Part shown: positions 1-64,000 of the stretch, in pieces
Layout of the letters: each line of letters opens with the position of its first letter
Numbering within the stretch: the stretch's first letter is position 1
Assembly (NCBI GenBank): GCA_015061005.1
Contig: SUXJ01000008.1
Coordinates: forward strand, 1 to 64,000
Direction: 5' to 3'
Origin: Bacteroidales bacterium
Lineage (GTDB): Bacteria > Bacteroidota > Bacteroidia > Bacteroidales > Muribaculaceae
Length of the DNA stretch: 64,000 nt
Translations under genes and position numbers: made by a program
Notes under the pieces: generated by a model
What the model was told of the DNA's origin: nothing
Seen by the model: the letters and a program-made list of their open reading frames with translations, nothing else
The model's database searches: none

Positions 1-2
1 TA

Positions 3-65
3 TATGCAATACAACTCAACACCGGTGATACAGCTACTTCAGGTTCTACTCTTATAAGATTGTAA
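3..65 (+). CDS. C-terminal end of an unidentified protein, cut by window start
   Basis: An open frame enters from the left edge and stops at TAA 63-65. It gives about 20 residues (YAIQLNTGDTATSGSTLIRL). The alternation of small polar residues with a final hydrophobic-basic tail resembles the C-terminal strand of secreted Bacteroidetes proteins with a sorting domain, but 20 residues cannot prove this. Nothing else is visible between here and position 172. The frame could be chance. Confidence 0.3.
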   Translation, partial: YAIQLNTGDTATSGSTLIRL

Positions 66-172
66 GTGTGTCATTATCAATATATAGAGTTATATTGATA
101 GTGAACAAACAAAATGCAGATGGAGTGTGCCTCTAAAATAAGCTCATAATCAAATACAATGACTACTCAATA

Positions 173-873
173 TTATCCATATTTACTAATGCGTCGCAAC
201 TCTTCTTCATTGATAATTATTATTTTGCGACCATCGACAGTGATGAGGTTTTCGGTAGCAAATGTAGTGAGCGTGCGAATGGCATTGGAGGTTGTCATGT
301 TTGACAAATTGGCCAAATCTTCTCTCGACAAGTATATGTTGAGAGTTGTGCTATTGGTTTCATAACCATAGTTTTCGAGAAGAACGATGAGGGCTTCGGC
401 AAGTCGGCCGCGAATATGTTTCTGGGTGAGGTTTACGGTGCGAGTGCCCGATTGTCCCAAGTAATTGGCAAGACTGCGAGTGAAGAAGAAAGCCAGGTCG
501 TTGTTGCGGCGCACATGATCTTCGACAATGGTCATGGGCAAGAAGCCAATCTGTGTGTTCTCTATGGCAGCGCTCGATGTAACATAGTTTTCGTTGGCAA
601 AGTAGGCACGGTAGCCAAAGTATTGCCCCGGACGCACCATGCGAATGATCTGGTTGCGGTCGCCATTGCTTTTTTGTATACCTTCACCTTGCCTTTGAGT
701 AAAAACATAAGGTGCGTGGGCTTTTCGCCCTCGCTATATATAACCTCATTTTTGCGGAAGTTCTGAATCTGAAAATTGCTTGATATGATTCGTTTCTCTT
801 CGTTACTCAATACAGCCCAAAAGTCGGACATCTCATTTTGCAACACAGATTCTAAAGTGCTCTCTTTTACCAT
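173..873 (-). pseudogene. Crp/Fnr-family transcription regulator, split by a one-base frameshift
   Basis: Two overlapping frames together make one regulator of about 233 residues, the usual length for the family. The first (start at 873) gives the front of a cyclic-nucleotide-binding-type beta barrel, ending around 'GKVKVYKK'. The second continues at 'NGDRNQIIRMVRPGQYFGYR' and carries the dimer helix and a Crp-type winged helix ('SREDLANLSNMTTSNAIRTL'). The break is at a run of six T (670-675; six A in the gene). A seventh A would restore one continuous frame reading KVYKKSNGDR. This may be a real inactivating slip, a phase-variable tract, or a sequencing error. The effector and targets cannot be told from sequence. 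Confidence 0.85.
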
Positions 874-897
874 TTGTACCTATTTCATTAGCGGGCA

Positions 898-905
898 CAA
901 AAGTA
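898..905 (-). promoter_or_regulatory. -7 promoter box for the Crp/Fnr gene
   Basis: On the minus strand TACTTTTG fits the Bacteroidetes -7 consensus TAnnTTTG, 24 bases before the ATG at 873. No clear TTTG lies at the expected -33 distance. Confidence 0.45.
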
Positions 906-1074
906 GCGAAAAAAATGATATGAATAAAAATTTATATCCACAAAAATGCTTTTCAACATAATTTTAGGACATAGTTTTATAGCATAGTCTTTATATGGCA
1001 GTGATGTTGACAAAATAGAGTAGAGAGGTTGGTTGCTTGCGACACCTCGTCACATGCTATTACACAAAAGAAAA

Positions 1075-1108
1075 CGACCACACAGGAATTATGATTCCCA
1101 TGTGGTCG
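1075..1108 (-). terminator. Terminator hairpin after the trxB remnant
   Basis: CGACCACA (1075-1082) pairs with TGTGGTCG (1101-1108), and inside it GGAAT (1085-1089) pairs with ATTCC (1094-1098). On the minus strand a T-rich stretch follows (positions 1065-1074 read in reverse). It lies 25 bases beyond the stop of the trxB frame. Confidence 0.7.
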
Positions 1109-1132
1109 CATGTGTTAAAGATGAGTAATCTA

Positions 1133-1891
1133 TTAGAGGTTGTTCATCAAGATATAATTCTTGGCATCGATAGCAGCACGGCAACCCGAAGCAGCAGCAG
1201 TGATGGCTTGACGATAGCGAGGATCGGCCACATCACCTGCAGCGTAGAGACCGGGAATGTTGGTCTCGGCAGTGTAGGGTTTAGTAACGATATAGCCATG
1301 CTCATCGAGTTCTACTTGACCGGCAAGGAGGTCGGCGTTGGGTTTGTGACCAATGGCAAGGAAGAAACCGTCGATGGGAAGTTGCTCGCGAGTCTCTTTA
1401 TCAGTGCCTTTGAATTTTACGATGTTGGCACCCTCAACACCATTCTCGCCATAGAGACCCTCGGCTTGAGTGTTGTAGAGGATGGTGATGTTCTCTGTGT
1501 TGTTTACGCGCTCTTGCATGATGTTCGATGCACGCAATTCGTCGCGGCGCACGAGCATGTATACATGTTTGGCAAGGTGTGAAAGGTATACAGCCTCTTC
1601 GCAAGCGGTGTCGCCACCGCCCACTACGGCTACCACTTTCTTGCGGTAGAAGAAACCGTCGCATGTAGCACAAGCAGAAACACCCATACCGGCATATTTA
1701 GTTTCATCGGCAAGGCCAAGATATTTGGCCGAAGCGCCAGTGGCAAAGATGAGAGTGCATTCTCCAATGGTAAGATATTTTCTACACTCTCTATTTAAGC
1801 GAATGTATAATTCAATTTTTCCTTTTCCACTCTTGTTCGTGTTCGCTTTCTTCTTTCGGTCGAACACTACCGATACATAGTTCTGCGTCAT
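1133..1891 (-). pseudogene. trxB: Chimera: integrase N-terminus fused in frame to C-terminal two-thirds of thioredoxin reductase
   Basis: The 252-residue frame has two unrelated parts. Residues 1 to about 44 ('MTQNYVSVVFDRKKK' to 'KYLTIGE') look like the arm-binding N-terminus of Bacteroidetes tyrosine integrases. From 'CTLIFATGASAKYLG' on it is thioredoxin reductase: the redox pair CATC in 'SACATCDGFFYRKK', the NADPH-binding GGGDTA, and the C-terminal FAD segment 'AAGDVADPRYRQAITAAASG'. The N-terminal FAD-binding third of TrxB is missing, so the product is very unlikely to be a working reductase. The join lies near 1755-1765 and keeps the frame. It may be a rearrangement caused by an integrase element, or an assembly chimera. 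Intact trxB is not in this window. Confidence 0.85.
1751..1791. repeat. Short inverted repeat around the int::trxB junction
   Basis: GAGAGTG (1751-1757) and CACTCTC (1785-1791) are perfect inverted copies, 27 bases apart, bracketing the point where integrase sequence changes to trxB. Arms like this flank strand-exchange sites of tyrosine recombinases, but seven bases can also match by chance. Confidence 0.4.
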
Positions 1892-1989
1892 AGCTTTTTC
1901 CTGTTGTGGACACAGAAAGACAACTTTGACAAAGATTAACTATTTTCTACCCCAATTTTGCTCGTTTTTGACCGATTTTCCCTCTTTTG

Positions 1990-2021
1990 CTTACCTACCA
2001 CTTTCAAAAGTGGTAGGTAAG
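1990..2021. repeat. Perfect 15-bp palindrome upstream of the integrase remnant
   Basis: CTTACCTACCACTTT (1990-2004) and AAAGTGGTAGGTAAG (2007-2021) are perfect inverted copies with a two-base centre. It lies between tRNA-Lys and the integrase start at 1891. It could be a recombinase or regulator site, or a hairpin followed by T-rich sequence on the plus strand. The rest of 1892-2141 shows no gene. Confidence 0.6.
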
Positions 2022-2141
2022 TGTCTTTTTCAGTCTTTGGCTGTCTTGCTCTGTCCTCGTTAGACTTTCACCTTGACTACTTTCTTAAGTACCTATGTAT
2101 CAATGTAATAATCGTTAGTTCTATTTCGTTTAGAGCCAAAA

Positions 2142-2165
2142 AAAGGAGTTCGTTTGAACTCCTTT
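2142..2165 (-). terminator. Intrinsic terminator after tRNA-Lys
   Basis: AAAGGAGTTC (2142-2151) pairs with GAACTCCTTT (2156-2165) across a four-base loop. On the minus strand it runs into seven T (from the A-run 2138-2144). It lies 25 bases beyond the tRNA 3' end. Confidence 0.8.
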
Positions 2166-2166
2166 C

Positions 2167-2206
2167 GTGATCCGGTTGGACTCATTCTGTGATCCGCCTG
2201 GGGCTC
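2167..2206. repeat. Imperfect tandem copy of the tRNA-Lys 3' end
   Basis: The segment 2167-2183 resembles the tRNA 3' end at 2189-2206: both hold GTGATCCG followed by a T/C-G-rich stretch and end in CTC. Copies of a tRNA 3' end are what integration at tRNA genes leaves behind, and an integrase remnant lies next door. The match is short and imperfect. Confidence 0.4.
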
Positions 2207-2262
2207 GAACCCAGGACCCCAACATTAAAAGTGTTGTGCTCTACCAGCTGAGCTAGCGAATC
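2190..2262 (-). tRNA. tRNA-Lys (anticodon TTT)
   Basis: The minus strand folds as a full cloverleaf of 73 nt: acceptor GATTCGC pairs with GCGGATC (one G-T pair), D arm GCTCAGCTGGTAGAGC, anticodon loop CTTTTAA with anticodon TTT, T arm CTGGG-TTCGAGC-CCCAG, discriminator A. CCA is not encoded. A terminator follows at 2142-2165. Confidence 0.95.
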
Positions 2263-2361
2263 CCGTCTGTTTGTTTCAGCGGTGCAAAGTTATGAACTTT
2301 TTTTTGTTTGTGCAAGTTTTTTTGAGATTTTTTGTGAAAAAACTTTTGAGGGATGGGTTGA

Positions 2362-2405
2362 AATGAATCCGCTAACTTGATTTTGGTCAGGTTAGCGGAT
2401 TCATT
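2362..2405 (-). terminator. Strong hairpin after gpmI
   Basis: AATGAATCCGCTAAC (2362-2376) and GTTAGCGGATTCATT (2391-2405) form a perfect 15-bp stem with a 14-base loop, 17 bases beyond the gpmI stop. The T-run after it is short, so termination efficiency is uncertain. Confidence 0.7.
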
Positions 2406-2421
2406 ATGATGTGGGTGGAGA

Positions 2422-3936
2422 TTAGATGAGGGGAGTACCTGTCATTTCAGGGGGTTGTGGGAGTCCCATGATTTTAAGTATTGAGGGCGCTACGTCGGCG
2501 AGGCGTCCGTTTTCGACTTTCGCATCTGCATTTTCGGTTACGTATATGCAGGGCACGGGGTTAAGTGAGTGTGCGGTGTTAGGCGAGCCATCGGTGTTGA
2601 GGGCATTGTCGGCATTGCCGTGGTCGGCAATGATGATTGCTTCGTAGCCTGCTTTTTTTGCTGTCTCGATTGTTGCTTTCAGGCATTGGTCAACAGCGAC
2701 AACGGCTTTTTCGATTGCGTCGTATACGCCGGTGTGTCCGACCATATCGCCGTTTGCGTAGTTTACGACGATGAAATCGTATTTTTCAGAAGCGATTGCT
2801 TCGGTGAGTTTGTCGCAGACTTCGTAGGCGCTCATTTCGGGTTTGAGGTCGTAGGTTGCGACTTTGGGTGAGGGAACGAGGATTCTATCTTCGTCGGCAT
2901 AGGGGGTTTCGCGTCCTCCGTTGAAGAAGAATGTTACGTGTGCGTATTTTTCGGTTTCGGCGATGTGGAGTTGTTTTTTGCCGTTGTTGGAGAGGTATTC
3001 TCCGAGAGTGTTGTCAACGTTTTCTTTGTCGAAGAGGATGTTTACGCCAACGAATGAAGCGTCGTAGGGGGTCATGCAGAAGTAGTGGAGTCCGGGGATG
3101 GTGTGCATTCCTTCTTCGGGCATGTCCTTTTGGGTTAGGACGGTTGTCATTTCTTTGGCGCGGTCGTTGCGGTAGTTGAAGAAGATAACTACGTCGTTGT
3201 CTTTGATTGTGCCGTCAACGTTAGCGTTTTTGATGGGTTTGATAAACTCATCTGTAACGTCGTTGTCGTAGCTTTTCTGCATGGCAGCGACCATGTCGTC
3301 AGCTTGTTCGCCTTGTCCGTTTACGATGAGGTCGTATGCGATTTTTACACGTTCCCAACGTTTGTCTCGGTCCATTGCGTAGTAGCGACCAACGATGTCA
3401 GCGATGACGCCGGCTCCTTTTTCTGCGCAGTAGGCTTGGAGTTGTTCGATGAAGCCTTTGCCGGAGCGGGGGTCGGTGTCGCGTCCATCCATGAAGCAGT
3501 GGAGGTAGACTTTTTTCAGTCCGTAGTGAGCTGCGATGTCGATCAGCGCAAAGATATGGTCAAAGCTTGAGTGTACGCCACCGTTTGAGGTGAGTCCCAT
3601 GAGGTGGAGTCCGCAGTTGGTTGATTTGGCTGTTTCGAATGCGTTTTTGATTTGTGCATTTTCGAAGATGGTTCCTTCTGCGATTGCTTTGTTGATTTTT
3701 ACAAGGTCTTGATAAACAACACGTCCGGCACCGATGTTGAGGTGTCCGACTTCGGAGTTCCCCATTTGTCCGTCGGGCAAGCCGACGTTTTCGCCGGAAG
3801 CTTGGAGTTGAGAATGGGGGTATTTTTTCAGAAGAGAGTCCCAGTAGGGAGTTGGGGTGGAGTAGATAACGTCGCCTTTGGAGTGGTTACCGATTCCCCA
3901 GCCGTCGAGGATAACGAGCAATGCTTTGCCTGCCAT
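2422..3936 (-). CDS. gpmI: 2,3-bisphosphoglycerate-independent phosphoglycerate mutase
   Basis: It interconverts 3- and 2-phosphoglycerate in glycolysis, using metal ions (normally manganese) and a phosphoserine intermediate. The 504-residue length is normal. It opens with the metal-binding '[10 protein letters not shown]' (Asp11) and carries '[13 protein letters not shown]', in which Ser61 is the catalytic serine of the family. 'MDGRDTDP', '[12 protein letters not shown]' and the C-terminal metal motif 'IIADHGNAD' are also present. The start ATG at 3936 is supported by the conserved N-terminus. A promoter box lies about 50 bases upstream, next to the dnaX stop, and a hairpin terminator follows, so it appears to be a single-gene unit. 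Confidence 0.97.
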
Positions 3937-3985
3937 AGTTAGTATGATTTTAAGAGTTTTGTTATTAAGTTTCTGTTAGAACTTG

Positions 3986-4016
3986 CAAAAGTACGAAAAA
4001 GTTGCGGAATTGTCAA
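3986..4016 (-). promoter_or_regulatory. Promoter of gpmI
   Basis: On the minus strand the -7 box TACTTTTG (3993 down to 3986) is preceded by a TTG (4016-4014) at 20 bases, matching the Bacteroidetes TTTG-N20-TAnnTTTG pattern with one mismatch at -33. The -33 part overlaps the dnaX stop codon. Confidence 0.6.
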
Positions 4017-5764
4017 GAGATGGTTAGTTTGAAGTCTTCAGCGAGGCGGCGTAGGGCGGAGTTTTCTTTGAGCATGGTTTCGAGAACTTTGGTTTCGGTC
4101 CACACTGCAGGCGCGGCCTCGCCTTGGGTGTGTTCAACTGTGATTGTAATGTTGTCGTTGTGGAGGTGAGAACGGAGATAATTGTGGATTGTGGGTATAT
4201 TGTCGGAGAGAATTTTGAATTGAGCGTCACTTGTCACGGCAACAACGAACACGTCATCGCGTACTCGCCTTGGGGGGCATGACTTGATGATGTTATTTAG
4301 GGCGACAGCCGCAGTGTTAGCTTTGGCGCAATTGTTCCATGTGAGCGTCAATGCCGCCTCGGAGTATGGTTCGCTTTGTCGCGGTTGATGTTGAACGGTC
4401 GGGAGAGGGGTGGTTGGATTTTGAGCGGATTGAGTGACGTTCCTTTCGGCTTTGATTGAGATTCCGGGACCGAGAGGAGTTTTAGCGGAATGAGGAGTTG
4501 GATTTGAAGCCGGAGCCGGAGCCGGAGCCGGGGTTGGCTTAGGTGTTGGGATTTGAGGAGATGGAGTGGTTGGGATAGGGGATTGTAAGGTTGTTTGAGT
4601 GGATGGTTGTGTGGCAGCTAAGGGTTTGAGTCTCTGCCCCTCGGCAATGCTGCCGTCAAGATTTAGCGAGGGGCTGTCCGCTTGGCACAGTTTTATTAAT
4701 GTCAGTTCGACGAGGAATTGTTTGTTAGCCGCAGTGCGATAGTTTAAATCGGCAGTGTTGCAGAGATCCATTGCGAGGTACAGCCAGCGTGGTGAGCATT
4801 TTTCGGCAAGTTGAGCCATGCGAGTACGATGTTCGTTGTCGGATTCCAAGAGTGTTAAAGTTTTGGGGTCACGAGCCACGACAAGGTCTCGAAAGTAATC
4901 GCCTAAACCTGTGAGGAAGAAGTGGTTGTTGAATCCATGGTCACGAATTTCTTTGTAGATCAACAGGGCGTCAGCCACGTTGCCGCTTAGGAATGCTTCG
5001 AGGAGTCTGTTGTAGTATGCGGAGTCGAGAACGTTCAGGTTGTCGATGGTAGATGAATAAGTGATGTTATTCATTGAAGATGCGGCAACTTGGTCAAAAA
5101 TAGACAGTGCATCGCGCATTGCGCCATCGGCTTTACGCGCAATTACGTTGAGTGCTGCAGGTTCCGCTGTAATCCCTTCTTGGTTTGCCACATATTGGAG
5201 GTGTTCAACCATGTCGTTCACTGTGATTCGGTTGAAGTCATAGATTTGGCAACGCGAAAGGATTGTGGGTATTACTTTATGTTTCTCGGTTGTTGCGAGA
5301 ATGAAGATGACGTAGCTCGGGGGTTCTTCAAGCGTTTTAAGAAAGGCGTTGAACGCGGCAGAGGATAGCATGTGAACCTCATCGACGATGAATACTCTGT
5401 ATTTGCCGATAGCCGGGGGTACTTGTACTTGATCTTGCAGGGAGCGAATGTCTTCAACGCCGTTATTGCTTGCCGCATCAAGTTCAATGATGTTTAGCGA
5501 GCGATTTTCGTTGAATTGGCGACAAGATTCGCACTGATTGCATGCTTCACCGTCGGGCGTGCGGTTGGTGCAGTTGATGGTTTTAGCAAATATTCGTGCG
5601 CATGAAGTCTTTCCCACACCGCGAGAACCGCAAAAGAGATAAGCATGAGCGAGGCGGTCGGACTTAATGGCGTTTTTTAGCGTAGTGGCAAGTGCTTTTT
5701 GCCCGACTACAGATGCAAAAGTAGCCGGACGATACTTGCGCGCTGATACAAGGTATTGTTCCAT
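4013..5764 (-). CDS. dnaX: DNA polymerase III subunit gamma/tau
   Basis: This is the ATPase core of the clamp loader of the replicative polymerase. The 583 residues contain Walker A 'GSRGVGKT' (46-53), four zinc-binding cysteines (65, 75, 78, 81), Walker B 'DEVH' (128-131) and sensor 1 'LATTEKHK'. AAA+ lid and clamp-loader domain III follow to about residue 370. A Pro/Ala/Thr-rich linker with Pro-Ala repeats (about 385-450) then leads to a small C-terminal domain. The linker and tail suggest a tau-like full-length product. No shift signal for a short gamma form was identified. A -7 promoter box lies only five bases before the ATG. Confidence 0.96.
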   Translation of the reverse strand: MEQYLVSARKYRPATFASVVGQKALATTLKNAIKSDRLAHAYLFCGSRGVGKTSCARIFAKTINCTNRTPDGEACNQCESCRQFNENRSLNIIELDAASNNGVEDIRSLQDQVQVPPAIGKYRVFIVDEVHMLSSAAFNAFLKTLEEPPSYVIFILATTEKHKVIPTILSRCQIYDFNRITVNDMVEHLQYVANQEGITAEPAALNVIARKADGAMRDALSIFDQVAASSMNNITYSSTIDNLNVLDSAYYNRLLEAFLSGNVADALLIYKEIRDHGFNNHFFLTGLGDYFRDLVVARDPKTLTLLESDNEHRTRMAQLAEKCSPRWLYLAMDLCNTADLNYRTAANKQFLVELTLIKLCQADSPSLNLDGSIAEGQRLKPLAATQPSTQTTLQSPIPTTPSPQIPTPKPTPAPAPAPASNPTPHSAKTPLGPGISIKAERNVTQSAQNPTTPLPTVQHQPRQSEPYSEAALTLTWNNCAKANTAAVALNNIIKSCPPRRVRDDVFVVAVTSDAQFKILSDNIPTIHNYLRSHLHNDNITITVEHTQGEAAPAVWTETKVLETMLKENSALRRLAEDFKLTIS

Positions 5765-5769
5765 GCGTG

Positions 5770-5777
5770 CAAAGATA
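5770..5777 (-). promoter_or_regulatory. -7 promoter box of dnaX, almost touching the ATG
   Basis: Minus-strand TATCTTTG ends five bases before the ATG at 5764. Transcription would start at or next to the start codon, implying a leaderless or nearly leaderless message. No TTTG is seen at -33; tandem GTGGAGA repeats occupy that stretch. Confidence 0.5.
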
Positions 5778-5786
5778 GTGAAAAAA

Positions 5787-5841
5787 GTGGAGAGTGGAGA
5801 GTGGAGAGTGAAAAAAAGTGGAGGGTGGAGGGTGGAAAGTG
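5787..5841. repeat. Seven-base tandem repeats upstream of dnaX
   Basis: Three copies of GTGGAGA (5787-5807), an A-run, then two copies of GTGGAGG and one GTGGAAA (5818-5838). Slippage-prone sequence in the region where the dnaX -33 element should be. Confidence 0.75.
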
Positions 5842-5890
5842 ACTCGCTTTCCGTCGGTTTGCCTTTATACTGACTTCGTCACTAAAAAAA

Positions 5891-5913
5891 CGGCTCGCCG
5901 GGTGGGCGAGCCG
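5891..5913 (-). terminator. Intrinsic terminator after the secreted-protein operon
   Basis: CGGCTCGCC (5891-5899) pairs with GGCGAGCCG (5905-5913). The plus-strand A-run 5884-5890 gives a seven-T run on the minus strand. It lies 22 bases beyond the stop of the 5935-9060 gene. Confidence 0.85.
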
Positions 5914-5934
5914 TCATTGTTGTGGGAGTGGAGT

Positions 5935-8900
5935 TTAAAGTACCACTTTTTTGCCGTTGATGATATAGATGCCCTTGTTGGGGTTAACTACGCGGCGACC
6001 TTGGAGGTCGTAAATGGTAACGGTGCCGTTGTCGGTGGTTACTTGGTTGATGCCGGAAGCAGTATCAACTACGGTCAGTAAGCAGGTTGCGGAGATTTGT
6101 CCCACAGTTGCGGTGATAGTTGCGGAGCCGGTGGTGAGAGCCGTAACAACTCCGTTTTGGTCAACCGAGGCAACGGTGTCGTCGGAGCTGGTCCAAACTA
6201 TGGTGTCTGTATTGGTTTCGGGAGTTACGGTGGCTGTGAGGGTGAGGGTTTTACCGACTTCGATTTCTGCTTCGGTTATATCGAGGGTGATGCTTATGGC
6301 CGGTGCGATGGTGACAGTAGCGATGTTGGAAGCCATTGATTCACCGGATTCGTAAACGGCAGAAACAGCGTAGGTGTAGGTTACTGGCTCGGTTGAGTTT
6401 TCAATGTTGTGATCGTTGAGTTCGGTCAATGAGGGGTTCAAGAAAGTGTAAATCTGTTCGTTGCGATACACATTGTAGCCGGTGAGAACGAGTTGGACGC
6501 TTCCGGGTTGGAAGGTGATGTCGTCAATAGCCATTGCATCGCTTGTAGAGCTGCTTTCGTCAATAACGTGTATTGCGAAGTACTTTGCGTTTTCGGGCAG
6601 AGTGAAAGAGTAAGCTGTCCAGTTTGAAGATTTGTCATTCACCTTTTCGATTGCTACGAAGCTATCGGGGTTATTGTCTGTTGCAGAATAGCAAACTTCG
6701 AAGGTGGTGCCATAGTAACCGTAGCCACCCTTTTGGCAAACGCTGAATGAGATGGTTTGTCCGCCGACCACTTCGGGCGAGATAGCCCAGTCATCGCGAT
6801 AGTCGTAGTACGCGCTGTTTTTGGGAGAAACGAGGTAGTTGCTACCGGTCAGGGGAGTGATTGAGGAACTGTTAGACGTGATGAACGCCATGGGCGCGCT
6901 GCTTCCGAAACCGACATATCCGGAGATGTTTTTTCCGTCTCGGTCAACGAATGTCCAACCGGCTGCGGGCTCGGTTGAGTCAACGGTCCAATCTTCGAAG
7001 CTTTCGGTCTTTACGGGTTGAACTTCCACTTCTGGGACAACAGGAGCGGTCCAAGTCAGAGTGACCAAGTCGGGTTCATATATGGCAGTGAGTTCAGTCG
7101 GAGTCGGGAGATCGTTTCCGATTACGAGAGCACTTGCCGAGGCTGAATTATCATCGGCGTTCAGGTCATTTTCATAAACGACTTTAGCTTCGAAGGTCAG
7201 TTCTTTATCGACTTCGAAGGGATTGGGGTAGTAACCGAGTTCAAAAGATATAGTCTGTTCAGATGCAAGGTCAGAGTCTACGGCGTTTGCGAATTCAACG
7301 CCGTTGCAAAAGAGCTTTAGCTGATAGTGCGCAGCAGTGTTTACGCCGGTGTTTTTAACATCGACATTGATTTCTGCAAGTTTACCTATGGAGAGTGTGT
7401 TGGGAATTGTTATTGAAGTAACCGCGAGGTTATAAGGAAGGGCATCTTTGATAGTGATGTTGTCGATAGCTACAAGATAGCCGCCACCTGCAGTTGCATT
7501 GAAAGAGAGTTGGAAGTCACCTGCCACTTGCTCGGGGGTGAGGTCGAAGTTATATTTGGTCCAACCTTCCACTTCGGCATTGACGGTGATTGCTTCATCG
7601 GCCAAAGCAATGTATTCGCCATTGATGAGCAACTCGGGGAGGACACGGTCGGTGTAGGTGGTGGCAGCGTGGTACAGGTAGAATGACAGGCGAGGATTTT
7701 GCATTTCGCTTACGTTGATCACGGGCGAGATGAGTCGAGAAGACGTGCCGCTCGTATAAGAGCTGAATCCGATGAATCCGTTGTTGCCGTCTTGGTCAGC
7801 AGAGATAGCCGGGCTGTCATAAGATGTTGTTTTAATTGCCCAAACGCCTTCGGATTTCCAGGTCTTGGTGGAGTAGGAATAGTTAGCGAAAGATTCGGCG
7901 TATTCACCGGTGTAGGGCGAGCCGATGAGGAGTTCGTTACTTGCAGTAGCCGCAGACGTGCCACCTTCGTTTTTGGCAGTCACGGAGTACGAGAGGGGGA
8001 CTTGGCCTTCGCCTTCATTTGAATATGAGTCAGTGAATGAGCATTCCTTGAGACCGGTGGCCACGGTTACCTTGTCGCTGCGAGTAATGGTGTAGGTAAC
8101 GTTTTCGGGAATGAATACTCCGGAAGTGTAGGCTCCGGTAGTCACGGCGTCCCAAGTGATGGTCAGACCGTCTTCAGTAGAGGCGAGGACCACATTTGAC
8201 GGAGCCGCGGGTGTATTGTAAGACAGATATCCGTTAACTGTAGCCTCGGCACCTTCGCCGGCAGTGTTTACGCAAATGATACGGTATGCGTTATTGTAAA
8301 GCTGAGGGGAAGGGTCGGTGTATTCAACGGTTTGTCCGGGGGTTGCTTCGCCCAATTCGGCGATTTTTTCGGTGCCGCGATAAACGATGATGTTTGAGAT
8401 TTCAGTCAAAGCCGCGCCGGCATTGGTTTTGTCGGGGGCAGTGAAAGTGATTTTCATCACGGCAGCACCATTTTCAGCGGCCGCAGTTGCAGTGAGGGCA
8501 GTGGCAGGCGCCGGAGCAGCACCTAAGATGCCGGCTTCGATTTTGATGTCGTCAACATAGATAGCGCCTTGGTTGGCTTCTGCGGTTACGTGGAATCCGA
8601 GATAGTAAGTGCCGTCGTTTTCTACGGTGATTTCACCGGAATAGAGATTTTTGACTTTTTCGGTGAGAGTAACAGGGCTGATAACCGGAGTGGTTAATGC
8701 TTCGGCAGTTTGGGCAGAGCCGAGCATAACGTTGATGTTGTTAGTGTAACCGGTTACACCGATGGCATTGAAAGAGAACTTGTAAGAGTAGCCCGCTTTC
8801 AATTCAAGACCCGGAGTAATCATCCAATCATCCGCAGGCGAAGATGCGCTGCCGGTATAGCGAGCGGCGGCACTCCAAGTCAGGGGGTCGTAAGATGCGT

Positions 8901-9060
8901 GGGTCCAAGTGTTCCCGTCGTTGTTCCCGTCGATAAGAGTCATCAGCTGGAAGTCAGACGATGCATAAAAATCCTGAGTGTACGGAGGGGTTGTTTGTCC
9001 GTACATTGCGGCACTCCCCAAAAAGAGGAGTGCTGCAAGGCTTATGATTTTATTATTCAT
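5935..9060 (-). CDS. Large secreted Fn3/choice-of-anchor/BIG2 protein with C-terminal sorting-like tail
   Basis: The 1041 residues begin with a signal peptide (cleavage near 'AAMYGQ'). A beta-sandwich of the choice-of-anchor/cleaved-adhesin type follows ('PPYTQDFYASSDF', 'DDWMITPGLELKAGYSYKFSF'), then fibronectin-III-like modules and more anchor-type sandwiches ('SYLVSPKNSAYYDYRDDWAI'). A BIG2-type Ig domain lies near residues 920-1000 ('VGKTLTLTATV', 'TALTTGSATITATV'). It ends with 'IYDLQGRRVVNPNKGIYIIN' and 'GKKVVL', a tail shared by many secreted Bacteroidales proteins and probably a type IX-like sorting signal (inference). It is the second gene of an operon, 22 bases after the 1513-residue protein. 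No enzyme motif was seen. Likely a surface or secreted binding protein. Confidence 0.85.
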   Translation of the reverse strand: MNNKIISLAALLFLGSAAMYGQTTPPYTQDFYASSDFQLMTLIDGNNDGNTWTHASYDPLTWSAAARYTGSASSPADDWMITPGLELKAGYSYKFSFNAIGVTGYTNNINVMLGSAQTAEALTTPVISPVTLTEKVKNLYSGEITVENDGTYYLGFHVTAEANQGAIYVDDIKIEAGILGAAPAPATALTATAAAENGAAVMKITFTAPDKTNAGAALTEISNIIVYRGTEKIAELGEATPGQTVEYTDPSPQLYNNAYRIICVNTAGEGAEATVNGYLSYNTPAAPSNVVLASTEDGLTITWDAVTTGAYTSGVFIPENVTYTITRSDKVTVATGLKECSFTDSYSNEGEGQVPLSYSVTAKNEGGTSAATASNELLIGSPYTGEYAESFANYSYSTKTWKSEGVWAIKTTSYDSPAISADQDGNNGFIGFSSYTSGTSSRLISPVINVSEMQNPRLSFYLYHAATTYTDRVLPELLINGEYIALADEAITVNAEVEGWTKYNFDLTPEQVAGDFQLSFNATAGGGYLVAIDNITIKDALPYNLAVTSITIPNTLSIGKLAEINVDVKNTGVNTAAHYQLKLFCNGVEFANAVDSDLASEQTISFELGYYPNPFEVDKELTFEAKVVYENDLNADDNSASASALVIGNDLPTPTELTAIYEPDLVTLTWTAPVVPEVEVQPVKTESFEDWTVDSTEPAAGWTFVDRDGKNISGYVGFGSSAPMAFITSNSSSITPLTGSNYLVSPKNSAYYDYRDDWAISPEVVGGQTISFSVCQKGGYGYYGTTFEVCYSATDNNPDSFVAIEKVNDKSSNWTAYSFTLPENAKYFAIHVIDESSSTSDAMAIDDITFQPGSVQLVLTGYNVYRNEQIYTFLNPSLTELNDHNIENSTEPVTYTYAVSAVYESGESMASNIATVTIAPAISITLDITEAEIEVGKTLTLTATVTPETNTDTIVWTSSDDTVASVDQNGVVTALTTGSATITATVGQISATCLLTVVDTASGINQVTTDNGTVTIYDLQGRRVVNPNKGIYIINGKKVVL

Positions 9061-9082
9061 AGGTTTGAAAATAGTGTGATGT

Positions 9083-12000
9083 TTATTTTATGACAATTTT
9101 AGTTGTTGTGCCATTCACGGTAACGGCATATATGCCGCTATTGAGTTTGAGTGCTTTCACTGCTGAGTCAATAGTGCCGTTGAAGTAAGTGATGCCGTTT
9201 ACAGCATTCACGGAGGCATTCAAGCCTTCGGCATTTTTGATATAGAGAGTGTTTCCTTCGGCAAAGATCATCGGGAGAATTTCCATTTCATCAATGCCTG
9301 CGGCAACGATGGTTACTGGGTCGGAGAGTGCGGATTCTCCTTTGTCGTAGATGGTAGATACTCGGTAGGTGTATGATTTTCCTACTTCGAGCGATCTATT
9401 ATCGACGTAAGCGAGGTCCTCAACCTTAGACGGGGTCAGAAGCACGTTGTCGCAGTAAACATTAAAGCCTTGGAGCTCAAGGAGCATGGGGGTAAGGCTT
9501 TCATATTCAATGTCGTCGATGAAGAGTGCGAATTGCTCATAGGAAACATAGTTGATAGCAAAGAAGGTGGCATCTTCGGGGAGAGTGTAGGAGTAATTAA
9601 CCCAAGAGCCGTAGGGGACTTTTACGAGGTCGCCGATGGGCTTGAAGCTGGTTGTGAGGCTGTCGGTAGTAGAGTAGCAGAAATAGAATTGCTCTTCGCC
9701 GTACCACATAGAGGGAGTCTTAGCGTAGAACGACACGGTTTGACCGCCCTTGATTCGCGGAGAGATGAGCCAGTCATTGTTAGCTCCGGCAACAGAGGCG
9801 AAAGCCACCGCCATTTGTTTTCCGGCGAACGGAGTCCAAAGTTCATGGTTGATTCCTGCTTTGGCGGGGTTAAAGGCCATGAACGCCATTTGGAGGCAAG
9901 CGTTGGGATATTCGTAGATTCCCGATTCGGAGTTTTCGTTGCTGATGCCATAAGTTTCGAGAGCATCGATGTCAACAAGAGTCCAGTCATTGAAATCGGT
10001 AATGGTGAATGCTTCGAAGTTTTCGAATCCTTCGGTTACGACAGCGTCGGCTTCGGGCGAAGCGGGTTCGCTCCATGAGAGTTCAATCTTGCCGTTGGAG
10101 TTGATTACTGCGTTAAGGTCGGTGATTCCGGGCAATTCGGGCGCGGGAACTATGGTTGTTTTCTCTTCGCTGACGTTGTTTTCAGTGTCTTCATCGTTGG
10201 AGTAGATGATTTCGGCCTTGAATTTGTGCTCATTGCCTGCGTCAAGGATATTGGCGCTAATGGGGAAGAGGAATGTTTCTTCTTGACTGAAAATCAACTT
10301 GTTTTTATTGTTGGCTTCGTTGATTTTTTCTCCATCGCGGTAGAGGACGACTTTGAAGTCGGTTGTCGCCTTGGCACCTTGGTTGCGAACGGTTACTTTG
10401 ATGTTGCGTGAGGTTCCGACTGCCAGACGTTCGGGAACTTCAAAAGCAGCGATGCGCATATCATTGTCGAACACACCGGAGATGGTGAAATTATCGAGGT
10501 GCATATTGTAGCCGGTGCCGCTGGTGCCGCAGAATGCGATTTGGAACACTTCATCGTCAACGAACTCATTGAGGAGGATTTCATATTTGTACCAGCCGAG
10601 ACCGTTCATGAGGAGAATGGGCTTTTCGGTGAGGTTGGTGTATTTTCCGTCAACGAAGATTTCGGGTTGAATGATGTCTTCGGGGGTGGACCAAGTGTTG
10701 TCGGGGTCGGGGTTGTAGTAGTGGAACATCCAGAAGCTCAGCACGGGGTTTTTGAGCTCGCCCTTTTGGAGTCGGGGAGACAGGATGCGCGATGCCGCCC
10801 ACGGAGTATTGCGAGTGCAGGTTACGAGACCGTTGTCGCCGTCTTGAGCGTATGTTACGGGATTTTCGCCCTTGGTAACCACTTGCCAATAGGGGATAGC
10901 GCCGGGGTTAAGGCTTTCGTTAACGACTTCGATTACCCAAGGACGAGTATCGACTGACCCGTTGCTGAAGGACTCGTGGTATTCACCGGTATAAGGATTG
11001 CCATAGACGATGAACATGGTTTTAGCCTTGGCGGACGAGCCGGCTTCGTTGACCGCTGTAATTTCGTAGAAAACGTTCTTTTGGCTTTCGGAAGTGTCGA
11101 TAGTCGTGTCGATAAATTGGGTTTCGGTAAGTCCGGTAGCAACAACAACGCCGTCGTTTCGAAGCACTTCGTATGTGAGTTTGCTATAATCGAGGCTGCC
11201 ACCATTTACGCCTTGAGAGGGTGCTTCCCAAGTAACAATAGCGTCTTTGTTGTTTTCGGTAGTGTGGCGCGGTTTGGCAGGGGCCATGGGCGCGTCGAGA
11301 CCTGCCCAACACATAACTTCGATGGGGTTGCCGTCGCCGTAAGAGTTGCTGCAAACTATCTTGTAGGTATTGAAACCTTGTTTGGCTTCGTTATCTTCAA
11401 ATGTGATTTCGGTGCCCGGAGCGGTGTTGCCATAAGAGGCGATTTCTTCGTTGTCGCGGTAAACGATAATCTTTGAGATTTCGTTGAGGACATCGCCTGA
11501 GAAACCCTTGGTTGGTGCGGTGAATGAGATGATAGTGGCCAGAGCCGCGTTTGGCGCCGGGGTTACGGTGAAATTCTCGGCGAGGCCGGGTGCGGCTGCC
11601 GCAGGACCATTGAGGACTTGAATGTCGTCGAGGTAGAGATAGTATTCGCCGCGAGGAGTAGTGGCGTGGAATGCGATGAAATATGCGGCAGTTTCGGTTA
11701 TATTTTCGATAACGGCTTCATATTCTTGGTATTTATCATGAGGGTAGGGTTGGTCTTCGATGAGCGTCACGGTAAGGTCGGAGATGTCTTGCCCTTTACC
11801 CATTTTTACTTCCATGCGTTCGGGGTAGAGGAAACCGCCGTAAGAGCGTGCTTTGAAGCGGAGCTTGTAGGTTTGTCCGGCTTCGAATCTCACGGCAGGA
11901 ATCAAGAGGTAGTCATCGGCTTGATTGAATGTGTCGTACTTATAGGCTGCGCATTGATAATCTTGATACCAACCCCAGAAGCCGTCGTCTTGGTTCTCAT

Positions 12001-13624
12001 TGTAGATGATACACTTCATGTAGTCCTCCATGGAGTCGAAGGTCATGGAGTAGGGGACTTCTTGAGGAGTGCCAAACGCCACTTTGTTTGAGGTGGCGGT
12101 TTCGCCTTCAACACCTTTGTAGAAGCCAACCACATCGTAGTAATAATTGCGATAGAGGTCGCTTATGATTGTTTCACTCCAAGTGTTGCCGTCAACGTCT
12201 TCAGCGACGAGTTTGTTGTCGGGCATGCGATAGATGTTGTAGTAGAGGAGGTTGGGCTTGATAGTGCCGCCGTGAGCGCCGACTTGAGGAGTTTCCCAAG
12301 TGAGAACAGCGGTGTTGCCGTCTTTAGAGAGCGTGAGGTTGCTAACAGCAGCGGGACCGTCAGTGCCGATGAATACATTGAGAGATGTTTTTTCGCTTTT
12401 TCCGGCTGTGGGGTGTACGGCCATTGCATCAAGTTTGTGAGAGCCGTTTTCGAGGGTTACTTCCTGAGAGACGGTAGCACCCGGAGCGGCAGGGAGGGAG
12501 AAGAGAAGATTGTCGTTATCGTAAACGACAAGGGTCAGAGTTCCGTTAATGGCGTTTCCGTCAATGTCGGTGGTGGGAGCGGTTACGGAGATTGTGCCGG
12601 TCGGAGTTTGATCAAAGTTGGCAGTGAAATCGGTTACCGGGTTCAGGCGGTATTCGTTTTCGACATGAGGGATATAAAGACAGGTAAACATTTCCTCGTT
12701 GGGGAAGTAGGAAATCAGCGAGGCGCGACCGGTTGTGATGTCGATTTCATACAAGCCGCTTTCTTCGTTGGCGGAGTTTACGGTGGTGGTCCAATAGAGC
12801 TTTCCGGTGTTGTAGTCGAACGTGCCGGAGCCGACGTATTTGGGTTTGATGCCGGTGGAACCTACTTCGGTGAGTTGACCGTTTGCTTTGTTGACTTTGC
12901 AGAACATACCGTCGCTATAGCGCACGCCGTACATGTTGCCGATAACGTCGCAGGCGATAAACGACATGCGGTCGATAGCGGCAACGGCAGTGGCATAGCC
13001 GGTTTCGGTGTTCATGATTGACAGAGTGTAGTCTTCGCCGGTTTCGTCAACGTAGGCAACGGAGTAGAGGTGTTTGCCCACGGGGTCGAAAGTCATGTCC
13101 AGAGCGATGGAAGAGTAGATGTCGTTGGGCAATGCGATTTTTTCCATTTCCCAAGTGTTCAGATCCAAGGTGCAGAAATAGAGATACCAGAGCGATTCGT
13201 AGCCTTCATAATAGCTTGTGAAATAGAGTTTGCCATTATGATAAGCACCGCCGCCGTTTGCCTGTATGGTAGTGTGGAGGTGGTGCTGAGTCAGAGTGGT
13301 GTTGGCTTGAGCCGGGAAGGAGTAAACGCCCCAGTCGAAAACGGCGTCTTCATCGGTATGCCAAAGAGAAGAGAAGACCATTTCACCGAAGATGGTTGTG
13401 CCGTCGCCGGCTCTCATCACTACGGGAGCTTGTTCTTTTTGACCGAAAACTTCGAGATTTGAGGTTTGGCGTTCAATGTCACGAAAAGTTTCGTTTCCGA
13501 GAAAAGTTGCCGGAGTTCCCGTATGTACGGGTTTCCCTCCTCGGAGTGCTTTAGTCGGCTCGTTATTGGCCTGAATGCACATCAGAGGGAATAACAAAGT
13601 AAAAATTACTGTTAATATTCTCAT
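9083..13624 (-). CDS. Giant secreted Fn3/choice-of-anchor protein
   Basis: 1513 residues with a signal peptide ('LTVIFTLLFPLMCIQA'). The first part (about 80-320) reads like repeated beta-propeller or sheet segments ('GGGAYHNGKLYFTSYYEGY', 'GNMYGVRYSDGMFCKVNKAN'). Alternating Fn3-like modules ('ATSNKVAFGTPQEVPYSMTF') and at least three choice-of-anchor sandwiches ('ADDYLLIPAVRFEAGQTYKL', 'NNDWLISPRIKGGQTVSFYA') follow. The C-terminus ends 'LNSGIYAVTVNGTTTKIVIK', a sorting-domain-like strand pair. The domain style is very close to that of the downstream gene, so the two are probably paralogs acting together at the surface. Function is not known. Confidence 0.85.
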   Translation of the reverse strand: MRILTVIFTLLFPLMCIQANNEPTKALRGGKPVHTGTPATFLGNETFRDIERQTSNLEVFGQKEQAPVVMRAGDGTTIFGEMVFSSLWHTDEDAVFDWGVYSFPAQANTTLTQHHLHTTIQANGGGAYHNGKLYFTSYYEGYESLWYLYFCTLDLNTWEMEKIALPNDIYSSIALDMTFDPVGKHLYSVAYVDETGEDYTLSIMNTETGYATAVAAIDRMSFIACDVIGNMYGVRYSDGMFCKVNKANGQLTEVGSTGIKPKYVGSGTFDYNTGKLYWTTTVNSANEESGLYEIDITTGRASLISYFPNEEMFTCLYIPHVENEYRLNPVTDFTANFDQTPTGTISVTAPTTDIDGNAINGTLTLVVYDNDNLLFSLPAAPGATVSQEVTLENGSHKLDAMAVHPTAGKSEKTSLNVFIGTDGPAAVSNLTLSKDGNTAVLTWETPQVGAHGGTIKPNLLYYNIYRMPDNKLVAEDVDGNTWSETIISDLYRNYYYDVVGFYKGVEGETATSNKVAFGTPQEVPYSMTFDSMEDYMKCIIYNENQDDGFWGWYQDYQCAAYKYDTFNQADDYLLIPAVRFEAGQTYKLRFKARSYGGFLYPERMEVKMGKGQDISDLTVTLIEDQPYPHDKYQEYEAVIENITETAAYFIAFHATTPRGEYYLYLDDIQVLNGPAAAAPGLAENFTVTPAPNAALATIISFTAPTKGFSGDVLNEISKIIVYRDNEEIASYGNTAPGTEITFEDNEAKQGFNTYKIVCSNSYGDGNPIEVMCWAGLDAPMAPAKPRHTTENNKDAIVTWEAPSQGVNGGSLDYSKLTYEVLRNDGVVVATGLTETQFIDTTIDTSESQKNVFYEITAVNEAGSSAKAKTMFIVYGNPYTGEYHESFSNGSVDTRPWVIEVVNESLNPGAIPYWQVVTKGENPVTYAQDGDNGLVTCTRNTPWAASRILSPRLQKGELKNPVLSFWMFHYYNPDPDNTWSTPEDIIQPEIFVDGKYTNLTEKPILLMNGLGWYKYEILLNEFVDDEVFQIAFCGTSGTGYNMHLDNFTISGVFDNDMRIAAFEVPERLAVGTSRNIKVTVRNQGAKATTDFKVVLYRDGEKINEANNKNKLIFSQEETFLFPISANILDAGNEHKFKAEIIYSNDEDTENNVSEEKTTIVPAPELPGITDLNAVINSNGKIELSWSEPASPEADAVVTEGFENFEAFTITDFNDWTLVDIDALETYGISNENSESGIYEYPNACLQMAFMAFNPAKAGINHELWTPFAGKQMAVAFASVAGANNDWLISPRIKGGQTVSFYAKTPSMWYGEEQFYFCYSTTDSLTTSFKPIGDLVKVPYGSWVNYSYTLPEDATFFAINYVSYEQFALFIDDIEYESLTPMLLELQGFNVYCDNVLLTPSKVEDLAYVDNRSLEVGKSYTYRVSTIYDKGESALSDPVTIVAAGIDEMEILPMIFAEGNTLYIKNAEGLNASVNAVNGITYFNGTIDSAVKALKLNSGIYAVTVNGTTTKIVIK

Positions 13625-13683
13625 AAAGTATGAAATTTGTGAAAAAATGTGACACTATGTAGATATAACTTAAATACAGCCTG

Positions 13684-13691
13684 CAAAGGTA
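13684..13691 (-). promoter_or_regulatory. -7 promoter box for the secreted-protein operon
   Basis: Minus-strand TACCTTTG fits TAnnTTTG, 59 bases before the ATG at 13624. No good TTTG is seen at -33. Confidence 0.45.
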
Positions 13692-13761
13692 CGAAAAGAA
13701 ATCGAAAAATCTGTCATAAAGTAACAAATATTTACATTTTAGAGAAATAATTGTCGGATAT

Positions 13762-13793
13762 TTTGTATATAAACGCGAATGGTGTTAATTTTG
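13762..13793 (+). promoter_or_regulatory. Promoter of the M6-type protease gene
   Basis: TTTG (13762-13765), 20 bases, TAATTTTG (13786-13793) is an exact match to the Bacteroidetes promoter. Transcription would begin just before 13800, which decides the start codon: an in-frame ATG at 13779 lies upstream of the -7 box, so ATG 13818 is the real start. Confidence 0.8.
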
Positions 13794-13817
13794 CGCGGAA
13801 TTTTCAAAATTACACTA

Positions 13818-16643
13818 ATGAATCAGAAATTGATATTAAAAAAAGGATTGAGAATGCTGAGTGTTGCTGCTATGATTATAACAGTAATGCCGGTATTTGC
13901 AGTGCCGGCAAAGCCCGGCAAAATTGAGTATGATTTGCCTAATGGAGAAACGATTGAGGTGTTGCTGCACGGCGACGAGAACGGATATTATTATACTTCG
14001 GTAGACGGTTACGTTCTGAACCGTGGTGAAGACGGTTTTTTCAGGTACATGACAGCGGATCGCGGTCGGGTAGAAGCAACAGACATAGTCGCCGAGAACG
14101 TTGAGAAGCGGTCGGCACAGGCTCGGAAATTTCTGAGCGGAGTTGATAAGTCGATAACGTTGGCAGCGTTGGAACAGCAGCACAAAAAAACTTGGAAAGT
14201 TAAGCGCAATGCCGAGTCGCAATCGACTTCCTATCCCACTAAGGGCGCGCAGAAAGGTTTGGCCATCTTGGTTGAGTTCTCGAATAATTCTTTTACGTTG
14301 GAGAATCCGAAGCAGCAGTTTTATAACCAATTAAATCAGCATGGGTATAAAGAAAGCGGAGCCACCGGTTCGGTAAAAGATTATTTTATTGAAAGCAGTA
14401 ATGGTCAGTTCATTCCGGAATTTGATGTTTTCGGTCCGGTGAAATTATCGCGTCCTTATAGCTATTACGGGGCTGACTCTCCGAGCATGATTGATGAGAA
14501 AGCGAATGAAATGGTTTTTGAGGCATGTTCGTTATTAGACGGGGAGATTGATTTTACTCAGTATGACCGCGATGAAGACGGGCTGATAGATAATGTTTAT
14601 ATTTTCTATGCTGGATACGGTCAAGCCGATGGCGGAGCTGCCGAGACTATTTGGCCGCATTCGTGGGATATTATAGAGGCCGGACGCACATTTTATTATG
14701 ATGGAGTCAGATTAGGACATTATGCATGTTCGAGCGAGCTGCGCGACGGAAAGGGCTCGACTATTTCGGGAATCGGAGTGTTTTGTCATGAGTTCAGCCA
14801 TGTATTGGGCTTGCCCGACTTGTATGCCGTGTCATATAACGGGTCATTTACACCGCAGTCGTGGACATTGATGGACTCCGGGTCATATAATAATGATTCG
14901 TGGACTCCGCCGTATATGTCGGGTTATGAACGCTATGCCTTGGGTTGGGTTGAGCCGAAGGTGCTTGACGAACCGATGAACGTTACCGCAAAGCATATTA
15001 CGGAGTCAAAGGGATTCTATGACGTGTTCATGGTGAAGACCGATAAGGAAGATGAGTACTTCATCTTTGAGAACAGGCAACAGAAAGGCTGGGACGAGTT
15101 TCTGCCCGGACACGGTATGTTGGTTTGGCATATAGATTATAATGAAACTATTTGGGAAGGCAACGTTGTAAACAACACTCCGTCGCATCAATATGTGGAT
15201 ATAGAAGAGGCGGATAATGATCCGTCGTATTACTCAATCCCGGGCGATGTGTTCCCGGGGACGGCCAATGTGACATCGTTTACGGATGATACAACTCCGT
15301 CGATGAGGTCTTGGTCGGGCGCGTCGCTCTATGCTCCGATTACGGATATTAAAGAGAGTGCATCCGGCGAGATAAGTTTCGTGTTCCGAGGCGGGGTGGA
15401 TATTTTCGGTGAGGTTACAGCGTATGAAGCAACGAATATCGGTGCGGATAAGTTGTCAATCAGCTGGACAACGGCGGAAAATGCCACTTCATATTTGGTG
15501 AGCGTATATGAGAAATCCGCTGCCGGTGAGAAAGTTTATGTTGATGGATATAGATATAAGGACGTGGGCAATGTGACCTCAATAGAGGTAACCGGGTTGT
15601 ATCCGCTCACAACATATTATTACGTAGTTTATGCGACTAACGGTCAATTTAACTCCAAGGCATCAAATGAAGTGGAGATGACTACCGGGGAGCCTACGCT
15701 TAATTATATTCAGGTTAAGGCGTTGGAGGCATCAGATGTTACTCTGACCGGTTTTACCGCAAATTGGGAAAAGTTGGCTGAGGCCGAGTCCTATACGGTA
15801 ACGGTATATACCTCTCAATTGGGTGCGCCTGAGTATGAGGACCTTGACTTTACGGGCAAACTTGAGGCTTTGCCTGAAAATTGGTTGACATCATGTACCG
15901 GCACATATGCTTTGGGTGGTTTGTGTGGTGAGTCTGCTCCGTCGTTGAAGATGGATGCCGATGGTGCATATTTGCAGTCTCCGGTGTTTAAAAAGGGCAT
16001 TCGTTCGCTAAGTTTCTGGTACAGAGGCAGCAGCGCATCGGCTGATAATGCGTTGAAAGTTTTTGCTCTGAATGGCAGTGAATGGGAAGAAGTTGTTAAC
16101 ATTGCCCCGATTTCGAATGAAGCAGGCGGTCAAGTTGTTGATATTGTTCTCGACCAAAAATATACAAGTCTGAAATGGGTATATTTAAGAGAAGGAAGCG
16201 GTAATGTTGCCGTTGATGATATAAAAATCGGACACAGCGGTGAAATGGAAGAATTGCCCGTTTCGGGATATGAGAATATTGAGGTTGGTGACGTTAACGC
16301 TTACAAGGTAGAAGGTTTGGTTTCCAATACTTTATACGCTTATGATGTTACGGCCCACAATAGCGAGTTTGCATCTATTCCCAGCGAGCGGATTCGCATT
16401 CAATTGGGAGAAAACAGTGCGATTGATTCAGTTGAAAGCATGGTGGACGATTGCAGATGTTACGCCGTTGGCGGCAAGGTTTGCATTGAAAGCGCGCCGG
16501 GTAGCAGAGTCATAGTAAGCGATGTTTCCGGACGTGTTTTGTGCTCGGCAATGCAGACTGAAGACGTGCAAGAGTATGTGATTAATGCCAAGGGTATTAT
16601 CATAGTGCGTGTAGAAGGTCATGCCTATAAGTTGGTAATGTAA
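13818..16643 (+). CDS. Secreted M6-type zinc metalloprotease with Fn3 and anchor domains
   Basis: 941 residues from ATG 13818. A signal peptide ('MLSVAAMIITVMPVFA') is followed by a propeptide-like stretch and a peptidase domain of the M6/immune-inhibitor-A type. The zinc site HExxH is 'CHEFSHVLGLPDLY' near residues 327-331, followed by 'SWTLMDSGSYN', the expected downstream Met-turn. Two Fn3-like domains follow, then a choice-of-anchor sandwich ('GAYLQSPVFKKGIRSLSFWY') and a C-terminal domain ending 'RVIVSDVSGRVLCSAM...HAYKLVM', similar to a sorting domain. It would cut extracellular proteins; substrates are unknown. It stands alone between its own promoter and a terminator. Confidence 0.9.
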   Translation: MNQKLILKKGLRMLSVAAMIITVMPVFAVPAKPGKIEYDLPNGETIEVLLHGDENGYYYTSVDGYVLNRGEDGFFRYMTADRGRVEATDIVAENVEKRSAQARKFLSGVDKSITLAALEQQHKKTWKVKRNAESQSTSYPTKGAQKGLAILVEFSNNSFTLENPKQQFYNQLNQHGYKESGATGSVKDYFIESSNGQFIPEFDVFGPVKLSRPYSYYGADSPSMIDEKANEMVFEACSLLDGEIDFTQYDRDEDGLIDNVYIFYAGYGQADGGAAETIWPHSWDIIEAGRTFYYDGVRLGHYACSSELRDGKGSTISGIGVFCHEFSHVLGLPDLYAVSYNGSFTPQSWTLMDSGSYNNDSWTPPYMSGYERYALGWVEPKVLDEPMNVTAKHITESKGFYDVFMVKTDKEDEYFIFENRQQKGWDEFLPGHGMLVWHIDYNETIWEGNVVNNTPSHQYVDIEEADNDPSYYSIPGDVFPGTANVTSFTDDTTPSMRSWSGASLYAPITDIKESASGEISFVFRGGVDIFGEVTAYEATNIGADKLSISWTTAENATSYLVSVYEKSAAGEKVYVDGYRYKDVGNVTSIEVTGLYPLTTYYYVVYATNGQFNSKASNEVEMTTGEPTLNYIQVKALEASDVTLTGFTANWEKLAEAESYTVTVYTSQLGAPEYEDLDFTGKLEALPENWLTSCTGTYALGGLCGESAPSLKMDADGAYLQSPVFKKGIRSLSFWYRGSSASADNALKVFALNGSEWEEVVNIAPISNEAGGQVVDIVLDQKYTSLKWVYLREGSGNVAVDDIKIGHSGEMEELPVSGYENIEVGDVNAYKVEGLVSNTLYAYDVTAHNSEFASIPSERIRIQLGENSAIDSVESMVDDCRCYAVGGKVCIESAPGSRVIVSDVSGRVLCSAMQTEDVQEYVINAKGIIIVRVEGHAYKLVM

Positions 16644-16660
16644 TATTTAAGTATATAATT

Positions 16661-16698
16661 CAAAAGCCGGTTGCGGGCAGAGTCGCGACCGGCTTTTG
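16661..16698 (+). terminator. Intrinsic terminator of the protease gene
   Basis: CAAAAGCCGGT (16661-16671) pairs with ACCGGCTTTTG (16688-16698), followed by TTTGTTTGTTTG. Confidence 0.85.
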
Positions 16699-16718
16699 TT
16701 TGTTTGTTTGTGCACAAA

Positions 16719-16750
16719 AAAGTCTGCGCATCAATTGATGTGCAGACTTT
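16719..16750 (-). terminator. Intrinsic terminator of tRNA-Ser
   Basis: AAAGTCTGC (16719-16727) pairs with GCAGACTTT (16742-16750), and the middle CATCAATTGATG extends the stem. The A-run at 16716-16721 becomes a T-run on the minus strand, just beyond the tRNA 3' end. Confidence 0.8.
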
Positions 16751-16756
16751 AGGGAG

Positions 16757-16845
16757 CGGAGAGGACGAGATTCGAACTCGTGGAAGCGATTGCTCACTTC
16801 GTCGGTTTAGCAAACCGGTGGTTTCAGCCACTCACCCACCTCTCC
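16757..16845 (-). tRNA. tRNA-Ser (anticodon GCT)
   Basis: The minus strand gives an 89-nt class II tRNA: acceptor GGAGAGG/CCTCTCC, anticodon loop TTGCTAA with anticodon GCT, a long variable arm, T arm ending in ACGAG-TTCGAAT-CTCGT, discriminator G. CCA is not encoded. Confidence 0.95.
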
Positions 16846-16977
16846 GAGAGAATAGATGTTTGTTGAATTGCGAGTGCAAAGTTATGGATTTATTTTGAGG
16901 TATGCAAATTTTTTTCAATGTTTTTTAATTTTGTCGAATTGCTTAAGAGTGAAATAGCAATTATTGGAAAAAATGCG

Positions 16978-16985
16978 TAACTTTG
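16978..16985 (+). promoter_or_regulatory. -7 promoter box of the glycosyltransferase operon
   Basis: TAACTTTG fits TAnnTTTG and ends seven bases before ATG 16993, so the message would be leaderless or nearly so. No TTTG at -33. Confidence 0.55.
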
Positions 16986-16992
16986 CAACATT

Positions 16993-17967
16993 ATGCAAAC
17001 TAATTCAACTACAAGTCTTGATATATCAGTAGTGGTACCTCTATATAATGAGGCGGAGTCGCTGCCGGAGCTTGCGGAATGGATTGAGCGAGTTATGGTG
17101 GCAAATAACTTTACTTATGAGGTTATCTTTGTTAACGACGGCTCAACCGATGAATCGTGGGCTGAGATAGAGCAGCTTGCATCGGCAAACGCTGCTGTTC
17201 GAGGTATTTCTTTCAGGCGAAATTATGGTAAGAGTCCGGCGTTGTATGAAGGTTTCAAGGCTGCGCGAGGCAAAGTTGTAATAACCATGGATGCTGACTT
17301 GCAAGATTCGCCGGATGAGATTCCCGAGTTATATAATATGATAGTTGAGGGAGGGTATGACCTTGTTAGCGGATGGAAGCAAAAGCGCTATGACCCCTTG
17401 AGCAAGACAATTCCGACTAAAATTTTTAATGCCACGGCAAGAAGAGTTAGCGGCATTAAGAATCTTCATGATTTTAATTGCGGTCTGAAAGCATATCGTA
17501 GTGAGGTAGTGAAGCGAATAGAGGTTTATGGCGAGATGCACAGATACATTCCATATTTGGCTAAGAATGCCGGTTTTAAGAAGATTGGAGAGAAAGTGGT
17601 CAAGCATCAAGCACGCAAGTACGGTAGTACTAAATTCGGGCTTAGCCGTTTTGTGAATGGCTATTTGGATTTGATTACCCTATGGTTTACCTCAAAGTTC
17701 GGAGTAAAACCCATGCATTTTTTCGGACTATGGGGTTCATTGATGTTTCTGATTGGTTTTATTTCCGCGGCAATTGTGGGGATTACGAAATTATGGAAAA
17801 TGAATCATGGAATGGCATATAACTTGGTGACGGATTCGCCATATTTTTTCATATCGTTGACCATGATGATTCTTGGCAGCCAATTTTTTCTTGCCGGATT
17901 TATCGGCGAGTTAATAGCACGCAGCTCACCGCAAAGGAATGATTACGAAGTGTCTGAGCGGATATGA
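16993..17967 (+). CDS. Family 2 glycosyltransferase, GtrB/DPM1-like, membrane anchored
   Basis: 324 residues. The GT-A fold begins 'VVVPLYNEAESLPELAEW', with 'VNDGSTDESW' and the metal/sugar-binding 'MDADLQDSPDEI' (Asp near 100 and 102), followed by 'HDFNCGLKAYR'. Two membrane helices close the protein (about 238-265 and 280-305). This layout is that of enzymes that move a sugar from a nucleotide onto undecaprenyl or dolichol phosphate at the inner face of the membrane. The sugar is not predictable. The stop overlaps the next start (ATGA), so the lipoprotein gene is translationally coupled. Confidence 0.9.
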   Translation: MQTNSTTSLDISVVVPLYNEAESLPELAEWIERVMVANNFTYEVIFVNDGSTDESWAEIEQLASANAAVRGISFRRNYGKSPALYEGFKAARGKVVITMDADLQDSPDEIPELYNMIVEGGYDLVSGWKQKRYDPLSKTIPTKIFNATARRVSGIKNLHDFNCGLKAYRSEVVKRIEVYGEMHRYIPYLAKNAGFKKIGEKVVKHQARKYGSTKFGLSRFVNGYLDLITLWFTSKFGVKPMHFFGLWGSLMFLIGFISAAIVGITKLWKMNHGMAYNLVTDSPYFFISLTMMILGSQFFLAGFIGELIARSSPQRNDYEVSERI

Positions 17968-18446
17968 GGGAATTGAAGGTCTTATCGGTTGTTGCGTTAA
18001 TGAGTGTTCTTATAGGATGCACATCAGATGGTTGCGAACATAATCGAAATTCAATTCCTTTGGCGGGTTTTTATGATTATGAGACTAAGGCAGCTTTGAC
18101 TGTGAGCGGATTATCGGTGTCGGGGGTTGGTGCTCCCAATGACTCGTTGCTCTTAGATCCGGCTCGCAACTCGCATCAAGTATATCTTCCTTTTCGAGGG
18201 TCGCAAAGCGAAGCCTCATTTCTTTTTTCATCAGGAGGCATTGGCGATATAGTCACGTTTAAATATGAGTCTATCCCATATTTTGATGGGGAGGATTGCG
18301 GAGTTATGTGGCGATATACCATAACTGATTTTGAACATCAAGGATTTATCATAGACTCCATTTCCGTTACAGATGAGGAAATCACGAATATTGAACGCGA
18401 GCGCATCATGATTTTTCTGACTGCGACAGACGAAGAAGATGAATAG
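17964..18446 (+). CDS. DUF6452-like lipoprotein
   Basis: 160 residues with a lipoprotein signal; lipobox 'LIGC' with Cys19. The body has beta-strand-rich segments ('HQVYLPFRGSQSEASFLF') and a conserved-looking Cys in 'FDGEDCGVMWRY'. From memory this fits the DUF6452 family, which stands beside DUF6048-type genes in Bacteroidales. Function is unknown. It overlaps the glycosyltransferase gene by four bases and is followed six bases later by the outer-membrane-like gene. Confidence 0.75.
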   Translation: MRELKVLSVVALMSVLIGCTSDGCEHNRNSIPLAGFYDYETKAALTVSGLSVSGVGAPNDSLLLDPARNSHQVYLPFRGSQSEASFLFSSGGIGDIVTFKYESIPYFDGEDCGVMWRYTITDFEHQGFIIDSISVTDEEITNIERERIMIFLTATDEEDE

Positions 18447-18452
18447 GCAAAA

Positions 18453-19349
18453 ATGATGCGATTATTAATAATTATAATATGTTTTTTGGGTTTTGCTTAT
18501 TCAAGTGAAGCACAAGAACGCACGGTGACTCCGGTAGTGCCCATTACATCACGTCCGACACCACCTGATAAAGAAAAGAAAAAGGTTGAAAAACCGAAGG
18601 TCGGCGAGCGCCCGAAGTCAGTAGTGGAGATGACAGATGATTTGGGAAATACGTTGCTGGTTGACACGATTTCGGGCAATGAGTGGGTGGACTCGATTGC
18701 GTTACAGCAGACGAAGGTTATAGGTAATATTTATCCTCTTTGGGATGCCGTCAGCGTAGGTGTGGATTTATGGCCGGCGTTGGGTCGCGCATTTGGCGAG
18801 GATCAAGGACTTGTTGGAGTATGGGGTCGTTTGAGTATGCATAATCGATTTTTTCCTGTTGTGGAATTCGGGTTTAGTAATGCGCATAGGAAGCCCGAAG
18901 CGATGAATTATACTTATAAATCTTCACCGGCACCTTATTTTAAAGTCGGCTTGGACTATAATATTTTTTATAACAGTAATTCGGATTATCAAGCGTACGT
19001 GATGCTTAGATATGGGTTAACGCATTTCTCATACGATGTGTATGACGCAACGATAACCGACAGTTATTGGCAAGAGACAGACAAGCTTTCGCTTCCGGTG
19101 CAGAAGTCAACGACCGGGTATATAGAGGTCGGGGCAGGGCTTGTTGTCAAACTCTACGGGCCACTTTCCGCTGGCTGGAACATAAAGTACCATAAAATTT
19201 TGCATCATTCGGCAGAAAAATATGGTTCGCCATGGAGTGTTCCGGGGTTCGGGACACGGACGGGCGCGCTTGGGGTGCAGTTGTCGTTGATTTATACCAT
19301 TCCGCTGCATGGCCCGATACAGGATACAGATTCAGAAAAAAATAAATAA
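18453..19349 (+). CDS. DUF6048-like predicted outer-membrane protein
   Basis: 298 residues with a signal peptide ('LLIIIICFLGFAYSSEAQE'). A Pro/Lys-rich linker (about 25-60) leads to a domain of alternating aromatic strands and glycines ('ALGRAFGEDQGLVGVWGRLS', 'YQAYVMLRYGLTHFSYDVYD', 'LGVQLSLIYTIPL'), typical of a small beta-barrel. The pair with the preceding lipoprotein suggests one envelope unit. Family name from memory; role unknown. Confidence 0.7.
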   Translation: MMRLLIIIICFLGFAYSSEAQERTVTPVVPITSRPTPPDKEKKKVEKPKVGERPKSVVEMTDDLGNTLLVDTISGNEWVDSIALQQTKVIGNIYPLWDAVSVGVDLWPALGRAFGEDQGLVGVWGRLSMHNRFFPVVEFGFSNAHRKPEAMNYTYKSSPAPYFKVGLDYNIFYNSNSDYQAYVMLRYGLTHFSYDVYDATITDSYWQETDKLSLPVQKSTTGYIEVGAGLVVKLYGPLSAGWNIKYHKILHHSAEKYGSPWSVPGFGTRTGALGVQLSLIYTIPLHGPIQDTDSEKNK

Positions 19350-19363
19350 AATTAAGATAAGAA

Positions 19364-22300
19364 ATGAAAACAGGTGTATTTATACTTTCTTTATTGATGG
19401 CCGGAACAGGATTTGCGGCTACGCCTCTTTGGCTTCGTGACGTGAAAATTTCGCCATCGGGAAATGAGATAGCATTCACATATAAGGGAGACATTTATAC
19501 AGTGCCGACGGTCGGGGGCAATGCCACACGTATCACCGCCACTCCCGATGATATAGAAACCTCGCCCATCTGGAGCCCCGATGGCGGACAGATTGCCTTT
19601 GCAAGTACCCACCATGGTTCTAACGATATATTTATTGCAAAAAAGGACGGTTCGGAATTGCAACGTCTGACATCCTACAGTCAGTCTGAAACACCCGAGT
19701 CATTCAGCCCCGACGGCAAGTTGATTTATTTTTCGGCCGCCATTCAGGATCCGGCATCAAGTGCAATGTTCCCTTCAGCGAGATTGACGGAACTTTACAG
19801 CGTACCGGTCTCAGGCGGAGCAGTGAAGCAAGTGCTTCCTACTCCTGCGCGAAATATCAGTTTTGCACCATGTGGCACATATTTCGTATATCAAGATGTG
19901 AAGGGTATGGAAAACGAATGGCGCAAACATCATACGTCATCGGTTACGCGCGATTTGTGGAAATACGATATTAAGACAGGCAAGCACACTCCGTTGGAAT
20001 GCAATCCCGGCGAGGATTTATGGCCGGTAGTTAGTCCTGACGGGCAGACTCTGTATTTTTTGAGTGAGCGCGACGGCGGTTCTATGAATGTTTACAGTCT
20101 GTCATTGCAAGATGGCGGAGCACAGCCCATGGCTCTGACAGAATTCCGCGAACACCCGGTGCGTTTCTTGTCACAGGGTAAGAATGGCGTGTTGGCCTTC
20201 GGGTTTGATGGTGAAATTTATACTATGAAGCCCGGGAGTAAGCCCGGCAAAGTGAGAATCAACGTGGTTGATGCCGACTATCAGTCGCCGGATTACGTTA
20301 ACTTTTCGAGTGGCGCGAAGGATGCAGTGCCATCGCCCGATGGTAAGCAAATTGCATTTGTGCATCGCGGTGATATATTTGTGACGTCAGTGGAGTATAA
20401 AACGACTAAGCAAATCACGAGTACTCCTCAAGGCGAAAGCTCGCCATCGTGGGCAGATGGCGGCCGCACGCTTTACTACGTAAGTAATCGCGATGGTCAT
20501 GACGACATCTATATGAGCGAAATGACCCGCAAGGAAGACCCCGATATGGTGCATGCGACCACGCTCAAAGAGAGTCGAGTACTTTCCAAGAAGTCCGGCA
20601 TTGAGCGTAGCCGTGCGCTTGCCAGTCCCGATGGTTCAAAGCTCGCTTTCATACAGAATCGCAATGAATTGATGATGCTCGATTTGACGAGCAAGAAGGT
20701 TACCCGATTGGCTGACGGCTCGCTTAATCCTGAGCGCGATAACGAAATGCAATTCTCATGGAGTCCGGACAATAATTGGATTGTCTTTACATGTGTGCCT
20801 CATCATCATTCTCCCTACTATGATATTGCAATAGTTAATGCCGATGGAGAGACTCCGGAGGTAACATTGGTGACTGAGACCGGATATTTTGAGATGTCGC
20901 CGAGCTTCACCCCTGACGGCACAGCAATTATTTGGGCTTCGGAGCGTTACGGAATGCGCAACCATGCATCATGGGGAACGCAATATGACGTGATGATTGC
21001 TTATCTGACTCGTGCGGCAAGGGATAAGGCTTTGCTCAGCGAGGAAGAGTTGGCATTGGCGAAAAATGCCGAAAAGGGCTCGGAAAAAAAGGAAAAGGCA
21101 GAGGATTCGACTGCCGGGAAGTCAATTGAAGTAGAGCGCGAAGGCATAGCTGATAGAATATGCCGACTTACTCCATATAGTTCCTCGCTTGCTTCAGCAG
21201 CCGTCAGCAAAGATGGCGAGACGCTTTATTATCTCAGTGAAGTTGAAAAAGGTTATGATCTTTGGAGTCTTAACATTCGTAAAGGCGATATTTCAGTGGT
21301 TAACAAGTTGGCTATAAAAGGCGGTGCCGATCTCAAAACGATGGGTAATGACCTTTTTATTTTGTCGCCGTCTGTTATGAAGAAAATGGGCTTCAGCGAC
21401 AAAAAACTGAAGAATATTACGTATTCAGGCCGTCAAAAAATTGATCGCGCCGCCGAGCGTGAATATATGCTTGAATATGTCCGCACGGAGGAGGGAGAGA
21501 AATTCTATACTACATCGATGCACGGAGTGAAATGGGATGCTCTGGTTGACCATTATCGTAAATTCTTGCCTCATATTAATAATAATGATGATTTTTCCGA
21601 GATGCTTTCCGAAATACTCGGTGAGCTCAATGTGAGTCATACCGGCAGCGGTTATCGTGCGGCTCGCGGAGTAGAGGAGTCATCGGCCAACCTCGGATTG
21701 CTGTATGATTTCCAATATACGGGCGATGGTTTGAAGGTGGTTGAAGTTGTTAAAGGCGGCCCGTTTGATCGAGCAGATTCCGCGGTAAACGTGGGAGATA
21801 TTATTACAGCCATCAACGGCGAAGAGATAACGCCGGAGTCTGATTTCACTTCACTGCTGAACGGTATGGTCGGGAAGGCTACATTGGTTCAGGTAAACAA
21901 TGAAACAGAGCAAGTAGTGAAGCCGATAAGTCAGTCCAAGATGAATTCGCTTTTGTATCAGCGATGGGTGCGTGCCAATGCTGCGAAGGTGGATTCGTTG
22001 AGCGGCGGTCGGTTGGGCTATGTTCACATACAGTCGATGGCAGATCCTTCGTTCCGCACAATGTATGCCGACGTGTTGGGTAAATATAACGATCGAGACG
22101 GCATAGTAATTGATACTCGCTGGAATGGTGGGGGTAGAATGCATGAGGATATCGAAGTGCTCTTCTCGGGTAAAAAATATTTGACTCAGAAAGTTCGCGG
22201 CGAGGTAACGGCAACGATGCCGTCCAGACGCTGGAACAAACCGAGCATCATGTTGATGTGTGAGGCAAATTATAGCAATGCGCATGGAACACCATGGGTG

Positions 22301-22576
22301 TATAAACACCGCGGAATCGGCAAACTCGTTGGTATGCCCGTGCCCGGCACAATGACGTCGGTTAATTGGGTTGACCTGCAAGACCCCACTCTTTATTTCG
22401 GTATTCCCGTTATCGGCTATGAATTGCCGGATGGCAGCTATCTTGAAAATAAACAGTTGGAACCCGATGTGAGAGTGTCGAATAGTCCGGAGCGAATAGC
22501 GTTTGGAACAGACGATCAATTGGAAACGGCTGTTAAAACCCTATTGGAAGATATAGACGCGGAAAAAGTGCGCTGA
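19364..22576 (+). CDS. Tricorn-type S41 serine protease, exported
   Basis: 1070 residues with a signal peptide ('FILSLLMAGTGFAA'). The first about 650 residues are WD40/TolB-like blades ('ISPSGNEIAFTYKGDIYTV', 'TSPIWSPDGGQIAFAS', 'PVVSPDGQTLYFLSERDGG'), forming the two propellers of tricorn protease. A core domain follows, then a PDZ module ('VVEVVKGGPFDRADSAVNVG') and the S41 catalytic domain, with the probable nucleophile Ser near 969 in 'EANYSNAHG'. Tricorn is cytosolic in archaea; Bacteroidetes versions carry signal peptides and probably degrade peptides in the periplasm (inference). It starts 14 bases after the previous gene, so it probably belongs to the same operon. Confidence 0.92.
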   Translation: MKTGVFILSLLMAGTGFAATPLWLRDVKISPSGNEIAFTYKGDIYTVPTVGGNATRITATPDDIETSPIWSPDGGQIAFASTHHGSNDIFIAKKDGSELQRLTSYSQSETPESFSPDGKLIYFSAAIQDPASSAMFPSARLTELYSVPVSGGAVKQVLPTPARNISFAPCGTYFVYQDVKGMENEWRKHHTSSVTRDLWKYDIKTGKHTPLECNPGEDLWPVVSPDGQTLYFLSERDGGSMNVYSLSLQDGGAQPMALTEFREHPVRFLSQGKNGVLAFGFDGEIYTMKPGSKPGKVRINVVDADYQSPDYVNFSSGAKDAVPSPDGKQIAFVHRGDIFVTSVEYKTTKQITSTPQGESSPSWADGGRTLYYVSNRDGHDDIYMSEMTRKEDPDMVHATTLKESRVLSKKSGIERSRALASPDGSKLAFIQNRNELMMLDLTSKKVTRLADGSLNPERDNEMQFSWSPDNNWIVFTCVPHHHSPYYDIAIVNADGETPEVTLVTETGYFEMSPSFTPDGTAIIWASERYGMRNHASWGTQYDVMIAYLTRAARDKALLSEEELALAKNAEKGSEKKEKAEDSTAGKSIEVEREGIADRICRLTPYSSSLASAAVSKDGETLYYLSEVEKGYDLWSLNIRKGDISVVNKLAIKGGADLKTMGNDLFILSPSVMKKMGFSDKKLKNITYSGRQKIDRAAEREYMLEYVRTEEGEKFYTTSMHGVKWDALVDHYRKFLPHINNNDDFSEMLSEILGELNVSHTGSGYRAARGVEESSANLGLLYDFQYTGDGLKVVEVVKGGPFDRADSAVNVGDIITAINGEEITPESDFTSLLNGMVGKATLVQVNNETEQVVKPISQSKMNSLLYQRWVRANAAKVDSLSGGRLGYVHIQSMADPSFRTMYADVLGKYNDRDGIVIDTRWNGGGRMHEDIEVLFSGKKYLTQKVRGEVTATMPSRRWNKPSIMLMCEANYSNAHGTPWVYKHRGIGKLVGMPVPGTMTSVNWVDLQDPTLYFGIPVIGYELPDGSYLENKQLEPDVRVSNSPERIAFGTDDQLETAVKTLLEDIDAEKVR

Positions 22577-22593
22577 ATTACCAAAAAAATGCG

Positions 22594-22601
22594 TAACTTT
22601 G
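22594..22601 (+). promoter_or_regulatory. -7 promoter box of panC-panD-recR
   Basis: TAACTTTG matches TAnnTTTG, 27 bases before ATG 22629. Its position makes in-frame starts near 22599 impossible for messages from this promoter. Confidence 0.65.
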
Positions 22602-22628
22602 CGGCGCAAAATGCAGAAAAATTTAACT

Positions 22629-23486
22629 ATGAAAGTTATTCGTAAGGCAGACGAACTGCGTGCATGGAGCGCAGAACAGCGAGCCGCAGGGCTGACGTTG
22701 GGGTTCGTGCCCACTATGGGTGCGCTACATGACGGACACCTGTCGCTCGTGGCTCGTGCGCGTGAAAATAATGACGCGGTAGCCGTCAGCGTTTTTGTGA
22801 ATCCGACTCAATTTAATAACCCTGACGACCTCAAGACTTATCCGCGAACCGAGGAGGCAGATTTGGCAAAACTTAAGGCTGCCGGAGTTGACGTGGCATT
22901 TGTGCCAACGGTAGAGGAAATGTATCCGGAACCTGATACTCGCGTTTTTGAGTTGGGGCCGGTGGCAGAAGTCATGGAGGGGAAAATGCGTCCCGGACAT
23001 TTCAATGGGGTGGCACAAGTGGTTAGCCGGCTCTTTGTTATGGTGAATCCCACTCATGCCTATTTCGGAGAGAAAGATTTTCAGCAGATTGCCGTTATCC
23101 GCAAAATGGTAGACTTGGAAGGAGGCTTTGGCGGCTTGCAAATTGTTGATGTGCCTATAAAGCGTGAGGCAGACGGTTTGGCGATGAGCTCGCGAAACGT
23201 AAGGCTTACCCCGGAATTGAGAGCGGTGGCTCCCGGCATATATAAAGCATTGCAGGCCGGAGTGGAATATGCTCGGAATCATTCTGTAGAAGAAACGACC
23301 GAATACGTTGTTAATCAGATTAACACAATAGACGGGCTTGAAACCGAATATTTCCAGATTGTAGATGGCAAGACCTGTCAGCCCATTTCGGACTGGTCGG
23401 AGTCGGAGATGCCGGTTGGTTGCGTCACGGTTTTTGCCGGTGATGTGCGTCTTATAGATAATATCAAATTTACCCCGACATGTTGA
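22629..23486 (+). CDS. panC: Pantothenate synthetase
   Basis: It joins pantoate and beta-alanine with ATP to make pantothenate, the precursor of coenzyme A. 285 residues from ATG 22629. Family motifs: '[14 protein letters not shown]' with HDGH at 34-37 (nucleotide binding), 'FVNPTQFN', 'FGEKDFQQ', and 'LAMSSRN' (KMSKS-equivalent loop). A longer open frame reaches upstream through the promoter box, and an in-frame ATG at 22611 is also possible. ATG 22629 fits the family N-terminus ('[13 protein letters not shown]'). The end overlaps panD by seven bases. PanD supplies the beta-alanine used here. Confidence 0.96.
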
Positions 23487-23833
23487 TTCAAGTTCTGAAG
23501 TCAAAAATTCATCGAGTGACGGTTACCGAAGCTAATCTCGACTATATAGGCAGCATAACCATTGATTCAAAATTAATGGCGGCTGCGGGAATAATACCGG
23601 GCGAGCGAGTGTTTATTGTAGATAATAACAATGGCGAACGCTTTGATACTTATGCCATACCCGGACCTGAAGGCTCGGGGGTGATATGTCTGAACGGAGC
23701 TGCTGCACGCAAGGTGCACCGCGGCGACGTGGTGATTATTATGGCATACGCGCTTGTAACCCCCGAGGAGGGCGCAACCATAAAGCCAAAATTGGTGTTC
23801 CCGGACACGCAGACTAACCAATTGACGGAGTGA
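23480..23833 (+). CDS. panD: Aspartate 1-decarboxylase
   Basis: It makes beta-alanine from aspartate with a self-made pyruvoyl group. 117 residues, normal length. The self-cleavage site Gly24-Ser25 lies in 'YIGSITID'. The rest fits the small double-psi barrel ('[18 protein letters not shown]', '[19 protein letters not shown]'). It overlaps panC by seven bases and recR by four, so the three are coupled. Confidence 0.97.
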
Positions 23834-24459
23834 ACGATCACCAGCCTCTTTCTTCGCCATTGCTGGAAGCTGCGGTGACAGAATTGTCACGGCTGCCGGG
23901 ACTTGGGCGCAAAACGGCGTTGCGCCATGCGCTCTATCTGTTGCGCCGCGACCCTGAGCAGGCTCAGGCTTTGGGACAAGCACTTATAGATATGAGGCTT
24001 GGCATAAAGTATTGTTCGGTGTGTCATAACATTTCGGAGACCGAGATTTGTCCGCTATGTTCAAGTCCGGCGCGCGACGGCTCGACGATTTGCGTTGTGG
24101 AAAACGTGAAAGACGTGATGAGCATTGAGAATACCGGACAGTTCAGAGGGCTGTATCACGTGCTTGGCGGAGTGATTTCTCCAATCGATGGCATAGGCCC
24201 TGATCAACTTGAGATAGAGTCGCTGGTGGAGCGAGTGAAGAGTGGGGAGATTCGAGAGGTTATCCTTGCTTTGTCTGCCACCATGGAGGGTGAAACCACC
24301 GACTATTATATTTATCGCAAACTATCACCGATGGGCGTTGAGGTAACTCAGTTGGCGCGAGGGGTGAGCGTTGGCAATGAGATTGAATATACCGATGAAA
24401 TTACTCTCGGTCGCTCCCTTTTAAATCGTACTCCGTTTGGTGCGGCATTTCGCCGATAA
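23830..24459 (+). CDS. recR: Recombination mediator RecR
   Basis: 209 residues, acting with RecF/RecO to load RecA at gaps. A helix-hairpin-helix ('[14 protein letters not shown]', 20-32), a zinc finger (Cys 62, 65, 74, 77) and a Toprim domain ('[11 protein letters not shown]' to '[12 protein letters not shown]') stand in the family order. The start is GTG at 23830, overlapping the panD stop (GTGA). A later ATG would cut the HhH region. A terminator follows. Confidence 0.96.
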
Positions 24460-24472
24460 ATTGAGTTAAAAG

Positions 24473-24508
24473 AAGAATCCGAGGAGAGTTAAATCGCCTC
24501 GGATTCTT
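24473..24508. terminator. Bidirectional terminator between recR and the CotH-type gene
   Basis: AAGAATCCGAGG (24473-24484) pairs with CCTCGGATTCTT (24497-24508), followed on the plus strand by GTGTTTTTTG. It separates the convergent recR and CotH-type genes. Confidence 0.85.
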
Positions 24509-24533
24509 GTGTTTTTTGATTTTGGATGTGGAT

Positions 24534-25955
24534 TTATTTGATTAGGATTTTTTTGCCGTTGATGATGTTCAGACCTTTGACGGGGACTGAGAGGCGTCGT
24601 CCTTGGAGGTCGAAAATCACGTCTGGTTCATTGGTCGTGGAGGTGATTTCCTCAATAGCAGCATCGCCGGTTTCGGGCACAGAGCCGCCGTCGGCCAGAG
24701 TTTGGAATGCTTGGGTGAGAAAGTCGGCGCGCGCAGTTTGAGTCTTTTTGAGGTAGTCAATGTTGTCGGCGTAGGTGTTGAAGAGCACTCGTTCATCGTG
24801 GGCTTTCACGTTGATGGGGTAGAGTTCGAAGTTTTTTGCCGCCGATTTTGCGAGGACTGCGGCTTGCTCATCGATGTAGGAGTTTACTTTGTCGACTATG
24901 CCGTTTGCCACGAGAGTTTTCCATGCATCGTTGACAGCCTTGTGGAAGTCAGGGTCAAGGCGCAAGCGGTCAATCCAGAGGAAGCACCATTCGGCACCAC
25001 GGCCTTCCTGTGCCACGAGAGCGCAAGGGCGTTCTCCCCAACGTTCGGAGTTGTCGAAAGCAAAATCAAAGTCCCAAACGGGTCCGAAGGTGAGTTTGTC
25101 GTTGTTGATGTCTTTATAGAAGAATACTGAGCGGAAAGAGTTGGGCTCGGCAGTGTATTCAGTTGTGATATACCATTGAACCAGAGAATTTAAGTCCAGA
25201 TATTTGCGGTAGCCGTCAGTGGGGTCAAGCCAGTTTTCGGCAAATAGGGAGTCTTCGAATTTTTGCACATGGTCGGCAATGTAGTCAACTTGTTGAGATA
25301 CGATTACGTCTTCGTCGGGCGATTTGATTGTGATCTTCATGCCGCGAGATGTGGTGAAGACCGTGCTGCCCTCGGTGTCTTCTGCTTCTTCATCGATTTC
25401 CAGCAGATAGCCGCCGGTGATGTTTGTCGTTGCATCAACGGTTTCGGGTTGTTCGGTTATGTTGACGCGATATTTACGGATATCGACTTGGTCGGTGAGT
25501 TGGTAGGTACCTTGATATGCGCCGTCGATGACGAGGTCTACGAACTTAACACCCGGGGCAAAGGGCTGACCGGCTTCGAGAGCAATAAAGGAGCCAACGG
25601 CATTGCGCAGCAAGGATTTGTCGCCGTGTTGCGCCATCAGATTCCACTTTTTGCCGTTTCCATGGCCAACGCCGAGCAGTCGAGCCTTGGAGAAGAGTTT
25701 GAGTTTGTAAGGCTTCTTATCGAGGGCGAACTTAGCAGTACCGCGACCGCGCACTTTAGTGTCGGCATATTCGGTTACGGAACCGTCTTTTTCAACGATT
25801 TTCATATTCGTCAGAATGTATTCCGCGGTGTTGATTTTATCGGCGCCTTGTGGAGTTGTGATATAGACAGCGGGCAAATCCGTAATCAGGGATTGCGCTC
25901 CGGCGGTGAGACCGAGTAGTAATGACAGGGTTGACGCGAGTAAAATTTTTCTCAT
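24534..25955 (-). CDS. Secreted CotH-kinase-family protein
   Basis: 473 residues with a signal peptide ('LASTLSLLLGLTAGAQ'). The body fits the CotH family, an atypical protein-kinase fold: 'TKVRGRGTAKFALDKKPYKL', 'WNLMAQHGDKSLLRNAVG', 'GTYQLTDQVDI', 'FGPVWDFDFAFDN' (probable metal-binding DFD). CotH of Bacillus phosphorylates spore-coat proteins; in Bacteroidales the family is exported and its substrate is unknown. The C-terminus 'DLQGRRLSVPVKGLNIINGK' is the same tail type as the 5935-9060 protein. Monocistronic, convergent with recR. Confidence 0.88.
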   Translation of the reverse strand: MRKILLASTLSLLLGLTAGAQSLITDLPAVYITTPQGADKINTAEYILTNMKIVEKDGSVTEYADTKVRGRGTAKFALDKKPYKLKLFSKARLLGVGHGNGKKWNLMAQHGDKSLLRNAVGSFIALEAGQPFAPGVKFVDLVIDGAYQGTYQLTDQVDIRKYRVNITEQPETVDATTNITGGYLLEIDEEAEDTEGSTVFTTSRGMKITIKSPDEDVIVSQQVDYIADHVQKFEDSLFAENWLDPTDGYRKYLDLNSLVQWYITTEYTAEPNSFRSVFFYKDINNDKLTFGPVWDFDFAFDNSERWGERPCALVAQEGRGAEWCFLWIDRLRLDPDFHKAVNDAWKTLVANGIVDKVNSYIDEQAAVLAKSAAKNFELYPINVKAHDERVLFNTYADNIDYLKKTQTARADFLTQAFQTLADGGSVPETGDAAIEEITSTTNEPDVIFDLQGRRLSVPVKGLNIINGKKILIK

Positions 25956-26083
25956 GAGTATATTAATATAAGGAGTGTGTATATCAGACCGCTAAATTAC
26001 GAAAAATTAGTTGAATATCAAAATTCGCGGAAAATCGACGGGCTTACATCAGTCAAAAAATTAGGCGGGAATTTTGGGGGTGG

Positions 26084-26116
26084 TTTGGATAATTAAGAAA
26101 AAATTCGTAACTTTGC
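26084..26116 (+). promoter_or_regulatory. Promoter of rpsO
   Basis: TTTG (26084-26087), 21 bases, TAACTTTG (26109-26116). The ATG follows at 26168, leaving an approximately 45-base leader. Confidence 0.75.
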
Positions 26117-26167
26117 GGCGCTGAAAAGCAAAATTCACTAATTATTAACCATCAAAATTTCTAAAGA

Positions 26168-26443
26168 ATGCACCTTAATTCTGACGAAAAGATTGAAATC
26201 TTTGAGAAATACGGTAAGGGTAAGACTGATACCGGGTCTCCTGAGGCTCAGATAGCATTGTTCTCGGTCCGTATTGCTCATTTGACTGAACACCTCAAGT
26301 CAAATCACAAAGATTATGCTACGGCTCGTGCTCTTAAGCAACTCGTAGGTAAGCGTCGTCGCTTGTTGGATTACCTGATTCGCAAGGACATCAACCGCTA
26401 CCGCGCAATCATCGCTCAAAAAGAGCTCGGTATCCGTAAGTAA
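26168..26443 (+). CDS. rpsO: 30S ribosomal protein S15
   Basis: 91 residues. The family signature is complete: 'TGSPEAQIALFSVRIAHLTE', 'HLKSNHKDYATARALKQLVG', 'KRRRLLDYLIRKD'. It binds 16S rRNA at the central-domain junction early in 30S assembly. Own promoter and own terminator. Confidence 0.98.
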   Translation: MHLNSDEKIEIFEKYGKGKTDTGSPEAQIALFSVRIAHLTEHLKSNHKDYATARALKQLVGKRRRLLDYLIRKDINRYRAIIAQKELGIRK

Positions 26444-26453
26444 GGCACTAAAA

Positions 26454-26491
26454 CGGGAGGTTCGATGTCAAGAGCCTCCCGCCTTTTTTTT
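26454..26491 (+). terminator. Terminator of rpsO, abutting the next start codon
   Basis: CGGGAGG (26454-26460) pairs with CCTCCCG (26475-26481), followed by eight T (26484-26491). The next base is the A of the PASTA-protein ATG, so translation signals and terminator are adjacent. Confidence 0.85.
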
Positions 26492-27103
26492 ATGAAGAAA
26501 GTAATAGAATTTTTCAAGCGTCATATCATTATCAGCCACTTGCTCTTGATGGGAGTTGCGGCGGTGGTGATAGTTGTGCTTATAAACGTGTTTTTGGGTT
26601 GGTGGACAGGTCATGGCGACGTGCGCACTGTTCCCACGGTGAAAACTATGACCTACAGCAACGCACAAGGCATATTGGCCGGGTGCGATTTGGTCGCTGA
26701 AGTGGCGGATTCCGTATATAGTGAGGCATATCGTCCCGGAACGGTTGTCGAGCAGTTTCCAGAGCCGGGCAGCACCGTGAAGCCGGGTCGCACGGTTTTT
26801 CTGACATTGAATGCGACCACACCGCCGAAGATTCCGGTGCCGAATCTGGTCGGAATTTCATTGCGTCAAGCTCAGGCTGCACTTCGCGGCCTCGGGTTCA
26901 CTGATATCCGCGAGAAGAGAGTCCCCAGCGAATATAAAGACCTCGTGATAGCCGTTAAGAGTATGGGCGTATCGCTCAAAGCCGGCACCAGATTGCCTGC
27001 AAGTTCGGTTATCGTTATTGAAGTAGGTGAGGGGAAGGCTGATGAGGAGCCGGATATAGAAGACGCTCCAATTATAGAAAATCCGGAATTTATCTATGAC
27101 TGA
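26492..27103 (+). CDS. Membrane-anchored PASTA-domain protein
   Basis: 203 residues from ATG 26492. A single N-terminal membrane helix ('HLLLMGVAAVVIVVLINVFL') is followed by about three PASTA repeats ('VPTVKTMTYSNAQGILAGC', 'VPNLVGISLRQAQAALRGLG') and an acidic tail. No kinase domain. PASTA domains bind peptidoglycan or muropeptides, so a periplasmic wall-sensing or division role is likely (inference). An in-frame ATG at 26465 lies inside the rpsO terminator loop and is rejected. The end overlaps the pseudouridine synthase gene by eight bases. Confidence 0.9.
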   Translation: MKKVIEFFKRHIIISHLLLMGVAAVVIVVLINVFLGWWTGHGDVRTVPTVKTMTYSNAQGILAGCDLVAEVADSVYSEAYRPGTVVEQFPEPGSTVKPGRTVFLTLNATTPPKIPVPNLVGISLRQAQAALRGLGFTDIREKRVPSEYKDLVIAVKSMGVSLKAGTRLPASSVIVIEVGEGKADEEPDIEDAPIIENPEFIYD

Positions 27104-28154
27104 CATCGATGACGATGTTGCGATTGACGGCGAAGAGCTCCGCATTATAGACAGCGGAGAGCGTGAGCTGTATGAGCATTTTCGTTTTGTGGCCGACAAG
27201 GGTCAAGATTTGCTCAGAGTAGATAAGTTTCTGGTAATCAGAATGCAAAAATCCTCGCGCAATCGCATTCAGCAAGCGGCTGAGGCGGGGTGCATTCTTG
27301 TGAACGGCAAGGCGGTAAAATCAAATTATCGGGTGAAGCCGTTGGACGTGGTTCAGATAGTTATGGACCGTCCGCGCTATGAAAATGAAATCATAGCGGA
27401 GGATATACCTCTGAATATTGTGTATGAAGACGATGCGCTGCTGGTGGTTGATAAGCCTGCAGGGCTCGTTGTGCATCCCGGTCATGGGAATTATTCGGGC
27501 ACGTTGGTCAATGCGTTGGCGTGGCACTTCAAAGATAATCCGAACTACGACGTCAGCGATCCGCGGCTCGGTTTGGTGCATCGCATCGACAAAAATACCT
27601 CGGGATTGCTGGTGATAGCAAAGACTCCCGATGCAAAAACCGCGCTTGGTGCACAATTTTTTGCCAAGACAACCAAGCGCGAATACCTTGCGCTGGTGTG
27701 GGGAATACCGGAGCAGAAACAGGGCACGGTGAGCACCATGATTGGGCGCAATCCGAAGGACAGGTTGCAGATGGCGGTTTTGCCGGATGATGATCCAAAC
27801 GGCAAGCGAGCTGTGACTCACTATGAGGTGGTGGAACCGCTGACTCACGTGGCGTTGGTTCGCTGCGTGCTCGAAACCGGGCGAACTCATCAGATACGTG
27901 TTCACATGCGCCATCTCGGTCATCCGCTCTTTTGCGATGAACGCTATGGTGGCGACAAAATTCTGCGCGGAGTGCAAGGGGCTGCATATAAACGATTTAT
28001 TGACGGTTGCTTCGAAACCTGTCCGCGTCAGGCTCTTCACGCACGCACCCTTGGCTTTGTGCATCCGGTGACCGGCAAGGAAATGTTTTTCACCTCGGAG
28101 CTTCCTGCCGACTTCACTGCTCTCCTTGAGCGTTGGCGCAAACTTCCCGGTTAG
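27096..28154 (+). CDS. rluD: Ribosomal large-subunit pseudouridine synthase, RluD-type
   Basis: 352 residues. An N-terminal S4 RNA-binding domain ('VDKFLVIRMQKSSRNRIQQA') precedes the RluA-type catalytic domain. The catalytic Asp is in 'HRIDKNTSGLLVIAKT' (near 165), with 'YLALVWGIPEQKQG', 'LETGRTHQIRVHMRHLGHP' and 'FCDERYGG'. RluD modifies helix 69 of 23S rRNA; RluC or RluA cannot be excluded, but S4 plus this length favours RluD. Coupled to the PASTA gene. Confidence 0.88.
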   Translation: MTDIDDDVAIDGEELRIIDSGERELYEHFRFVADKGQDLLRVDKFLVIRMQKSSRNRIQQAAEAGCILVNGKAVKSNYRVKPLDVVQIVMDRPRYENEIIAEDIPLNIVYEDDALLVVDKPAGLVVHPGHGNYSGTLVNALAWHFKDNPNYDVSDPRLGLVHRIDKNTSGLLVIAKTPDAKTALGAQFFAKTTKREYLALVWGIPEQKQGTVSTMIGRNPKDRLQMAVLPDDDPNGKRAVTHYEVVEPLTHVALVRCVLETGRTHQIRVHMRHLGHPLFCDERYGGDKILRGVQGAAYKRFIDGCFETCPRQALHARTLGFVHPVTGKEMFFTSELPADFTALLERWRKLPG

Positions 28155-28177
28155 AATTGACGATAAACCACACCCCG

Positions 28178-28310
28178 GGAGTCGCAGCTACGCAGCTCTT
28201 GTAGGTGGGGTCGGTGCGCTAACCTCACGCTGCGCATCGCTGACGCGCTGCTTGCATGAGGCTAATAGAGAGGCGCCGCTCTGCGGCTTCAGCCAGCTTC
28301 GTAGCTAACT
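28178..28310. repeat. Single copy of the 126-bp-type intergenic repeat
   Basis: The core 28223-28264 (from CCTCACGCTGCGCATCGC to GCATGAGGCTA) is nearly identical to the three tandem cores at 52347-52640. Flanks also match: a CGCAGCTACGCAGC palindrome upstream and GCCGCTCTGCGGC downstream. It lies between the rluD stop and the ncRNA promoter. No gene is supported here; short frames across it are repeat translations. Confidence 0.85.
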
Positions 28311-28402
28311 TTATAATGGAATCTTTGCGGTGTGCTTGGGCGGATTTTTGTTGGCGAGTGGTTGGAAGAAGATACCGGAAGATGTGTTAAATTTGGGGGA
28401 AT

Positions 28403-28435
28403 ATTGAAAATTTAAGAAAAATTCACGTATATTTG
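28403..28435 (+). promoter_or_regulatory. Promoter of the interrupted structured RNA
   Basis: ATTG (28403-28406), 21 bases, TATATTTG (28428-28435). No coding frame follows, but a strongly foldable sequence begins about five bases later. Confidence 0.65.
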
Positions 28436-28439
28436 CAGC

Positions 28440-28650
28440 GCTTAGGGCTTCATTGCGTTAAGCAGACATATTTTGTGAAAGTGTTTTCGCACTGTCCTTA
28501 CAAAGAAATCTGACAGTTTCCCATTGAATCAAGGACTGACGAATAACGCTCTCTGCTTGTATAGCTATGCGAATGGCGCAGTTGGCGCGTATCTCATACT
28601 ATTCAAGTGTGGGGTAATGCGTCGTTTATTTGATTCAAGGTTTTCTCAGG
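28440..28650 (+). ncRNA. 5' part of a structured non-coding RNA, possibly 6S-like, cut by the integrative element
   Basis: Visible helices: GCTTA (28440-28444) with TAAGC (28459-28463); AGTG with CACT (28480-28493); a long central hairpin with TTGAATCAA (28524-28532) pairing TTGATTCAA (28631-28639), CTTG (28556-28559) pairing CAAG (28604-28607), ATAG-bulge-TATG (28561-28569) pairing CATACTAT (28595-28602), and GCGC (28576-28579) pairing GCGC (28585-28588). TACAAAGA (28499-28506) has no partner here. Its partner TCTTTGTA is at 33914-33921, beyond the inserted element. A long, closed, bulged hairpin recalls 6S-type RNAs, and possibly the motif I remember as 'Bacteroidales-1'. Both names are unverified. 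Confidence 0.7.
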
Positions 28651-28658
28651 ACTTCAAG
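28639..28658. other. attL of the integrative element
   Basis: AGGTT (28639-28643), core TTCTCAG (28644-28650), GACTTCAA (28651-28658). The left arm belongs to the chromosome and pairs as an inverted repeat with AACCT at attR. The right arm belongs to the element and is the inverted copy of TTGAAGTC at attR. Confidence 0.88.
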
Positions 28659-28672
28659 TCTGACTTGAAGTG
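28652..28672. repeat. 10-bp inverted repeat at the element's left end
   Basis: ACTTCAAGTC (28652-28661) and GACTTGAAGT (28663-28672) are perfect inverted copies with a one-base centre. It overlaps the element arm of attL. Possibly an extra integrase or excisionase site; it might also end the truncated upstream RNA, though no T-run follows. Confidence 0.65.
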
Positions 28673-28764
28673 AATATATTTGAAACATATTCTTATCATT
28701 TTCTTGAAATTAAAGCAAACTGACCATTTGTTTTCTATTCAGTTTATTTCATACTATTGCATTA

Positions 28765-28782
28765 TTTTCGTCCCTATTTCCG
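28765..28782 (+). repeat. Left subterminal repeat (candidate integrase arm site)
   Basis: TTTTCGTCCCTATTTCCG matches TTTTCGCCCCTATTTGCG at 33819-33836 in 16 of 18 positions, same direction. It lies 115 bases inside the left end. A related block (CGCCCCCATTAT) follows directly. The rest of 28673-28940 is A+T-rich without a gene. Confidence 0.65.
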
Positions 28783-28940
28783 CCCCCATTATTTTTTTTC
28801 TATCTGTAATTGTTCAGTTCAAACAATTGATATATTGGTGAATAATTTAATTTTGCATAAAATATTTTGGCACTTTATTTAGGTTTTGGCAAATTATATA
28901 TACCTTCGTGTCATAAATAGTAAATCAAATTGTTTTCAGT

Positions 28941-30167
28941 ATGGCGGAATTTTCTATCAGATATTGTGTAAGAACTGATAAACCTAAAAAGAGAAATGGT
29001 AAATATCCAATATATTTTAGGGCAAGAGTTCGTGATAAAGAGAGTAAAATCCCTACAAATTTAGATGTAGAGTTGGAGTTTTGGGATACAAAGAAGAACG
29101 AACCCAAACAGGTGTTATTAAGAACTGCCCTTTCTAAAAAGAGGGAAGAGTTGGAAATGTATGCATATCAAGTAATAGCCGAAGGACAATTACTTACAAT
29201 AGAATTGCTTAAAAACTTTAACTCAGGAAAAAGTAACTTAAAACCTGAGCGACAGTCTTTCTTTACATATTTTGATGAGTATATAAAGAGAATTGAGAAG
29301 GATGTGGAAAAGGGTAAGAAAAACGATGATACTTTGGCTAAATATAAAACCACTTACAAAATTCTCAAAGAATACTGCATTAAGAAAAAACATACTTCTG
29401 ATTTTCGTATATGCGACATAGATTTTAGATTGGTTGAGGGTTTTGATTTATTTATGGAAGAGGATAGAGGTAATTCTGCTGGAGGAAGATACAATAAACA
29501 TAAAAATTTGAAGACGATAATCTTGGATATAAAGAAACATAATATACCAGTCAATAATCCATATCTTGATTTTTCCATACCAAAGCCAGGAAGAAAAGAT
29601 ATATATCTAAACTCTAACGAGGTAGAAGCAATGCGAAGGCTACGTTGTAAATTTCCTCATTCTTCATCAGAGTATAAGATACTACAGATGTATTTATTCT
29701 CATGCTATTGTGGTCTTAGATTTTCAGATGTTATTGACCTTAAATGGTTGGAGGTTGACTTTGAATCGGGATTTATTCAGAAAATGATGATAAAGACAAA
29801 GGAGCCTGTCTGTACTCCGATATTTATGCAAGCAAAAACCATATTACTTGAATTGTCAGAAGGCAAGAGCTTGTTGAAGTCAAATAAAAAAGTGTTTCAT
29901 TCATATTCATCGACATCAGTCAATAAGATGCTTGTTAAGTTAGCTGAAATGGCAGGAATCAATAAACATATAACATTTCATTCGGCTCGTCATACATTTG
30001 CTACCTTGCTTCTTCAAGAACATTCTGATATATATACTATTTCAAAATTTCTTGGTCATAAGAGTATTGAAATGACGCAGAGGTATCTTAAAAACGATAT
30101 ATTAACACTTAAAAAGAAGGCAAAGGAGTTTTCTGTTTTTGGAAATACAAACTTTTCAGAAGAATAA
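28941..30167 (+). CDS. int: Tyrosine integrase of the element
   Basis: 408 residues. The N-terminal arm-binding domain (1-80, 'RYCVRTDKPKKRNGKYPIYF') and SAM-like core-binding domain (about 105-215) precede the catalytic domain. Active-site residues are visible: Arg260 ('CYCGLRFSDVIDL'), His347 and Arg350 ('FHSARHTFATLLL'), His373 ('FLGHKS') and Tyr382 ('TQRYLK'). The set is complete, so the enzyme is probably active. It should act on the TTCTCAG core sites at the element ends. It is the first gene from the left end and reads inward. Confidence 0.95.
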   Translation: MAEFSIRYCVRTDKPKKRNGKYPIYFRARVRDKESKIPTNLDVELEFWDTKKNEPKQVLLRTALSKKREELEMYAYQVIAEGQLLTIELLKNFNSGKSNLKPERQSFFTYFDEYIKRIEKDVEKGKKNDDTLAKYKTTYKILKEYCIKKKHTSDFRICDIDFRLVEGFDLFMEEDRGNSAGGRYNKHKNLKTIILDIKKHNIPVNNPYLDFSIPKPGRKDIYLNSNEVEAMRRLRCKFPHSSSEYKILQMYLFSCYCGLRFSDVIDLKWLEVDFESGFIQKMMIKTKEPVCTPIFMQAKTILLELSEGKSLLKSNKKVFHSYSSTSVNKMLVKLAEMAGINKHITFHSARHTFATLLLQEHSDIYTISKFLGHKSIEMTQRYLKNDILTLKKKAKEFSVFGNTNFSEE

Positions 30168-30192
30168 TGCATAGATAATGATGGATTATTAG

Positions 30193-30200
30193 TAATTTTG
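30193..30200 (+). promoter_or_regulatory. -7 promoter box of the structured RNA / TonB-C gene
   Basis: TAATTTTG fits TAnnTTTG. The first coding start is at 30443, so any transcript begins with about 235 bases of non-coding, highly self-complementary sequence. Confidence 0.6.
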
Positions 30201-30206
30201 CACCGA

Positions 30207-30440
30207 AATGTCTGAATAGACATGAATTGACATATAAGAAAGTGCCTCAAATTCGTTAAAATCGCCAATTTGAACAAATTATACACGAGGCACGGAGCAG
30301 CTCATATACGTGGGCTGTCTCTCCGTGCGTGTATATGAGTGTTTGGCGATACTCAACGAATTTGCAAGGAGGGCAGCCCACTTTCTATTGCAAACATTGT
30401 AGAATCTCTCCAATCGTCTGCCTACGGAGAGTCTTGTAAA
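30207..30440 (+). ncRNA. Unrecognised pseudoknotted RNA or leader inside the element
   Basis: Perfect complementary pairs: ATGTCT/AGACAT (30208-30213, 30218-30223); AGAAAGTG/CACTTTCT (30237-30244, 30379-30386); CAAATTCGTT/AACGAATTTG (30248-30257, 30355-30364); ATCGCCAA/TTGGCGAT (30261-30268, 30343-30350); GCACGGAG/CTCCGTGC (30290-30297, 30321-30328); CTCATATAC/GTATATGAG (30301-30309, 30331-30339); GTGGGCTG/CAGCCCAC (30310-30317, 30374-30381); CTCTCC/GGAGAG (30406-30411, 30426-30431). The fifth and sixth cross each other (pseudoknot), and the seventh crosses several others. GTGCCTC/GAGGCAC (30242-30248, 30287-30293) is an alternative pair. It could be a free RNA, a regulatory leader of the TonB-C gene, or a replication origin read as DNA. 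I know no family with this layout. Confidence 0.65.
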
Positions 30441-30442
30441 AA

Positions 30443-31510
30443 ATGAAGAAAGCTACAACAGCATTGTTTATATTGTTTCTATGCAGTATAAATGCTTTGG
30501 GACAAACATCTATTGTCTCTATTGGAAAGGCTGTAACTCAGTGTAATGATTTTGCTTTTGCAAAAAATATGCTCATTGGTGACGGACTTACTTATGATGA
30601 AACCCAGAGCAATGAAAACTATGCAAGCTTCTATAACTCCAAAGTACAATATGCCGATAAAGCATTATTCGTTGGTGTTTACAAATTAAGTGGTAGTAAT
30701 AAGGTTGAGAAATGTGTTATCACTTTTTATAATATAAATTTCCTATCTGATTTGAAGAAGGTTGGATATCAATATTGCAATCCCAATAATTTGTCCATAA
30801 AGCCATTTCAAGAACTTTACGAATCTGACAAATATGCAATGGGATTAAATCGTAATAAGAAGGGGTGGCTGATTGCTACATTCTTCAGATATGACCAAGA
30901 AGTTGAATTTGAGCATTTGAATGACTCCATCATCAAAAAGGATGTAGCAAACAAATACGAGGAAAATAATATTGATTATCAAGAACATAAAGTTGACTTG
31001 AATAAAATTTTATCTTTGGGAGACAATGACCCTGTTGATTACAATTATACAGAATTAGGAGAAGAAGGTATTGAGTACTTAGACAGTTTGGGGATTTATT
31101 GGAGCGACAAACTGCAAAGTTGGGTGACAAAAAATATAGAAATGATTGAAAAATTAAACAATCAAGAAAGTGCGACAAACTCTAAGGACTTAGAAAACAT
31201 TGTCTATTCTATAGCAGAAACTCCCCCCGAATTTATAGGTGGAAATGATGCCCTATGGGAGTATATTTCAAAGAAAGTGAAATACCCCAAAACGGCAAAG
31301 AAATATGAAATACAAGGTAAGGTATTAGTTCAATTTGTCGTTTCTGAAGATGGTTCAGTTACAGATGTTAAAATAACGAGGGGTGTGGAAAAGTCACTTG
31401 ACGAGGAAGCCATTAGGGTTATATCTTCTATGCCTAAATGGAATCCTGGTACAATAAATGGAACACCCGTCAAAGTTAAGTACACACTTCCAATCGTATT
31501 TAAGTTGTAA
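30443..31510 (+). CDS. Exported protein with C-terminal TonB domain
   Basis: 355 residues. A signal peptide ('ALFILFLCSINALGQ') is followed by an unrecognised region of about 230 residues. Residues about 260-355 are a TonB C-terminal domain: 'PPEFIGGNDALWEYISKKVK', 'YPKTAKKYEIQGKVLVQFVV', 'SMPKWNPGTINGTPVKVKYT'. In place of the N-terminal membrane anchor and Pro-rich rod of classic TonB it has a cleavable signal, so it would be periplasmic or surface bound and is not a standard energy transducer. On this element it might affect phage entry or exit through TonB-dependent receptors (speculation). The next gene starts 15 bases later. Confidence 0.85.
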   Translation: MKKATTALFILFLCSINALGQTSIVSIGKAVTQCNDFAFAKNMLIGDGLTYDETQSNENYASFYNSKVQYADKALFVGVYKLSGSNKVEKCVITFYNINFLSDLKKVGYQYCNPNNLSIKPFQELYESDKYAMGLNRNKKGWLIATFFRYDQEVEFEHLNDSIIKKDVANKYEENNIDYQEHKVDLNKILSLGDNDPVDYNYTELGEEGIEYLDSLGIYWSDKLQSWVTKNIEMIEKLNNQESATNSKDLENIVYSIAETPPEFIGGNDALWEYISKKVKYPKTAKKYEIQGKVLVQFVVSEDGSVTDVKITRGVEKSLDEEAIRVISSMPKWNPGTINGTPVKVKYTLPIVFKL

Positions 31511-31525
31511 TTTATTTAATATATT

Positions 31526-31813
31526 ATGAAAAGATTTGTAATTGCTTATTTCGTTGGTGCATTAATGGTTCTTGTGTTTTACATCATGTTTCCTTTAATT
31601 ATGGAAGGAGAGATGTTAGACTTGAGTAGTAAGAGAGTTTTAGACATGATGATTCCGCAAATGTTGATTTGCGGTGCGGCATTTGGAGTTGTATTCACTA
31701 TCATCGGAGCAATTTCTCAAAGGAATAAGAGTAAACAAGAAACTGAAAAAGCGATGAAAGAATATTTTGAATATCAACTGAGGAAGGAAAAGGAAAAAGA
31801 AGAAAGGAAATAA
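31526..31813 (+). CDS. Small two-helix membrane protein
   Basis: 95 residues. Two membrane segments (about 4-24 and 46-64), then a charged helix rich in Lys and Glu ('EYFEYQLRKEKEKEERK'), probably a cytoplasmic coiled coil. No known family recognised; the layout resembles DUF4199-like or small phage membrane proteins only in a general way. It follows the TonB-C gene by 15 bases and is closed by a terminator, so the two form one unit. Confidence 0.75.
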   Translation: MKRFVIAYFVGALMVLVFYIMFPLIMEGEMLDLSSKRVLDMMIPQMLICGAAFGVVFTIIGAISQRNKSKQETEKAMKEYFEYQLRKEKEKEERK

Positions 31814-31847
31814 CGGATTCTTAGGTTAACATCAACAGAACTTAATG

Positions 31848-31882
31848 AACGGCGAATAGTATAGGCTATTTGCCGTTTTTTA
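31848..31882 (+). terminator. Terminator of the TonB-C / membrane-protein unit
   Basis: AACGGCGAATAG (31848-31859) pairs with CTATTTGCCGTT (31866-31877) with one G-T pair, followed by TTTTATT. Confidence 0.85.
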
Positions 31883-31960
31883 TTCTACAAACTCAAAAAA
31901 ATGTTAAATTCTGCGTAAAACATATGATTGCCTGTTATTATATAGGAAAATGGTGAAAAT

Positions 31961-32308
31961 ATGAATAAATGTAGGACAGAATTACAAAAGTTGAGAAAAA
32001 AGCAGGAAGCATACCAAGCAGCAATTGGTCGTTTTCAAAAGAAGATTGCAGATGTACAAAATCAGATGTTGAAAATTTGTTTAGAGGTAACGGAGGAATC
32101 TAATAGAGCATCAAAGGAAGAGAAGAGATATTTATCAACAAAAGAAGTTTGTGATATGCTCGGAGTATCTGACACCACTTTATATCGAATGAGATTAGAA
32201 CAGAATCTCCCTTTTGTTAAGGTTGCCGGCAAAAGGAATGTTAGGTTTGACAAAGAAGAAGTGATAAAGTTTATGAATGAGCAAAAGCAAAGGTGGTATG
32301 ATAGATAA
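31961..32308 (+). CDS. Excisionase-like helix-turn-helix protein with coiled coil
   Basis: 115 residues. The first half is a basic coiled coil ('LRKKQEAYQAAIGRFQKKIA'). The second is a MerR/excisionase-type HTH ('YLSTKEVCDMLGVSDTTLYR', 'FVKVAGKRNVRFDKEEVIKF'). Such proteins bind element DNA to direct excision or to regulate replication genes. Its end overlaps the replication gene start by 11 bases (ATG 32298), so the two are coupled. Confidence 0.88.
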   Translation: MNKCRTELQKLRKKQEAYQAAIGRFQKKIADVQNQMLKICLEVTEESNRASKEEKRYLSTKEVCDMLGVSDTTLYRMRLEQNLPFVKVAGKRNVRFDKEEVIKFMNEQKQRWYDR

Positions 32309-33326
32309 GATAAAAATATATTTTCCAAATTCAGTTTTTTGTGGCAAGGCTGATTGTTGGAAAAAGATAAAGGAGAATAGATATACAGAAACTTATAAAT
32401 ATGCGAGAAAATCATTGTCACACCCTCACCCCCTTATTTTGGAATTCAATAAGGGGAAAAAGCATATTACAATTATGGGAAGTCTTAGAAAATGGTTACT
32501 TGGAGAAACATCACTTGTAGATTTGACTGAAAGAAGTATGAATCGTATTGCAGTACTTTTGGCAGATTCTCTAAATATGCCATTGACTGAGTTTTTGAAA
32601 GGAAAGATTACCCAATGTGAGATTGGCTTAAATGTTAGGACTAAAATATCTCCATTGAAAATTCTCCCCAATATAGTAGCATATAAATCTTTTCCTCGTG
32701 ATGATAGTTATGAGTTAGATGGTACGGTATATTTTGGTACAAAGAACTCAAGCAGGGAGATTGTTATATATGACAAGAGTAAGGAAATAATAAGCCATTA
32801 CCAAGGGAAGGATTTTGAAACTATACAAAACGTACAGAATGCTCTTGCAAAAAGGGGTTATCATTTCCTTAGAATTGAAATAAGATTACCAAATCAGAAA
32901 TCTTTTAAACATCTTCATTTTTATCAGATTAAATATTTTGGTGATATTTTATCATATTGGAAGGAACTATATTTTTTGTGGGTATCAGAGATGAAAGAGT
33001 TAATATATTATTCTGGTATCAAATTAAGCAAAGAAATGGATGTGAATGAATATAAAACTGCTGATATGCTACAAAAAGATTCTTACTATAGCGTTATGAA
33101 GAATATTGAAAAGTATTGCCATTCCAAAACCGCCAAGGGGTTAAAAAGCAAGCGGTATAAAGAACGAAAACTTGTCAAATCTGTAATAGAAAAATATGGA
33201 AATAGGAAATCATACAATGCTTATACATTGAAAACTGACATTGCTAAAACTTTGTTGTTGATAAAAAGAAAAGAAAACATAAACTTACTTTTCCTTTACA
33301 AAGCACTATGGAATGTTCAGAAATAG
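32298..33326 (+). CDS. Replication initiator resembling filamentous-phage gene II protein (G2P/Phage_CRI)
   Basis: 342 residues from ATG 32298 ('MIDKIKIYFPNSVF'); an in-frame ATG at 32277 is less likely. The order of elements fits G2P-type replication proteins: an opening beta strand, 'HPLILEFNKGKKHITIMGSL' and 'RKWLLGE' (the 'gSpaKf.hG' region), 'TQCEIGLNVRTKI', 'GTKNSSREIVIYDKSKEI', 'HFLRIEIRLPNQ', and a helical C-terminus. These proteins nick one strand of phage or plasmid DNA to start rolling-circle replication. The assignment rests on pattern only; the nicking tyrosine is not identified. It suggests an element that replicates after excision, like an inovirus or a small integrating plasmid. 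Confidence 0.7.
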   Translation: MIDKIKIYFPNSVFCGKADCWKKIKENRYTETYKYARKSLSHPHPLILEFNKGKKHITIMGSLRKWLLGETSLVDLTERSMNRIAVLLADSLNMPLTEFLKGKITQCEIGLNVRTKISPLKILPNIVAYKSFPRDDSYELDGTVYFGTKNSSREIVIYDKSKEIISHYQGKDFETIQNVQNALAKRGYHFLRIEIRLPNQKSFKHLHFYQIKYFGDILSYWKELYFLWVSEMKELIYYSGIKLSKEMDVNEYKTADMLQKDSYYSVMKNIEKYCHSKTAKGLKSKRYKERKLVKSVIEKYGNRKSYNAYTLKTDIAKTLLLIKRKENINLLFLYKALWNVQK

Positions 33327-33496
33327 CGTTATAATAGTAATAATAAGAGGGAAAAGTAAGTTATATATATCCCATATAATATAATGAAATAAAGGATACA
33401 TTAATGTACAATTAATGGAACAATAATAATAATTGATTCTACTTATATGACTGTGTGGTTTATTTCTATCAATGTGTATTGCATAGATTTACAATA

Positions 33497-33536
33497 AATA
33501 TATCTTAGGTTGAGCGTGCGAAACCTAAGATATATT
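33497..33536. repeat. 15-bp perfect hairpin downstream of the replication gene
   Basis: AATATATCTTAGGTT (33497-33511) and AACCTAAGATATATT (33522-33536) enclose the loop GAGCGTGCGA. It lies 170 bases past the replication gene, inside a 576-base gene-free stretch before the element's end. It could be a replication origin stem-loop or a terminator (no T-run). The surrounding 33327-33818 is A+T-rich and shows no gene. Confidence 0.7.
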
Positions 33537-33818
33537 GGAAGTGTCTTTCTTTGACTTGTAGCATGCTTTTATTCACAGAGTGATAATCTTATCTGCATAT
33601 AGCAAGAAGACACGTTAGAATGCATTTACAAAAGCGATTCACCCATTAAAAAACTTTTTAAGATACAAAATGGAAGGCTGTAGTTAAGAGGAACATCAGT
33701 CTATAATTTTTCCACTTCAATTAAATGAGTGTTCTGAAATACGAGCAGTATGAAAGTACAAAAACATTCAGCAGTTTTTTATATAATCGTAATTGGATAT
33801 TTATTAGTGAATCATCAT

Positions 33819-33836
33819 TTTTCGCCCCTATTTGCG
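33819..33836 (+). repeat. Right subterminal repeat (candidate integrase arm site)
   Basis: TTTTCGCCCCTATTTGCG, 16 of 18 identical to 28765-28782 and in the same direction, 66 bases inside the right core. Confidence 0.65.
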
Positions 33837-33894
33837 TACCTGAGCAATTCTTAAATCCGTATATATTTATTTTCCAGATAATTATATATTAGAA

Positions 33895-33914
33895 TTGAAG
33901 TCTTCTCAGAACCT
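33895..33914. other. attR of the integrative element
   Basis: TTGAAGTC (33895-33902, element arm), core TTCTCAG (33903-33909), AACCT (33910-33914, chromosome arm). See attL. Confidence 0.88.
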
Positions 33915-33962
33915 CTTTGTAGATAAACGAAAGTCAGCTCCACACTTTCTTTATACTGTTTT
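33910..33962 (+). ncRNA. 3' part of the interrupted structured RNA, with its terminator
   Basis: TCTTTGTA (33914-33921) is the perfect complement of TACAAAGA at 28499-28506 on the other side of the element. GAAAGT (33929-33934) pairs with ACTTTC (33944-33949) and is followed by a T-rich stretch (TTTATACTGTTTT), an apparent intrinsic terminator. Without the element the RNA would be about 260 nt. Between here and 34026 no gene is seen. Confidence 0.65.
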
Positions 33963-34026
33963 AAATCTGCCATATCGGAGTTGGATGGTATTTATTTCGA
34001 CAAATTAACCAATAAATAAATATCAC

Positions 34027-37000
34027 ATGAAAAGGCTATTTAGATTTCTAACCCTTACGGTGCTGTTGTCCGTGGGGGGATGTCAGATGGATTATGATGA
34101 TTCAGAATTAGTGGGTCGCATAGACAATTTGGAGAGTAGAGTGGAGCGTCTTGAACAACTATGTCAACAGATGAATAACAATATTTCCTCTTTGCAAGCG
34201 ATTGTAAACGCCCTGCAAATGGAAGACTATATTACGGACGTTGCTCCTATTATTGAGAATGGCATAACCATCGGCTATACGATTTCATTTGCCAAAGCAC
34301 AATCAATTACAATCTATCATGGCGAAGATGGCAAGGACGGCGCTGACGGCAAGGACGGCGCTGACGGCAAGGACGGCAAAGACGGATACACACCACAAAT
34401 TGGAGTAAAGCAAGATTCCGACGGTATTTATTATTGGACCTTAGACGGTGAGTGGTTGCTTGATGGTAATGGCAATAAAATCAGCGTTATAGGCACTGAC
34501 GGTGCTGACGGCAAGGATGGTAGCACACCACAATTAAAGATTGAAAATGATTATTGGTATGTTTCATACGACAATGGAGCATCGTGGATACAATTAGGGA
34601 AAGCAACAGGTGAGGACGGACAAGACGGAACTAACGGTGTTGATGGCAAGGATGGTGTTGATGGTTCTGATGGCAAAGATGGTGACTCATTTTTTCAGAG
34701 CATATCACAAGACGAAAATAATGTATATTTCACTCTTGCAGATGGTACGGTAATCACCGTTCCAAAAGGTCTGGCACTGAGTGTTAAATTTGAAGAGAGC
34801 GATTTGGTCGTTATGTCGCCTAACTCTACTCGCGAAATCGGTTATACCGTTACAAGTTTAATCGATCCTGTAAAGGTGGAGGTTACATCGTCTGCCGACA
34901 TTAAGGCTAAAGTGGTTGCGGAAGATGAGAGTGGTTTGACCGGTAAAATTCATGTTATTACAGGAGATGCGATTGACGAATATAGCAAAGTGATTGTTTT
35001 TGTGTCAAATGGTGACAGGGTGATTATGCGCAGCATCGCGTTTGAGAAAGCCGGTTTAGTCGTGGCAGATAACGCAATAAAGCAAGCTTCAGCCGATGGC
35101 GGTGAGGTGACATTGGAATTTTTGTCAAATGTAGAGTGTCAGGTTGTTATCCCCGGAGAGGCGCAGGATTGGATTTCGGTAGTTCCTGCCACTCGCGCTA
35201 TGGAGAAACAGACTATTACATTGAAGCTTGAGCCTAATGAGGGTTATTACCGTAGCGCAACCGTAACAGTACAATCTCCCGATGGCACTCTTAAATTGGA
35301 GTATCAGGTGGAACAGGATGGAGACTTGAATGAGATTTGGTATACGACAACTGATGGTCAAATTATAACGCTATCCGATCCGAATGTTTTTGGTGTCACT
35401 ATCGTATCAAATGAATATGACAATTCACTCGGAAAAGGAATTATTAAATTTGAAGAAAAAGTAACAGAAATTGGATATGGAGCATTCGAATTCTGCGAGA
35501 ACCTACAGAGTATGACGATTCCCAACGATGTAACAAGTATTGGACAACATGCGTTTCGTCAATGTATGAATTTACAAAATGTAACGCTTCCTAAGAATCT
35601 AAAATCAATTGGACATAGTGCCTTCAATTGTACAGATTTGCGCAGCATAATTATACCAAATGGAGTCGAAGAATTAGGCGATTGCGTATTTCGTGAAACA
35701 GGTTTAGTGAGTATAACAATTCCAGAAAGTGTCAATAATATAGGTGTCGGATTATTAACTATGTGTCCTCTTCTTAAAGAAATTAAAGGTAAATTCGCAT
35801 CAGATGATGGACGTTGTTTAATAGTGAATGGTACGCTAAATTCATTTGCTCCTAACGGCCTGATCGAATATGTTATTCCTAGTAGTGTTACAAAAATTGG
35901 TTTCAATGTATTTCGCTACTCTAATTTGAAAAATATTACTATTCCCAATGGCGTAACATCCATTGGAGAAATGGCATTTATGAATTGTGAAAATTTACAA
36001 AGTATAACTATTCCTGAGAATGTATGTGAGATTGGAAACTATGCTTTTAGTTCTTGTTTTGGCCTAAAAGAATTTAAGGGAAAGTTCTCTTCTGATGATG
36101 GACGTAGTCTTGTTATAGATAGAGTGTTGGAATATGTTGCGCCGTCATTACTAGTAAATTATACAATTCCTAATAATGTGACAAAAATTGCAGATTCTGC
36201 GTTCTCAGGATGCGAAAATCTACAAAGCATAATCATTCCTGAGAATGTAGTAGAGATTGGAGTTGGCGTATTTAGTCATTGTCCCCAACTCCGAAATGTA
36301 TCGATTGGGAATGGAGTAACTTCAATTGGGCAAACGGCCTTTTACTATTGTGAAAGTTTACAACGAATAACTTTCCCGAAAAGTATTACTTTTATGGGTA
36401 GCCATATTTTATGTGGATGCCAAAATCTCAAAGAAATTTATTGTAGAGCAATAACTCCTCCCGAAGGTAACGAATATATGTTCTTGGAAAATTCAGTTGG
36501 CCGTAAAATCTATGTTCCAACAGAATCTGTTCAAACATATAGAACTGCTCCGTATTGGGAAGATTACGCACTATATATCGTTGGTTATGATTTTTCTGAT
36601 TCAATTGTCCCAGATTACATCTCCACCGACTACTCGCAGGATGGCAAGGTGACTGCTTTGCAGACGGCGACCGTGGGTGATGGTATTGATATTGTGCTGA
36701 TGGGAGATGCTTATAGTGACAGGCAAATTGAGAACGGTACATATAAGACAGATATGGAGTATATTTATAGTAACCTCTTTACTCAAGAACCTTATAAGTC
36801 GTTCAAAGACCACTTTAATGTGTACTATGTAAATGTTGTGTCGGCTACAGAAGGGTATGAATATGGCAATACGACCCTTGACGGATATTTTGGCGATGGC
36901 ACATTGGTTGGAGGTAATGACAATACGGTATTTAATTATGCACTGAACGCTATTTCAGAGCATAATATGGACGAAGCATTGATAATCGTAGCGATGAACT

Positions 37001-37629
37001 CCGACAACTATGCCGGTACTTGTTATATGTATTACCCGACTTACACAACGGGGACTTATGGTAGTGGTCCGTCGGTGGCATATTTCCCCAAGGGCGGCGA
37101 CGCTACAACATTTGCGCAACTCCTTCACCACGAGGCATGCGGTCACGGCTTTGCGAAGCTTGCCGATGAATACGCGTATGACTATATGGGAACTATTCCA
37201 AGCGATTATGTCTCCGAGATTCAATCACAGCAGGCTGATTGGGGCTGGTGGAAGAATGTTGATTTCACGAATGACCCGACATCGATACGTTGGAGCCGTT
37301 TTATCAATGATTCTCGTTATGCGAATGAGGCAGTTGGCGCCTATGAGGGCGGCTTGACATATTGGAGCGGCGTATGGCGACCGACTGAGAACTCCATTAT
37401 GCGTTACAACACAGGCGGCTTTAACGCACCATCACGTGAAGCGATATATTACCGCATTCACAAACTTGCTTACGGCGACAGTTGGGAATACGATTACGAA
37501 GAGTTTGTGAAATGGGATGCTCGCAACCGCGCTGAAGCTCCGAGGCGTTCAGCCGCTCGTAAGCCGGCAAATTACAGGCCGACGCATCCGCCTGTAATCA
37601 TGAATAAGACATGGAAAGATGCAAGGTAA
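34027..37629 (+). CDS. Modular lipoprotein: collagen-like, BspA-type leucine-rich repeats, M64 peptidase
   Basis: 1200 residues. Lipobox 'SVGGC' (Cys19); a short coiled coil (about 25-65). A PL29/DUF4988-like N-terminal region has collagen-like Gly-x-Asp repeats (about 98-120 and 196-218), then a BACON-like domain (about 340-435). BspA-type leucine-rich repeats run from about 460 to 840 ('VTSIGEMAFMNCENLQSITI'). The C-terminal about 330 residues are an M64 (IgA peptidase-like) domain with zinc motif 'HEACGHGFAKLADEY' near residues 1034-1048. A surface-attached protease with adhesive repeats is likely (inference). It ends in 'PTHPPVIMNKTWKDAR', a tail matched by the next gene, which overlaps by 11 bases. 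Confidence 0.9.
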   Translation: MKRLFRFLTLTVLLSVGGCQMDYDDSELVGRIDNLESRVERLEQLCQQMNNNISSLQAIVNALQMEDYITDVAPIIENGITIGYTISFAKAQSITIYHGEDGKDGADGKDGADGKDGKDGYTPQIGVKQDSDGIYYWTLDGEWLLDGNGNKISVIGTDGADGKDGSTPQLKIENDYWYVSYDNGASWIQLGKATGEDGQDGTNGVDGKDGVDGSDGKDGDSFFQSISQDENNVYFTLADGTVITVPKGLALSVKFEESDLVVMSPNSTREIGYTVTSLIDPVKVEVTSSADIKAKVVAEDESGLTGKIHVITGDAIDEYSKVIVFVSNGDRVIMRSIAFEKAGLVVADNAIKQASADGGEVTLEFLSNVECQVVIPGEAQDWISVVPATRAMEKQTITLKLEPNEGYYRSATVTVQSPDGTLKLEYQVEQDGDLNEIWYTTTDGQIITLSDPNVFGVTIVSNEYDNSLGKGIIKFEEKVTEIGYGAFEFCENLQSMTIPNDVTSIGQHAFRQCMNLQNVTLPKNLKSIGHSAFNCTDLRSIIIPNGVEELGDCVFRETGLVSITIPESVNNIGVGLLTMCPLLKEIKGKFASDDGRCLIVNGTLNSFAPNGLIEYVIPSSVTKIGFNVFRYSNLKNITIPNGVTSIGEMAFMNCENLQSITIPENVCEIGNYAFSSCFGLKEFKGKFSSDDGRSLVIDRVLEYVAPSLLVNYTIPNNVTKIADSAFSGCENLQSIIIPENVVEIGVGVFSHCPQLRNVSIGNGVTSIGQTAFYYCESLQRITFPKSITFMGSHILCGCQNLKEIYCRAITPPEGNEYMFLENSVGRKIYVPTESVQTYRTAPYWEDYALYIVGYDFSDSIVPDYISTDYSQDGKVTALQTATVGDGIDIVLMGDAYSDRQIENGTYKTDMEYIYSNLFTQEPYKSFKDHFNVYYVNVVSATEGYEYGNTTLDGYFGDGTLVGGNDNTVFNYALNAISEHNMDEALIIVAMNSDNYAGTCYMYYPTYTTGTYGSGPSVAYFPKGGDATTFAQLLHHEACGHGFAKLADEYAYDYMGTIPSDYVSEIQSQQADWGWWKNVDFTNDPTSIRWSRFINDSRYANEAVGAYEGGLTYWSGVWRPTENSIMRYNTGGFNAPSREAIYYRIHKLAYGDSWEYDYEEFVKWDARNRAEAPRRSAARKPANYRPTHPPVIMNKTWKDAR

Positions 37630-37822
37630 GAGAAATGGACTAATTTCAGTGTCGATGATAGCGGTTATGCTGCTATCATCGGCGTGGCTGAGTTCGTGTG
37701 CAGCAAATAAAAACGTGGGCCCTGAACGCAAGAGTCAAACTGAGGAGACGGACAGCGTTGGCGAGTTTGTGCCGACGCATCCGCCTGTGGTCGTTCCGCA
37801 CCCATGGCGTGAGGGGCGGTGA
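37619..37822 (+). CDS. Tiny lipoprotein sharing the tail of the M64 protein
   Basis: 67 residues. Membrane-like signal with lipobox 'LSSC' (Cys27), then a short polar linker and the tail 'PTHPPVVVPHPWREGR'. The preceding protein ends 'PTHPPVIMNKTWKDAR': the same PTHPPV block, an aromatic Trp at the same spacing and a final Arg. The start overlaps the upstream stop, so the genes are coupled. No known family recognised. It is small but supported by the lipobox, the coupling and the shared tail. Confidence 0.75.
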   Translation: MQGKRNGLISVSMIAVMLLSSAWLSSCAANKNVGPERKSQTEETDSVGEFVPTHPPVVVPHPWREGR

Positions 37823-37865
37823 AAAAAAGAGTTGGGGAGGGCTTTTAAATGTCAGGAATTTTTTG

Positions 37866-37873
37866 TAACTTTG
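37866..37873 (+). promoter_or_regulatory. -7 promoter box of rplY
   Basis: TAACTTTG, 85 bases before ATG 37959. The long leader is A-rich and carries no frame of note. Confidence 0.6.
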
Positions 37874-37958
37874 CGCCCGGTTTTCCACACGTGTGATGGG
37901 AAATTAATGAAATAATTTAATTTTGAGTAACACAACTTTAAAAAAACAAACAAAACCA

Positions 37959-38612
37959 ATGAAAACTTTCCAGCTCAGCGCCGAAGCACGTACCGATCTC
38001 GGCAAGAAAGCAACCAAGTCCCTCCGCGCCGAAGGTAAAATCCCCGCAGTTATCAACGGCGGCGAAGTAGTAACACTTCCTTACACCGGCACTTTGAATC
38101 CCGGTCAGAAGCTCGTTGAAATCGAAGACGGCAAGGGTCTGCTCACCACTGATATTGTTGTTACCAACGATGCAGTTCGCAAACTCGTTTATACTCCCGA
38201 AATCTTCGCAGTAGAACTCGACGTTAACGGCAAGAAGATCAATGCCGTTCTGAAGGATATTCAGTTCCACCCCGTGAAGGACACTATTCTTCACATGGAC
38301 TTCCTCGAAGTGAACGATAAGAAGCCCGTTGTTATTGAAGTTCCCGTTAAGCTCGAAGGCCACGCAGAAGGTGTGAAAGCCGGTGGTAAGCTCCAGCTCA
38401 ACATGAAGAAACTTCGCGTTCGTGCCATCTACACTAACGTTCCCGAACGTTTGGTTATCAACGTTGACAACCTCGGATTGGGTAAGACCATTCAGGTAGG
38501 CGAACTTCAGTTCGAAGGCCTCGAATTGGTTAACGCCAAGAATGCAGTTGTCTGCACCGTAGCTCTGACACGTGCTGCACGTGGCGCAGCTGCCGCAGAA
38601 GCTAAGAAGTAA
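37959..38612 (+). CDS. rplY: 50S ribosomal protein L25/general stress protein Ctc
   Basis: 217 residues from ATG 37959 ('MKTFQLSAEARTDLGKKATK'). An upstream in-frame TTG at 37923 would add 12 residues without family support. An N-terminal L25 5S-rRNA-binding domain (1-95) is followed by the Ctc beta domain (96-190) and an Ala-rich tail. Ctc-type L25 joins 5S rRNA in the large subunit. Followed 15 bases later by pth, a common pairing. Confidence 0.96.
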   Translation: MKTFQLSAEARTDLGKKATKSLRAEGKIPAVINGGEVVTLPYTGTLNPGQKLVEIEDGKGLLTTDIVVTNDAVRKLVYTPEIFAVELDVNGKKINAVLKDIQFHPVKDTILHMDFLEVNDKKPVVIEVPVKLEGHAEGVKAGGKLQLNMKKLRVRAIYTNVPERLVINVDNLGLGKTIQVGELQFEGLELVNAKNAVVCTVALTRAARGAAAAEAKK

Positions 38613-38627
38613 TTCTTCGAATAGCCT

Positions 38628-39191
38628 ATGAAATATCTGATTGTGGGGCTCGGGAACATCGGCGAAGAATATCGCGGAACCCGCCACAATATAGGATTTA
38701 TGATATTGGATGCCATGGCCATGGCGTCCAATATCTCTTTCACCACTCAGCGTTATGGCGACGTTGCGACTTGTAGGGTCAAGAACAAGCAGTTGGTCTT
38801 GCTGAAGCCTTCGACTTACATGAATCTGTCGGGCGAGGCAGTGCGTTATTGGGCACAGAAAGAAAAGATCCCGGTGGATCATATTTTGATTCTCGTTGAT
38901 GATTTGGCCTTGCCACTCGGCGCAATCCGAATGAAGGGTAGCGGCAGTGATGCCGGTCATAACGGTTTGAAGAATATTGCCGCGATGATAGGTACTCAAG
39001 GTTATCCGCGTTTGCGCTTCGGGATTGGTAATGACTTTCCACGCGGAGCGCAGGTGAACTACGTGTTGAGTCGATTTAGCGCAGAGGAACTTGAAGTAAT
39101 CAAGCCCCGACTTGACCTTGCTGTAGATGCGATAAAGACGTATGTTTTGGCGGGATTGCAGAAGGCGATGTGTGACTACAACAATAAGTGA
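38628..39191 (+). CDS. pth: Peptidyl-tRNA hydrolase
   Basis: 187 residues. It frees tRNA from stalled peptidyl-tRNA. Catalytic His20 is in 'RGTRHNIGF', substrate-binding Asn10 in 'VGLGNIG', and 'LKPSTYMNLSGEAV', 'LVDDLALPLG' and 'GHNGLKNI' follow in order. In the rplY-pth-S4 protein operon; the next coding region starts 16 bases after the stop. Confidence 0.97.
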   Translation: MKYLIVGLGNIGEEYRGTRHNIGFMILDAMAMASNISFTTQRYGDVATCRVKNKQLVLLKPSTYMNLSGEAVRYWAQKEKIPVDHILILVDDLALPLGAIRMKGSGSDAGHNGLKNIAAMIGTQGYPRLRFGIGNDFPRGAQVNYVLSRFSAEELEVIKPRLDLAVDAIKTYVLAGLQKAMCDYNNK

Positions 39192-39207
39192 ACTTGATTG
39201 GCAGAGA

Positions 39208-39642
39208 ATGGAAGCACGGGTAGATAAATGGCTTTGGGCGGTGAGAGTTTTTAAGACTCGCTCGATCGCAACAGATGCGGTGAAAAAAGGCCGGGTAATG
39301 ATAAACGACGTGTTGGTCAAACCATCGCGCTGCGTTAAGCCGGGTGACGTTGTTAAGGTGAAGAAATCGCCTGTTACGTACTCCTTCCGAGTGTTGCAGT
39401 GTGTGCAAAACCGCCTTGGTGCGAAATTGGTGCCAGAATATATGGAAAATATTACTCCACAGAGTGAACTTGATTTGCTTGAAGTGGTGAAAATTTCCGG
39501 GTTTATTGACCGTCGAAAAGGATTGGGACGTCCGACCAAGCGCGAAGGCCGAGAACTTGCCTTGTTTACTTCCGACATTTGGGATGAGTCAAATGAATGG
39601 GATTTTGATGACGATGATGACGATGACGACGAAAATTCATGA
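39208..39642 (+). CDS. S4-domain RNA-binding protein, Hsp15/HslR-like
   Basis: 144 residues from ATG 39208. The S4 domain 'MEARVDKWLWAVRVFKTRS' to 'VVKVKKSPVTYSF' leads the protein. The middle is basic ('GLGRPTKREGREL') and the tail is a run of Asp. Hsp15 binds stalled 50S-nascent-chain complexes in E. coli; placement after pth fits a ribosome-rescue role (inference). An in-frame GTG at 39172 is an alternative start overlapping pth. Confidence 0.88.
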   Translation: MEARVDKWLWAVRVFKTRSIATDAVKKGRVMINDVLVKPSRCVKPGDVVKVKKSPVTYSFRVLQCVQNRLGAKLVPEYMENITPQSELDLLEVVKISGFIDRRKGLGRPTKREGRELALFTSDIWDESNEWDFDDDDDDDDENS

Positions 39643-39693
39643 ACTTTTCTGTGATTTTCGTCGTTAATTGATTGTTATCGACAGAAATTTATG

Positions 39694-39701
39694 TATCTTT
39701 G
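39694..39701 (+). promoter_or_regulatory. -7 promoter box of the RluB-type gene / asnS
   Basis: TATCTTTG, with ATTG ending 19 bases before it (39671-39674). The leader to ATG 39778 is about 70 bases. Confidence 0.65.
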
Positions 39702-39777
39702 CAACGAAAATCATAACCGACCCGGCGAGATGTCGGGTAATATTTAAAATAAAACAAATACATTTAAGATAAGTCTT

Positions 39778-41175
39778 ATGGAGAATAGTTCCAACAACGA
39801 TTTTAAGCGTCCAAAACGTCCACGTATCGGATTGAGAACAGAAGGAGGCGAATCATCAGCGAATTCGCGATTTGAGAAAGTTACGTACGAGAAGAGAAAT
39901 AATTCCGGAACGCGTAATTTTGAGCGCAATGGTGAGATGCCGGCACGCGGGTCTTATCAGTCGCGCCCGAGAATGTTTAATAATCAAAATGGCGGTGAGG
40001 ATAGTTATCAACCCCGTCCGCGTTATAACAGTAATCGCAATCAGTACAATAGCAACAGCGAAGAGGGTTATCAGCCCCGTCCGCGCTATAACAATAACTA
40101 TAATCAACGTTATAACAACAATGGTGGCGAAGGCGGTTATCAGCCTCGCCAGCGTTACGGCAACAACAATAATTATAATCAGTATAATAGCAACGGCGAA
40201 GGCGATTATCAGCCCCGTCCGCGTTATAATAGCGAAGGATATCATAGCGAATCGGGCGATGGTTACCAGCCTCGTCAGCGTTATGGCGGTCAGAAGCAGG
40301 GCGGCTATCAGACAAATCGTCAGGGCGGCTATCAACGTAATGGCGTTGGTGGTAATCGATATGGTCAAAAGGGTCCGCGACAGATGCAACGTCCCGGCAA
40401 GAGTTTCACTCCGCGTCCCAAACGTGTTGAATACGAGCAGCCGGAAGTTGACCCTAATGTAGAAGTACGCTTGAACAAGTTTATCGCCAATGCCGGCATT
40501 TGCAGCCGAAGAGAGGCCGATGAACTCATTACCAAAGGATTAATCAAGGTGAATGGCCAAGTGGTAACTGAGTTGGGCTCCAAGATAACTGCGAAAGACA
40601 TTGTTGAATACAATGATAAGGTTGTTACTACGGAAAAGAAATGCTATGTATTGCTGAATAAGCCCAAAGACACAGTGACTACGGTAGATGATCCTAATGG
40701 ACGCAAGACGGTTATGGACCTCGTCAGGAATGCTTGTGAGGAACGCATCTATCCCGTAGGTCGTTTGGATAGAAATACAACAGGGGTTCTGTTGTTGACC
40801 AATGACGGCGATTTGGCATCTAAGTTGACTCATCCTCAATATGTGAAGAAAAAGATATATCATGTATGGACAGATCGCGACATTGCCGAAGAAGATATGC
40901 AGCGTATTGCCGACGGCATTGAACTTGAAGATGGTCCGATTCATGCTGATGCCATATCGTATGCAACGGAAACCGATCGCAATCAAGCCGGCATTGAAAT
41001 CCATAGCGGCCGCAATCGCATTGTTCGTCGTATATTCGAGTCATTGGGCTACCATGTGACCAAGCTCGATAGAGTTTACTTTGCCGGATTGACCAAGAAG
41101 AATTTGCCTCGCGGTCGTTGGCGTTATCTGACTCAAGATGAAGTTAATTTCTTGAAAATGGGGTCATTTGAATAA
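39778..41175 (+). CDS. rRNA pseudouridine synthase, RluB/RsuA-type, with low-complexity N-terminal arm
   Basis: 465 residues, nearly twice the usual catalytic size. Residues 1 to about 220 are a repeat-rich arm of Tyr, Gln, Arg, Asn and Gly, with several versions of 'YQPRPRYN' and 'YQPRQRYG'. From about 225 come an S4 domain ('VRLNKFIANAGICSRREADE') and the RsuA-type catalytic domain with the active Asp in 'YPVGRLDRNTTGVLLLTNDG' (near 330). The arm resembles RGG/prion-like RNA-binding tails and may hold rRNA or promote clustering (inference). asnS starts 34 bases after the stop and probably shares the transcript. Confidence 0.92.
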   Translation: MENSSNNDFKRPKRPRIGLRTEGGESSANSRFEKVTYEKRNNSGTRNFERNGEMPARGSYQSRPRMFNNQNGGEDSYQPRPRYNSNRNQYNSNSEEGYQPRPRYNNNYNQRYNNNGGEGGYQPRQRYGNNNNYNQYNSNGEGDYQPRPRYNSEGYHSESGDGYQPRQRYGGQKQGGYQTNRQGGYQRNGVGGNRYGQKGPRQMQRPGKSFTPRPKRVEYEQPEVDPNVEVRLNKFIANAGICSRREADELITKGLIKVNGQVVTELGSKITAKDIVEYNDKVVTTEKKCYVLLNKPKDTVTTVDDPNGRKTVMDLVRNACEERIYPVGRLDRNTTGVLLLTNDGDLASKLTHPQYVKKKIYHVWTDRDIAEEDMQRIADGIELEDGPIHADAISYATETDRNQAGIEIHSGRNRIVRRIFESLGYHVTKLDRVYFAGLTKKNLPRGRWRYLTQDEVNFLKMGSFE

Positions 41176-41209
41176 AATAATCTGAAACATAAATCATTAT
41201 CATAAAAAT

Positions 41210-42598
41210 ATGGAACGCATAAAGATTTGCGATATTTTCAATCCCGAGCTAATCGGTCAAGAAGTGAGCGTTATGGGGTGGGTGCGTACTCGCCGTGGCA
41301 ATAAGTACGTGCAATTTGTTGCCCTAAATGACGGTTCAACCATTCGCAATATTCAAATCGTGTTTGATATGGAGAAATTCTCAGATGCAGACTTGAAGTT
41401 GATAACAACAGGTAGCAGTCTCCATGTCAAAGGTCAATTGGTAGAATCACAGGGTAAGGGTCAGAGCTGTGAAATTCAAGCACAAAGTTTTGAAGTGTTT
41501 GGCACAGCCGATCCTGAGGAATATCCCTTGCAAAAGAAGGGTCACACACTTGAATTCTTGCGCGAGAAGGCACATTTGCGTCCTCGTACCAACACGTTTG
41601 GCGCGGTGCTTCGTGTGCGTTCGGCCTTGGCCTTTGCAGTGCATAAATTTTTCCAAGAAAGAGGGTTCTTCTACCTTAACACGCCACTCATCACAGCAAG
41701 TGACTGCGAGGGTGCGGGCGCAATGTTTCAAGTAACCACTCTTGACTTGAACAATTTGCCGAAAGATGAAGATGGCAAGGTGGATTATTCAACCGACTTC
41801 TTCGGCAAGCCTACTGCATTGACCGTTAGCGGACAGCTTGAAGGTGAACTCGGTGCAACGGCACTCGGAGCAATCTATACTTTCGGTCCGACATTCCGCG
41901 CAGAACATTCAAATACTCCGCGCCACTTGGCCGAATTCTGGATGATAGAACCCGAAGTGGCGTTCTTTGACATCAAGGACAATATGGACCTTGCCGAGGA
42001 TTTCATCAAGTACTGCGTGCGCTACGCGTTGGATAATTGCAAGGACGACCTTGAGTTCCTCCAGCAGATGTATGATAAGGATTTGATTGCTCGTTTGGAA
42101 GGCAGCATTAAGGAAACATTTGTGCGTCTGACCTATACTGAGGGCGTTGAAATCTTGCGCAATTCAGGTAAGAAATTTGAGTTCCCGGTAGAGTGGGGCA
42201 CGGATTTGCAGAGCGAACATGAACGCTATCTCGTTGAGGAACACTTCAAGCGTCCGGTCATTCTCACGGATTATCCCAAGCAAATAAAGGCTTTCTATAT
42301 GAAGTTGAATGAGGATGGTAAGACGGTGCGAGCCATGGACGTTTTGTTCCCCCAAATCGGTGAAATCATAGGCGGCAGTGAACGTGAAGCTGATTATGAT
42401 AAGCTGATGGCGCGTATTGAAGAGATGAACATTCCGATGAAGGATATGTGGTGGTATTTGGATACACGTAAATATGGCACAGTGCCTCACAGTGGTTTCG
42501 GCCTTGGCTTTGAGCGTCTGGTGCTTTTCGTGACCGGTATGACCAACATCAGAGACGTTATTGCCTTCCCGCGTACTCTGGGTAATGCAGAGTTCTAA
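41210..42598 (+). CDS. asnS: Asparagine-tRNA ligase
   Basis: 462 residues. An N-terminal OB anticodon-binding domain ('[20 protein letters not shown]') precedes the class II catalytic core: motif 1 region '[20 protein letters not shown]', motif 2 '[20 protein letters not shown]', motif 3 '[17 protein letters not shown]'. The shape '[10 protein letters not shown]' and the length favour AsnRS over AspRS. Confidence 0.95.
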
Positions 42599-42602
42599 AA
42601 TT

Positions 42603-42654
42603 CAATTTTATGATTAAAATTGCGCTCCGATAGTTAGAAATGACTACGGAGCGC
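42603..42654 (+). terminator. Two hairpins after asnS
   Basis: CAATTTTA (42603-42610) pairs with TAAAATTG (42615-42622), and GCGCTCCG (42622-42629) pairs with CGGAGCGC (42647-42654). The second probably ends the transcript, though only a weak T-run follows. Confidence 0.6.
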
Positions 42655-42679
42655 ATTCATTCACTTTCAGTCGGAAAAT

Positions 42680-43456
42680 ATGAAGCGAATAAGCCGAGTT
42701 TTGGCAATCGGACTCATGGTTTCAGCATGTAGTCACGAACCTCAAGAATTTAGAATAAAGGTAGAGGCACCAATTATTGGTACTCAACAAATCACGGCTG
42801 TCTATACAACCGACGACGGCAATCGTCGGTCAATATCAGTGCCGGCGGTTGAAGGTGCGTTTGAATTAGTAGGCTCAAGTTCAATTCCTTCTGTAATAGA
42901 AATTTTTACGTCAAATAAGCAGCTTTTTACGGCTATAATTGCAAAAAACGGCGAGTCGCTGACATTGCGAGAGGTTGAGGGCGGTTTTGACGTTGAGGGT
43001 AGTGAGACGGCGCAAATTCTTGCGAACTATAAGCTCGGGAATGATACCATAGGAATGCCGATAGAGGTACGCCAAGCAATTGATATTGTTTATACGGAAC
43101 ATAGTAGGGAGGATTATCCCAAGTTTGAAGCCCCCGAGTTGATTTTCGGCCGTGATTCGATTGCGACTCTTCCGGTTGAGGGAGTGTGGGTCTTTACGTC
43201 ATCGCTCAGTGAGCGTACGGGTTCACTGCTCGACACCCTTAAGGTTCGTTCTAAGGAAGAAAAGCCTGTGCGCGATGTGTTTATCGGCACTGATACTGTT
43301 AGTTGGCGCATATATACGCGGAGAGATTCAGCCACGTGGACCCAAGCGATGCTGCCCGATGGCCCCCTGAAACTGCGCGGCATTCTGACTTCGACTCCCC
43401 TGCTTGTTGAAGTGGATTCCTTAGGAGTCGTGACCCGAGTTCAAAGACTGGAATAA
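42680..43456 (+). CDS. Lipoprotein with DUF4369-like N-terminal domain
   Basis: 258 residues with lipobox 'VSAC' (Cys17). The following about 100 residues ('EFRIKVEAPIIGTQQITAVY', 'VEGAFELVGSSSIPSVIEIF') resemble the DUF4369 domain that precedes thioredoxin folds in many Bacteroidetes lipoproteins. The C-terminal part looks thioredoxin-like but shows no CxxC pair. Function unknown. The last 16 bases overlap the convergent HsdR_N gene. Confidence 0.7.
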   Translation: MKRISRVLAIGLMVSACSHEPQEFRIKVEAPIIGTQQITAVYTTDDGNRRSISVPAVEGAFELVGSSSIPSVIEIFTSNKQLFTAIIAKNGESLTLREVEGGFDVEGSETAQILANYKLGNDTIGMPIEVRQAIDIVYTEHSREDYPKFEAPELIFGRDSIATLPVEGVWVFTSSLSERTGSLLDTLKVRSKEEKPVRDVFIGTDTVSWRIYTRRDSATWTQAMLPDGPLKLRGILTSTPLLVEVDSLGVVTRVQRLE

Positions 43457-43923
43457 TCGGGGATGTCAGGCAGAAATTCGTAGTTGCCTGTTTCGCAATC
43501 CACTCGACAGCAATAATGCGTGATTCCGTTGCTGACAATGAGGTACGGAGCCCGGAATACCATGTTGTAGCGAATTATTTGGTCGAAAACTTTACGCGTG
43601 AGCTTGACATTCGGTGCTTTATATTCGATGAGCACAAGCGGAGATGCAGAGTGTGAATCCCATACTACGGAGTCACATCGACGGCGCAGCCCGTTAAGTG
43701 AAAGTCCGACTTCATTGCCTATGAGTCCGGCCGGATAGCCGCGATCTGAAACCAGATGAGCCACAAAGTGTTGTCTGACCCATTCTTCGGGAGTCAGCAC
43801 CACTTCGGCGTGTCTGAGGGGATCAAATACGCGAATCTTTCCTTGGTCATCACGTCGCAGTGGCAGTCGGCGTGGAGGCAAGTTCAGTTCAGCGAAGCAA
43901 TTTTTTTGGTCAAGGGTGGGCAT
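43441..43923 (-). CDS. HsdR N-terminal-like (PD-(D/E)xK) protein
   Basis: 160 residues. The nuclease-like motif is visible: Asp in 'RRCDSVVWDS' and 'PLVLIEYKAP' (ExK). The layout matches the stand-alone 'type I restriction enzyme R N-terminal' family common in Bacteroidetes (HSDR_N_2). No methylase or helicase gene is near, so it is not a complete restriction system. Its role is unknown. Its promoter faces holA's promoter in a 60-base gap. Confidence 0.85.
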   Translation of the reverse strand: MPTLDQKNCFAELNLPPRRLPLRRDDQGKIRVFDPLRHAEVVLTPEEWVRQHFVAHLVSDRGYPAGLIGNEVGLSLNGLRRRCDSVVWDSHSASPLVLIEYKAPNVKLTRKVFDQIIRYNMVFRAPYLIVSNGITHYCCRVDCETGNYEFLPDIPDYSSL

Positions 43924-43942
43924 TCGTTTCAGAATAAATGCG

Positions 43943-43950
43943 TAAATTTG
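43943..43950 (+). promoter_or_regulatory. -7 promoter box of holA
   Basis: TAAATTTG, 32 bases before ATG 43983. It lies five bases from an opposing box for the HsdR_N-like gene. Confidence 0.55.
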
Positions 43951-43955
43951 AGGTG

Positions 43956-43963
43956 CAAAAATA
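43956..43963 (-). promoter_or_regulatory. -7 promoter box of the HsdR_N-like gene
   Basis: Minus-strand TATTTTTG fits TAnnTTTG, 32 bases before ATG 43923. The two boxes are so close that the polymerases should compete. Confidence 0.5.
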
Positions 43964-43982
43964 AGAAATTTTTCTCAAAACA

Positions 43983-45002
43983 ATGGCATCAGCACAACCA
44001 ACAATCAAGGATATACGTCAGCAACTTCAGTCGGGAACTCCGGCTCCTATCTATGTGCTTCATGGAGAAGAAGGCTATTATCTTGATGAATTGGTTAAAG
44101 ATTTTGAAGCGTTAGTGCCCGAAGATGAGAAGGATTTCAATCTCTATGTGCTTTATGCACCGCAGATTAGCGCCGACGTAGTGGTAGATGCGTGTTTGCG
44201 ATATCCGATGATGGCTGAACGCCAAGTGGTTATCGTCAAGGAAGCACAAGTGGTTAAAGCCGACTTTATTAATGAACTTGCTGCCTATGCCGAGCGCCCT
44301 AATCCGCAGACGGTGTTAGTGTTGGTCTGTCGAGGCGCAAAATTAACCGGAGCCAAGTTCCTTAAGGCAGTAAATGCGTCGAAAGGCGTGGTTTTCGAAT
44401 CGCGAAAGATTTATGAAAGTCAAGTCGGAGCGAAAATTGACGAGTTGGTTGCCGGTTCAGGCTTAACAATTGACGCTAAGGCAAAAGCAATGCTTGCCGA
44501 TCATGTCGGCACCGATTTGAGCCGTATTGTCAATGAGGTACGGAAACTCACACTCGTGTTGCCGCAGAAGGCGGCAATCACTCCACAAGTTGTTGAGAAG
44601 TTAATCGGCGTCAATAAGGATTTCAATAACTTTGAACTTGTTGATGCTTTGGCAGCACGCGATGCCGCTAAGGCGTATCGAATAGTTGAGTATTTTCGCA
44701 GTAATCCCAAGCCGAATCCGCCTGTGGTTACGTGTGTAAGCATTTTCGGTTTCTTCAGCAAGCTGCTTATTGCCCACTATGCTCCCGAGCGAAGTGAAGC
44801 CGGCATTGCATCGGCAATTGGGTCGCGCCCCGGGAGTCAGGAAATGAGACGCTTGGTTGCTGCTATGAGAATGTATAATGCACGCCAAGCCGTGAATGCC
44901 ATTTCAGCGTGCCGGCGGTTCGATGTCAGAGCCAAAGGCATCGGGTCTCGACAAGATGCGTTTGATTTGTTGCGAGAATTGGTGTTTAGTATATTGAATT
45001 AA
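43983..45002 (+). CDS. holA: DNA polymerase III subunit delta
   Basis: 339 residues. 'APIYVLHGEEGYYLDELVKD' (1-domain P-loop-like strand with no Walker function), 'DLSRIVNEVRKLTLVL' and 'ITPQVVEKLIGVNKDFNNFE' follow the delta fold. It opens the beta clamp as part of the clamp loader with DnaX. The next gene begins two bases after the stop. Confidence 0.93.
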   Translation: MASAQPTIKDIRQQLQSGTPAPIYVLHGEEGYYLDELVKDFEALVPEDEKDFNLYVLYAPQISADVVVDACLRYPMMAERQVVIVKEAQVVKADFINELAAYAERPNPQTVLVLVCRGAKLTGAKFLKAVNASKGVVFESRKIYESQVGAKIDELVAGSGLTIDAKAKAMLADHVGTDLSRIVNEVRKLTLVLPQKAAITPQVVEKLIGVNKDFNNFELVDALAARDAAKAYRIVEYFRSNPKPNPPVVTCVSIFGFFSKLLIAHYAPERSEAGIASAIGSRPGSQEMRRLVAAMRMYNARQAVNAISACRRFDVRAKGIGSRQDAFDLLRELVFSILN

Positions 45003-45004
45003 GA

Positions 45005-47248
45005 ATGAGAATGGCTGGACCTATACTTATTGCATTAAAGGAATTGCAGATCGACACTGTTCTGACCGACTCGCGCTCAATGTGTGAGCCTTCGCGATGT
45101 GTGTTCTTTGCTTTACGAACGGCTACGAATGACGGACATAATTATATTCCCGAGCTTGCAGAAAGGGGAGTTCGTCTGTTTGTCGTTGACCATGTTCCCG
45201 AGGGTGTTGCCGGTCAGTTCATCGTTGTTGAAGATACTCTGGCGGCACTTCAGCAGTTGGCTTCGGAATGGCGTGGCTTAATTAATTCTACGGTTGTTGC
45301 CGTCGTGGGGTCACGTGGGAAAACCATTGTCAAAGAGTGGCTTGCAGAGGCTCTTGCTGCAAAGGGCAGCGTTGCGAGGTCGCCACGAAGTTGGAACAGT
45401 CAACTCGGAGTGGCAAAGTCAATTCTCACTTTCAGAGGGGAAGATTTCGTGGTGGTTGAAGCCGGAGTTTCCAAGCGCGGAGAAATGGAGCGTTTGGAGG
45501 CGATGATTGCCCCTGACGTAGTAGTGCTCACCGGGATAGACCCCGCGGAACATTCCGAAGGATTTTCATCATACGCCGAGAAGTGTAAAGAAAAACTCAG
45601 AATGGCAAAGAACGCGCGCGCAATCATATATCCCTCAGAACTTGATGATTACGTTGCCGAGCACGTAGGGCCTCATGTCATGAAAATTTCGGTGGCAATG
45701 CCTCAAGATGCAGACTGGATGGAACGCGATAGACTGCTCACGGTTGAAACCTTGCGCTATTTGGGCGCACAATTGCCTGACGGAGTGGCACGTCAGCTAT
45801 TTACGCGCCTTGACACTTCAGAGGGCGTGAATAATTGCTCGATAATAACCGATCGATTCACTTGCGATTTGTTTTCTTTAGAGTCGGCATTAGATTTTGC
45901 GCATCGCCGTAAGCCCGAAGGGCGCAGGCTGACGCTTATCCTTGACCAACTGCGCGATAGCAATGAAGCTCCGCAGATTCCGTCGGGGGTTGATCGCTTG
46001 ATTTATGTAGGCAAAGGCGGTTTGACACCCCAAGAGTTTCTTTCGCAGTATTCCGTTAGCGATTTCTCCAATGAAGTAATTCTTGCCAAGGGCGAAATCG
46101 GCGGTCCGGTGGCCACGTTTGCCGAGCAGCTCCAAGCCCGACATCACGAAACCGTTCTTGAGGTCAATCTTGATGCAGTAGTACACAATTACAATCATTT
46201 TCGTGCATTATTGAAGCCGGAAACCGGTATAGTTGCAATGGTTAAGGCTTCCGGTTATGGAGCCGGGGCTTTTGAGTTGGCCAAGACATTGCAGAGTCAA
46301 GGTGCTGCCTATTTGGCAGTTGCCGTTGTGGATGAGGGTGAAGAGTTACGGCGTGCGGGCATCACTATGCCTATCATGGCACTGAATCCTAAAGTGACAA
46401 ATTATGATTCGCTGTTTGCCAATCATTTGGAGCCCGAAGTGTTCAGCTTCGAGATGCTCGATGAAATCATCCGTGAAGGCAGCAAACGCGGAGTTTGTGA
46501 ATATCCGATTCACGTGAAGTTCGACACCGGCATGCATCGTCTCGGCTTTGTTGAAGATGATGTTGATGAGTTGTGCGGGAAATTGGCGGAAACAAATGTG
46601 GTCAGGGTAGAATCTGTTTTTTCGCATTTGGCGACTGCCGATTGCCTTGACATGGATCAATATACGCTCAGCCAGCTCGATGCTTTCAGTCGCATTTGCG
46701 AGCGAATGCGCTCGAAATTAGACTATGCCTTTAAGCGTCATGTTTTGAACTCGGCAGGCATTGCTCGCTTTCCCGAGTATCAGTTTGAAATGGTGAGACT
46801 CGGAATCAGTCTATATGGCGTGGATACCATAGGAGTGCAGGAGACTCAAGGGCTGCGCACAGTGTCAACTTTGAGGAGCATCATTATTTCGCTGAAGGAT
46901 TGGCCGGAAGGCACATCGATAGGTTATGCCCGGCGAACGGTATTGAGTCGACAGTCAAAAGTGGCCACTGTGCCCGTAGGATATGCCGACGGCCTTGATC
47001 GCCGTTTGGGAAACGGCGTGGGCAGGGTGTGGCTCAAGGGAGTTCTCTGTCCCGTTTTAGGCAATGTTTGTATGGATGCGTGTATGATAGATGTTACCGA
47101 CGTTCCTGATGTTGCCGTAGGTGATTCAGTGGAGTTTTTCGGCGAAAATTTACCCGTAAGCAGTGTAAGCGATTCCCTTTCCACTATTCCTTACGAAGTA
47201 TTAACCTCAGTTTCTCCGCGCGTTAAGCGCGTGTATTATCGCGAATGA
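45005..47248 (+). CDS. MurF-alanine racemase fusion with altered MurF motifs
   Basis: 747 residues. The C-terminal half (about 380-747) is a full alanine racemase: PLP-binding Lys near 411 in 'IVAMVKASGYGAGA', 'VKFDTGMHRLGF', 'SIGYARRTVLS' and 'VCMDACMIDVTDV'. The first half follows the MurF fold ('LTDSRSMCEPSRCVFFALRT', 'GSRGKTIVKEW', 'RSPRSWNSQLGV'). It departs at key places: GxNGKT has Arg for Asn, the TNxxxAH region reads 'TGIDPAEHSEG', the NDxYN region reads 'ITDRFTCD', and the central domain looks shortened. The MurF half may be inactive, leaving a racemase with a structural arm. The stop overlaps queA by four bases. Confidence 0.88.
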   Translation: MRMAGPILIALKELQIDTVLTDSRSMCEPSRCVFFALRTATNDGHNYIPELAERGVRLFVVDHVPEGVAGQFIVVEDTLAALQQLASEWRGLINSTVVAVVGSRGKTIVKEWLAEALAAKGSVARSPRSWNSQLGVAKSILTFRGEDFVVVEAGVSKRGEMERLEAMIAPDVVVLTGIDPAEHSEGFSSYAEKCKEKLRMAKNARAIIYPSELDDYVAEHVGPHVMKISVAMPQDADWMERDRLLTVETLRYLGAQLPDGVARQLFTRLDTSEGVNNCSIITDRFTCDLFSLESALDFAHRRKPEGRRLTLILDQLRDSNEAPQIPSGVDRLIYVGKGGLTPQEFLSQYSVSDFSNEVILAKGEIGGPVATFAEQLQARHHETVLEVNLDAVVHNYNHFRALLKPETGIVAMVKASGYGAGAFELAKTLQSQGAAYLAVAVVDEGEELRRAGITMPIMALNPKVTNYDSLFANHLEPEVFSFEMLDEIIREGSKRGVCEYPIHVKFDTGMHRLGFVEDDVDELCGKLAETNVVRVESVFSHLATADCLDMDQYTLSQLDAFSRICERMRSKLDYAFKRHVLNSAGIARFPEYQFEMVRLGISLYGVDTIGVQETQGLRTVSTLRSIIISLKDWPEGTSIGYARRTVLSRQSKVATVPVGYADGLDRRLGNGVGRVWLKGVLCPVLGNVCMDACMIDVTDVPDVAVGDSVEFFGENLPVSSVSDSLSTIPYEVLTSVSPRVKRVYYRE

Positions 47249-48447
47249 ATCCTCAGCATATCAATATAGAAGCATATAATTACCCTCTCCCCGATGAACG
47301 TATTGCCAAGCATCCTCTGCCTGAGCGCGATCGCTGTAAGCTCCTGGTGCGTAAGCCCGATGGTAGTTTCGATGACCGCATTTTCAGCGAAGTGCCGGAG
47401 TTGCTTCCGTCGGAGTCGTTGCTGATTTACAATAACACTAAGGTTATCAATGCGCGATTGCGTTTTCGCAAAGAGAGCGGCGCGCTGATTGAGATTTTTT
47501 GCCTTGAACCTATTGCTCCGGCAGATTATGCAGTGAGCTTTGCTTGTGGAGGCGAAGAAGGGGTGCAGTGGCAGTGTTTCGTAGGGAACAGTAAGCGCTG
47601 GAAGGATGCTCCGCTTTGTGGCAAGGTCGCCATCGGGGAGTCGGATATTGAATTGACGGCTCGGCGAATCAGTAAGGACGGAAATGCCTCAGTAGTGGAG
47701 TTCACTTGGACCGGCACTGCTACTTTTGCCGAGGTGATAGCTGCAGCAGGAGAGTTGCCCATACCGCCTTATCTGAATCGACCCACAGAAGATAGCGACC
47801 ACGATGATTATCAAACCGTGTTTTCCCGAATTGAGGGTTCGGTGGCTGCGCCTACTGCCGGGTTACACTTCACTCCGGAGGTGCTTCACGCGGTTGATGC
47901 CGCGGGCATGGAGCGTAGGGAATTGACCCTCCACGTTGGAGCGGGTACTTTTCAGCCGGTCAAGTCCGAGCTGATAGGCGAGCATGAGATGCACAGCGAG
48001 TTTATCTGTGTGGAACGCAGCCTCATTCTTGAATTGGCACAGACGGAACGCCCCATCGTTGCCGTTGGCACTACTTCCGTGCGTACGCTTGAGAGTCTTT
48101 ACCACTTAGGTTGCATGGCATCGCAAGGCCTTGCCATCAATGAGTTACCACAGTGGTATCCATATTCTTCCGATCACCCTCGGCTGAGTCGCAAGGCGGC
48201 TCTTGAGGCGTTGGCGGCAGTTTGCGGTGAGCGGCTTGTTGCGTCAACGCGAGTAATCATTGCGCCCGGTTATGATTATCAGGTTGTTAGCGGAATCATC
48301 ACAAATTTTCATCAGCCCAAGTCAACCCTCCTGCTTTTGGTTAGTGCCTTTATAGGTGAGGATTGGCGTAAAATGTATGCCCACGCCCTTGCTGACCCCG
48401 ATTATCGCTTCTTGAGCTATGGCGATGCGTGCTTGCTTCTCCGCTGA
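47245..48447 (+). CDS. queA: tRNA preQ1(34) S-adenosylmethionine ribosyltransferase-isomerase
   Basis: 400 residues. It moves the ribosyl part of S-adenosylmethionine onto preQ1 in tRNA on the way to queuosine. Family blocks: 'YPLPDERIAKHPLPERDRCK', 'YNNTKVINARL', 'SVAAPTAGLHFTPEVL', 'LHVGAGTFQPV', 'VGTTSVRTLESL' and 'ITNFHQPKSTLLLLVSAFIG'. Coupled to the MurF-Alr gene by a four-base overlap. Confidence 0.96.
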   Translation: MNPQHINIEAYNYPLPDERIAKHPLPERDRCKLLVRKPDGSFDDRIFSEVPELLPSESLLIYNNTKVINARLRFRKESGALIEIFCLEPIAPADYAVSFACGGEEGVQWQCFVGNSKRWKDAPLCGKVAIGESDIELTARRISKDGNASVVEFTWTGTATFAEVIAAAGELPIPPYLNRPTEDSDHDDYQTVFSRIEGSVAAPTAGLHFTPEVLHAVDAAGMERRELTLHVGAGTFQPVKSELIGEHEMHSEFICVERSLILELAQTERPIVAVGTTSVRTLESLYHLGCMASQGLAINELPQWYPYSSDHPRLSRKAALEALAAVCGERLVASTRVIIAPGYDYQVVSGIITNFHQPKSTLLLLVSAFIGEDWRKMYAHALADPDYRFLSYGDACLLLR

Positions 48448-48535
48448 CTTCTTTTGAAGATGTGTGCTGCCACACGTTCGCAGTCGGACGTTGTTGTGAA
48501 TTTGCATGTTAATTATAGTTAAGGGGTGTTAAAAA

Positions 48536-48567
48536 TTTGGGGAGGGTAATTATTGTGCGTAACTTTG
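48536..48567 (+). promoter_or_regulatory. Promoter of the secreted Ig-like protein gene
   Basis: TTTG (48536-48539), exactly 20 bases, TAACTTTG (48560-48567). A textbook Bacteroidetes promoter. The leader to ATG 48640 is about 65 bases. Confidence 0.85.
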
Positions 48568-48639
48568 CATAGTTATATAGGTACATTATCTCGCTTGGAA
48601 AATAAATCAATCAAATAATTAACACATATTCAATCATTT

Positions 48640-51600
48640 ATGAAAAAATTTTTACTAACATTGTTGACTGTACTCATAGGTACATCTATGATGTCCGCAG
48701 AGGAGGTTACATTTGACTTTTTAACACAGGATTATGGTTTGGCACGAGGAGCAAGTGGGTATCATGCTGATGGAACAAGCCTCACTGATAATGGTGGAGT
48801 TATTGTAACTCTCAACACGGTCAGCGGAAATGGATGGAGACTTTGGTCAGATGGTATGCGTGTTTATAAGACACAGGCAAAAATGACACTTTCTGCAGGT
48901 AATAGAAATATTACAGCAGTGAGGTTCACAATTGTAACAGATAAAATTACTAGTATAAATGGGCAAGCAGTGTCTGGTTCAAGTTTTGAGATCCAAACAT
49001 CTGGGAGTGAAGTTGTGCTTGATTTCATAATGACTGCTACTAGTACGCTTTCGTCAATGGTCGTAACACTTGAAGATGAGGGAAGTGGCGGTGATGCAGA
49101 GTTGGCAGATCCTGAGATTTCGTGGACTGGTGAGAGCTCTTATTCGGTAGTTTTAGGCGAGGCTTTTGACGCTCCCAATTTGACTAATCCTAATGATTTG
49201 ACTGTTACTTATGAATCATCTAATGAAAGCGTAGCAACTATTGATTCTGATGGTACAGTCGCTATTGTTGGCGCGGGTCAGACTACAATTTCTGCTGAGT
49301 TTGCCGGCGATGAAACCTATAATGCAAGCACTGTTTCATACGAATTGAACGTAATTACCCTTGGCGCTATCAAGGCTAATGGTTCTGAAGCAACTGATTT
49401 GACTGTTTATGCTAATTCTGAGGTAGTTTTCTCTGCAGAAAATGCTGAATCTATTTCATACACAGTTAATGGCGGCGATGTAGTCGTTGCCAGCAGCTGG
49501 ACTCCTACTGAAGTTGGCTCTTATACCGTTGTAGTAACAGCAACCTTGGCGTCAAAATCCGACACTCAAACGTTCAACGTAACAGTTGAGGAAGCCCCTG
49601 CAACTCAAACAGTAACTTTTGTTTTTGCGGAGTTGTATACGGTTGATACGGTAGTTGAAGAAACGTCAATTGAGCCTGTGACAATATTAGGCGACAAAGG
49701 TTCACACTCTAATTCCGTCCCTAAATACTATACAAATGGAACAAATTTTCGAGCATATACGGGTAATACTGTAACTTTTAGTGTACCAGATACTTATTTA
49801 ATCACAAAAATTGAATCTACATTTTCAAGTTCTTCTTATAACGGAGGAACCATGACTGCTGATAGTGGGTCTTTTTCATCTGACAATACCGTTTGGACTG
49901 CAGATGGGGTCGGTACATCTACTGTAGTATTTACCATAGGTGATAAACAAGCACGGTGGACAAAAATTGTAGTGACTTACGGTAGTGAAACTCCTGATAC
50001 TCGCGAGGAAGCGACTCTGACTTTCACTCCCGCTCAAGAGTCATACACAATTACCTATGGTGATCCCTTTACTGAGCCGACTTTGACTGTAAATCCTGCT
50101 GAGGCAGCAAGTGAGGTTAAGTACAGCTCAGATAATACAGGAGTCGCTACTGTAGATCCCACAAGCGGTGAAGTAACTCTCGTTGGCGCCGCCGGTACAG
50201 CTACTATCACGGCTGCTATCAAAGAAAGCGAAACATATAAGGACGTAGAAGTATCGTATACTTTGAATGTAACCGTTAATGTATCGTCTCTAACTGATTT
50301 CCTCGCAGCAAAGCCAGAAACTACTACTGTTATTTCTGAGCCTGTGACTGTTTACTATCAGAGCCCCGATAAGAAGTATATGTTCATCACCGATGGAACA
50401 ACTAACATGATGGTTTACGGCACTTTGTCGAATACATATCAGAATGGTGACGTACTGACCGGCATTGCAGGCACATATACAGAATTTGGAGGTATGGATG
50501 AATTGATTCCCGATGCATCTACTTTCGGCGAAGCAACTGAAGGCACTCCTATTGAGCCCAAAGCAGTGACTCTCGCAGAAGAAATTGCTCCTTGCGACTT
50601 CGTTATTCTTACAGGGGTTGATATTACAGGAGTTAGCGGTACTAATGCAACCGTCACTGACGGCACAAACTCAATCTCTGCATTTGATCGTTTTGGTTTG
50701 TCGTTGGCTGCTACTGAAAATGCAACAATCGTTGCTATAGGTGCGGTTTACAACTCTACCAAGCAAATCTATATTGTTAGCGTGACTGAAACTCCTGATA
50801 CTCGCGAGGATGTTACACTGACTTTCTCTGAAACGGAATGTAGTGCAGTTTATGGTGATGCCTTTATGGAACCGATTTTAGCGGTTAATCCTGAAACTGC
50901 CGCAGAAGAAGTTAAGTATAGCTCATCAAACACTGAGGTTGCGACTGTAGATGGTGAAGGTAAAGTAAGCATTCTTGCTGCAGGCGAAACGACTATCACG
51001 GCTGCTATCAAAGATAGCGAAACATATAAAGACGTAGAAGTATCGTATACTTTGACCGTGATAGAGCTTGGTGCGATTATGTTTAACGACTTTGTATTGG
51101 ATGAAGGGCACATGTGCGGAGCGTTTGTTGGTACGCCCGTGACCATTTCAGCAGCAAATGCAGAAGCCATGAGCTACACTATTGACGAAGGAGATCTCGT
51201 TGAAGTTGAAGGCAGCTCGTTTACTTGGACTCCTGAAGCAGTTGGAGAATATTCTTTCAGTGTAAGTGCGAGCCTTGGCGGTCAAGATAAGACGGTTAAT
51301 TTCACCGTTACAGTAGAGGAACAGACTATTGAGGCTACTTTGATTAGTGATGTGTTGACTCTGTCTTGCTTTGGCGTTTCAGGCTCAACTTACAAAGAGG
51401 TGACCTATGTATCGGAAGAATGTGGGCTTACTTATACCGCGCAAATGGCCGGCGGCAACGAATCAATTCAGCTACGTTCAAAGAACAGTAATTCCGGTAT
51501 CGTGGTTAGCGCAAATAAGTATGGATTGGTTGCGCAGGCTGCAACGATTAAGTGGAACAGCAATACCAATAGTAATAGAGCATTGAGTTTCTATGGTCAA

Positions 51601-52188
51601 CAGACAGCATTTACTGCACCCACTGAACTTTATAATACAGAGGCAGAAAGCCTCGGTGAGAAGAATATTGATGAAGGTGCGGAACAAACCATTGTGTTTA
51701 CCGAAGATTTCCGTTATATTGGCTTGCGCTCTAAGAGTGATGCACAATATGTAGATTCGATTGCAATTATTTGGACGCTTCCTGAACCTACGGTATATAT
51801 AGGAGAGCAAAATGCTCCAACAATTATTTCACAATTGCCCGCAACTCTTGAATTTGCTACCACTGCCGATGAATTCGTTAAGGTTTATTACAAATTTGAA
51901 GAAGATGGCATTGCCGCAGTGGCAGCAGCCGATGGATATACTGAAGTGCCCGCTGAAGGTTTGACTATTAATTCTTTTGGCGTTCTCTCATATTACGCAG
52001 AAGTGAATGGCTGGACAAGTAATCTCAGCACCATCAAGTTTGCCGACACCACCGGTATTGTTGAGATTGAAGGCAGCGAGGCCGGAGAGGCACAGTGGTA
52101 TGACCTGAATGGTCGTCGCGTAGCTGCTCCCGGCAAGGGTATCTATATCCTCAAGCAGGGTAATAAGGCCACCAAGTATGCGTTCTAA
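48640..52188 (+). CDS. Large secreted multi-Ig protein with sorting-like tail
   Basis: 1182 residues with a signal peptide ('FLLTLLTVLIGTSMMSAEE'). BIG2-like Ig domains recur. Two are close duplicates, near 455-545 and 725-805: both hold 'TYGDPF/VYGDAF', 'EVKYSS', and 'ITAAIK.SETYKDVEVSYTL'. Between them lies an OB-like domain of the DUF6359 kind ('SPDKKYMFITDGTTNMMVYG'). Near the end is a chitobiase-like C-terminal module ('TIISQLPATLEFATTADEFV'). It closes with 'WYDLNGRRVAAPGKGIYILK', the tail type shared with other secreted proteins here. No enzyme motif was found. Confidence 0.85.
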   Translation: MKKFLLTLLTVLIGTSMMSAEEVTFDFLTQDYGLARGASGYHADGTSLTDNGGVIVTLNTVSGNGWRLWSDGMRVYKTQAKMTLSAGNRNITAVRFTIVTDKITSINGQAVSGSSFEIQTSGSEVVLDFIMTATSTLSSMVVTLEDEGSGGDAELADPEISWTGESSYSVVLGEAFDAPNLTNPNDLTVTYESSNESVATIDSDGTVAIVGAGQTTISAEFAGDETYNASTVSYELNVITLGAIKANGSEATDLTVYANSEVVFSAENAESISYTVNGGDVVVASSWTPTEVGSYTVVVTATLASKSDTQTFNVTVEEAPATQTVTFVFAELYTVDTVVEETSIEPVTILGDKGSHSNSVPKYYTNGTNFRAYTGNTVTFSVPDTYLITKIESTFSSSSYNGGTMTADSGSFSSDNTVWTADGVGTSTVVFTIGDKQARWTKIVVTYGSETPDTREEATLTFTPAQESYTITYGDPFTEPTLTVNPAEAASEVKYSSDNTGVATVDPTSGEVTLVGAAGTATITAAIKESETYKDVEVSYTLNVTVNVSSLTDFLAAKPETTTVISEPVTVYYQSPDKKYMFITDGTTNMMVYGTLSNTYQNGDVLTGIAGTYTEFGGMDELIPDASTFGEATEGTPIEPKAVTLAEEIAPCDFVILTGVDITGVSGTNATVTDGTNSISAFDRFGLSLAATENATIVAIGAVYNSTKQIYIVSVTETPDTREDVTLTFSETECSAVYGDAFMEPILAVNPETAAEEVKYSSSNTEVATVDGEGKVSILAAGETTITAAIKDSETYKDVEVSYTLTVIELGAIMFNDFVLDEGHMCGAFVGTPVTISAANAEAMSYTIDEGDLVEVEGSSFTWTPEAVGEYSFSVSASLGGQDKTVNFTVTVEEQTIEATLISDVLTLSCFGVSGSTYKEVTYVSEECGLTYTAQMAGGNESIQLRSKNSNSGIVVSANKYGLVAQAATIKWNSNTNSNRALSFYGQQTAFTAPTELYNTEAESLGEKNIDEGAEQTIVFTEDFRYIGLRSKSDAQYVDSIAIIWTLPEPTVYIGEQNAPTIISQLPATLEFATTADEFVKVYYKFEEDGIAAVAAADGYTEVPAEGLTINSFGVLSYYAEVNGWTSNLSTIKFADTTGIVEIEGSEAGEAQWYDLNGRRVAAPGKGIYILKQGNKATKYAF

Positions 52189-52216
52189 TTCATAGCGCGT
52201 AAATTCTCAAATCATA

Positions 52217-52252
52217 GCGGAGGCTGCCCGAGTAATTCGGTGCAGCCTCCGC
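52217..52252 (+). terminator. Terminator of the secreted Ig-like gene
   Basis: GCGGAGGCTGC (52217-52227) pairs with GCAGCCTCCGC (52242-52252), with CCGA/TCGG closing the loop. CGTTATTTATTT follows. Confidence 0.8.
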
Positions 52253-52305
52253 CGTTATTTATTTGGCGGCGAGTGGTTTGTGGGGCGGGAGTGTGGTTAG
52301 GGTGT

Positions 52306-52700
52306 CGCAGCTACGCAGCTTTCTTTTGGGGAGCGTACGTTCTTGACCTCACGCTGCACATCGCTAACGCGCTGCTTGCATGAGGCTAAGCGAGAGACGC
52401 CGCTCTGCGGCTGTTTTGTGGGTCGGGGTGCCGCCGCTCTGCGGCTTTCTTTGGGGGAGCGTACGTTTTTGACCTCACGCTGCGCATCGCTAACGCGCTG
52501 CTTGCATGAGGCTAAGCGAGTGTCGCCGCTCTGCGGCTGTTTTGTGGGTCGGGGTGTCGCCGCTACGCGGCTTTCTTTTGGGGAGCGTACGTTTTTGACC
52601 TCACGCTGCGCATCGCTAACGCGCTGCTTGCATGAGGCTAACCGAGTGTCGCCGCTCTGCGGCTTTTTGCTGCTCTGCAGCTGTTTGTTGTGAGTCGGGT
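52306..52700. repeat. Tandem array of three 126-bp repeats rich in small palindromes
   Basis: Cores start at 52347, 52473 and 52599, exactly 126 bases apart. Each core runs from CCTCACGCTGC to GCATGAGGCTA (42 bases) and is followed by GCCGCTCTGCGGC and 'GGGTCGGGGTG', then 'GGGGAGCGTACGTT'. The arms CCTCA/TGAGG and GCGC/GCGC let each core fold. 126 is a multiple of three, so long frames stay open on both strands without being genes. From 52700 to 52800 further mini-palindromes follow (GCTGCTCTGCAGC, GCCGCGTAGCGGC, GCTGCGTAGCAGC). No gene is supported in 52253-53010. Confidence 0.9.
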
Positions 52701-52803
52701 GGCGCCGCTCTGCGGCTTCTTGCTGCTCTGCAGCAATTTTGTGGGTCGGGGTAGCCGCGTAGCGGCGAATTAGCTGCGTAGCAGCGATTTTTGTGTAGGC
52801 CCG

Positions 52804-52830
52804 TGCAAGCAGCGCGTTAGCGATGCGCAG
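52804..52830. repeat. Inverted partial copy of the repeat core
   Basis: The reverse complement of 52804-52830 equals the middle of the 42-base core (CTGCGCATCGCTAACGCG and on). It faces the three tandem copies from the other side of the palindrome cluster. Confidence 0.85.
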
Positions 52831-53010
52831 CTCGGGTTTGTTTATGCGTTCTCCTTCCCGAAATAGCTGCGTAGCTGCGAAACGTCTGTCGTATATTTGT
52901 GAGGAATCGAATTTATTCCTACATTTGGGTATGGCTAATACATATACACAAATTTCTCTGCATGCAATTTTTACGGTGAAGTTGCGTGCGAGGAGACGAT
53001 ATTGAGGCAG

Positions 53011-53042
53011 TTTGGAGGGAATAGGATTTTTGCGTAATTTTG
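53011..53042 (+). promoter_or_regulatory. Promoter of the MazG-like gene
   Basis: TTTG (53011-53014), exactly 20 bases, TAATTTTG (53035-53042). The ATG is at 53050, only seven bases on, so the message is probably leaderless. Confidence 0.8.
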
Positions 53043-53049
53043 CGAGCGT

Positions 53050-53379
53050 ATGATGACACTTAATGAATATCAAGATGCGGCACTTCGAACCGCAATTTAT
53101 CCACGAGAGCGTTCAATCGTGTATCCTGTCCTCGGCTTGACGGGCGAGGCCGGCGAGGTTGCCGACAAGGTTAAGAAGACTATTCGCGACAATGACGGGC
53201 AGTTTGATGCGGCGCATAGGGCAGATATTGCCCGGGAGTTGGGCGATGTGATGTGGTATGTTGCAGCAATGGCACGAGACTTGGGCTATACGCTTGAGGA
53301 GGTGGCGCGGATGAACGTGGAAAAATTAGCGTCGCGCGCTGCGCGGAATCAGCTCCACGGCAGCGGCGACGACCGATGA
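53050..53379 (+). CDS. MazG-like nucleotide pyrophosphohydrolase
   Basis: 109 residues. The all-alpha MazG fold is clear: 'YPVLGLTGEAGEVADKVKKT' (ExxE metal ligands) and 'IARELGDVMWYVAAMARDLG' (ExxD). Such enzymes remove pyrophosphate from nucleoside triphosphates, often for house-cleaning; the preferred nucleotide is not predictable. Single gene with a strong promoter. Confidence 0.92.
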   Translation: MMTLNEYQDAALRTAIYPRERSIVYPVLGLTGEAGEVADKVKKTIRDNDGQFDAAHRADIARELGDVMWYVAAMARDLGYTLEEVARMNVEKLASRAARNQLHGSGDDR

Positions 53380-53409
53380 TTAATTATGAGAGAGAGAAGG
53401 GGAGGGGCG

Positions 53410-53898
53410 TTATTTTTCGAACAGGGCTTCCTCTCCGGAGTGAACGATGGTGAGCGTTGATGGTTCGCCGGGTTCGTCGCTTACCGGTTCGTCAACGATT
53501 AGGTTGAACGTGAGCAAGCATACGGCTGCCGACTTGTCAACTTGATAGACCGACGTGCGAATTTGCAGTTTATATGAGCCGGGAATCAGCGAGGAAGTGT
53601 TGAGAGTGGCTGTAAAAGGCGGAAGAACTGTTTGAAACGTTGGCATTCCGTTCAGGTAGTATGTGGTGAGTCCGAGCACGGCTTCTTTGCCGTTGCGCGG
53701 TTCTGCCGTTATGCTTTCGATGACCAAGGGGGTGCCTTGGGTGATGTGGAGGGTATTGTCGGTGGGGTCTTGAGTGGCTCCGGTCATTACCACTTTGATA
53801 TCCACATCGGGCAGATCATTTGAATCATCATCGCATGCAGTGAGAAAGCCGAGGAGCGGCATCAGCAATGCGAGGGAAAGAAGTTTTTTAGTAGTCAT
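53410..53898 (-). CDS. Lipoprotein of unknown function
   Basis: 162 residues with lipobox 'LTAC' (Cys22). The mature part is an Ig-like beta-sandwich ('QGTPLVIESITAEP', 'LIPGSYKLQIRTSVYQVDKS'). No family recognised. A terminator separates it from the upstream agu genes, so it needs its own promoter or read-through. Confidence 0.75.
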   Translation of the reverse strand: MTTKKLLSLALLMPLLGFLTACDDDSNDLPDVDIKVVMTGATQDPTDNTLHITQGTPLVIESITAEPRNGKEAVLGLTTYYLNGMPTFQTVLPPFTATLNTSSLIPGSYKLQIRTSVYQVDKSAAVCLLTFNLIVDEPVSDEPGEPSTLTIVHSGEEALFEK

Positions 53899-53908
53899 AG
53901 CATAAAAA

Positions 53909-53939
53909 AATGTTGGGTGATTTTATTATACCCAACATT
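53909..53939 (-). terminator. Terminator after aguB
   Basis: AATGTTGGGT (53909-53918) pairs with ACCCAACATT (53930-53939). The A-run 53903-53910 gives a T-run on the minus strand. Confidence 0.8.
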
Positions 53940-53974
53940 CGGTTATATGAAAATGTTCAGAAGCGGTTTGGCTT

Positions 53975-54850
53975 TCAGTCGAGAAAACGCGAAGTGAGAC
54001 CTGAATAGGCATCGATGCGTCGGTCGCGGAGGAAGGGCCACCAACGGCGCACGTTTTCACTGCGTTGCATGTCGATGTCGATAACCGCAATGTCTTCGCT
54101 ATCGTTTGGCGACCGGTGGAGGAATTCGCCTTGAGGGCCGCATACGAAACTTGAACCCCAGAACGTGATGCCTCCGGTGACTCCCGAGGGGTCGGGTTCG
54201 TAGCCTACGCGGTTGACGCTGACCACGGGGAGTCCGTTGGCAATGGCATGAGCGCGCTGTATGGTTATCCATGCCGTGCGTTGGCGTTCTTGTTCCTCTT
54301 TGGGGTCGGTGCTTTCAGTGCCAATCGCAGTAGGGTAAATCAAGATTTCGGCACCTTTGAGAGCCATTAGGCGCGCAGCTTCGGGGTACCATTGATCCCA
54401 ACACACTAATACTCCGAGCTTGCCCACTGAAGTGGAAATCGGTTCAAAGCCGAGGTCGCCGGGAGTGAAATAAAATTTTTCATAGTATGCGGGATCGTCG
54501 GGAATGTGCATCTTACGATATTTGCCGGCAATGGAGCCATCGGAATCAAGGACCACGGCGGTGTTATGATACAAGCCGGGTGCGCGTCGCTCAAAGAGTG
54601 AAGTGACAATGACCGTTCCGGTTTCGCGTGCCAGCGAGCCGTAGAACTCGGTTGATGGTCCCGGAATCGGTTCAGCCAAAGAGCAGAGATCCACATTTTC
54701 GGTTTGGCAGAAATATAGACCTTCGTGAAGTTCCTGATTCACGATGAGTTTTGCCCCTTGGGCTGCGAGGGCTTTTATTTTTTCAGCAATGCGTGCGCGA
54801 TTATCGGCCAAATTGCCGGTGTTGTGTTGTTGGATTATGCCTGTTTTCAT
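53975..54850 (-). CDS. aguB: N-carbamoylputrescine amidohydrolase
   Basis: 291 residues from ATG 54850 ('MKTGIIQQHNTGNLADNRAR'). An upstream in-frame ATG at 54892 lies inside aguA and is less likely. The nitrilase triad is visible: Glu in 'VNQELHEGLYF', Lys in 'YRKMHIPDDP', Cys in 'VLVCWDQWYPEAARLMALKG'. It cuts N-carbamoylputrescine to putrescine, CO2 and ammonia, completing the route begun by AguA. The start overlaps the aguA stop by four bases. Confidence 0.95.
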   Translation of the reverse strand: MKTGIIQQHNTGNLADNRARIAEKIKALAAQGAKLIVNQELHEGLYFCQTENVDLCSLAEPIPGPSTEFYGSLARETGTVIVTSLFERRAPGLYHNTAVVLDSDGSIAGKYRKMHIPDDPAYYEKFYFTPGDLGFEPISTSVGKLGVLVCWDQWYPEAARLMALKGAEILIYPTAIGTESTDPKEEQERQRTAWITIQRAHAIANGLPVVSVNRVGYEPDPSGVTGGITFWGSSFVCGPQGEFLHRSPNDSEDIAVIDIDMQRSENVRRWWPFLRDRRIDAYSGLTSRFLD

Positions 54851-55836
54851 GAAAAGGAAAAAGCGTTGAATGGTACTTGCATAGTAGCGCAATGGAGCGA
54901 GCCATGCTGACGGATAAGGGCTCGGCAGTCAACCGGAATGATTTGACGGTCGGGGAATACGGTTTGAAGGACTCGCCGAGCGTTGTTGTCATTGTCAGGT
55001 TGGTTATATGTTGGCATCAAGACCGCCTTTTCGGTCACGAGATAGTTTGCGTACGTAGCCGGCAGAGGAGAGCCGTCATCGGGGTCCGAAATGGGGTCGG
55101 GCATGGGCAGACGGACAAGGTTGAATGGCAGAGAGTCGGCGTTGGTCATTTGTTGCAGCTGCTCACGGTGAGACTCGATGGTGTAAACAATCGTATTTCC
55201 GGGTGCGAGTCGGGCAATGGTGTCAATGTGTCCGTCTGTGTCGTCGCCGGGGAGCGGTTCGCATTCGAGCCAGAGGAGTTTGCGAGCATGAAGTCGAGTC
55301 AGAACTTGGCGCGTAATTTCCTCACGAGTCATTGGCTCATTTCGATTCGGGGCAAGGAGGCAGCATGAAGTGGTCAGCAGGGTACCGCAGCCATCGGATT
55401 CGATTGAGCCTCCTTCAAAGACAAAGTCTTTATGGCACAGTACCGGGGCGGTAATAACATTGCGCTCAGCGAGGGTGCGAGTGGTTTGGTTATCGAAGTT
55501 TGAGGCAAATTTTTGCCCCCAAGCGTTAAATCGGAAGTCGAGCAGGGAGCCTGATGCAAGGGTTAGCGGACCGTAGTCGCGAATCCAAGTATCGTTAGTG
55601 TCAATATGAATGATTTGCAGTCCGGGAAGGCTTAAGTCCGGTGCTTCATCTTTCGGGGCGAGGAGAATCACACGCTCTCCGACCATGAGCAGGGCATCAA
55701 TGATTGCACGGTAGCATTCTTGCACCTCTTGGAGCATATAGTTCCAATCAGTGGCAGAGTGGGGCCACGACAGCATCACTGCGCCGTGTGGTTCCCATTC
55801 CGCAGGGAAGCGGTCATTAGTTGTCGTATTCATCAT
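54847..55836 (-). CDS. aguA: Agmatine deiminase
   Basis: 329 residues. It turns agmatine into N-carbamoylputrescine. Family blocks: 'FPAEWEPHGAVMLSWPHSAT', 'DTNDTWIRDYGPL', 'FVFEGGSIESDGCGTLLTT', 'LPGDDTDGHIDT' and the catalytic Cys316 in 'HGSLHCATMQVP'. Second gene of the unit small acidic protein-aguA-aguB. The small gene's stop overlaps its start by 20 bases. Confidence 0.95.
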   Translation of the reverse strand: MMNTTTNDRFPAEWEPHGAVMLSWPHSATDWNYMLQEVQECYRAIIDALLMVGERVILLAPKDEAPDLSLPGLQIIHIDTNDTWIRDYGPLTLASGSLLDFRFNAWGQKFASNFDNQTTRTLAERNVITAPVLCHKDFVFEGGSIESDGCGTLLTTSCCLLAPNRNEPMTREEITRQVLTRLHARKLLWLECEPLPGDDTDGHIDTIARLAPGNTIVYTIESHREQLQQMTNADSLPFNLVRLPMPDPISDPDDGSPLPATYANYLVTEKAVLMPTYNQPDNDNNARRVLQTVFPDRQIIPVDCRALIRQHGSLHCATMQVPFNAFSFS

Positions 55837-56053
55837 TTAGGGTGTCCCAAACTTCATTTTGGTCCGCAATGTATTCCTCGGCAAAGTCAAGAAAACCTCG
55901 GCGTTCCGTGTGGCCGGTTTCATCGCACCACTCCCGATATTGCTCATGGAGTTCATCATCGTCGGCAATCATGCGCTTGAACTCAGCTTCGGCAAGATCG
56001 ACGGCGCGATTGTTTTTCAGGATTTGTTCGAAAAGGTCTGTTATATTTTCCAT
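55817..56053 (-). CDS. Small acidic protein leading the agu operon
   Basis: 78 residues, very acidic, all-helical in appearance ('AVDLAEAEFKRMIADDDELH', 'FLDFAEEYIADQNEVWDTLN'). No family recognised. A full promoter stands before it and its end overlaps aguA by 20 bases, which supports translation. It may be a regulator or partner of AguA, or an unrelated passenger. Confidence 0.75.
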   Translation of the reverse strand: MENITDLFEQILKNNRAVDLAEAEFKRMIADDDELHEQYREWCDETGHTERRGFLDFAEEYIADQNEVWDTLNDEYDN

Positions 56054-56083
56054 GGATTAAATGAAGAGTATTTAGGTTAGTGA

Positions 56084-56115
56084 CAAAGATACGAAAAATT
56101 TGTCGATGGTGCAAA
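56084..56115 (-). promoter_or_regulatory. Promoter of the agu operon
   Basis: Minus strand: TTTG (56115-56112), exactly 20 bases, TATCTTTG (56091-56084), 30 bases before ATG 56053. It begins just past the hom stop codon. Confidence 0.85.
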
Positions 56116-56117
56116 TC

Positions 56118-57317
56118 TTAATCGCGAGGATATGCCGCGAGGAACACGTTGCGCTTTCTTAGTTCGGGCGCAGCGGCTTGCAGCGCACGCAGAGAAGTGA
56201 TTCCGACCACATAGTTGTAGGCTTCCGAGGTGTATTTCTCGCTAATTGAGTCAAACTCAAGGAGATTCAGGTCTTGAGGACGAACGTAGCGGTAATAGAT
56301 GCGGAAGTGTACGTCTTCGGTAAATTCAGGCAGATTACCGGCATGAGAGTTTCGCTTTTTGTACTCATAGCGATAGTCGTATTGTGAAGCGGTTATGTCG
56401 CTGAGAATTGCAGATCCGGTTGGAAATCCGCCAGCTCCTCGACCGAACATGAATTGCTTGTCGTAGCAAAGCCCTTTGATGACCACTCCGTTGAATTCAT
56501 CGTCAACGCCATAAATATACTTGTCTTGGGACAGGAGCTGCGGAACTACGCACATGCAGATGCGTCCGTCGGCGAGCTTTTCAACGTGGCCAACGAGTTT
56601 GATACGTCGATTTTTTTCGTTGGCAAATGTAATGTCTGCATTGCTGAGGTTGGAGATGCCGAAGGTAAATATTCGCGACGGCTCCACGTAGGTTCCAAAC
56701 GCATGAACCGTAATAATAACGAGCTTAGACAGCGCATCCCAACCGTCAACATCGAGACTCGGGTCGCTTTCGGCAAATCCGGCTTCTTGAGCTTGGCGCA
56801 GAGCTTCGTCATAGGAGATGCCTTCCTTGAATATCTTTGTGAGGATATAGTTCGATGAACCGTTGAGAATGCCTTTGACCGATATTAGCAAGTCGTTGTC
56901 ATAGTATTCTTCAAGGTTGCGAATCACCGGGATACTGCCGCAGGCGGAGGCATCGTAGAGCAGGGTTCCGTTATGTTTGGTTTGAAGCTCAATCAATTCG
57001 GGCAGATGAGCCGCGAGCATTTTTTTGTTTCCGGAAACTGCGGTGAGCCCTTTTTGCAGTGCTCGACGAATGATAAAGAGCGAAGCTTCGGCATCGTCAA
57101 TCAGTTCGACGATAAGATTAATGTCGGGGTCGTTGAAAATGTCGTCGGGATTAGTAGTGAAGTTAGCGGTGACGCCGCGTTCTTTGCTGTTAGAGCGAAC
57201 GCAGATAGTTTTGATTTCAACTCCTGAGGGTTTGGTTGTTGCAATCAGGTCAAAAAGCGCGCGGCCAACTGTGCCGAAGCCGAAAAGGCCTATTGTAAGA
57301 TTTTTGCGGTGGGTCAT
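56118..57317 (-). CDS. hom: Homoserine dehydrogenase
   Basis: 399 residues. Rossmann start 'IGLFGFGTVGRALFDLI'; 'AVSGNKKMLAAH', 'ASACGSIPVIRNLEEY', 'LNGSSNYILTKI', and the catalytic Lys/Asp region 'GFAESDPSLDVDGWDALSKL'. It makes homoserine for threonine and methionine. No fused aspartokinase and no clear ACT domain at the C-terminus, so feedback control must come from elsewhere or be absent. The start overlaps the metX stop by four bases. Confidence 0.94.
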   Translation of the reverse strand: MTHRKNLTIGLFGFGTVGRALFDLIATTKPSGVEIKTICVRSNSKERGVTANFTTNPDDIFNDPDINLIVELIDDAEASLFIIRRALQKGLTAVSGNKKMLAAHLPELIELQTKHNGTLLYDASACGSIPVIRNLEEYYDNDLLISVKGILNGSSNYILTKIFKEGISYDEALRQAQEAGFAESDPSLDVDGWDALSKLVIITVHAFGTYVEPSRIFTFGISNLSNADITFANEKNRRIKLVGHVEKLADGRICMCVVPQLLSQDKYIYGVDDEFNGVVIKGLCYDKQFMFGRGAGGFPTGSAILSDITASQYDYRYEYKKRNSHAGNLPEFTEDVHFRIYYRYVRPQDLNLLEFDSISEKYTSEAYNYVVGITSLRALQAAAPELRKRNVFLAAYPRD

Positions 57318-58333
57318 AGCTGCATGAAACGATTAATTATGGTGTTTAGTTTTTTGTGTTCGACGAGGAAGCCATCGTGACCGAAGTCGCTTTCAATGGT
57401 TTCCAATTGGGCATTTGAGATATGCTGAGCCAACTCTTGAGCCTCTGCGAGGGTGAAGAGGATATCGGACGTGATACCGACAACGAGAGTTTTGGCTTTA
57501 ATGTCGGCGAGAGCCTTAGCAATTCCGCCGCGATTTCGGCCGATATCATGAGAATCAACGGCGCGAGTTAATCGGAAATAGCTGTAAGCATTGAATCGGG
57601 CGCAAAGTTTATCTCCTTGGTGGACCTGATATGAGTGCACACGACGTCGGAACGGATTTTCGGGGTCGGTTTCGGCTCCTTGATCAGCTTGAGTCAGATT
57701 ATATGCGGCAGGACCACGATAGCTTAGCAAGGCATTGGCGCGTGCAGCGGCTAATCCGCGCATTCCGGCATCGGGAGAGTTCGTTCCGTAGGTTGTGTCT
57801 GCCAATATGGTCATTCGCTGCGTTTCATTGAATCCGGCAGCCCATGGAGAGGTGACAGCCGATGTGGCAATCAGTGCGATTCGGCGTGGGAAATCAGGTT
57901 CCATAACTGCCCATTCCATACATTGAAAACCGCCGAGCGAACTTCCGATTAGGAGCTCTACTTTTGAAATGCCGAGGTGGGCTGCCAAGAGTTGATGAGC
58001 GCGAACCATGTCACGCACAGTCATTTGCGGAAAAGTATCGTAGTAGGGCTGTCCGGTAGTCGGATTAATACTTAACGGACCGGTTGTGCCGTAATGGGAG
58101 CCTATGATATTTGCGCAGACAATGAAATATTTCTCCGGGTCGAGGAAACAACCGGGTTCAACAGTGTTTGGCCACCAATCGGCCACGTCGCTGTTTGCGG
58201 TCAAAGCGTGACACACCCAAATCACATTGTCGGCTTCGGCACTGAGGGTCCCGAATGTGTGGTATGCAATTGTGAGTTCAGGCAAAACTTCGCCTGATTC
58301 AAGATGAAACGGTTTGTTTATGTTTAGTACCAT
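57314..58333 (-). CDS. metX: Homoserine O-acetyltransferase
   Basis: 339 residues, alpha/beta hydrolase fold. Nucleophile Ser in 'LLIGSSLGGFQCMEWAVMEP'; 'VGITSDILFTLAEAQELAQH' and the closing Asp/His in 'ESDFGHDGFLVE'. It uses the homoserine made by Hom, encoded next, for methionine synthesis; some relatives prefer succinyl-CoA, so the acyl group is inferred. The start overlaps the lptD stop by ten bases. Confidence 0.92.
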   Translation of the reverse strand: MVLNINKPFHLESGEVLPELTIAYHTFGTLSAEADNVIWVCHALTANSDVADWWPNTVEPGCFLDPEKYFIVCANIIGSHYGTTGPLSINPTTGQPYYDTFPQMTVRDMVRAHQLLAAHLGISKVELLIGSSLGGFQCMEWAVMEPDFPRRIALIATSAVTSPWAAGFNETQRMTILADTTYGTNSPDAGMRGLAAARANALLSYRGPAAYNLTQADQGAETDPENPFRRRVHSYQVHQGDKLCARFNAYSYFRLTRAVDSHDIGRNRGGIAKALADIKAKTLVVGITSDILFTLAEAQELAQHISNAQLETIESDFGHDGFLVEHKKLNTIINRFMQL

Positions 58334-61011
58334 TCGATGCCGGAAGAATAAGATGAGCGTTTATCGTATTTAATATCGCTAAGCATTGATGACTTAATGG
58401 CGATATGGAAATTATAGCTTTTGTAAGGGCCTATGGGAACGAAACTTGCGGTCATGGTGAAGCAATGAAGATCTCGACTGATGTTGCAGTTCATATAGGC
58501 GATTTTTTTGAGTTTAAAGTCGTAAGAGGCAGAAAAACTCAGATTCCAGTCGGGTGTAGGACGAATAGAGCCCGAGAAACTGAGGTTGTGGGTCAGTCGC
58601 CCGTTGTATTCCATTTTCTCCTTGTTGAAGTCACCATATCCGTAGTTGACTGAATAATTGATAGAGAAGTTCCAAGGGCATTCCCATTTGAAATACCCCT
58701 CATCGGTGAATTCATTTGAGCTGCCGGCGTTGCTGCCTCCTCTTCGTTGACGATTTGACCTTGCTGAACGGGTATTTTCTTCCGAGTCGGAATCAGACTC
58801 CGAATCGGTATCTTTTCGCTTGCGAATTTTGCGGAAAAGGTTGGTAAAGGTGGCATTATTAAAGTTGTATGAAAAACTTGTGCCGGTTGAGGACAGGCGT
58901 CCGAGTCCTTTTCCGGCTTGCAATCGGGTAACATTGCAGCGATATGGATTGCCGTATTCGTTGAGTTTATAGGTGTAAACGTCCCATGTTGCAGAAAGAT
59001 TGAGGTTAAATCCCTTGGTGAGACGCAGGAGAATAGACGTGTTTATGTTACTCCAATTCAGTGAGTCGGCAGCAAAATTATAACTTTGGCTTACGGTGAA
59101 ATTCTCAATGAGCGAAATCTTTTTTTCGCCAACCGAATCATTCGTGGCAACTTTCATCTCGAGGTTATTGGCCAATGATACGCTCACGATGCCGCTTTTT
59201 CCGCGTCCGGGAACTCCGAAAATAGCATTGGGGAACATGGAATAAACTTTTTCTTGTTCCTTACCGCGAGAGTCGGTGTAGGTGTACCTCCCGTAGTAGC
59301 CCCAGCCGGGCGCACCAAAGTCAGGCGAGCCGGAAATTGATATGGTGGGAGTCAATACGTGGCGTATCATTTTAACTTTTTTACCGAATAGCGGTTGCCA
59401 AAAGCCATAGATTTTAGTAGAAAGCCCCAGCGAAGCATTAAAGTCAAAAACGTTATATAGGCTGTATGTTGTATCACACACTTCGGCAGATGCAACGGGG
59501 TCCCATTGGCGCTTTACCTTTTGGGTATACATTCTGTCGTTTAAAGAAATTGATGGCGTGATGTTGATATATTTGAATAATTGGAAGGTAGCGGAAATGG
59601 GAACGGAGTGGCGCATGCCGTTACGCCAATCCTTGATAAGAGACTTCTTGAAAAATTCGTCTTGGTTTGCTGTCAGAGAGTTTTGGAGTTGTCCGGAGTA
59701 TGATAATTTAATTTTTTCATACCATTTTTCGGCACCTACTGCTCTTTTTCGTTTAAACGGTGCCACTTGTGACAACGATACCGACAAGTTAGGTAACGAC
59801 ACGTTGAGAGTGCCGTCTGAGGAACGTTGAGTGATGTTAAACCCGGTTGACAGAGTCCATTTGGTTCCGGGAAAACGATAGGTCATATTGACAGTTGAAC
59901 TCTTGGTGTTTTCCGTAAAAGCAGAATTATAGTAAGAGTTCACATTATTGCGCGAATATCCGCTTGTTGCAAAATTCACGCTTGCCGAGAACGTCATGTT
60001 AGGGTTGAATTTAGCATCCTGCTGGTGGCTCCACGTTACTTGAAAGTTTGTGGCTCGCGAGTAATTGGCAGAACCTTTTTCTCCGTCAACGGTGTTGAGG
60101 TAGCTAATGGAGAAGTTGCCGGAGAATTTGTAACGTTTTGAGTAACTGGAGCGAGCATTAAGCCCCCATGTGCCTTTAGTGTAAATTTGACCTGTAAGCG
60201 CCAAATCAATGTTGTCGTTAATGGCAAAATAATAGCCACCATTGTCAAGGTAGAAACCTCTGCGGTAATCATCGCCAATGGTTGGAAAAATGATGCCCGA
60301 GGAGTATTTTTTTGTGAAAGGGAAATATCCGAAAGGTACGGCTAAGGGTAGGGGAAGCCCGGCGAGTACCAAGTATGCCGGACCTGTCACAATGTTGCTT
60401 CCGGGTTTGACTTTACCTTTAGTTATTTGGAAATGGAAATGCGGGTCATCATGGTCCTCACATGTCGTGTATTGCCCGTCTTGAATAAAAAATTCGCCGT
60501 TTTCCATTTTCTTGGACTTACCACCGGTGAGGTAACCTTCTCCTTGCTGAGTGACTACGTTGGTAATAAAACCGCGTTCGGTTTTAAAATTGTAGCTCAT
60601 TTTCTCAGAATTATATGTATCACCTGCATTGGCAAACTCAGGCGAACCGATAACGTTTCCTATCGAGTCTGTGCGTCCACTTGCGTTAACATCGCTGGTC
60701 TTAAGGTCCATGTCAATGTTTTCGGCATTAAGAGCAAGGTCGCCGTAGGTTACTTTACCGGAGCCATACATGAAGGTTTTGCTGGTGCCAATGATAACCA
60801 TTGAGTCAGACGATTGAAAATTAACGGGATTTTCAAGGTCTACTTTCTGTCGGCGAATGCGAGATACTTTGCCTATTGAGTCGGTTGGATTTTGTACCGA
60901 GTCAGAGGCAATAGTGTGACTAACCCTCCCGACGTTGTCGGGAACTTGCGCAAAAGTAGTCAAAAAACCGACCAGCAAGAGGCAAAATATATGGAAAGCG
61001 CGTGTACGCAC
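58324..61011 (-). CDS. lptD: LptD-like outer-membrane LPS assembly protein
   Basis: 895 residues with a signal peptide ('IFCLLLVGFLTTFAQ'). The OstA/LptA-like N-domain (about 55-230) has 'GSGKVTYGDLALNAENIDMD' and 'GEFFIQDGQYTTCEDHDDPH'. The characteristic barrel entry 'PLPLAVPFGYFPFTKKYSSG' and 'GIIFPTIGDDYRRGFYLDNG' follow, then a long beta-barrel of aromatic-Gly strands to the final 'SSYSSGIEWY'. A charged Ser/Asp/Arg insert near 745-775 may be an outside loop. It places LPS in the outer leaflet. First gene of lptD-metX-hom. Confidence 0.9.
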   Translation of the reverse strand: MRTRAFHIFCLLLVGFLTTFAQVPDNVGRVSHTIASDSVQNPTDSIGKVSRIRRQKVDLENPVNFQSSDSMVIIGTSKTFMYGSGKVTYGDLALNAENIDMDLKTSDVNASGRTDSIGNVIGSPEFANAGDTYNSEKMSYNFKTERGFITNVVTQQGEGYLTGGKSKKMENGEFFIQDGQYTTCEDHDDPHFHFQITKGKVKPGSNIVTGPAYLVLAGLPLPLAVPFGYFPFTKKYSSGIIFPTIGDDYRRGFYLDNGGYYFAINDNIDLALTGQIYTKGTWGLNARSSYSKRYKFSGNFSISYLNTVDGEKGSANYSRATNFQVTWSHQQDAKFNPNMTFSASVNFATSGYSRNNVNSYYNSAFTENTKSSTVNMTYRFPGTKWTLSTGFNITQRSSDGTLNVSLPNLSVSLSQVAPFKRKRAVGAEKWYEKIKLSYSGQLQNSLTANQDEFFKKSLIKDWRNGMRHSVPISATFQLFKYINITPSISLNDRMYTQKVKRQWDPVASAEVCDTTYSLYNVFDFNASLGLSTKIYGFWQPLFGKKVKMIRHVLTPTISISGSPDFGAPGWGYYGRYTYTDSRGKEQEKVYSMFPNAIFGVPGRGKSGIVSVSLANNLEMKVATNDSVGEKKISLIENFTVSQSYNFAADSLNWSNINTSILLRLTKGFNLNLSATWDVYTYKLNEYGNPYRCNVTRLQAGKGLGRLSSTGTSFSYNFNNATFTNLFRKIRKRKDTDSESDSDSEENTRSARSNRQRRGGSNAGSSNEFTDEGYFKWECPWNFSINYSVNYGYGDFNKEKMEYNGRLTHNLSFSGSIRPTPDWNLSFSASYDFKLKKIAYMNCNISRDLHCFTMTASFVPIGPYKSYNFHIAIKSSMLSDIKYDKRSSYSSGIEWY

Positions 61012-61034
61012 AATATAGTATCAAAAATTAGGTG

Positions 61035-61042
61035 CAAATTTA
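61035..61042 (-). promoter_or_regulatory. -7 promoter box of lptD-metX-hom
   Basis: Minus-strand TAAATTTG, 23 bases before ATG 61011. Confidence 0.6.
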
Positions 61043-61051
61043 CGCAGAATT

Positions 61052-61083
61052 ATTGTAAATATTCGTTAAATCACTTAAATTTG
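61052..61083 (+). promoter_or_regulatory. Promoter of the transporter gene
   Basis: ATTG (61052-61055), 20 bases, TAAATTTG (61076-61083), 13 bases before ATG 61097. It diverges from the lptD promoter within 85 bases. Confidence 0.65.
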
Positions 61084-61096
61084 CACGTGCAAAACT

Positions 61097-62758
61097 ATGA
61101 ATTGGATTGACTCTTTATTTGTGACTCATTCTCCACTTCAAGCCGTTATCGTTATTTCGGTCATAATTGCTGTCGGCTTGGGATTGGGTAAGATTAAGAT
61201 CATGGGAGTATCGCTCGGCGTTACTTTTGTGTTCTTTGTCGGTATTTTAGCCGGGCATTTTAGAATTTCAATTGATTCGCAAATGCTTCAATATGCCCAA
61301 AGTTTTGGGTTGGTTTTGTTCGTGTATGAACTCGGATTAAAAGTCGGACCGGGCTTTTTCGCTTCATTCAGAAGCGGAGGTGTTAAGCTGAATATGTTGG
61401 GTTTGACCACGGTTCTGTTAGGCACATTATTGGCAGTAGGAATGGTGGTGGTCGGGGGTGTGCCGATGTCTGACATGGTTGGCATTCTCAGTGGCGCAAC
61501 GACGAATACCCCGGCATTGGGCGCAGCGCAAGAAACTTTAGCACAATTGGACGAACCGGCGGCAAATGCGGCTCTTAGTTGTGCGGTGACATATCCATTG
61601 GGAGTTGTGGGAGTCATATTGGCTTTTGCAGTCGTTAGGAAGTTGTTTGCCACTCGTAAAGATTTGAACTGTCATTCACATGAAGAAACGAATCAGACGT
61701 ATATAGCCGCGTTTCAGGTACATAACCCCGGAGTGTTTGGTAGGACTGTGAAAGAGATTGCATCATTTGCCCCGCATAGTTTTGTTATTTCAAGATTATG
61801 GCGAGGAGGCAAGGTGTGTATTCCAACGTCGGACACGGTGTTGCACGATGGGGATCGGTTGTTGGTTATTACTACTGAAGCAGATGCTCCGACTTTAACA
61901 GTGTTATTCGGCGAACAAGAGCAAACGGATTGGAATAGCGAAGATATCGATTGGAATGCAATAGATTCTTCCATGATTTCAAAACATGTTATAGTTACAA
62001 AGCGCGAAATTAATGGTAGGAGGCTCGGTTCTCTGCGTCTGCGTAATTCTTACGGGATAAATATTACTCGAGTGCTGCGTTCCGGCGTGCAACTATTGGC
62101 TACTCCCGGTTTAGTCCTGCAAATTGGCGACAGGTTGACGGTTGTTGGCGAAGCCAAAGCTATTGAGAATGTGGAGCGGGTGCTTGGGAACGTTGCAACC
62201 GACTTGCGCGAGCCTAATTTGGCTGCTATTTTCGTGGGGATGGTTTTAGGCTTGATTGTTGGCAGTGTGCCCTTTTTTGTTCCCGGGATAGAAACTCCCG
62301 TTCGTTTGGGGTTGGCCGGCGGTCCGATTATAGTTGGGATACTCATTGGTTGCTTCGGTCCGCGTTTCAGGATTGTTACGTATACGACTCGCTCTGCCAA
62401 TTTGATGCTTCGTGGTATAGGTTTGAGTTTGTTTTTGGCATGCCTGGGACTCAGTTCGGGAGCGAATTTCGTAGATACAGTGATGACGTCGGACGGACCA
62501 ATATGGATTTTGTCAGGCTTCATAATTACCATAGTGCCGGTGTTAATAATGGCGATATTGTCCATGCGCGTTTGGAAGGTGAGTTTTGGCGAAACTTGCG
62601 GAATGCTATCCGGCGCAATGGCAAATCCCATGGCAATGGATTATGCCGATGGGATTTGTGAAGGTGACGGTCCGGCTGTAGCATATGCCACTGTCTATCC
62701 CGTATCAATGTTTGCGAGGGTTATTATTGCCCAATTATTCGTTTTGTTGTTGGTATAA
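61097..62758 (+). CDS. YidE/AspT-like antiporter with RCK_C domains
   Basis: 553 residues. Two related membrane halves (about 10-185 and 375-553) each hold a re-entrant-type motif ('SGATTNTPALGAAQETLAQL' and 'SGAMANPMAMDYADGICEGD'). Between them lie two RCK/TrkA C-terminal domains ('FAPHSFVISRLWRGGKVCIP', 'NSYGINITRVLRSGVQLLAT'). This is the aspartate:alanine exchanger (AspT) layout also seen in YidE and YbjL. Substrate unknown. Confidence 0.9.
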   Translation: MNWIDSLFVTHSPLQAVIVISVIIAVGLGLGKIKIMGVSLGVTFVFFVGILAGHFRISIDSQMLQYAQSFGLVLFVYELGLKVGPGFFASFRSGGVKLNMLGLTTVLLGTLLAVGMVVVGGVPMSDMVGILSGATTNTPALGAAQETLAQLDEPAANAALSCAVTYPLGVVGVILAFAVVRKLFATRKDLNCHSHEETNQTYIAAFQVHNPGVFGRTVKEIASFAPHSFVISRLWRGGKVCIPTSDTVLHDGDRLLVITTEADAPTLTVLFGEQEQTDWNSEDIDWNAIDSSMISKHVIVTKREINGRRLGSLRLRNSYGINITRVLRSGVQLLATPGLVLQIGDRLTVVGEAKAIENVERVLGNVATDLREPNLAAIFVGMVLGLIVGSVPFFVPGIETPVRLGLAGGPIIVGILIGCFGPRFRIVTYTTRSANLMLRGIGLSLFLACLGLSSGANFVDTVMTSDGPIWILSGFIITIVPVLIMAILSMRVWKVSFGETCGMLSGAMANPMAMDYADGICEGDGPAVAYATVYPVSMFARVIIAQLFVLLLV

Positions 62759-62798
62759 TACACATATCCGGTGGGTTGCGTAGGTTGCGAAATTTTCG

Positions 62799-62806
62799 TA
62801 ACTTTG
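62799..62806 (+). promoter_or_regulatory. -7 promoter box of the GH2 gene
   Basis: TAACTTTG, with GTTG (62775-62778) 20 bases upstream and ATG 62848 downstream. Confidence 0.65.
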
Positions 62807-62847
62807 ACCCCGTTAATCATTATCAATTGCTTAAATCAATATCATTT

Positions 62848-64000
62848 ATGAACAAGATTGTTTTTGCATCGTTGCTGCTGATGCCCCTTTCGGCATTTGG
62901 TGCAGATCGGGTGACCGAACCGCAAGACTCTTGGCGACAAGACCAAACGGTTTTTGCCGTTAATAAAGAGAATGCGCATGCGACCTATGTTCCGTATAAA
63001 ACCATTTCGGAACTAACTGCCGACACAGAGTATTTTCGTACTCCTTGGGTTGAGCCGAAATCTTCGCTGCGCAAGAGCTTGAACGGCCGGTGGAAGTTCA
63101 ACTATGCTCCGACTCCTGAAGAGTCTCCGGCAGATTTTTATCGTCTCGACTATAATTCATCGAATTGGGCAACAATTCCTGTGCCTTCCTGTTGGCAGAT
63201 GCAAGGCTACGATACGCCTATGTATGTTAATGTGGATTATCCTTTTGATGCTTCACAATGCCCGCGAATCGTGCGCAGAGCTGATAATGACGGATATGAT
63301 ACAAATCCTACCGGCTCATATCTAACAACGTTTACCGTTCCGAATGATTGGAACGGAATGCAGCTTTTCTTGAATTTCGAAGGCATTTATTCCGGTGCCT
63401 ACGTTTGGGTTAACGGTCAATTTGTCGGCTACACTCAAGCCGCTAATACCGACCATGAGTTTGATATTACTGACTTTGCAAAAGTGGGTGAAAACTCATT
63501 GGCAGTGAAAGTGATTAAATGGACCGATGGCTCTTATATTGAAGATCAGGATATGTTCAGATACGGCGGTATTTTCCGTGACGTTACGCTGACCGCTGTG
63601 CCTCAAACGTTTATTCGCGATCATTATATCTCATGTCTGCCGACCAAGGCAAGCAAATATACTGCCGGTACTCTGAAATTGAAAATGGAAGTTGAGAATC
63701 GCTCAGACGCCGCATTTACCGGAACCGCTAAAGCGTATCTCGTTGCCCCCGACGGCAAAACTCGAGTAGCAACTCTTGCCGAGGAAGCCGTAAGTCTGTC
63801 AGCCGGACGCAAGACAACTATTTCCTCTCAAACTTCGCTTACCGATTTGTCTCCTTGGACAGCTGAAACCCCGAATCTTTACACTGTTGTTTTCTCTTTA
63901 GAAGACGGTAATGGTAATGAAACAGAAGCCTTTGCAACCAAGTATGGTTTCCGCAGAATTGAACAGCAAGGTACGTTTATCTATATCAATGGTAAGAAGG
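62848..64000 (+). CDS. Glycoside hydrolase family 2 beta-galactosidase, 3' end outside the window
   Basis: 384 residues are visible. Signal peptide ('IVFASLLLMPLSAFGA'), then the GH2 sugar-binding jelly-roll ('RTPWVEPKSSLRKSLNGRWK', 'VPSCWQMQGYDTPMYVNVDY', 'FEGIYSGAYVWVNGQFVGYT', 'YIEDQDMFRYGGIFRDVTL'), an Ig-like GH2 domain (about 255-360) and the opening of the catalytic barrel ('YGFRRIEQQGTFIYINGKK'). The catalytic glutamates lie beyond the edge. An exported enzyme acting on beta-galactosides from diet or host glycans is likely. Confidence 0.93.
   Translation, partial: MNKIVFASLLLMPLSAFGADRVTEPQDSWRQDQTVFAVNKENAHATYVPYKTISELTADTEYFRTPWVEPKSSLRKSLNGRWKFNYAPTPEESPADFYRLDYNSSNWATIPVPSCWQMQGYDTPMYVNVDYPFDASQCPRIVRRADNDGYDTNPTGSYLTTFTVPNDWNGMQLFLNFEGIYSGAYVWVNGQFVGYTQAANTDHEFDITDFAKVGENSLAVKVIKWTDGSYIEDQDMFRYGGIFRDVTLTAVPQTFIRDHYISCLPTKASKYTAGTLKLKMEVENRSDAAFTGTAKAYLVAPDGKTRVATLAEEAVSLSAGRKTTISSQTSLTDLSPWTAETPNLYTVVFSLEDGNGNETEAFATKYGFRRIEQQGTFIYINGKK

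Follow-up and report, generated by a model that had tools for sequence, protein, structure and literature searches.

A compact Bacteroidales integrative element and the leader RNA to which its attachment site most likely belongs

Introduction

What did a small integrative element split when it entered this chromosome, where exactly does it end, and how might it move? These questions are raised by a locus in the 64-kb stretch of Muribaculaceae DNA that was analyzed as a whole (hereafter, the window). As read directly from the sequence, an integrative element of 5.26 kb (28643-33909) lies in the chromosome, with a pseudouridine synthase gene and a gene for a DUF4988 protein as its neighbors. We consider it very probable that this integrative element used as its attB the P6 stem-loop of the promoter-leader of the DUF4988 gene, and that it carries its own copy of the same RNA as the leader of its cargo. 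Below, we move from the ends of the element to its genes and relatives, and afterward to the RNA and the target.

Attachment sites and arm-type repeats

The ends comprise the following features:

28638..28657, + strand: attL (B arm AGGTT 28638-28642, core TTCTCAG 28643-28649, P' arm GACTTCAA 28650-28657)
33895..33914, + strand: attR (P arm TTGAAGTC 33895-33902, core TTCTCAG 33903-33909, B' arm AACCT 33910-33914)
28769..28787, + strand: left pair of putative arm-type sites, spaced 12 bp (CGTCCCTATTTC CGCCCCC)
33823..33840, + strand: right putative arm-type sites (CGCCCCTATTTGCGTACC), with starts 87 and 75 bp from the right core end

The original prediction had placed a direct repeat of TTCTCAG at the two ends. 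The right copy stands where it was put (33903-33909, + strand), and the left copy lies one base lower, at 28643-28649 instead of 28644-28650; on this attL side, AGGTTTTCTCAGGACTT occupies 28638-28654. The further claim that element-side and chromosome-side arms are inverted copies of each other holds at 13/13 positions (8 element-side and 5 chromosome-side). Chance had been called an unlikely source of this agreement, and indeed the best of 1000 dinucleotide shuffles reached 11/13 (7 shuffles), never 12 or 13. When identical 7-mers were paired between 27000-28941 and 33327-37000 (the zones of the chance test), the runner-up among 675 pairs scored 9, compared to 13/13 for the reported pair. Both the rebuilt attP (TTGAAGTC-TTCTCAG-GACTTCAA) and the rebuilt attB (AGGTT-TTCTCAG-AACCT) are inverted repeats, as had been proposed, and related elements bear this out. 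The strand-exchange points would fall within the 7-bp core.

The subterminal repeats at both ends look like putative arm sites of the integrase. Those on the left start at +126/+138 from the first base of the core, with counterparts at +124/+136 in the related elements L122 and L124; L123 and L125 have related variants at the position that aligns. On the right, the distances in L122 and L124 are 88 and 76 bp, the 12-bp spacing being kept. A tRNA or tmRNA gene was dismissed as the integration target since no such gene lies at the site; the two tRNAs of the window are found at 2189 and 16756.

Genes carried by the element

Five open reading frames lie between the ends:

28941..30167, + strand: tyrosine integrase (Int), 408 aa, with Arm-DNA-bind_5 (PF17293), Phage_int_SAM_5 (PF13102), and Phage_integrase (PF00589), all above Pfam cut-offs
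30443..31510, + strand: TonB_C-domain cargo protein, 355 aa (PF03544, E 6e-22), signal-peptide-like by eye
31526..31813, + strand: small cargo protein, 95 aa, by eye apparently with two membrane segments
31961..32308, + strand: HTH_17/excisionase-family protein, putative Xis (PF12728, E 4e-14; TIGR01764 excise, E 9e-12, above cut-off)
32277..33326, + strand: Rep of the G2P N-terminal (Phage_CRI) family (PF05144, 33.3 bits, cut-off 21.7)

That a complete tyrosine integrase adjoins the left end is confirmed by its three Pfam domains and by a start ~290 bp from attL. At E<=1e-60, Int was found in 3/297 family genomes (own genome included) and in 0/10 genus relatives, and Rep in 3/198 family genomes, again with the own genome included. 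The two are therefore not fixed chromosomal genes, an objection raised beforehand that can now be ruled out. Phages and plasmids match Int in 5 and 8 records, respectively (25.7-39.4% identical), and a search of the phage collection with Rep gave one match. Viral contigs, in a scan that reaches close relatives only, yielded neither Int nor Rep; Rep had no matches in plasmids and none among solved structures up to E 1. An alignment with relatives suggests 32298 as the likely start of Rep. The 95-aa cargo protein has no Pfam or PHROG family and no PADLOC match. In Muribaculum caecicola, a similar-looking small protein is encoded upstream of Rep.

Related elements

Four related elements (L122-L125, from Dysgonomonas, Bacteroides, and a Bacteroidia MAG) have Int, Xis, and Rep in common, and their gene order, Int-RNA-cargo-Xis-Rep, is that of the element in the window. 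Their sites are 7-bp cores bordered by AGGTY-type arms. Inward of the core, the ends align with those of the window in 4/4 elements (z 5.5-7.7 left, 2.4-3.8 right), and outward of it 4/4 are unlike the window (z -0.9 to 0.0); these scores refer to 200 mononucleotide shuffles and to the only four elements with sites of the AGGTY-arm design that were compared. L126 and L128, with two integrases and an arm design unlike the window's, were left out of this comparison. Three of the four are integrated at tRNA-Cys(GCA) 3' ends, and L122 sits at a non-tRNA site. Another relative occurs in a Prevotella MAG and in two contigs of Muribaculum caecicola; the copies are 99.3-99.6% identical, and their flanks differ. 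Relatives carry the candidate defense genes PDC-S71 and PDC-S31, along with an AriA-like AAA protein. High read coverage of L127 was set aside as a sign of replication, there being no coverage of other contigs for comparison.

The gene set invites the thought of a degraded integrated inovirus-like phage, with the G2P-type Rep and the small two-segment membrane protein as its remnants. PF05144 does exceed its cut-off, and M. caecicola too has a small membrane-type protein before Rep. However, the five ORFs include no Zot/pI ATPase or coat family, and the same compact core gene set recurs in four relatives of other genera, a pattern that favors a functional design over decay. We regard this origin as very improbable.

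How the element may be transferred

Three candidates may account for transfer: a phage satellite, a mobilizable element, and an integrating replicon. We know of no helper phage for the element of the window. A PICMI-like satellite, which a helper phage would package and which would combine an integrase, an AlpA-like HTH protein, and a replication gene, with defense cargo in relatives, is a possible but doubtful reading. Consistent with it, HTH_17 is among the Pfam families listed for AlpA in the part of PMC10803314 that sets out the PICMI model, relatives carry the candidate defense genes and the AriA-like protein named above, and MT837357, a faecal sequence deposited as phage, encodes relatives of Int and Rep and, by eye, an HTH-like ORF, and it also contains the RNA. 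Against it, the element lacks a primase, a packaging gene, and a fis site, its Rep being G2P-like instead, and no member occurs in viral contigs by Int or Rep, as far as scans reaching close relatives only can tell.

Tentatively, the element could also be a non-canonical integrative and mobilizable element, whose Rep doubles as a relaxase at an oriT in the manner of MobT/Rep_Trans. Such relaxases are reported for Firmicutes ICEs and proposed for IMEs in the relevant section of PMC5704250, and Rep gives a weak match to Rep_trans (PF02486, E 0.0032). Yet this match scores 17.5 bits, below the cut-off of 29.6, and the five ORFs hold neither a coupling protein nor a canonical relaxase family. We judge this reading to be rather unlikely.

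A structured leader RNA

Between Int and the cargo gene, the element carries an RNA of its own:

30193..30200, + strand: promoter-like TAATTTTG ahead of the element's leader RNA
30237..30442, + strand: the element's own leader RNA copy (model core 30237-30385)

Folding of 30200-30445 gives an MFE z of -5.26, and the RNA model has matches in 169/198 family genomes and 98/295 genomes of the order. In 33/38 places, the element-type RNA starts 190-250 nt upstream of the ATG of an ORF, compared to 359/1900 random windows. An integron-like attC reading of this RNA was considered by eye and dropped because the RNA keeps a position immediately ahead of start codons. P6 shows covariation (19 double-change cells versus 5.6 in shuffles, 0/500); two other P6 measures do not rise above the shuffles, namely pairs (3 versus 2.3, 182/500) and types (5 versus 5.3, 479/500).

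With gathering thresholds, an Rfam 15 scan of the window returned two tRNAs only, and a relaxed scan of the element RNA returned nothing up to E 5. The open-access literature searched contained no recognized description of such elements or of the leader RNA. These comparisons point to a structured, covarying class of leader RNA that is widespread and apparently uncatalogued. The own genome also contains a FopS match (L117 1984-2051), a different RNA that lies ~2 kb from the leader there. In the element's own copy, P6 is altered to GAGTG/TACTC, which could serve to avoid self-integration.

A probable interrupted leader of the DUF4988 gene

On both sides of the element, we find what appear to be the halves of a second copy:

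28428..28435, + strand: promoter-like TATATTTG ahead of the interrupted leader (TA..TTTG columns are conserved when it is aligned with leaders of relatives)
28487..28649, + strand: attB RNA, the 5' portion of the split chromosomal leader, running up to and including the core
33910..33955 (right edge approximate), + strand: 3' part of the interrupted leader, with P1 and pseudoknot strands, from alignment with intact leaders
34027..37629, + strand: DUF4988-BACON-LRR_5-M64 peptidase protein, 1200 aa, its gene cut off from its leader

We take TATATTTG and TAATTTTG to be promoter-like, of the TAnnTTTG type. At E<=1, model R2 matches the 64-kb window twice only, at the element's RNA and on the attL side, where the match (28487-28679, 17.1 bits, E 0.053) includes ~30 nt of element DNA. 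Scored separately, the left flank reaches 5.9 bits; the right flank reaches 1.3 bits at the site, and its best match (6.6 bits) falls on the opposite strand. The fold of the joined flanks was discarded as proof of one RNA, as 77/907 random flanks and 26/500 shuffles gain as much folding energy. The pairings across the junction are TTACAAAGA/TCTTTGTAG and AAGTGTGGGGT/GCTCCACACTT, and a helix as good arises in 12/368 control flanks. By its own sequence, the split leader has moderate support at most.

Comparison with other genomes carries the argument further. The exact attB 17-mer occurs in 0/198 family genomes, and the near-identical AGGTTTTCTCAGGACCT in 18/198. Model R1, built from element-type RNAs only, matches the same strand at 12/12 tested AGGTTTTCTCAGGACCT loci with 16.7-35.3 bits (E up to 0.32), and Rfam gave no match at the 17-mer sites up to E 0.5 (10 distinct sites in 11 loci). 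AGGTTTTCTCAG of the 5' leader part is common to 18 genomes, including a second copy in the own genome. The DUF4988 survey covered 29 relatives' loci, 26 of which extend to the start codon and include 300 nt or more of upstream sequence. Four homologs (L144, L147, L149, and L154) have an intact RNA copy directly upstream, matched by R2 71-97 nt before the start codon at 22-43 bits; the other 22 of the 26 usable loci have no RNA. As for an empty site, 10 other genus genomes offer no real match to the right flank (one 28-bp match), leaving no orthologous empty site among them; no circular junction was seen either, and the attP 23-mer is absent from viral contigs. AGGTTTTCTCAGGACCT and the intact leaders of the four homologs stand in for the empty orthologue.

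The link between attB and leader might still be fortuitous, with the element itself correctly delimited: the integrase would need just an AGGTY-N7-RRCCT palindrome, and the site would be an ordinary intergenic one. The relatives' use of tRNA-Cys and, in L122, of a non-tRNA site argues for a specificity that is therefore a short symmetric sequence, and the fold and single-half tests are weak. Set against this, the RNA model scores at 12/12 of the chromosomal loci with the near-identical 17-mer that were tested, the left flank is the sole other R2 match in 64 kb, and the RNA occupies the same place before four homologs of the very next gene. In view of both sides, we find mere coincidence unlikely. 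Most likely, judging from these alignments, the attB palindrome (AGGTT-7-AACCT) is the P6 stem-loop of the conserved leader RNA. The RNA class, its leader position, and the intact copies before homologous genes are shown by sequence comparison; the split copy was presumably functional once, and its loss would have cost the DUF4988 gene its expression. attL now carries GACTTCAA where many related leaders have GACCTTCAA, and the P1 partner strand is lost; the split leader thus seems broken.

Proposed mechanism and significance

Taken together, the tyrosine integrase would recombine the palindromic attP, flanked by arm-type repeats at both ends, with the palindromic attB. The HTH_17 excisionase probably directs excision, and replication of the excised form is probably the task of the G2P-like Rep. 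As the attB stem-loop would lie inside the leader, between promoter and DUF4988 gene, insertion would split the leader and part the promoter from the DUF4988/M64 gene. The rebuilt empty site would read AAGGTTTTCTCAGAACCTC (...AAGGTT-TTCTCAG-AACCTC...) between the pseudouridine synthase and DUF4988 genes. The element's own RNA copy forms the leader of its cargo gene.

For a compact Bacteroidales integrative element, the attachment sites are now given to the base, together with putative arm sites and a family for comparison. What is new is the apparent tie between an integration site and a structured leader RNA that has no Rfam 15 match and occurs both within elements and ahead of variable genes. 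Should the RNA prove to be a regulator, it would form a new class open to testing; should its stem-loop be a preferred attB, this would account for how such elements could silence neighboring genes and for the palindromic form of attB. More speculatively, the RNA may perhaps serve variable genes, often mobile or defense-type ones, as a portable leader, with its P6 doubling as a DNA docking palindrome for the integrases of RNA-carrying elements. Were that true, a single sequence would be selected twice, as an RNA fold and as an integration site.

Comparison with known systems

Small Bacteroidales integrative elements with tyrosine integrases are known from the NBU1/NBU2 and Tn4555 class. The element of the window shares with this class, in the outline that PMC5704250 gives of it, a tyrosine integrase, an excisionase-like protein, and site-specific integration at short cores. 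It differs in having no MobP relaxase family among its ORFs, a length of just 5.3 kb, a G2P-like Rep, a leader RNA as its apparent target, and a structured RNA between Int and cargo.

The Vibrionaceae PICMI, as far as PMC10803314 describes them, similarly combine Int, an HTH_17/AlpA-like protein, one replication gene, and a few variable genes, with candidate defense cargo (here in relatives). The int and alpA (HTH_17) features are present in the element as PF00589 and PF12728, and the PICMI primase (DUF3987/DUF5906) is found in none of its five ORFs. Unlike the PICMI portrayed there, it lives in a Bacteroidales host, lacks a fis site, and has a G2P-type Rep where they have the primase. The Firmicutes IMEs with RCR-initiator-like relaxases treated in PMC5704250 likewise pair an integrase with a single rolling-circle-type initiator; they belong to another phylum, and the Rep of the window passes the Phage_CRI cut-off and not that of Rep_trans.

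Another counterpart is MT837357.1 ('Bacteriophage sp.'), a 7,042-bp faecal scaffold with the same RNA class and a WYL protein alongside the related genes mentioned above; its Int is 26.9% identical and its cargo is different. Finally, the tRNA and tmRNA gene targets discussed in the Islander account (PMC4383910) differ, to the extent that they are presented there, in that the RNA here is the leader of a protein gene, belongs to a multi-copy class, and seems broken by the insertion. What the two kinds of target would share is a crossover palindrome that coincides with the stem and loop of an RNA-coding sequence.

Attachment Sites and Genes of the Element

28643-33909: integrative element of 5.26 kb
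28643-28649: left core TTCTCAG (attL)
33903-33909: right core TTCTCAG (attR)
34027-37629, + strand: DUF4988/M64 gene

The original prediction had located the right core correctly and the left core one base too high. All four inverted arms of the attachment sites can be read from the sequence as it described them, and their agreement by chance is indeed unlikely: the core pair matches at 13/13 inverted arm positions, against at most 11 in 1000 dinucleotide shuffles and 9 for the next best of the 675 identical 7-mer pairs that the two flank zones share. Left of the element, a repeat of about 110-130 bp (28177-28308) matches 21 other places in the same genome, and four of these are at 52.3-52.9 kb on the window's contig.

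Five ORFs are encoded by the element, namely a tyrosine integrase (Int; full-length, as had been claimed), a TonB_C protein, a small membrane-type protein, an HTH_17/excisionase-family protein, and a G2P-type Rep. The HTH protein also has PHROG matches to terminase small subunits, weaker than its best one, to an excisionase family. Searches of these five ORFs gave no curated-family relaxase, primase, Zot, or packaging gene, and the TonB_C and small membrane cargo proteins gave no PADLOC match. The element could possibly be a satellite, a mobilizable element, or a replicating integrative plasmid.

The Element's RNA and its Leader Class

Between Int and the cargo lies a structured RNA (MFE z -5.26). 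The search model R1, built from element-type RNAs only, places it directly after Int in the window and at the related integrase loci L122-L125 and L127/L128, and model R2 (28 sequences of both types, partly R1 matches, which biases it in its own favour) detects it further along from Int in L126 and in MT837357, a faecal scaffold deposited as phage. At L130-L134, which have distant or partial integrase matches, R2 finds no RNA. A DNA search found the element-type RNA at 39 places in 33/297 family genomes, the window's included. In 34 sequences, helices P1, P3, P4, and P5 show compensatory changes, as do two alternative pairings overlapping P4 and P5, and P2 is nearly invariant.

In 33 of the 38 places besides the window's, an ORF of 60 aa or more has its ATG 190-250 nt past the RNA start (random windows, 359/1900; opposite strand, 1/38). 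At one locus seen in three genomes (L076, L078, L086), the leader is 86-90% identical while what follows it varies: L078 has a different gene there and L086 an additional second one. The homology breaks off no more than about 30 nt from the start codon and picks up again at a terminator-like sequence. Elsewhere (L069-L074), RNA-plus-gene units are followed by transposase-like ORFs that resemble one another and run on the opposite strand; the two scanned, in L069 and L070, are DDE_Tnp_IS1595. In L095 (4916-7975), a candidate defence operon comes after the leader RNA, with UzuA (E 5e-83) first and then a WYL protein, and L090-L092 and L094 have gene orders resembling this by eye.

The Target Site as a Probable Leader Stem-Loop

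A small stem of this class, P6 (AGGY...RCCT), has the 3' strand of P2 as its loop. Its strands pair in 99.3% of cells, with 19 double-change cells (shuffles, 5.6; 0/500), and its covariation score exceeds that of every shuffle; its numbers of covarying pairs and pair types show no excess over shuffles. The element's own P6 (30333-30361) is GAGTG/TACTC, a compensated departure from AGGTG/TACCT. The rebuilt chromosomal site attB, AGGTT-TTCTCAG-AACCT, fits the P6 stem and loop.

With at most one mismatch, the attB 17-mer occurs in 19/198 family genomes (pattern read backwards, 6), of which 18, the window's own among them, carry AGGTTTTCTCAGGACCT and one another sequence. Each of the 12 AGGTTTTCTCAGGACCT loci inspected is followed by an ORF and scores with R1 at 16.7-35.3 bits (E at most 0.32). 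Antisense matches go as high as 20.1 bits, so the weakest of the 12 are unsafe alone; R1 gives no score to L115, which carries the other 17-mer. Across the phylum, R1 matched 4/198 genomes, the window's own counted. R2 matched 169/198 family genomes (E<=0.01) and 98/295 of the order (E<=0.001), likely lower bounds since only 10-15 candidates per genome were scored. A FopS-type sRNA match in the window's own genome (L117, C2, 1984-2051) falls just short of the gathering score of 56, at 55.4 bits.

R2 has just two matches across the window, one to the element's RNA (126.3 bits) and one at 28487-28679 (17.1 bits, E 0.053). Of 29 DUF4988 loci of relatives, 26 include the start codon and 300 nt or more of sequence before it; R2 has matches in four of them, each immediately ahead of the gene and 71-97 nt short of its start codon, where the split copy would lie. 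Several results speak against the leader reading: neither half site scores well by itself, the gain in folding energy when the flanks are joined is equalled by 77/907 random flanks and 26/500 shuffles, 12/368 control flanks hold a helix as good as the best one, and 22/26 DUF4988 loci have no RNA by R2. Taken together, the evidence makes it very probable that attB is the stem-loop of a leader RNA.

The insertion would take the P1 partner strand away from the split leader and separate the promoter-like TATATTTG by 5.3 kb from the DUF4988/M64 gene, which we infer to be silenced. Some relatives have many DUF4988 matches, G038 for one having 17.

Mobility, Related Elements, and Their Ends

Int and Rep are not fixed in relatives: Int (E<=1e-60) occurs in 3/297 family genomes and Rep in 3/198, the window's counted in both. 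The L128 element, from a Prevotella MAG, and the Muribaculum caecicola element, on contigs L127 and L104 with their 55-bp overlap, are 99.3-99.6% identical over aligned pieces, and the sequence outside them differs.

A search with an alignment of three integrases, one genome per species, gave 15 loci: eight (L122-L129) matched over at least 346 residues at 44-55% identity, and seven were weak or partial matches.

Related elements with Int, at least one cargo ORF, HTH, and Rep in the window element's order (locus; source; site; candidate defence gene within the att repeats)
L122; Bacteroidia MAG; not at tRNA-Cys(GCA); PDC-S71
L123; Dysgonomonas capnocytophagoides; tRNA-Cys(GCA); PDC-S31
L124; Bacteroides sp. 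GM023; tRNA-Cys(GCA); PDC-S71
L125; Dysgonomonas sp. 511; tRNA-Cys(GCA); AriA/AbiLi-like AAA protein

The PDC-S71 candidates (L122, 6065-7852; L124, 6070-7866) are divergent from the integrase. The L129 contig stops within Int. L126 and L128 each have two integrases and direct repeats, and arms of the window's design are absent. Tandem AAGACTAAATAAG copies at the left end accompany two integrase genes in L127 and L128, which represent a different attachment design inside the same element family.

The ends of L122-L125 bear a 7-bp core with AGGTY-like arms. In global alignments against 200 mononucleotide shuffles, the window's ends resemble all four inward of the core (left z 5.5-7.7, right z 2.4-3.8, 4/4 above shuffles), and its flanks outside the core agree at chance level (z -0.9 to 0.0, 4/4). 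In the window, L122, and L124, tandem repeats with 12-bp spacing begin, on the left, 124-126 bp past the core's first base and, on the right, 87-88 bp before the core's end. Subterminal repeats so placed are the expected design of arm-type integrase sites, and those of the three elements fit such putative sites as expected.
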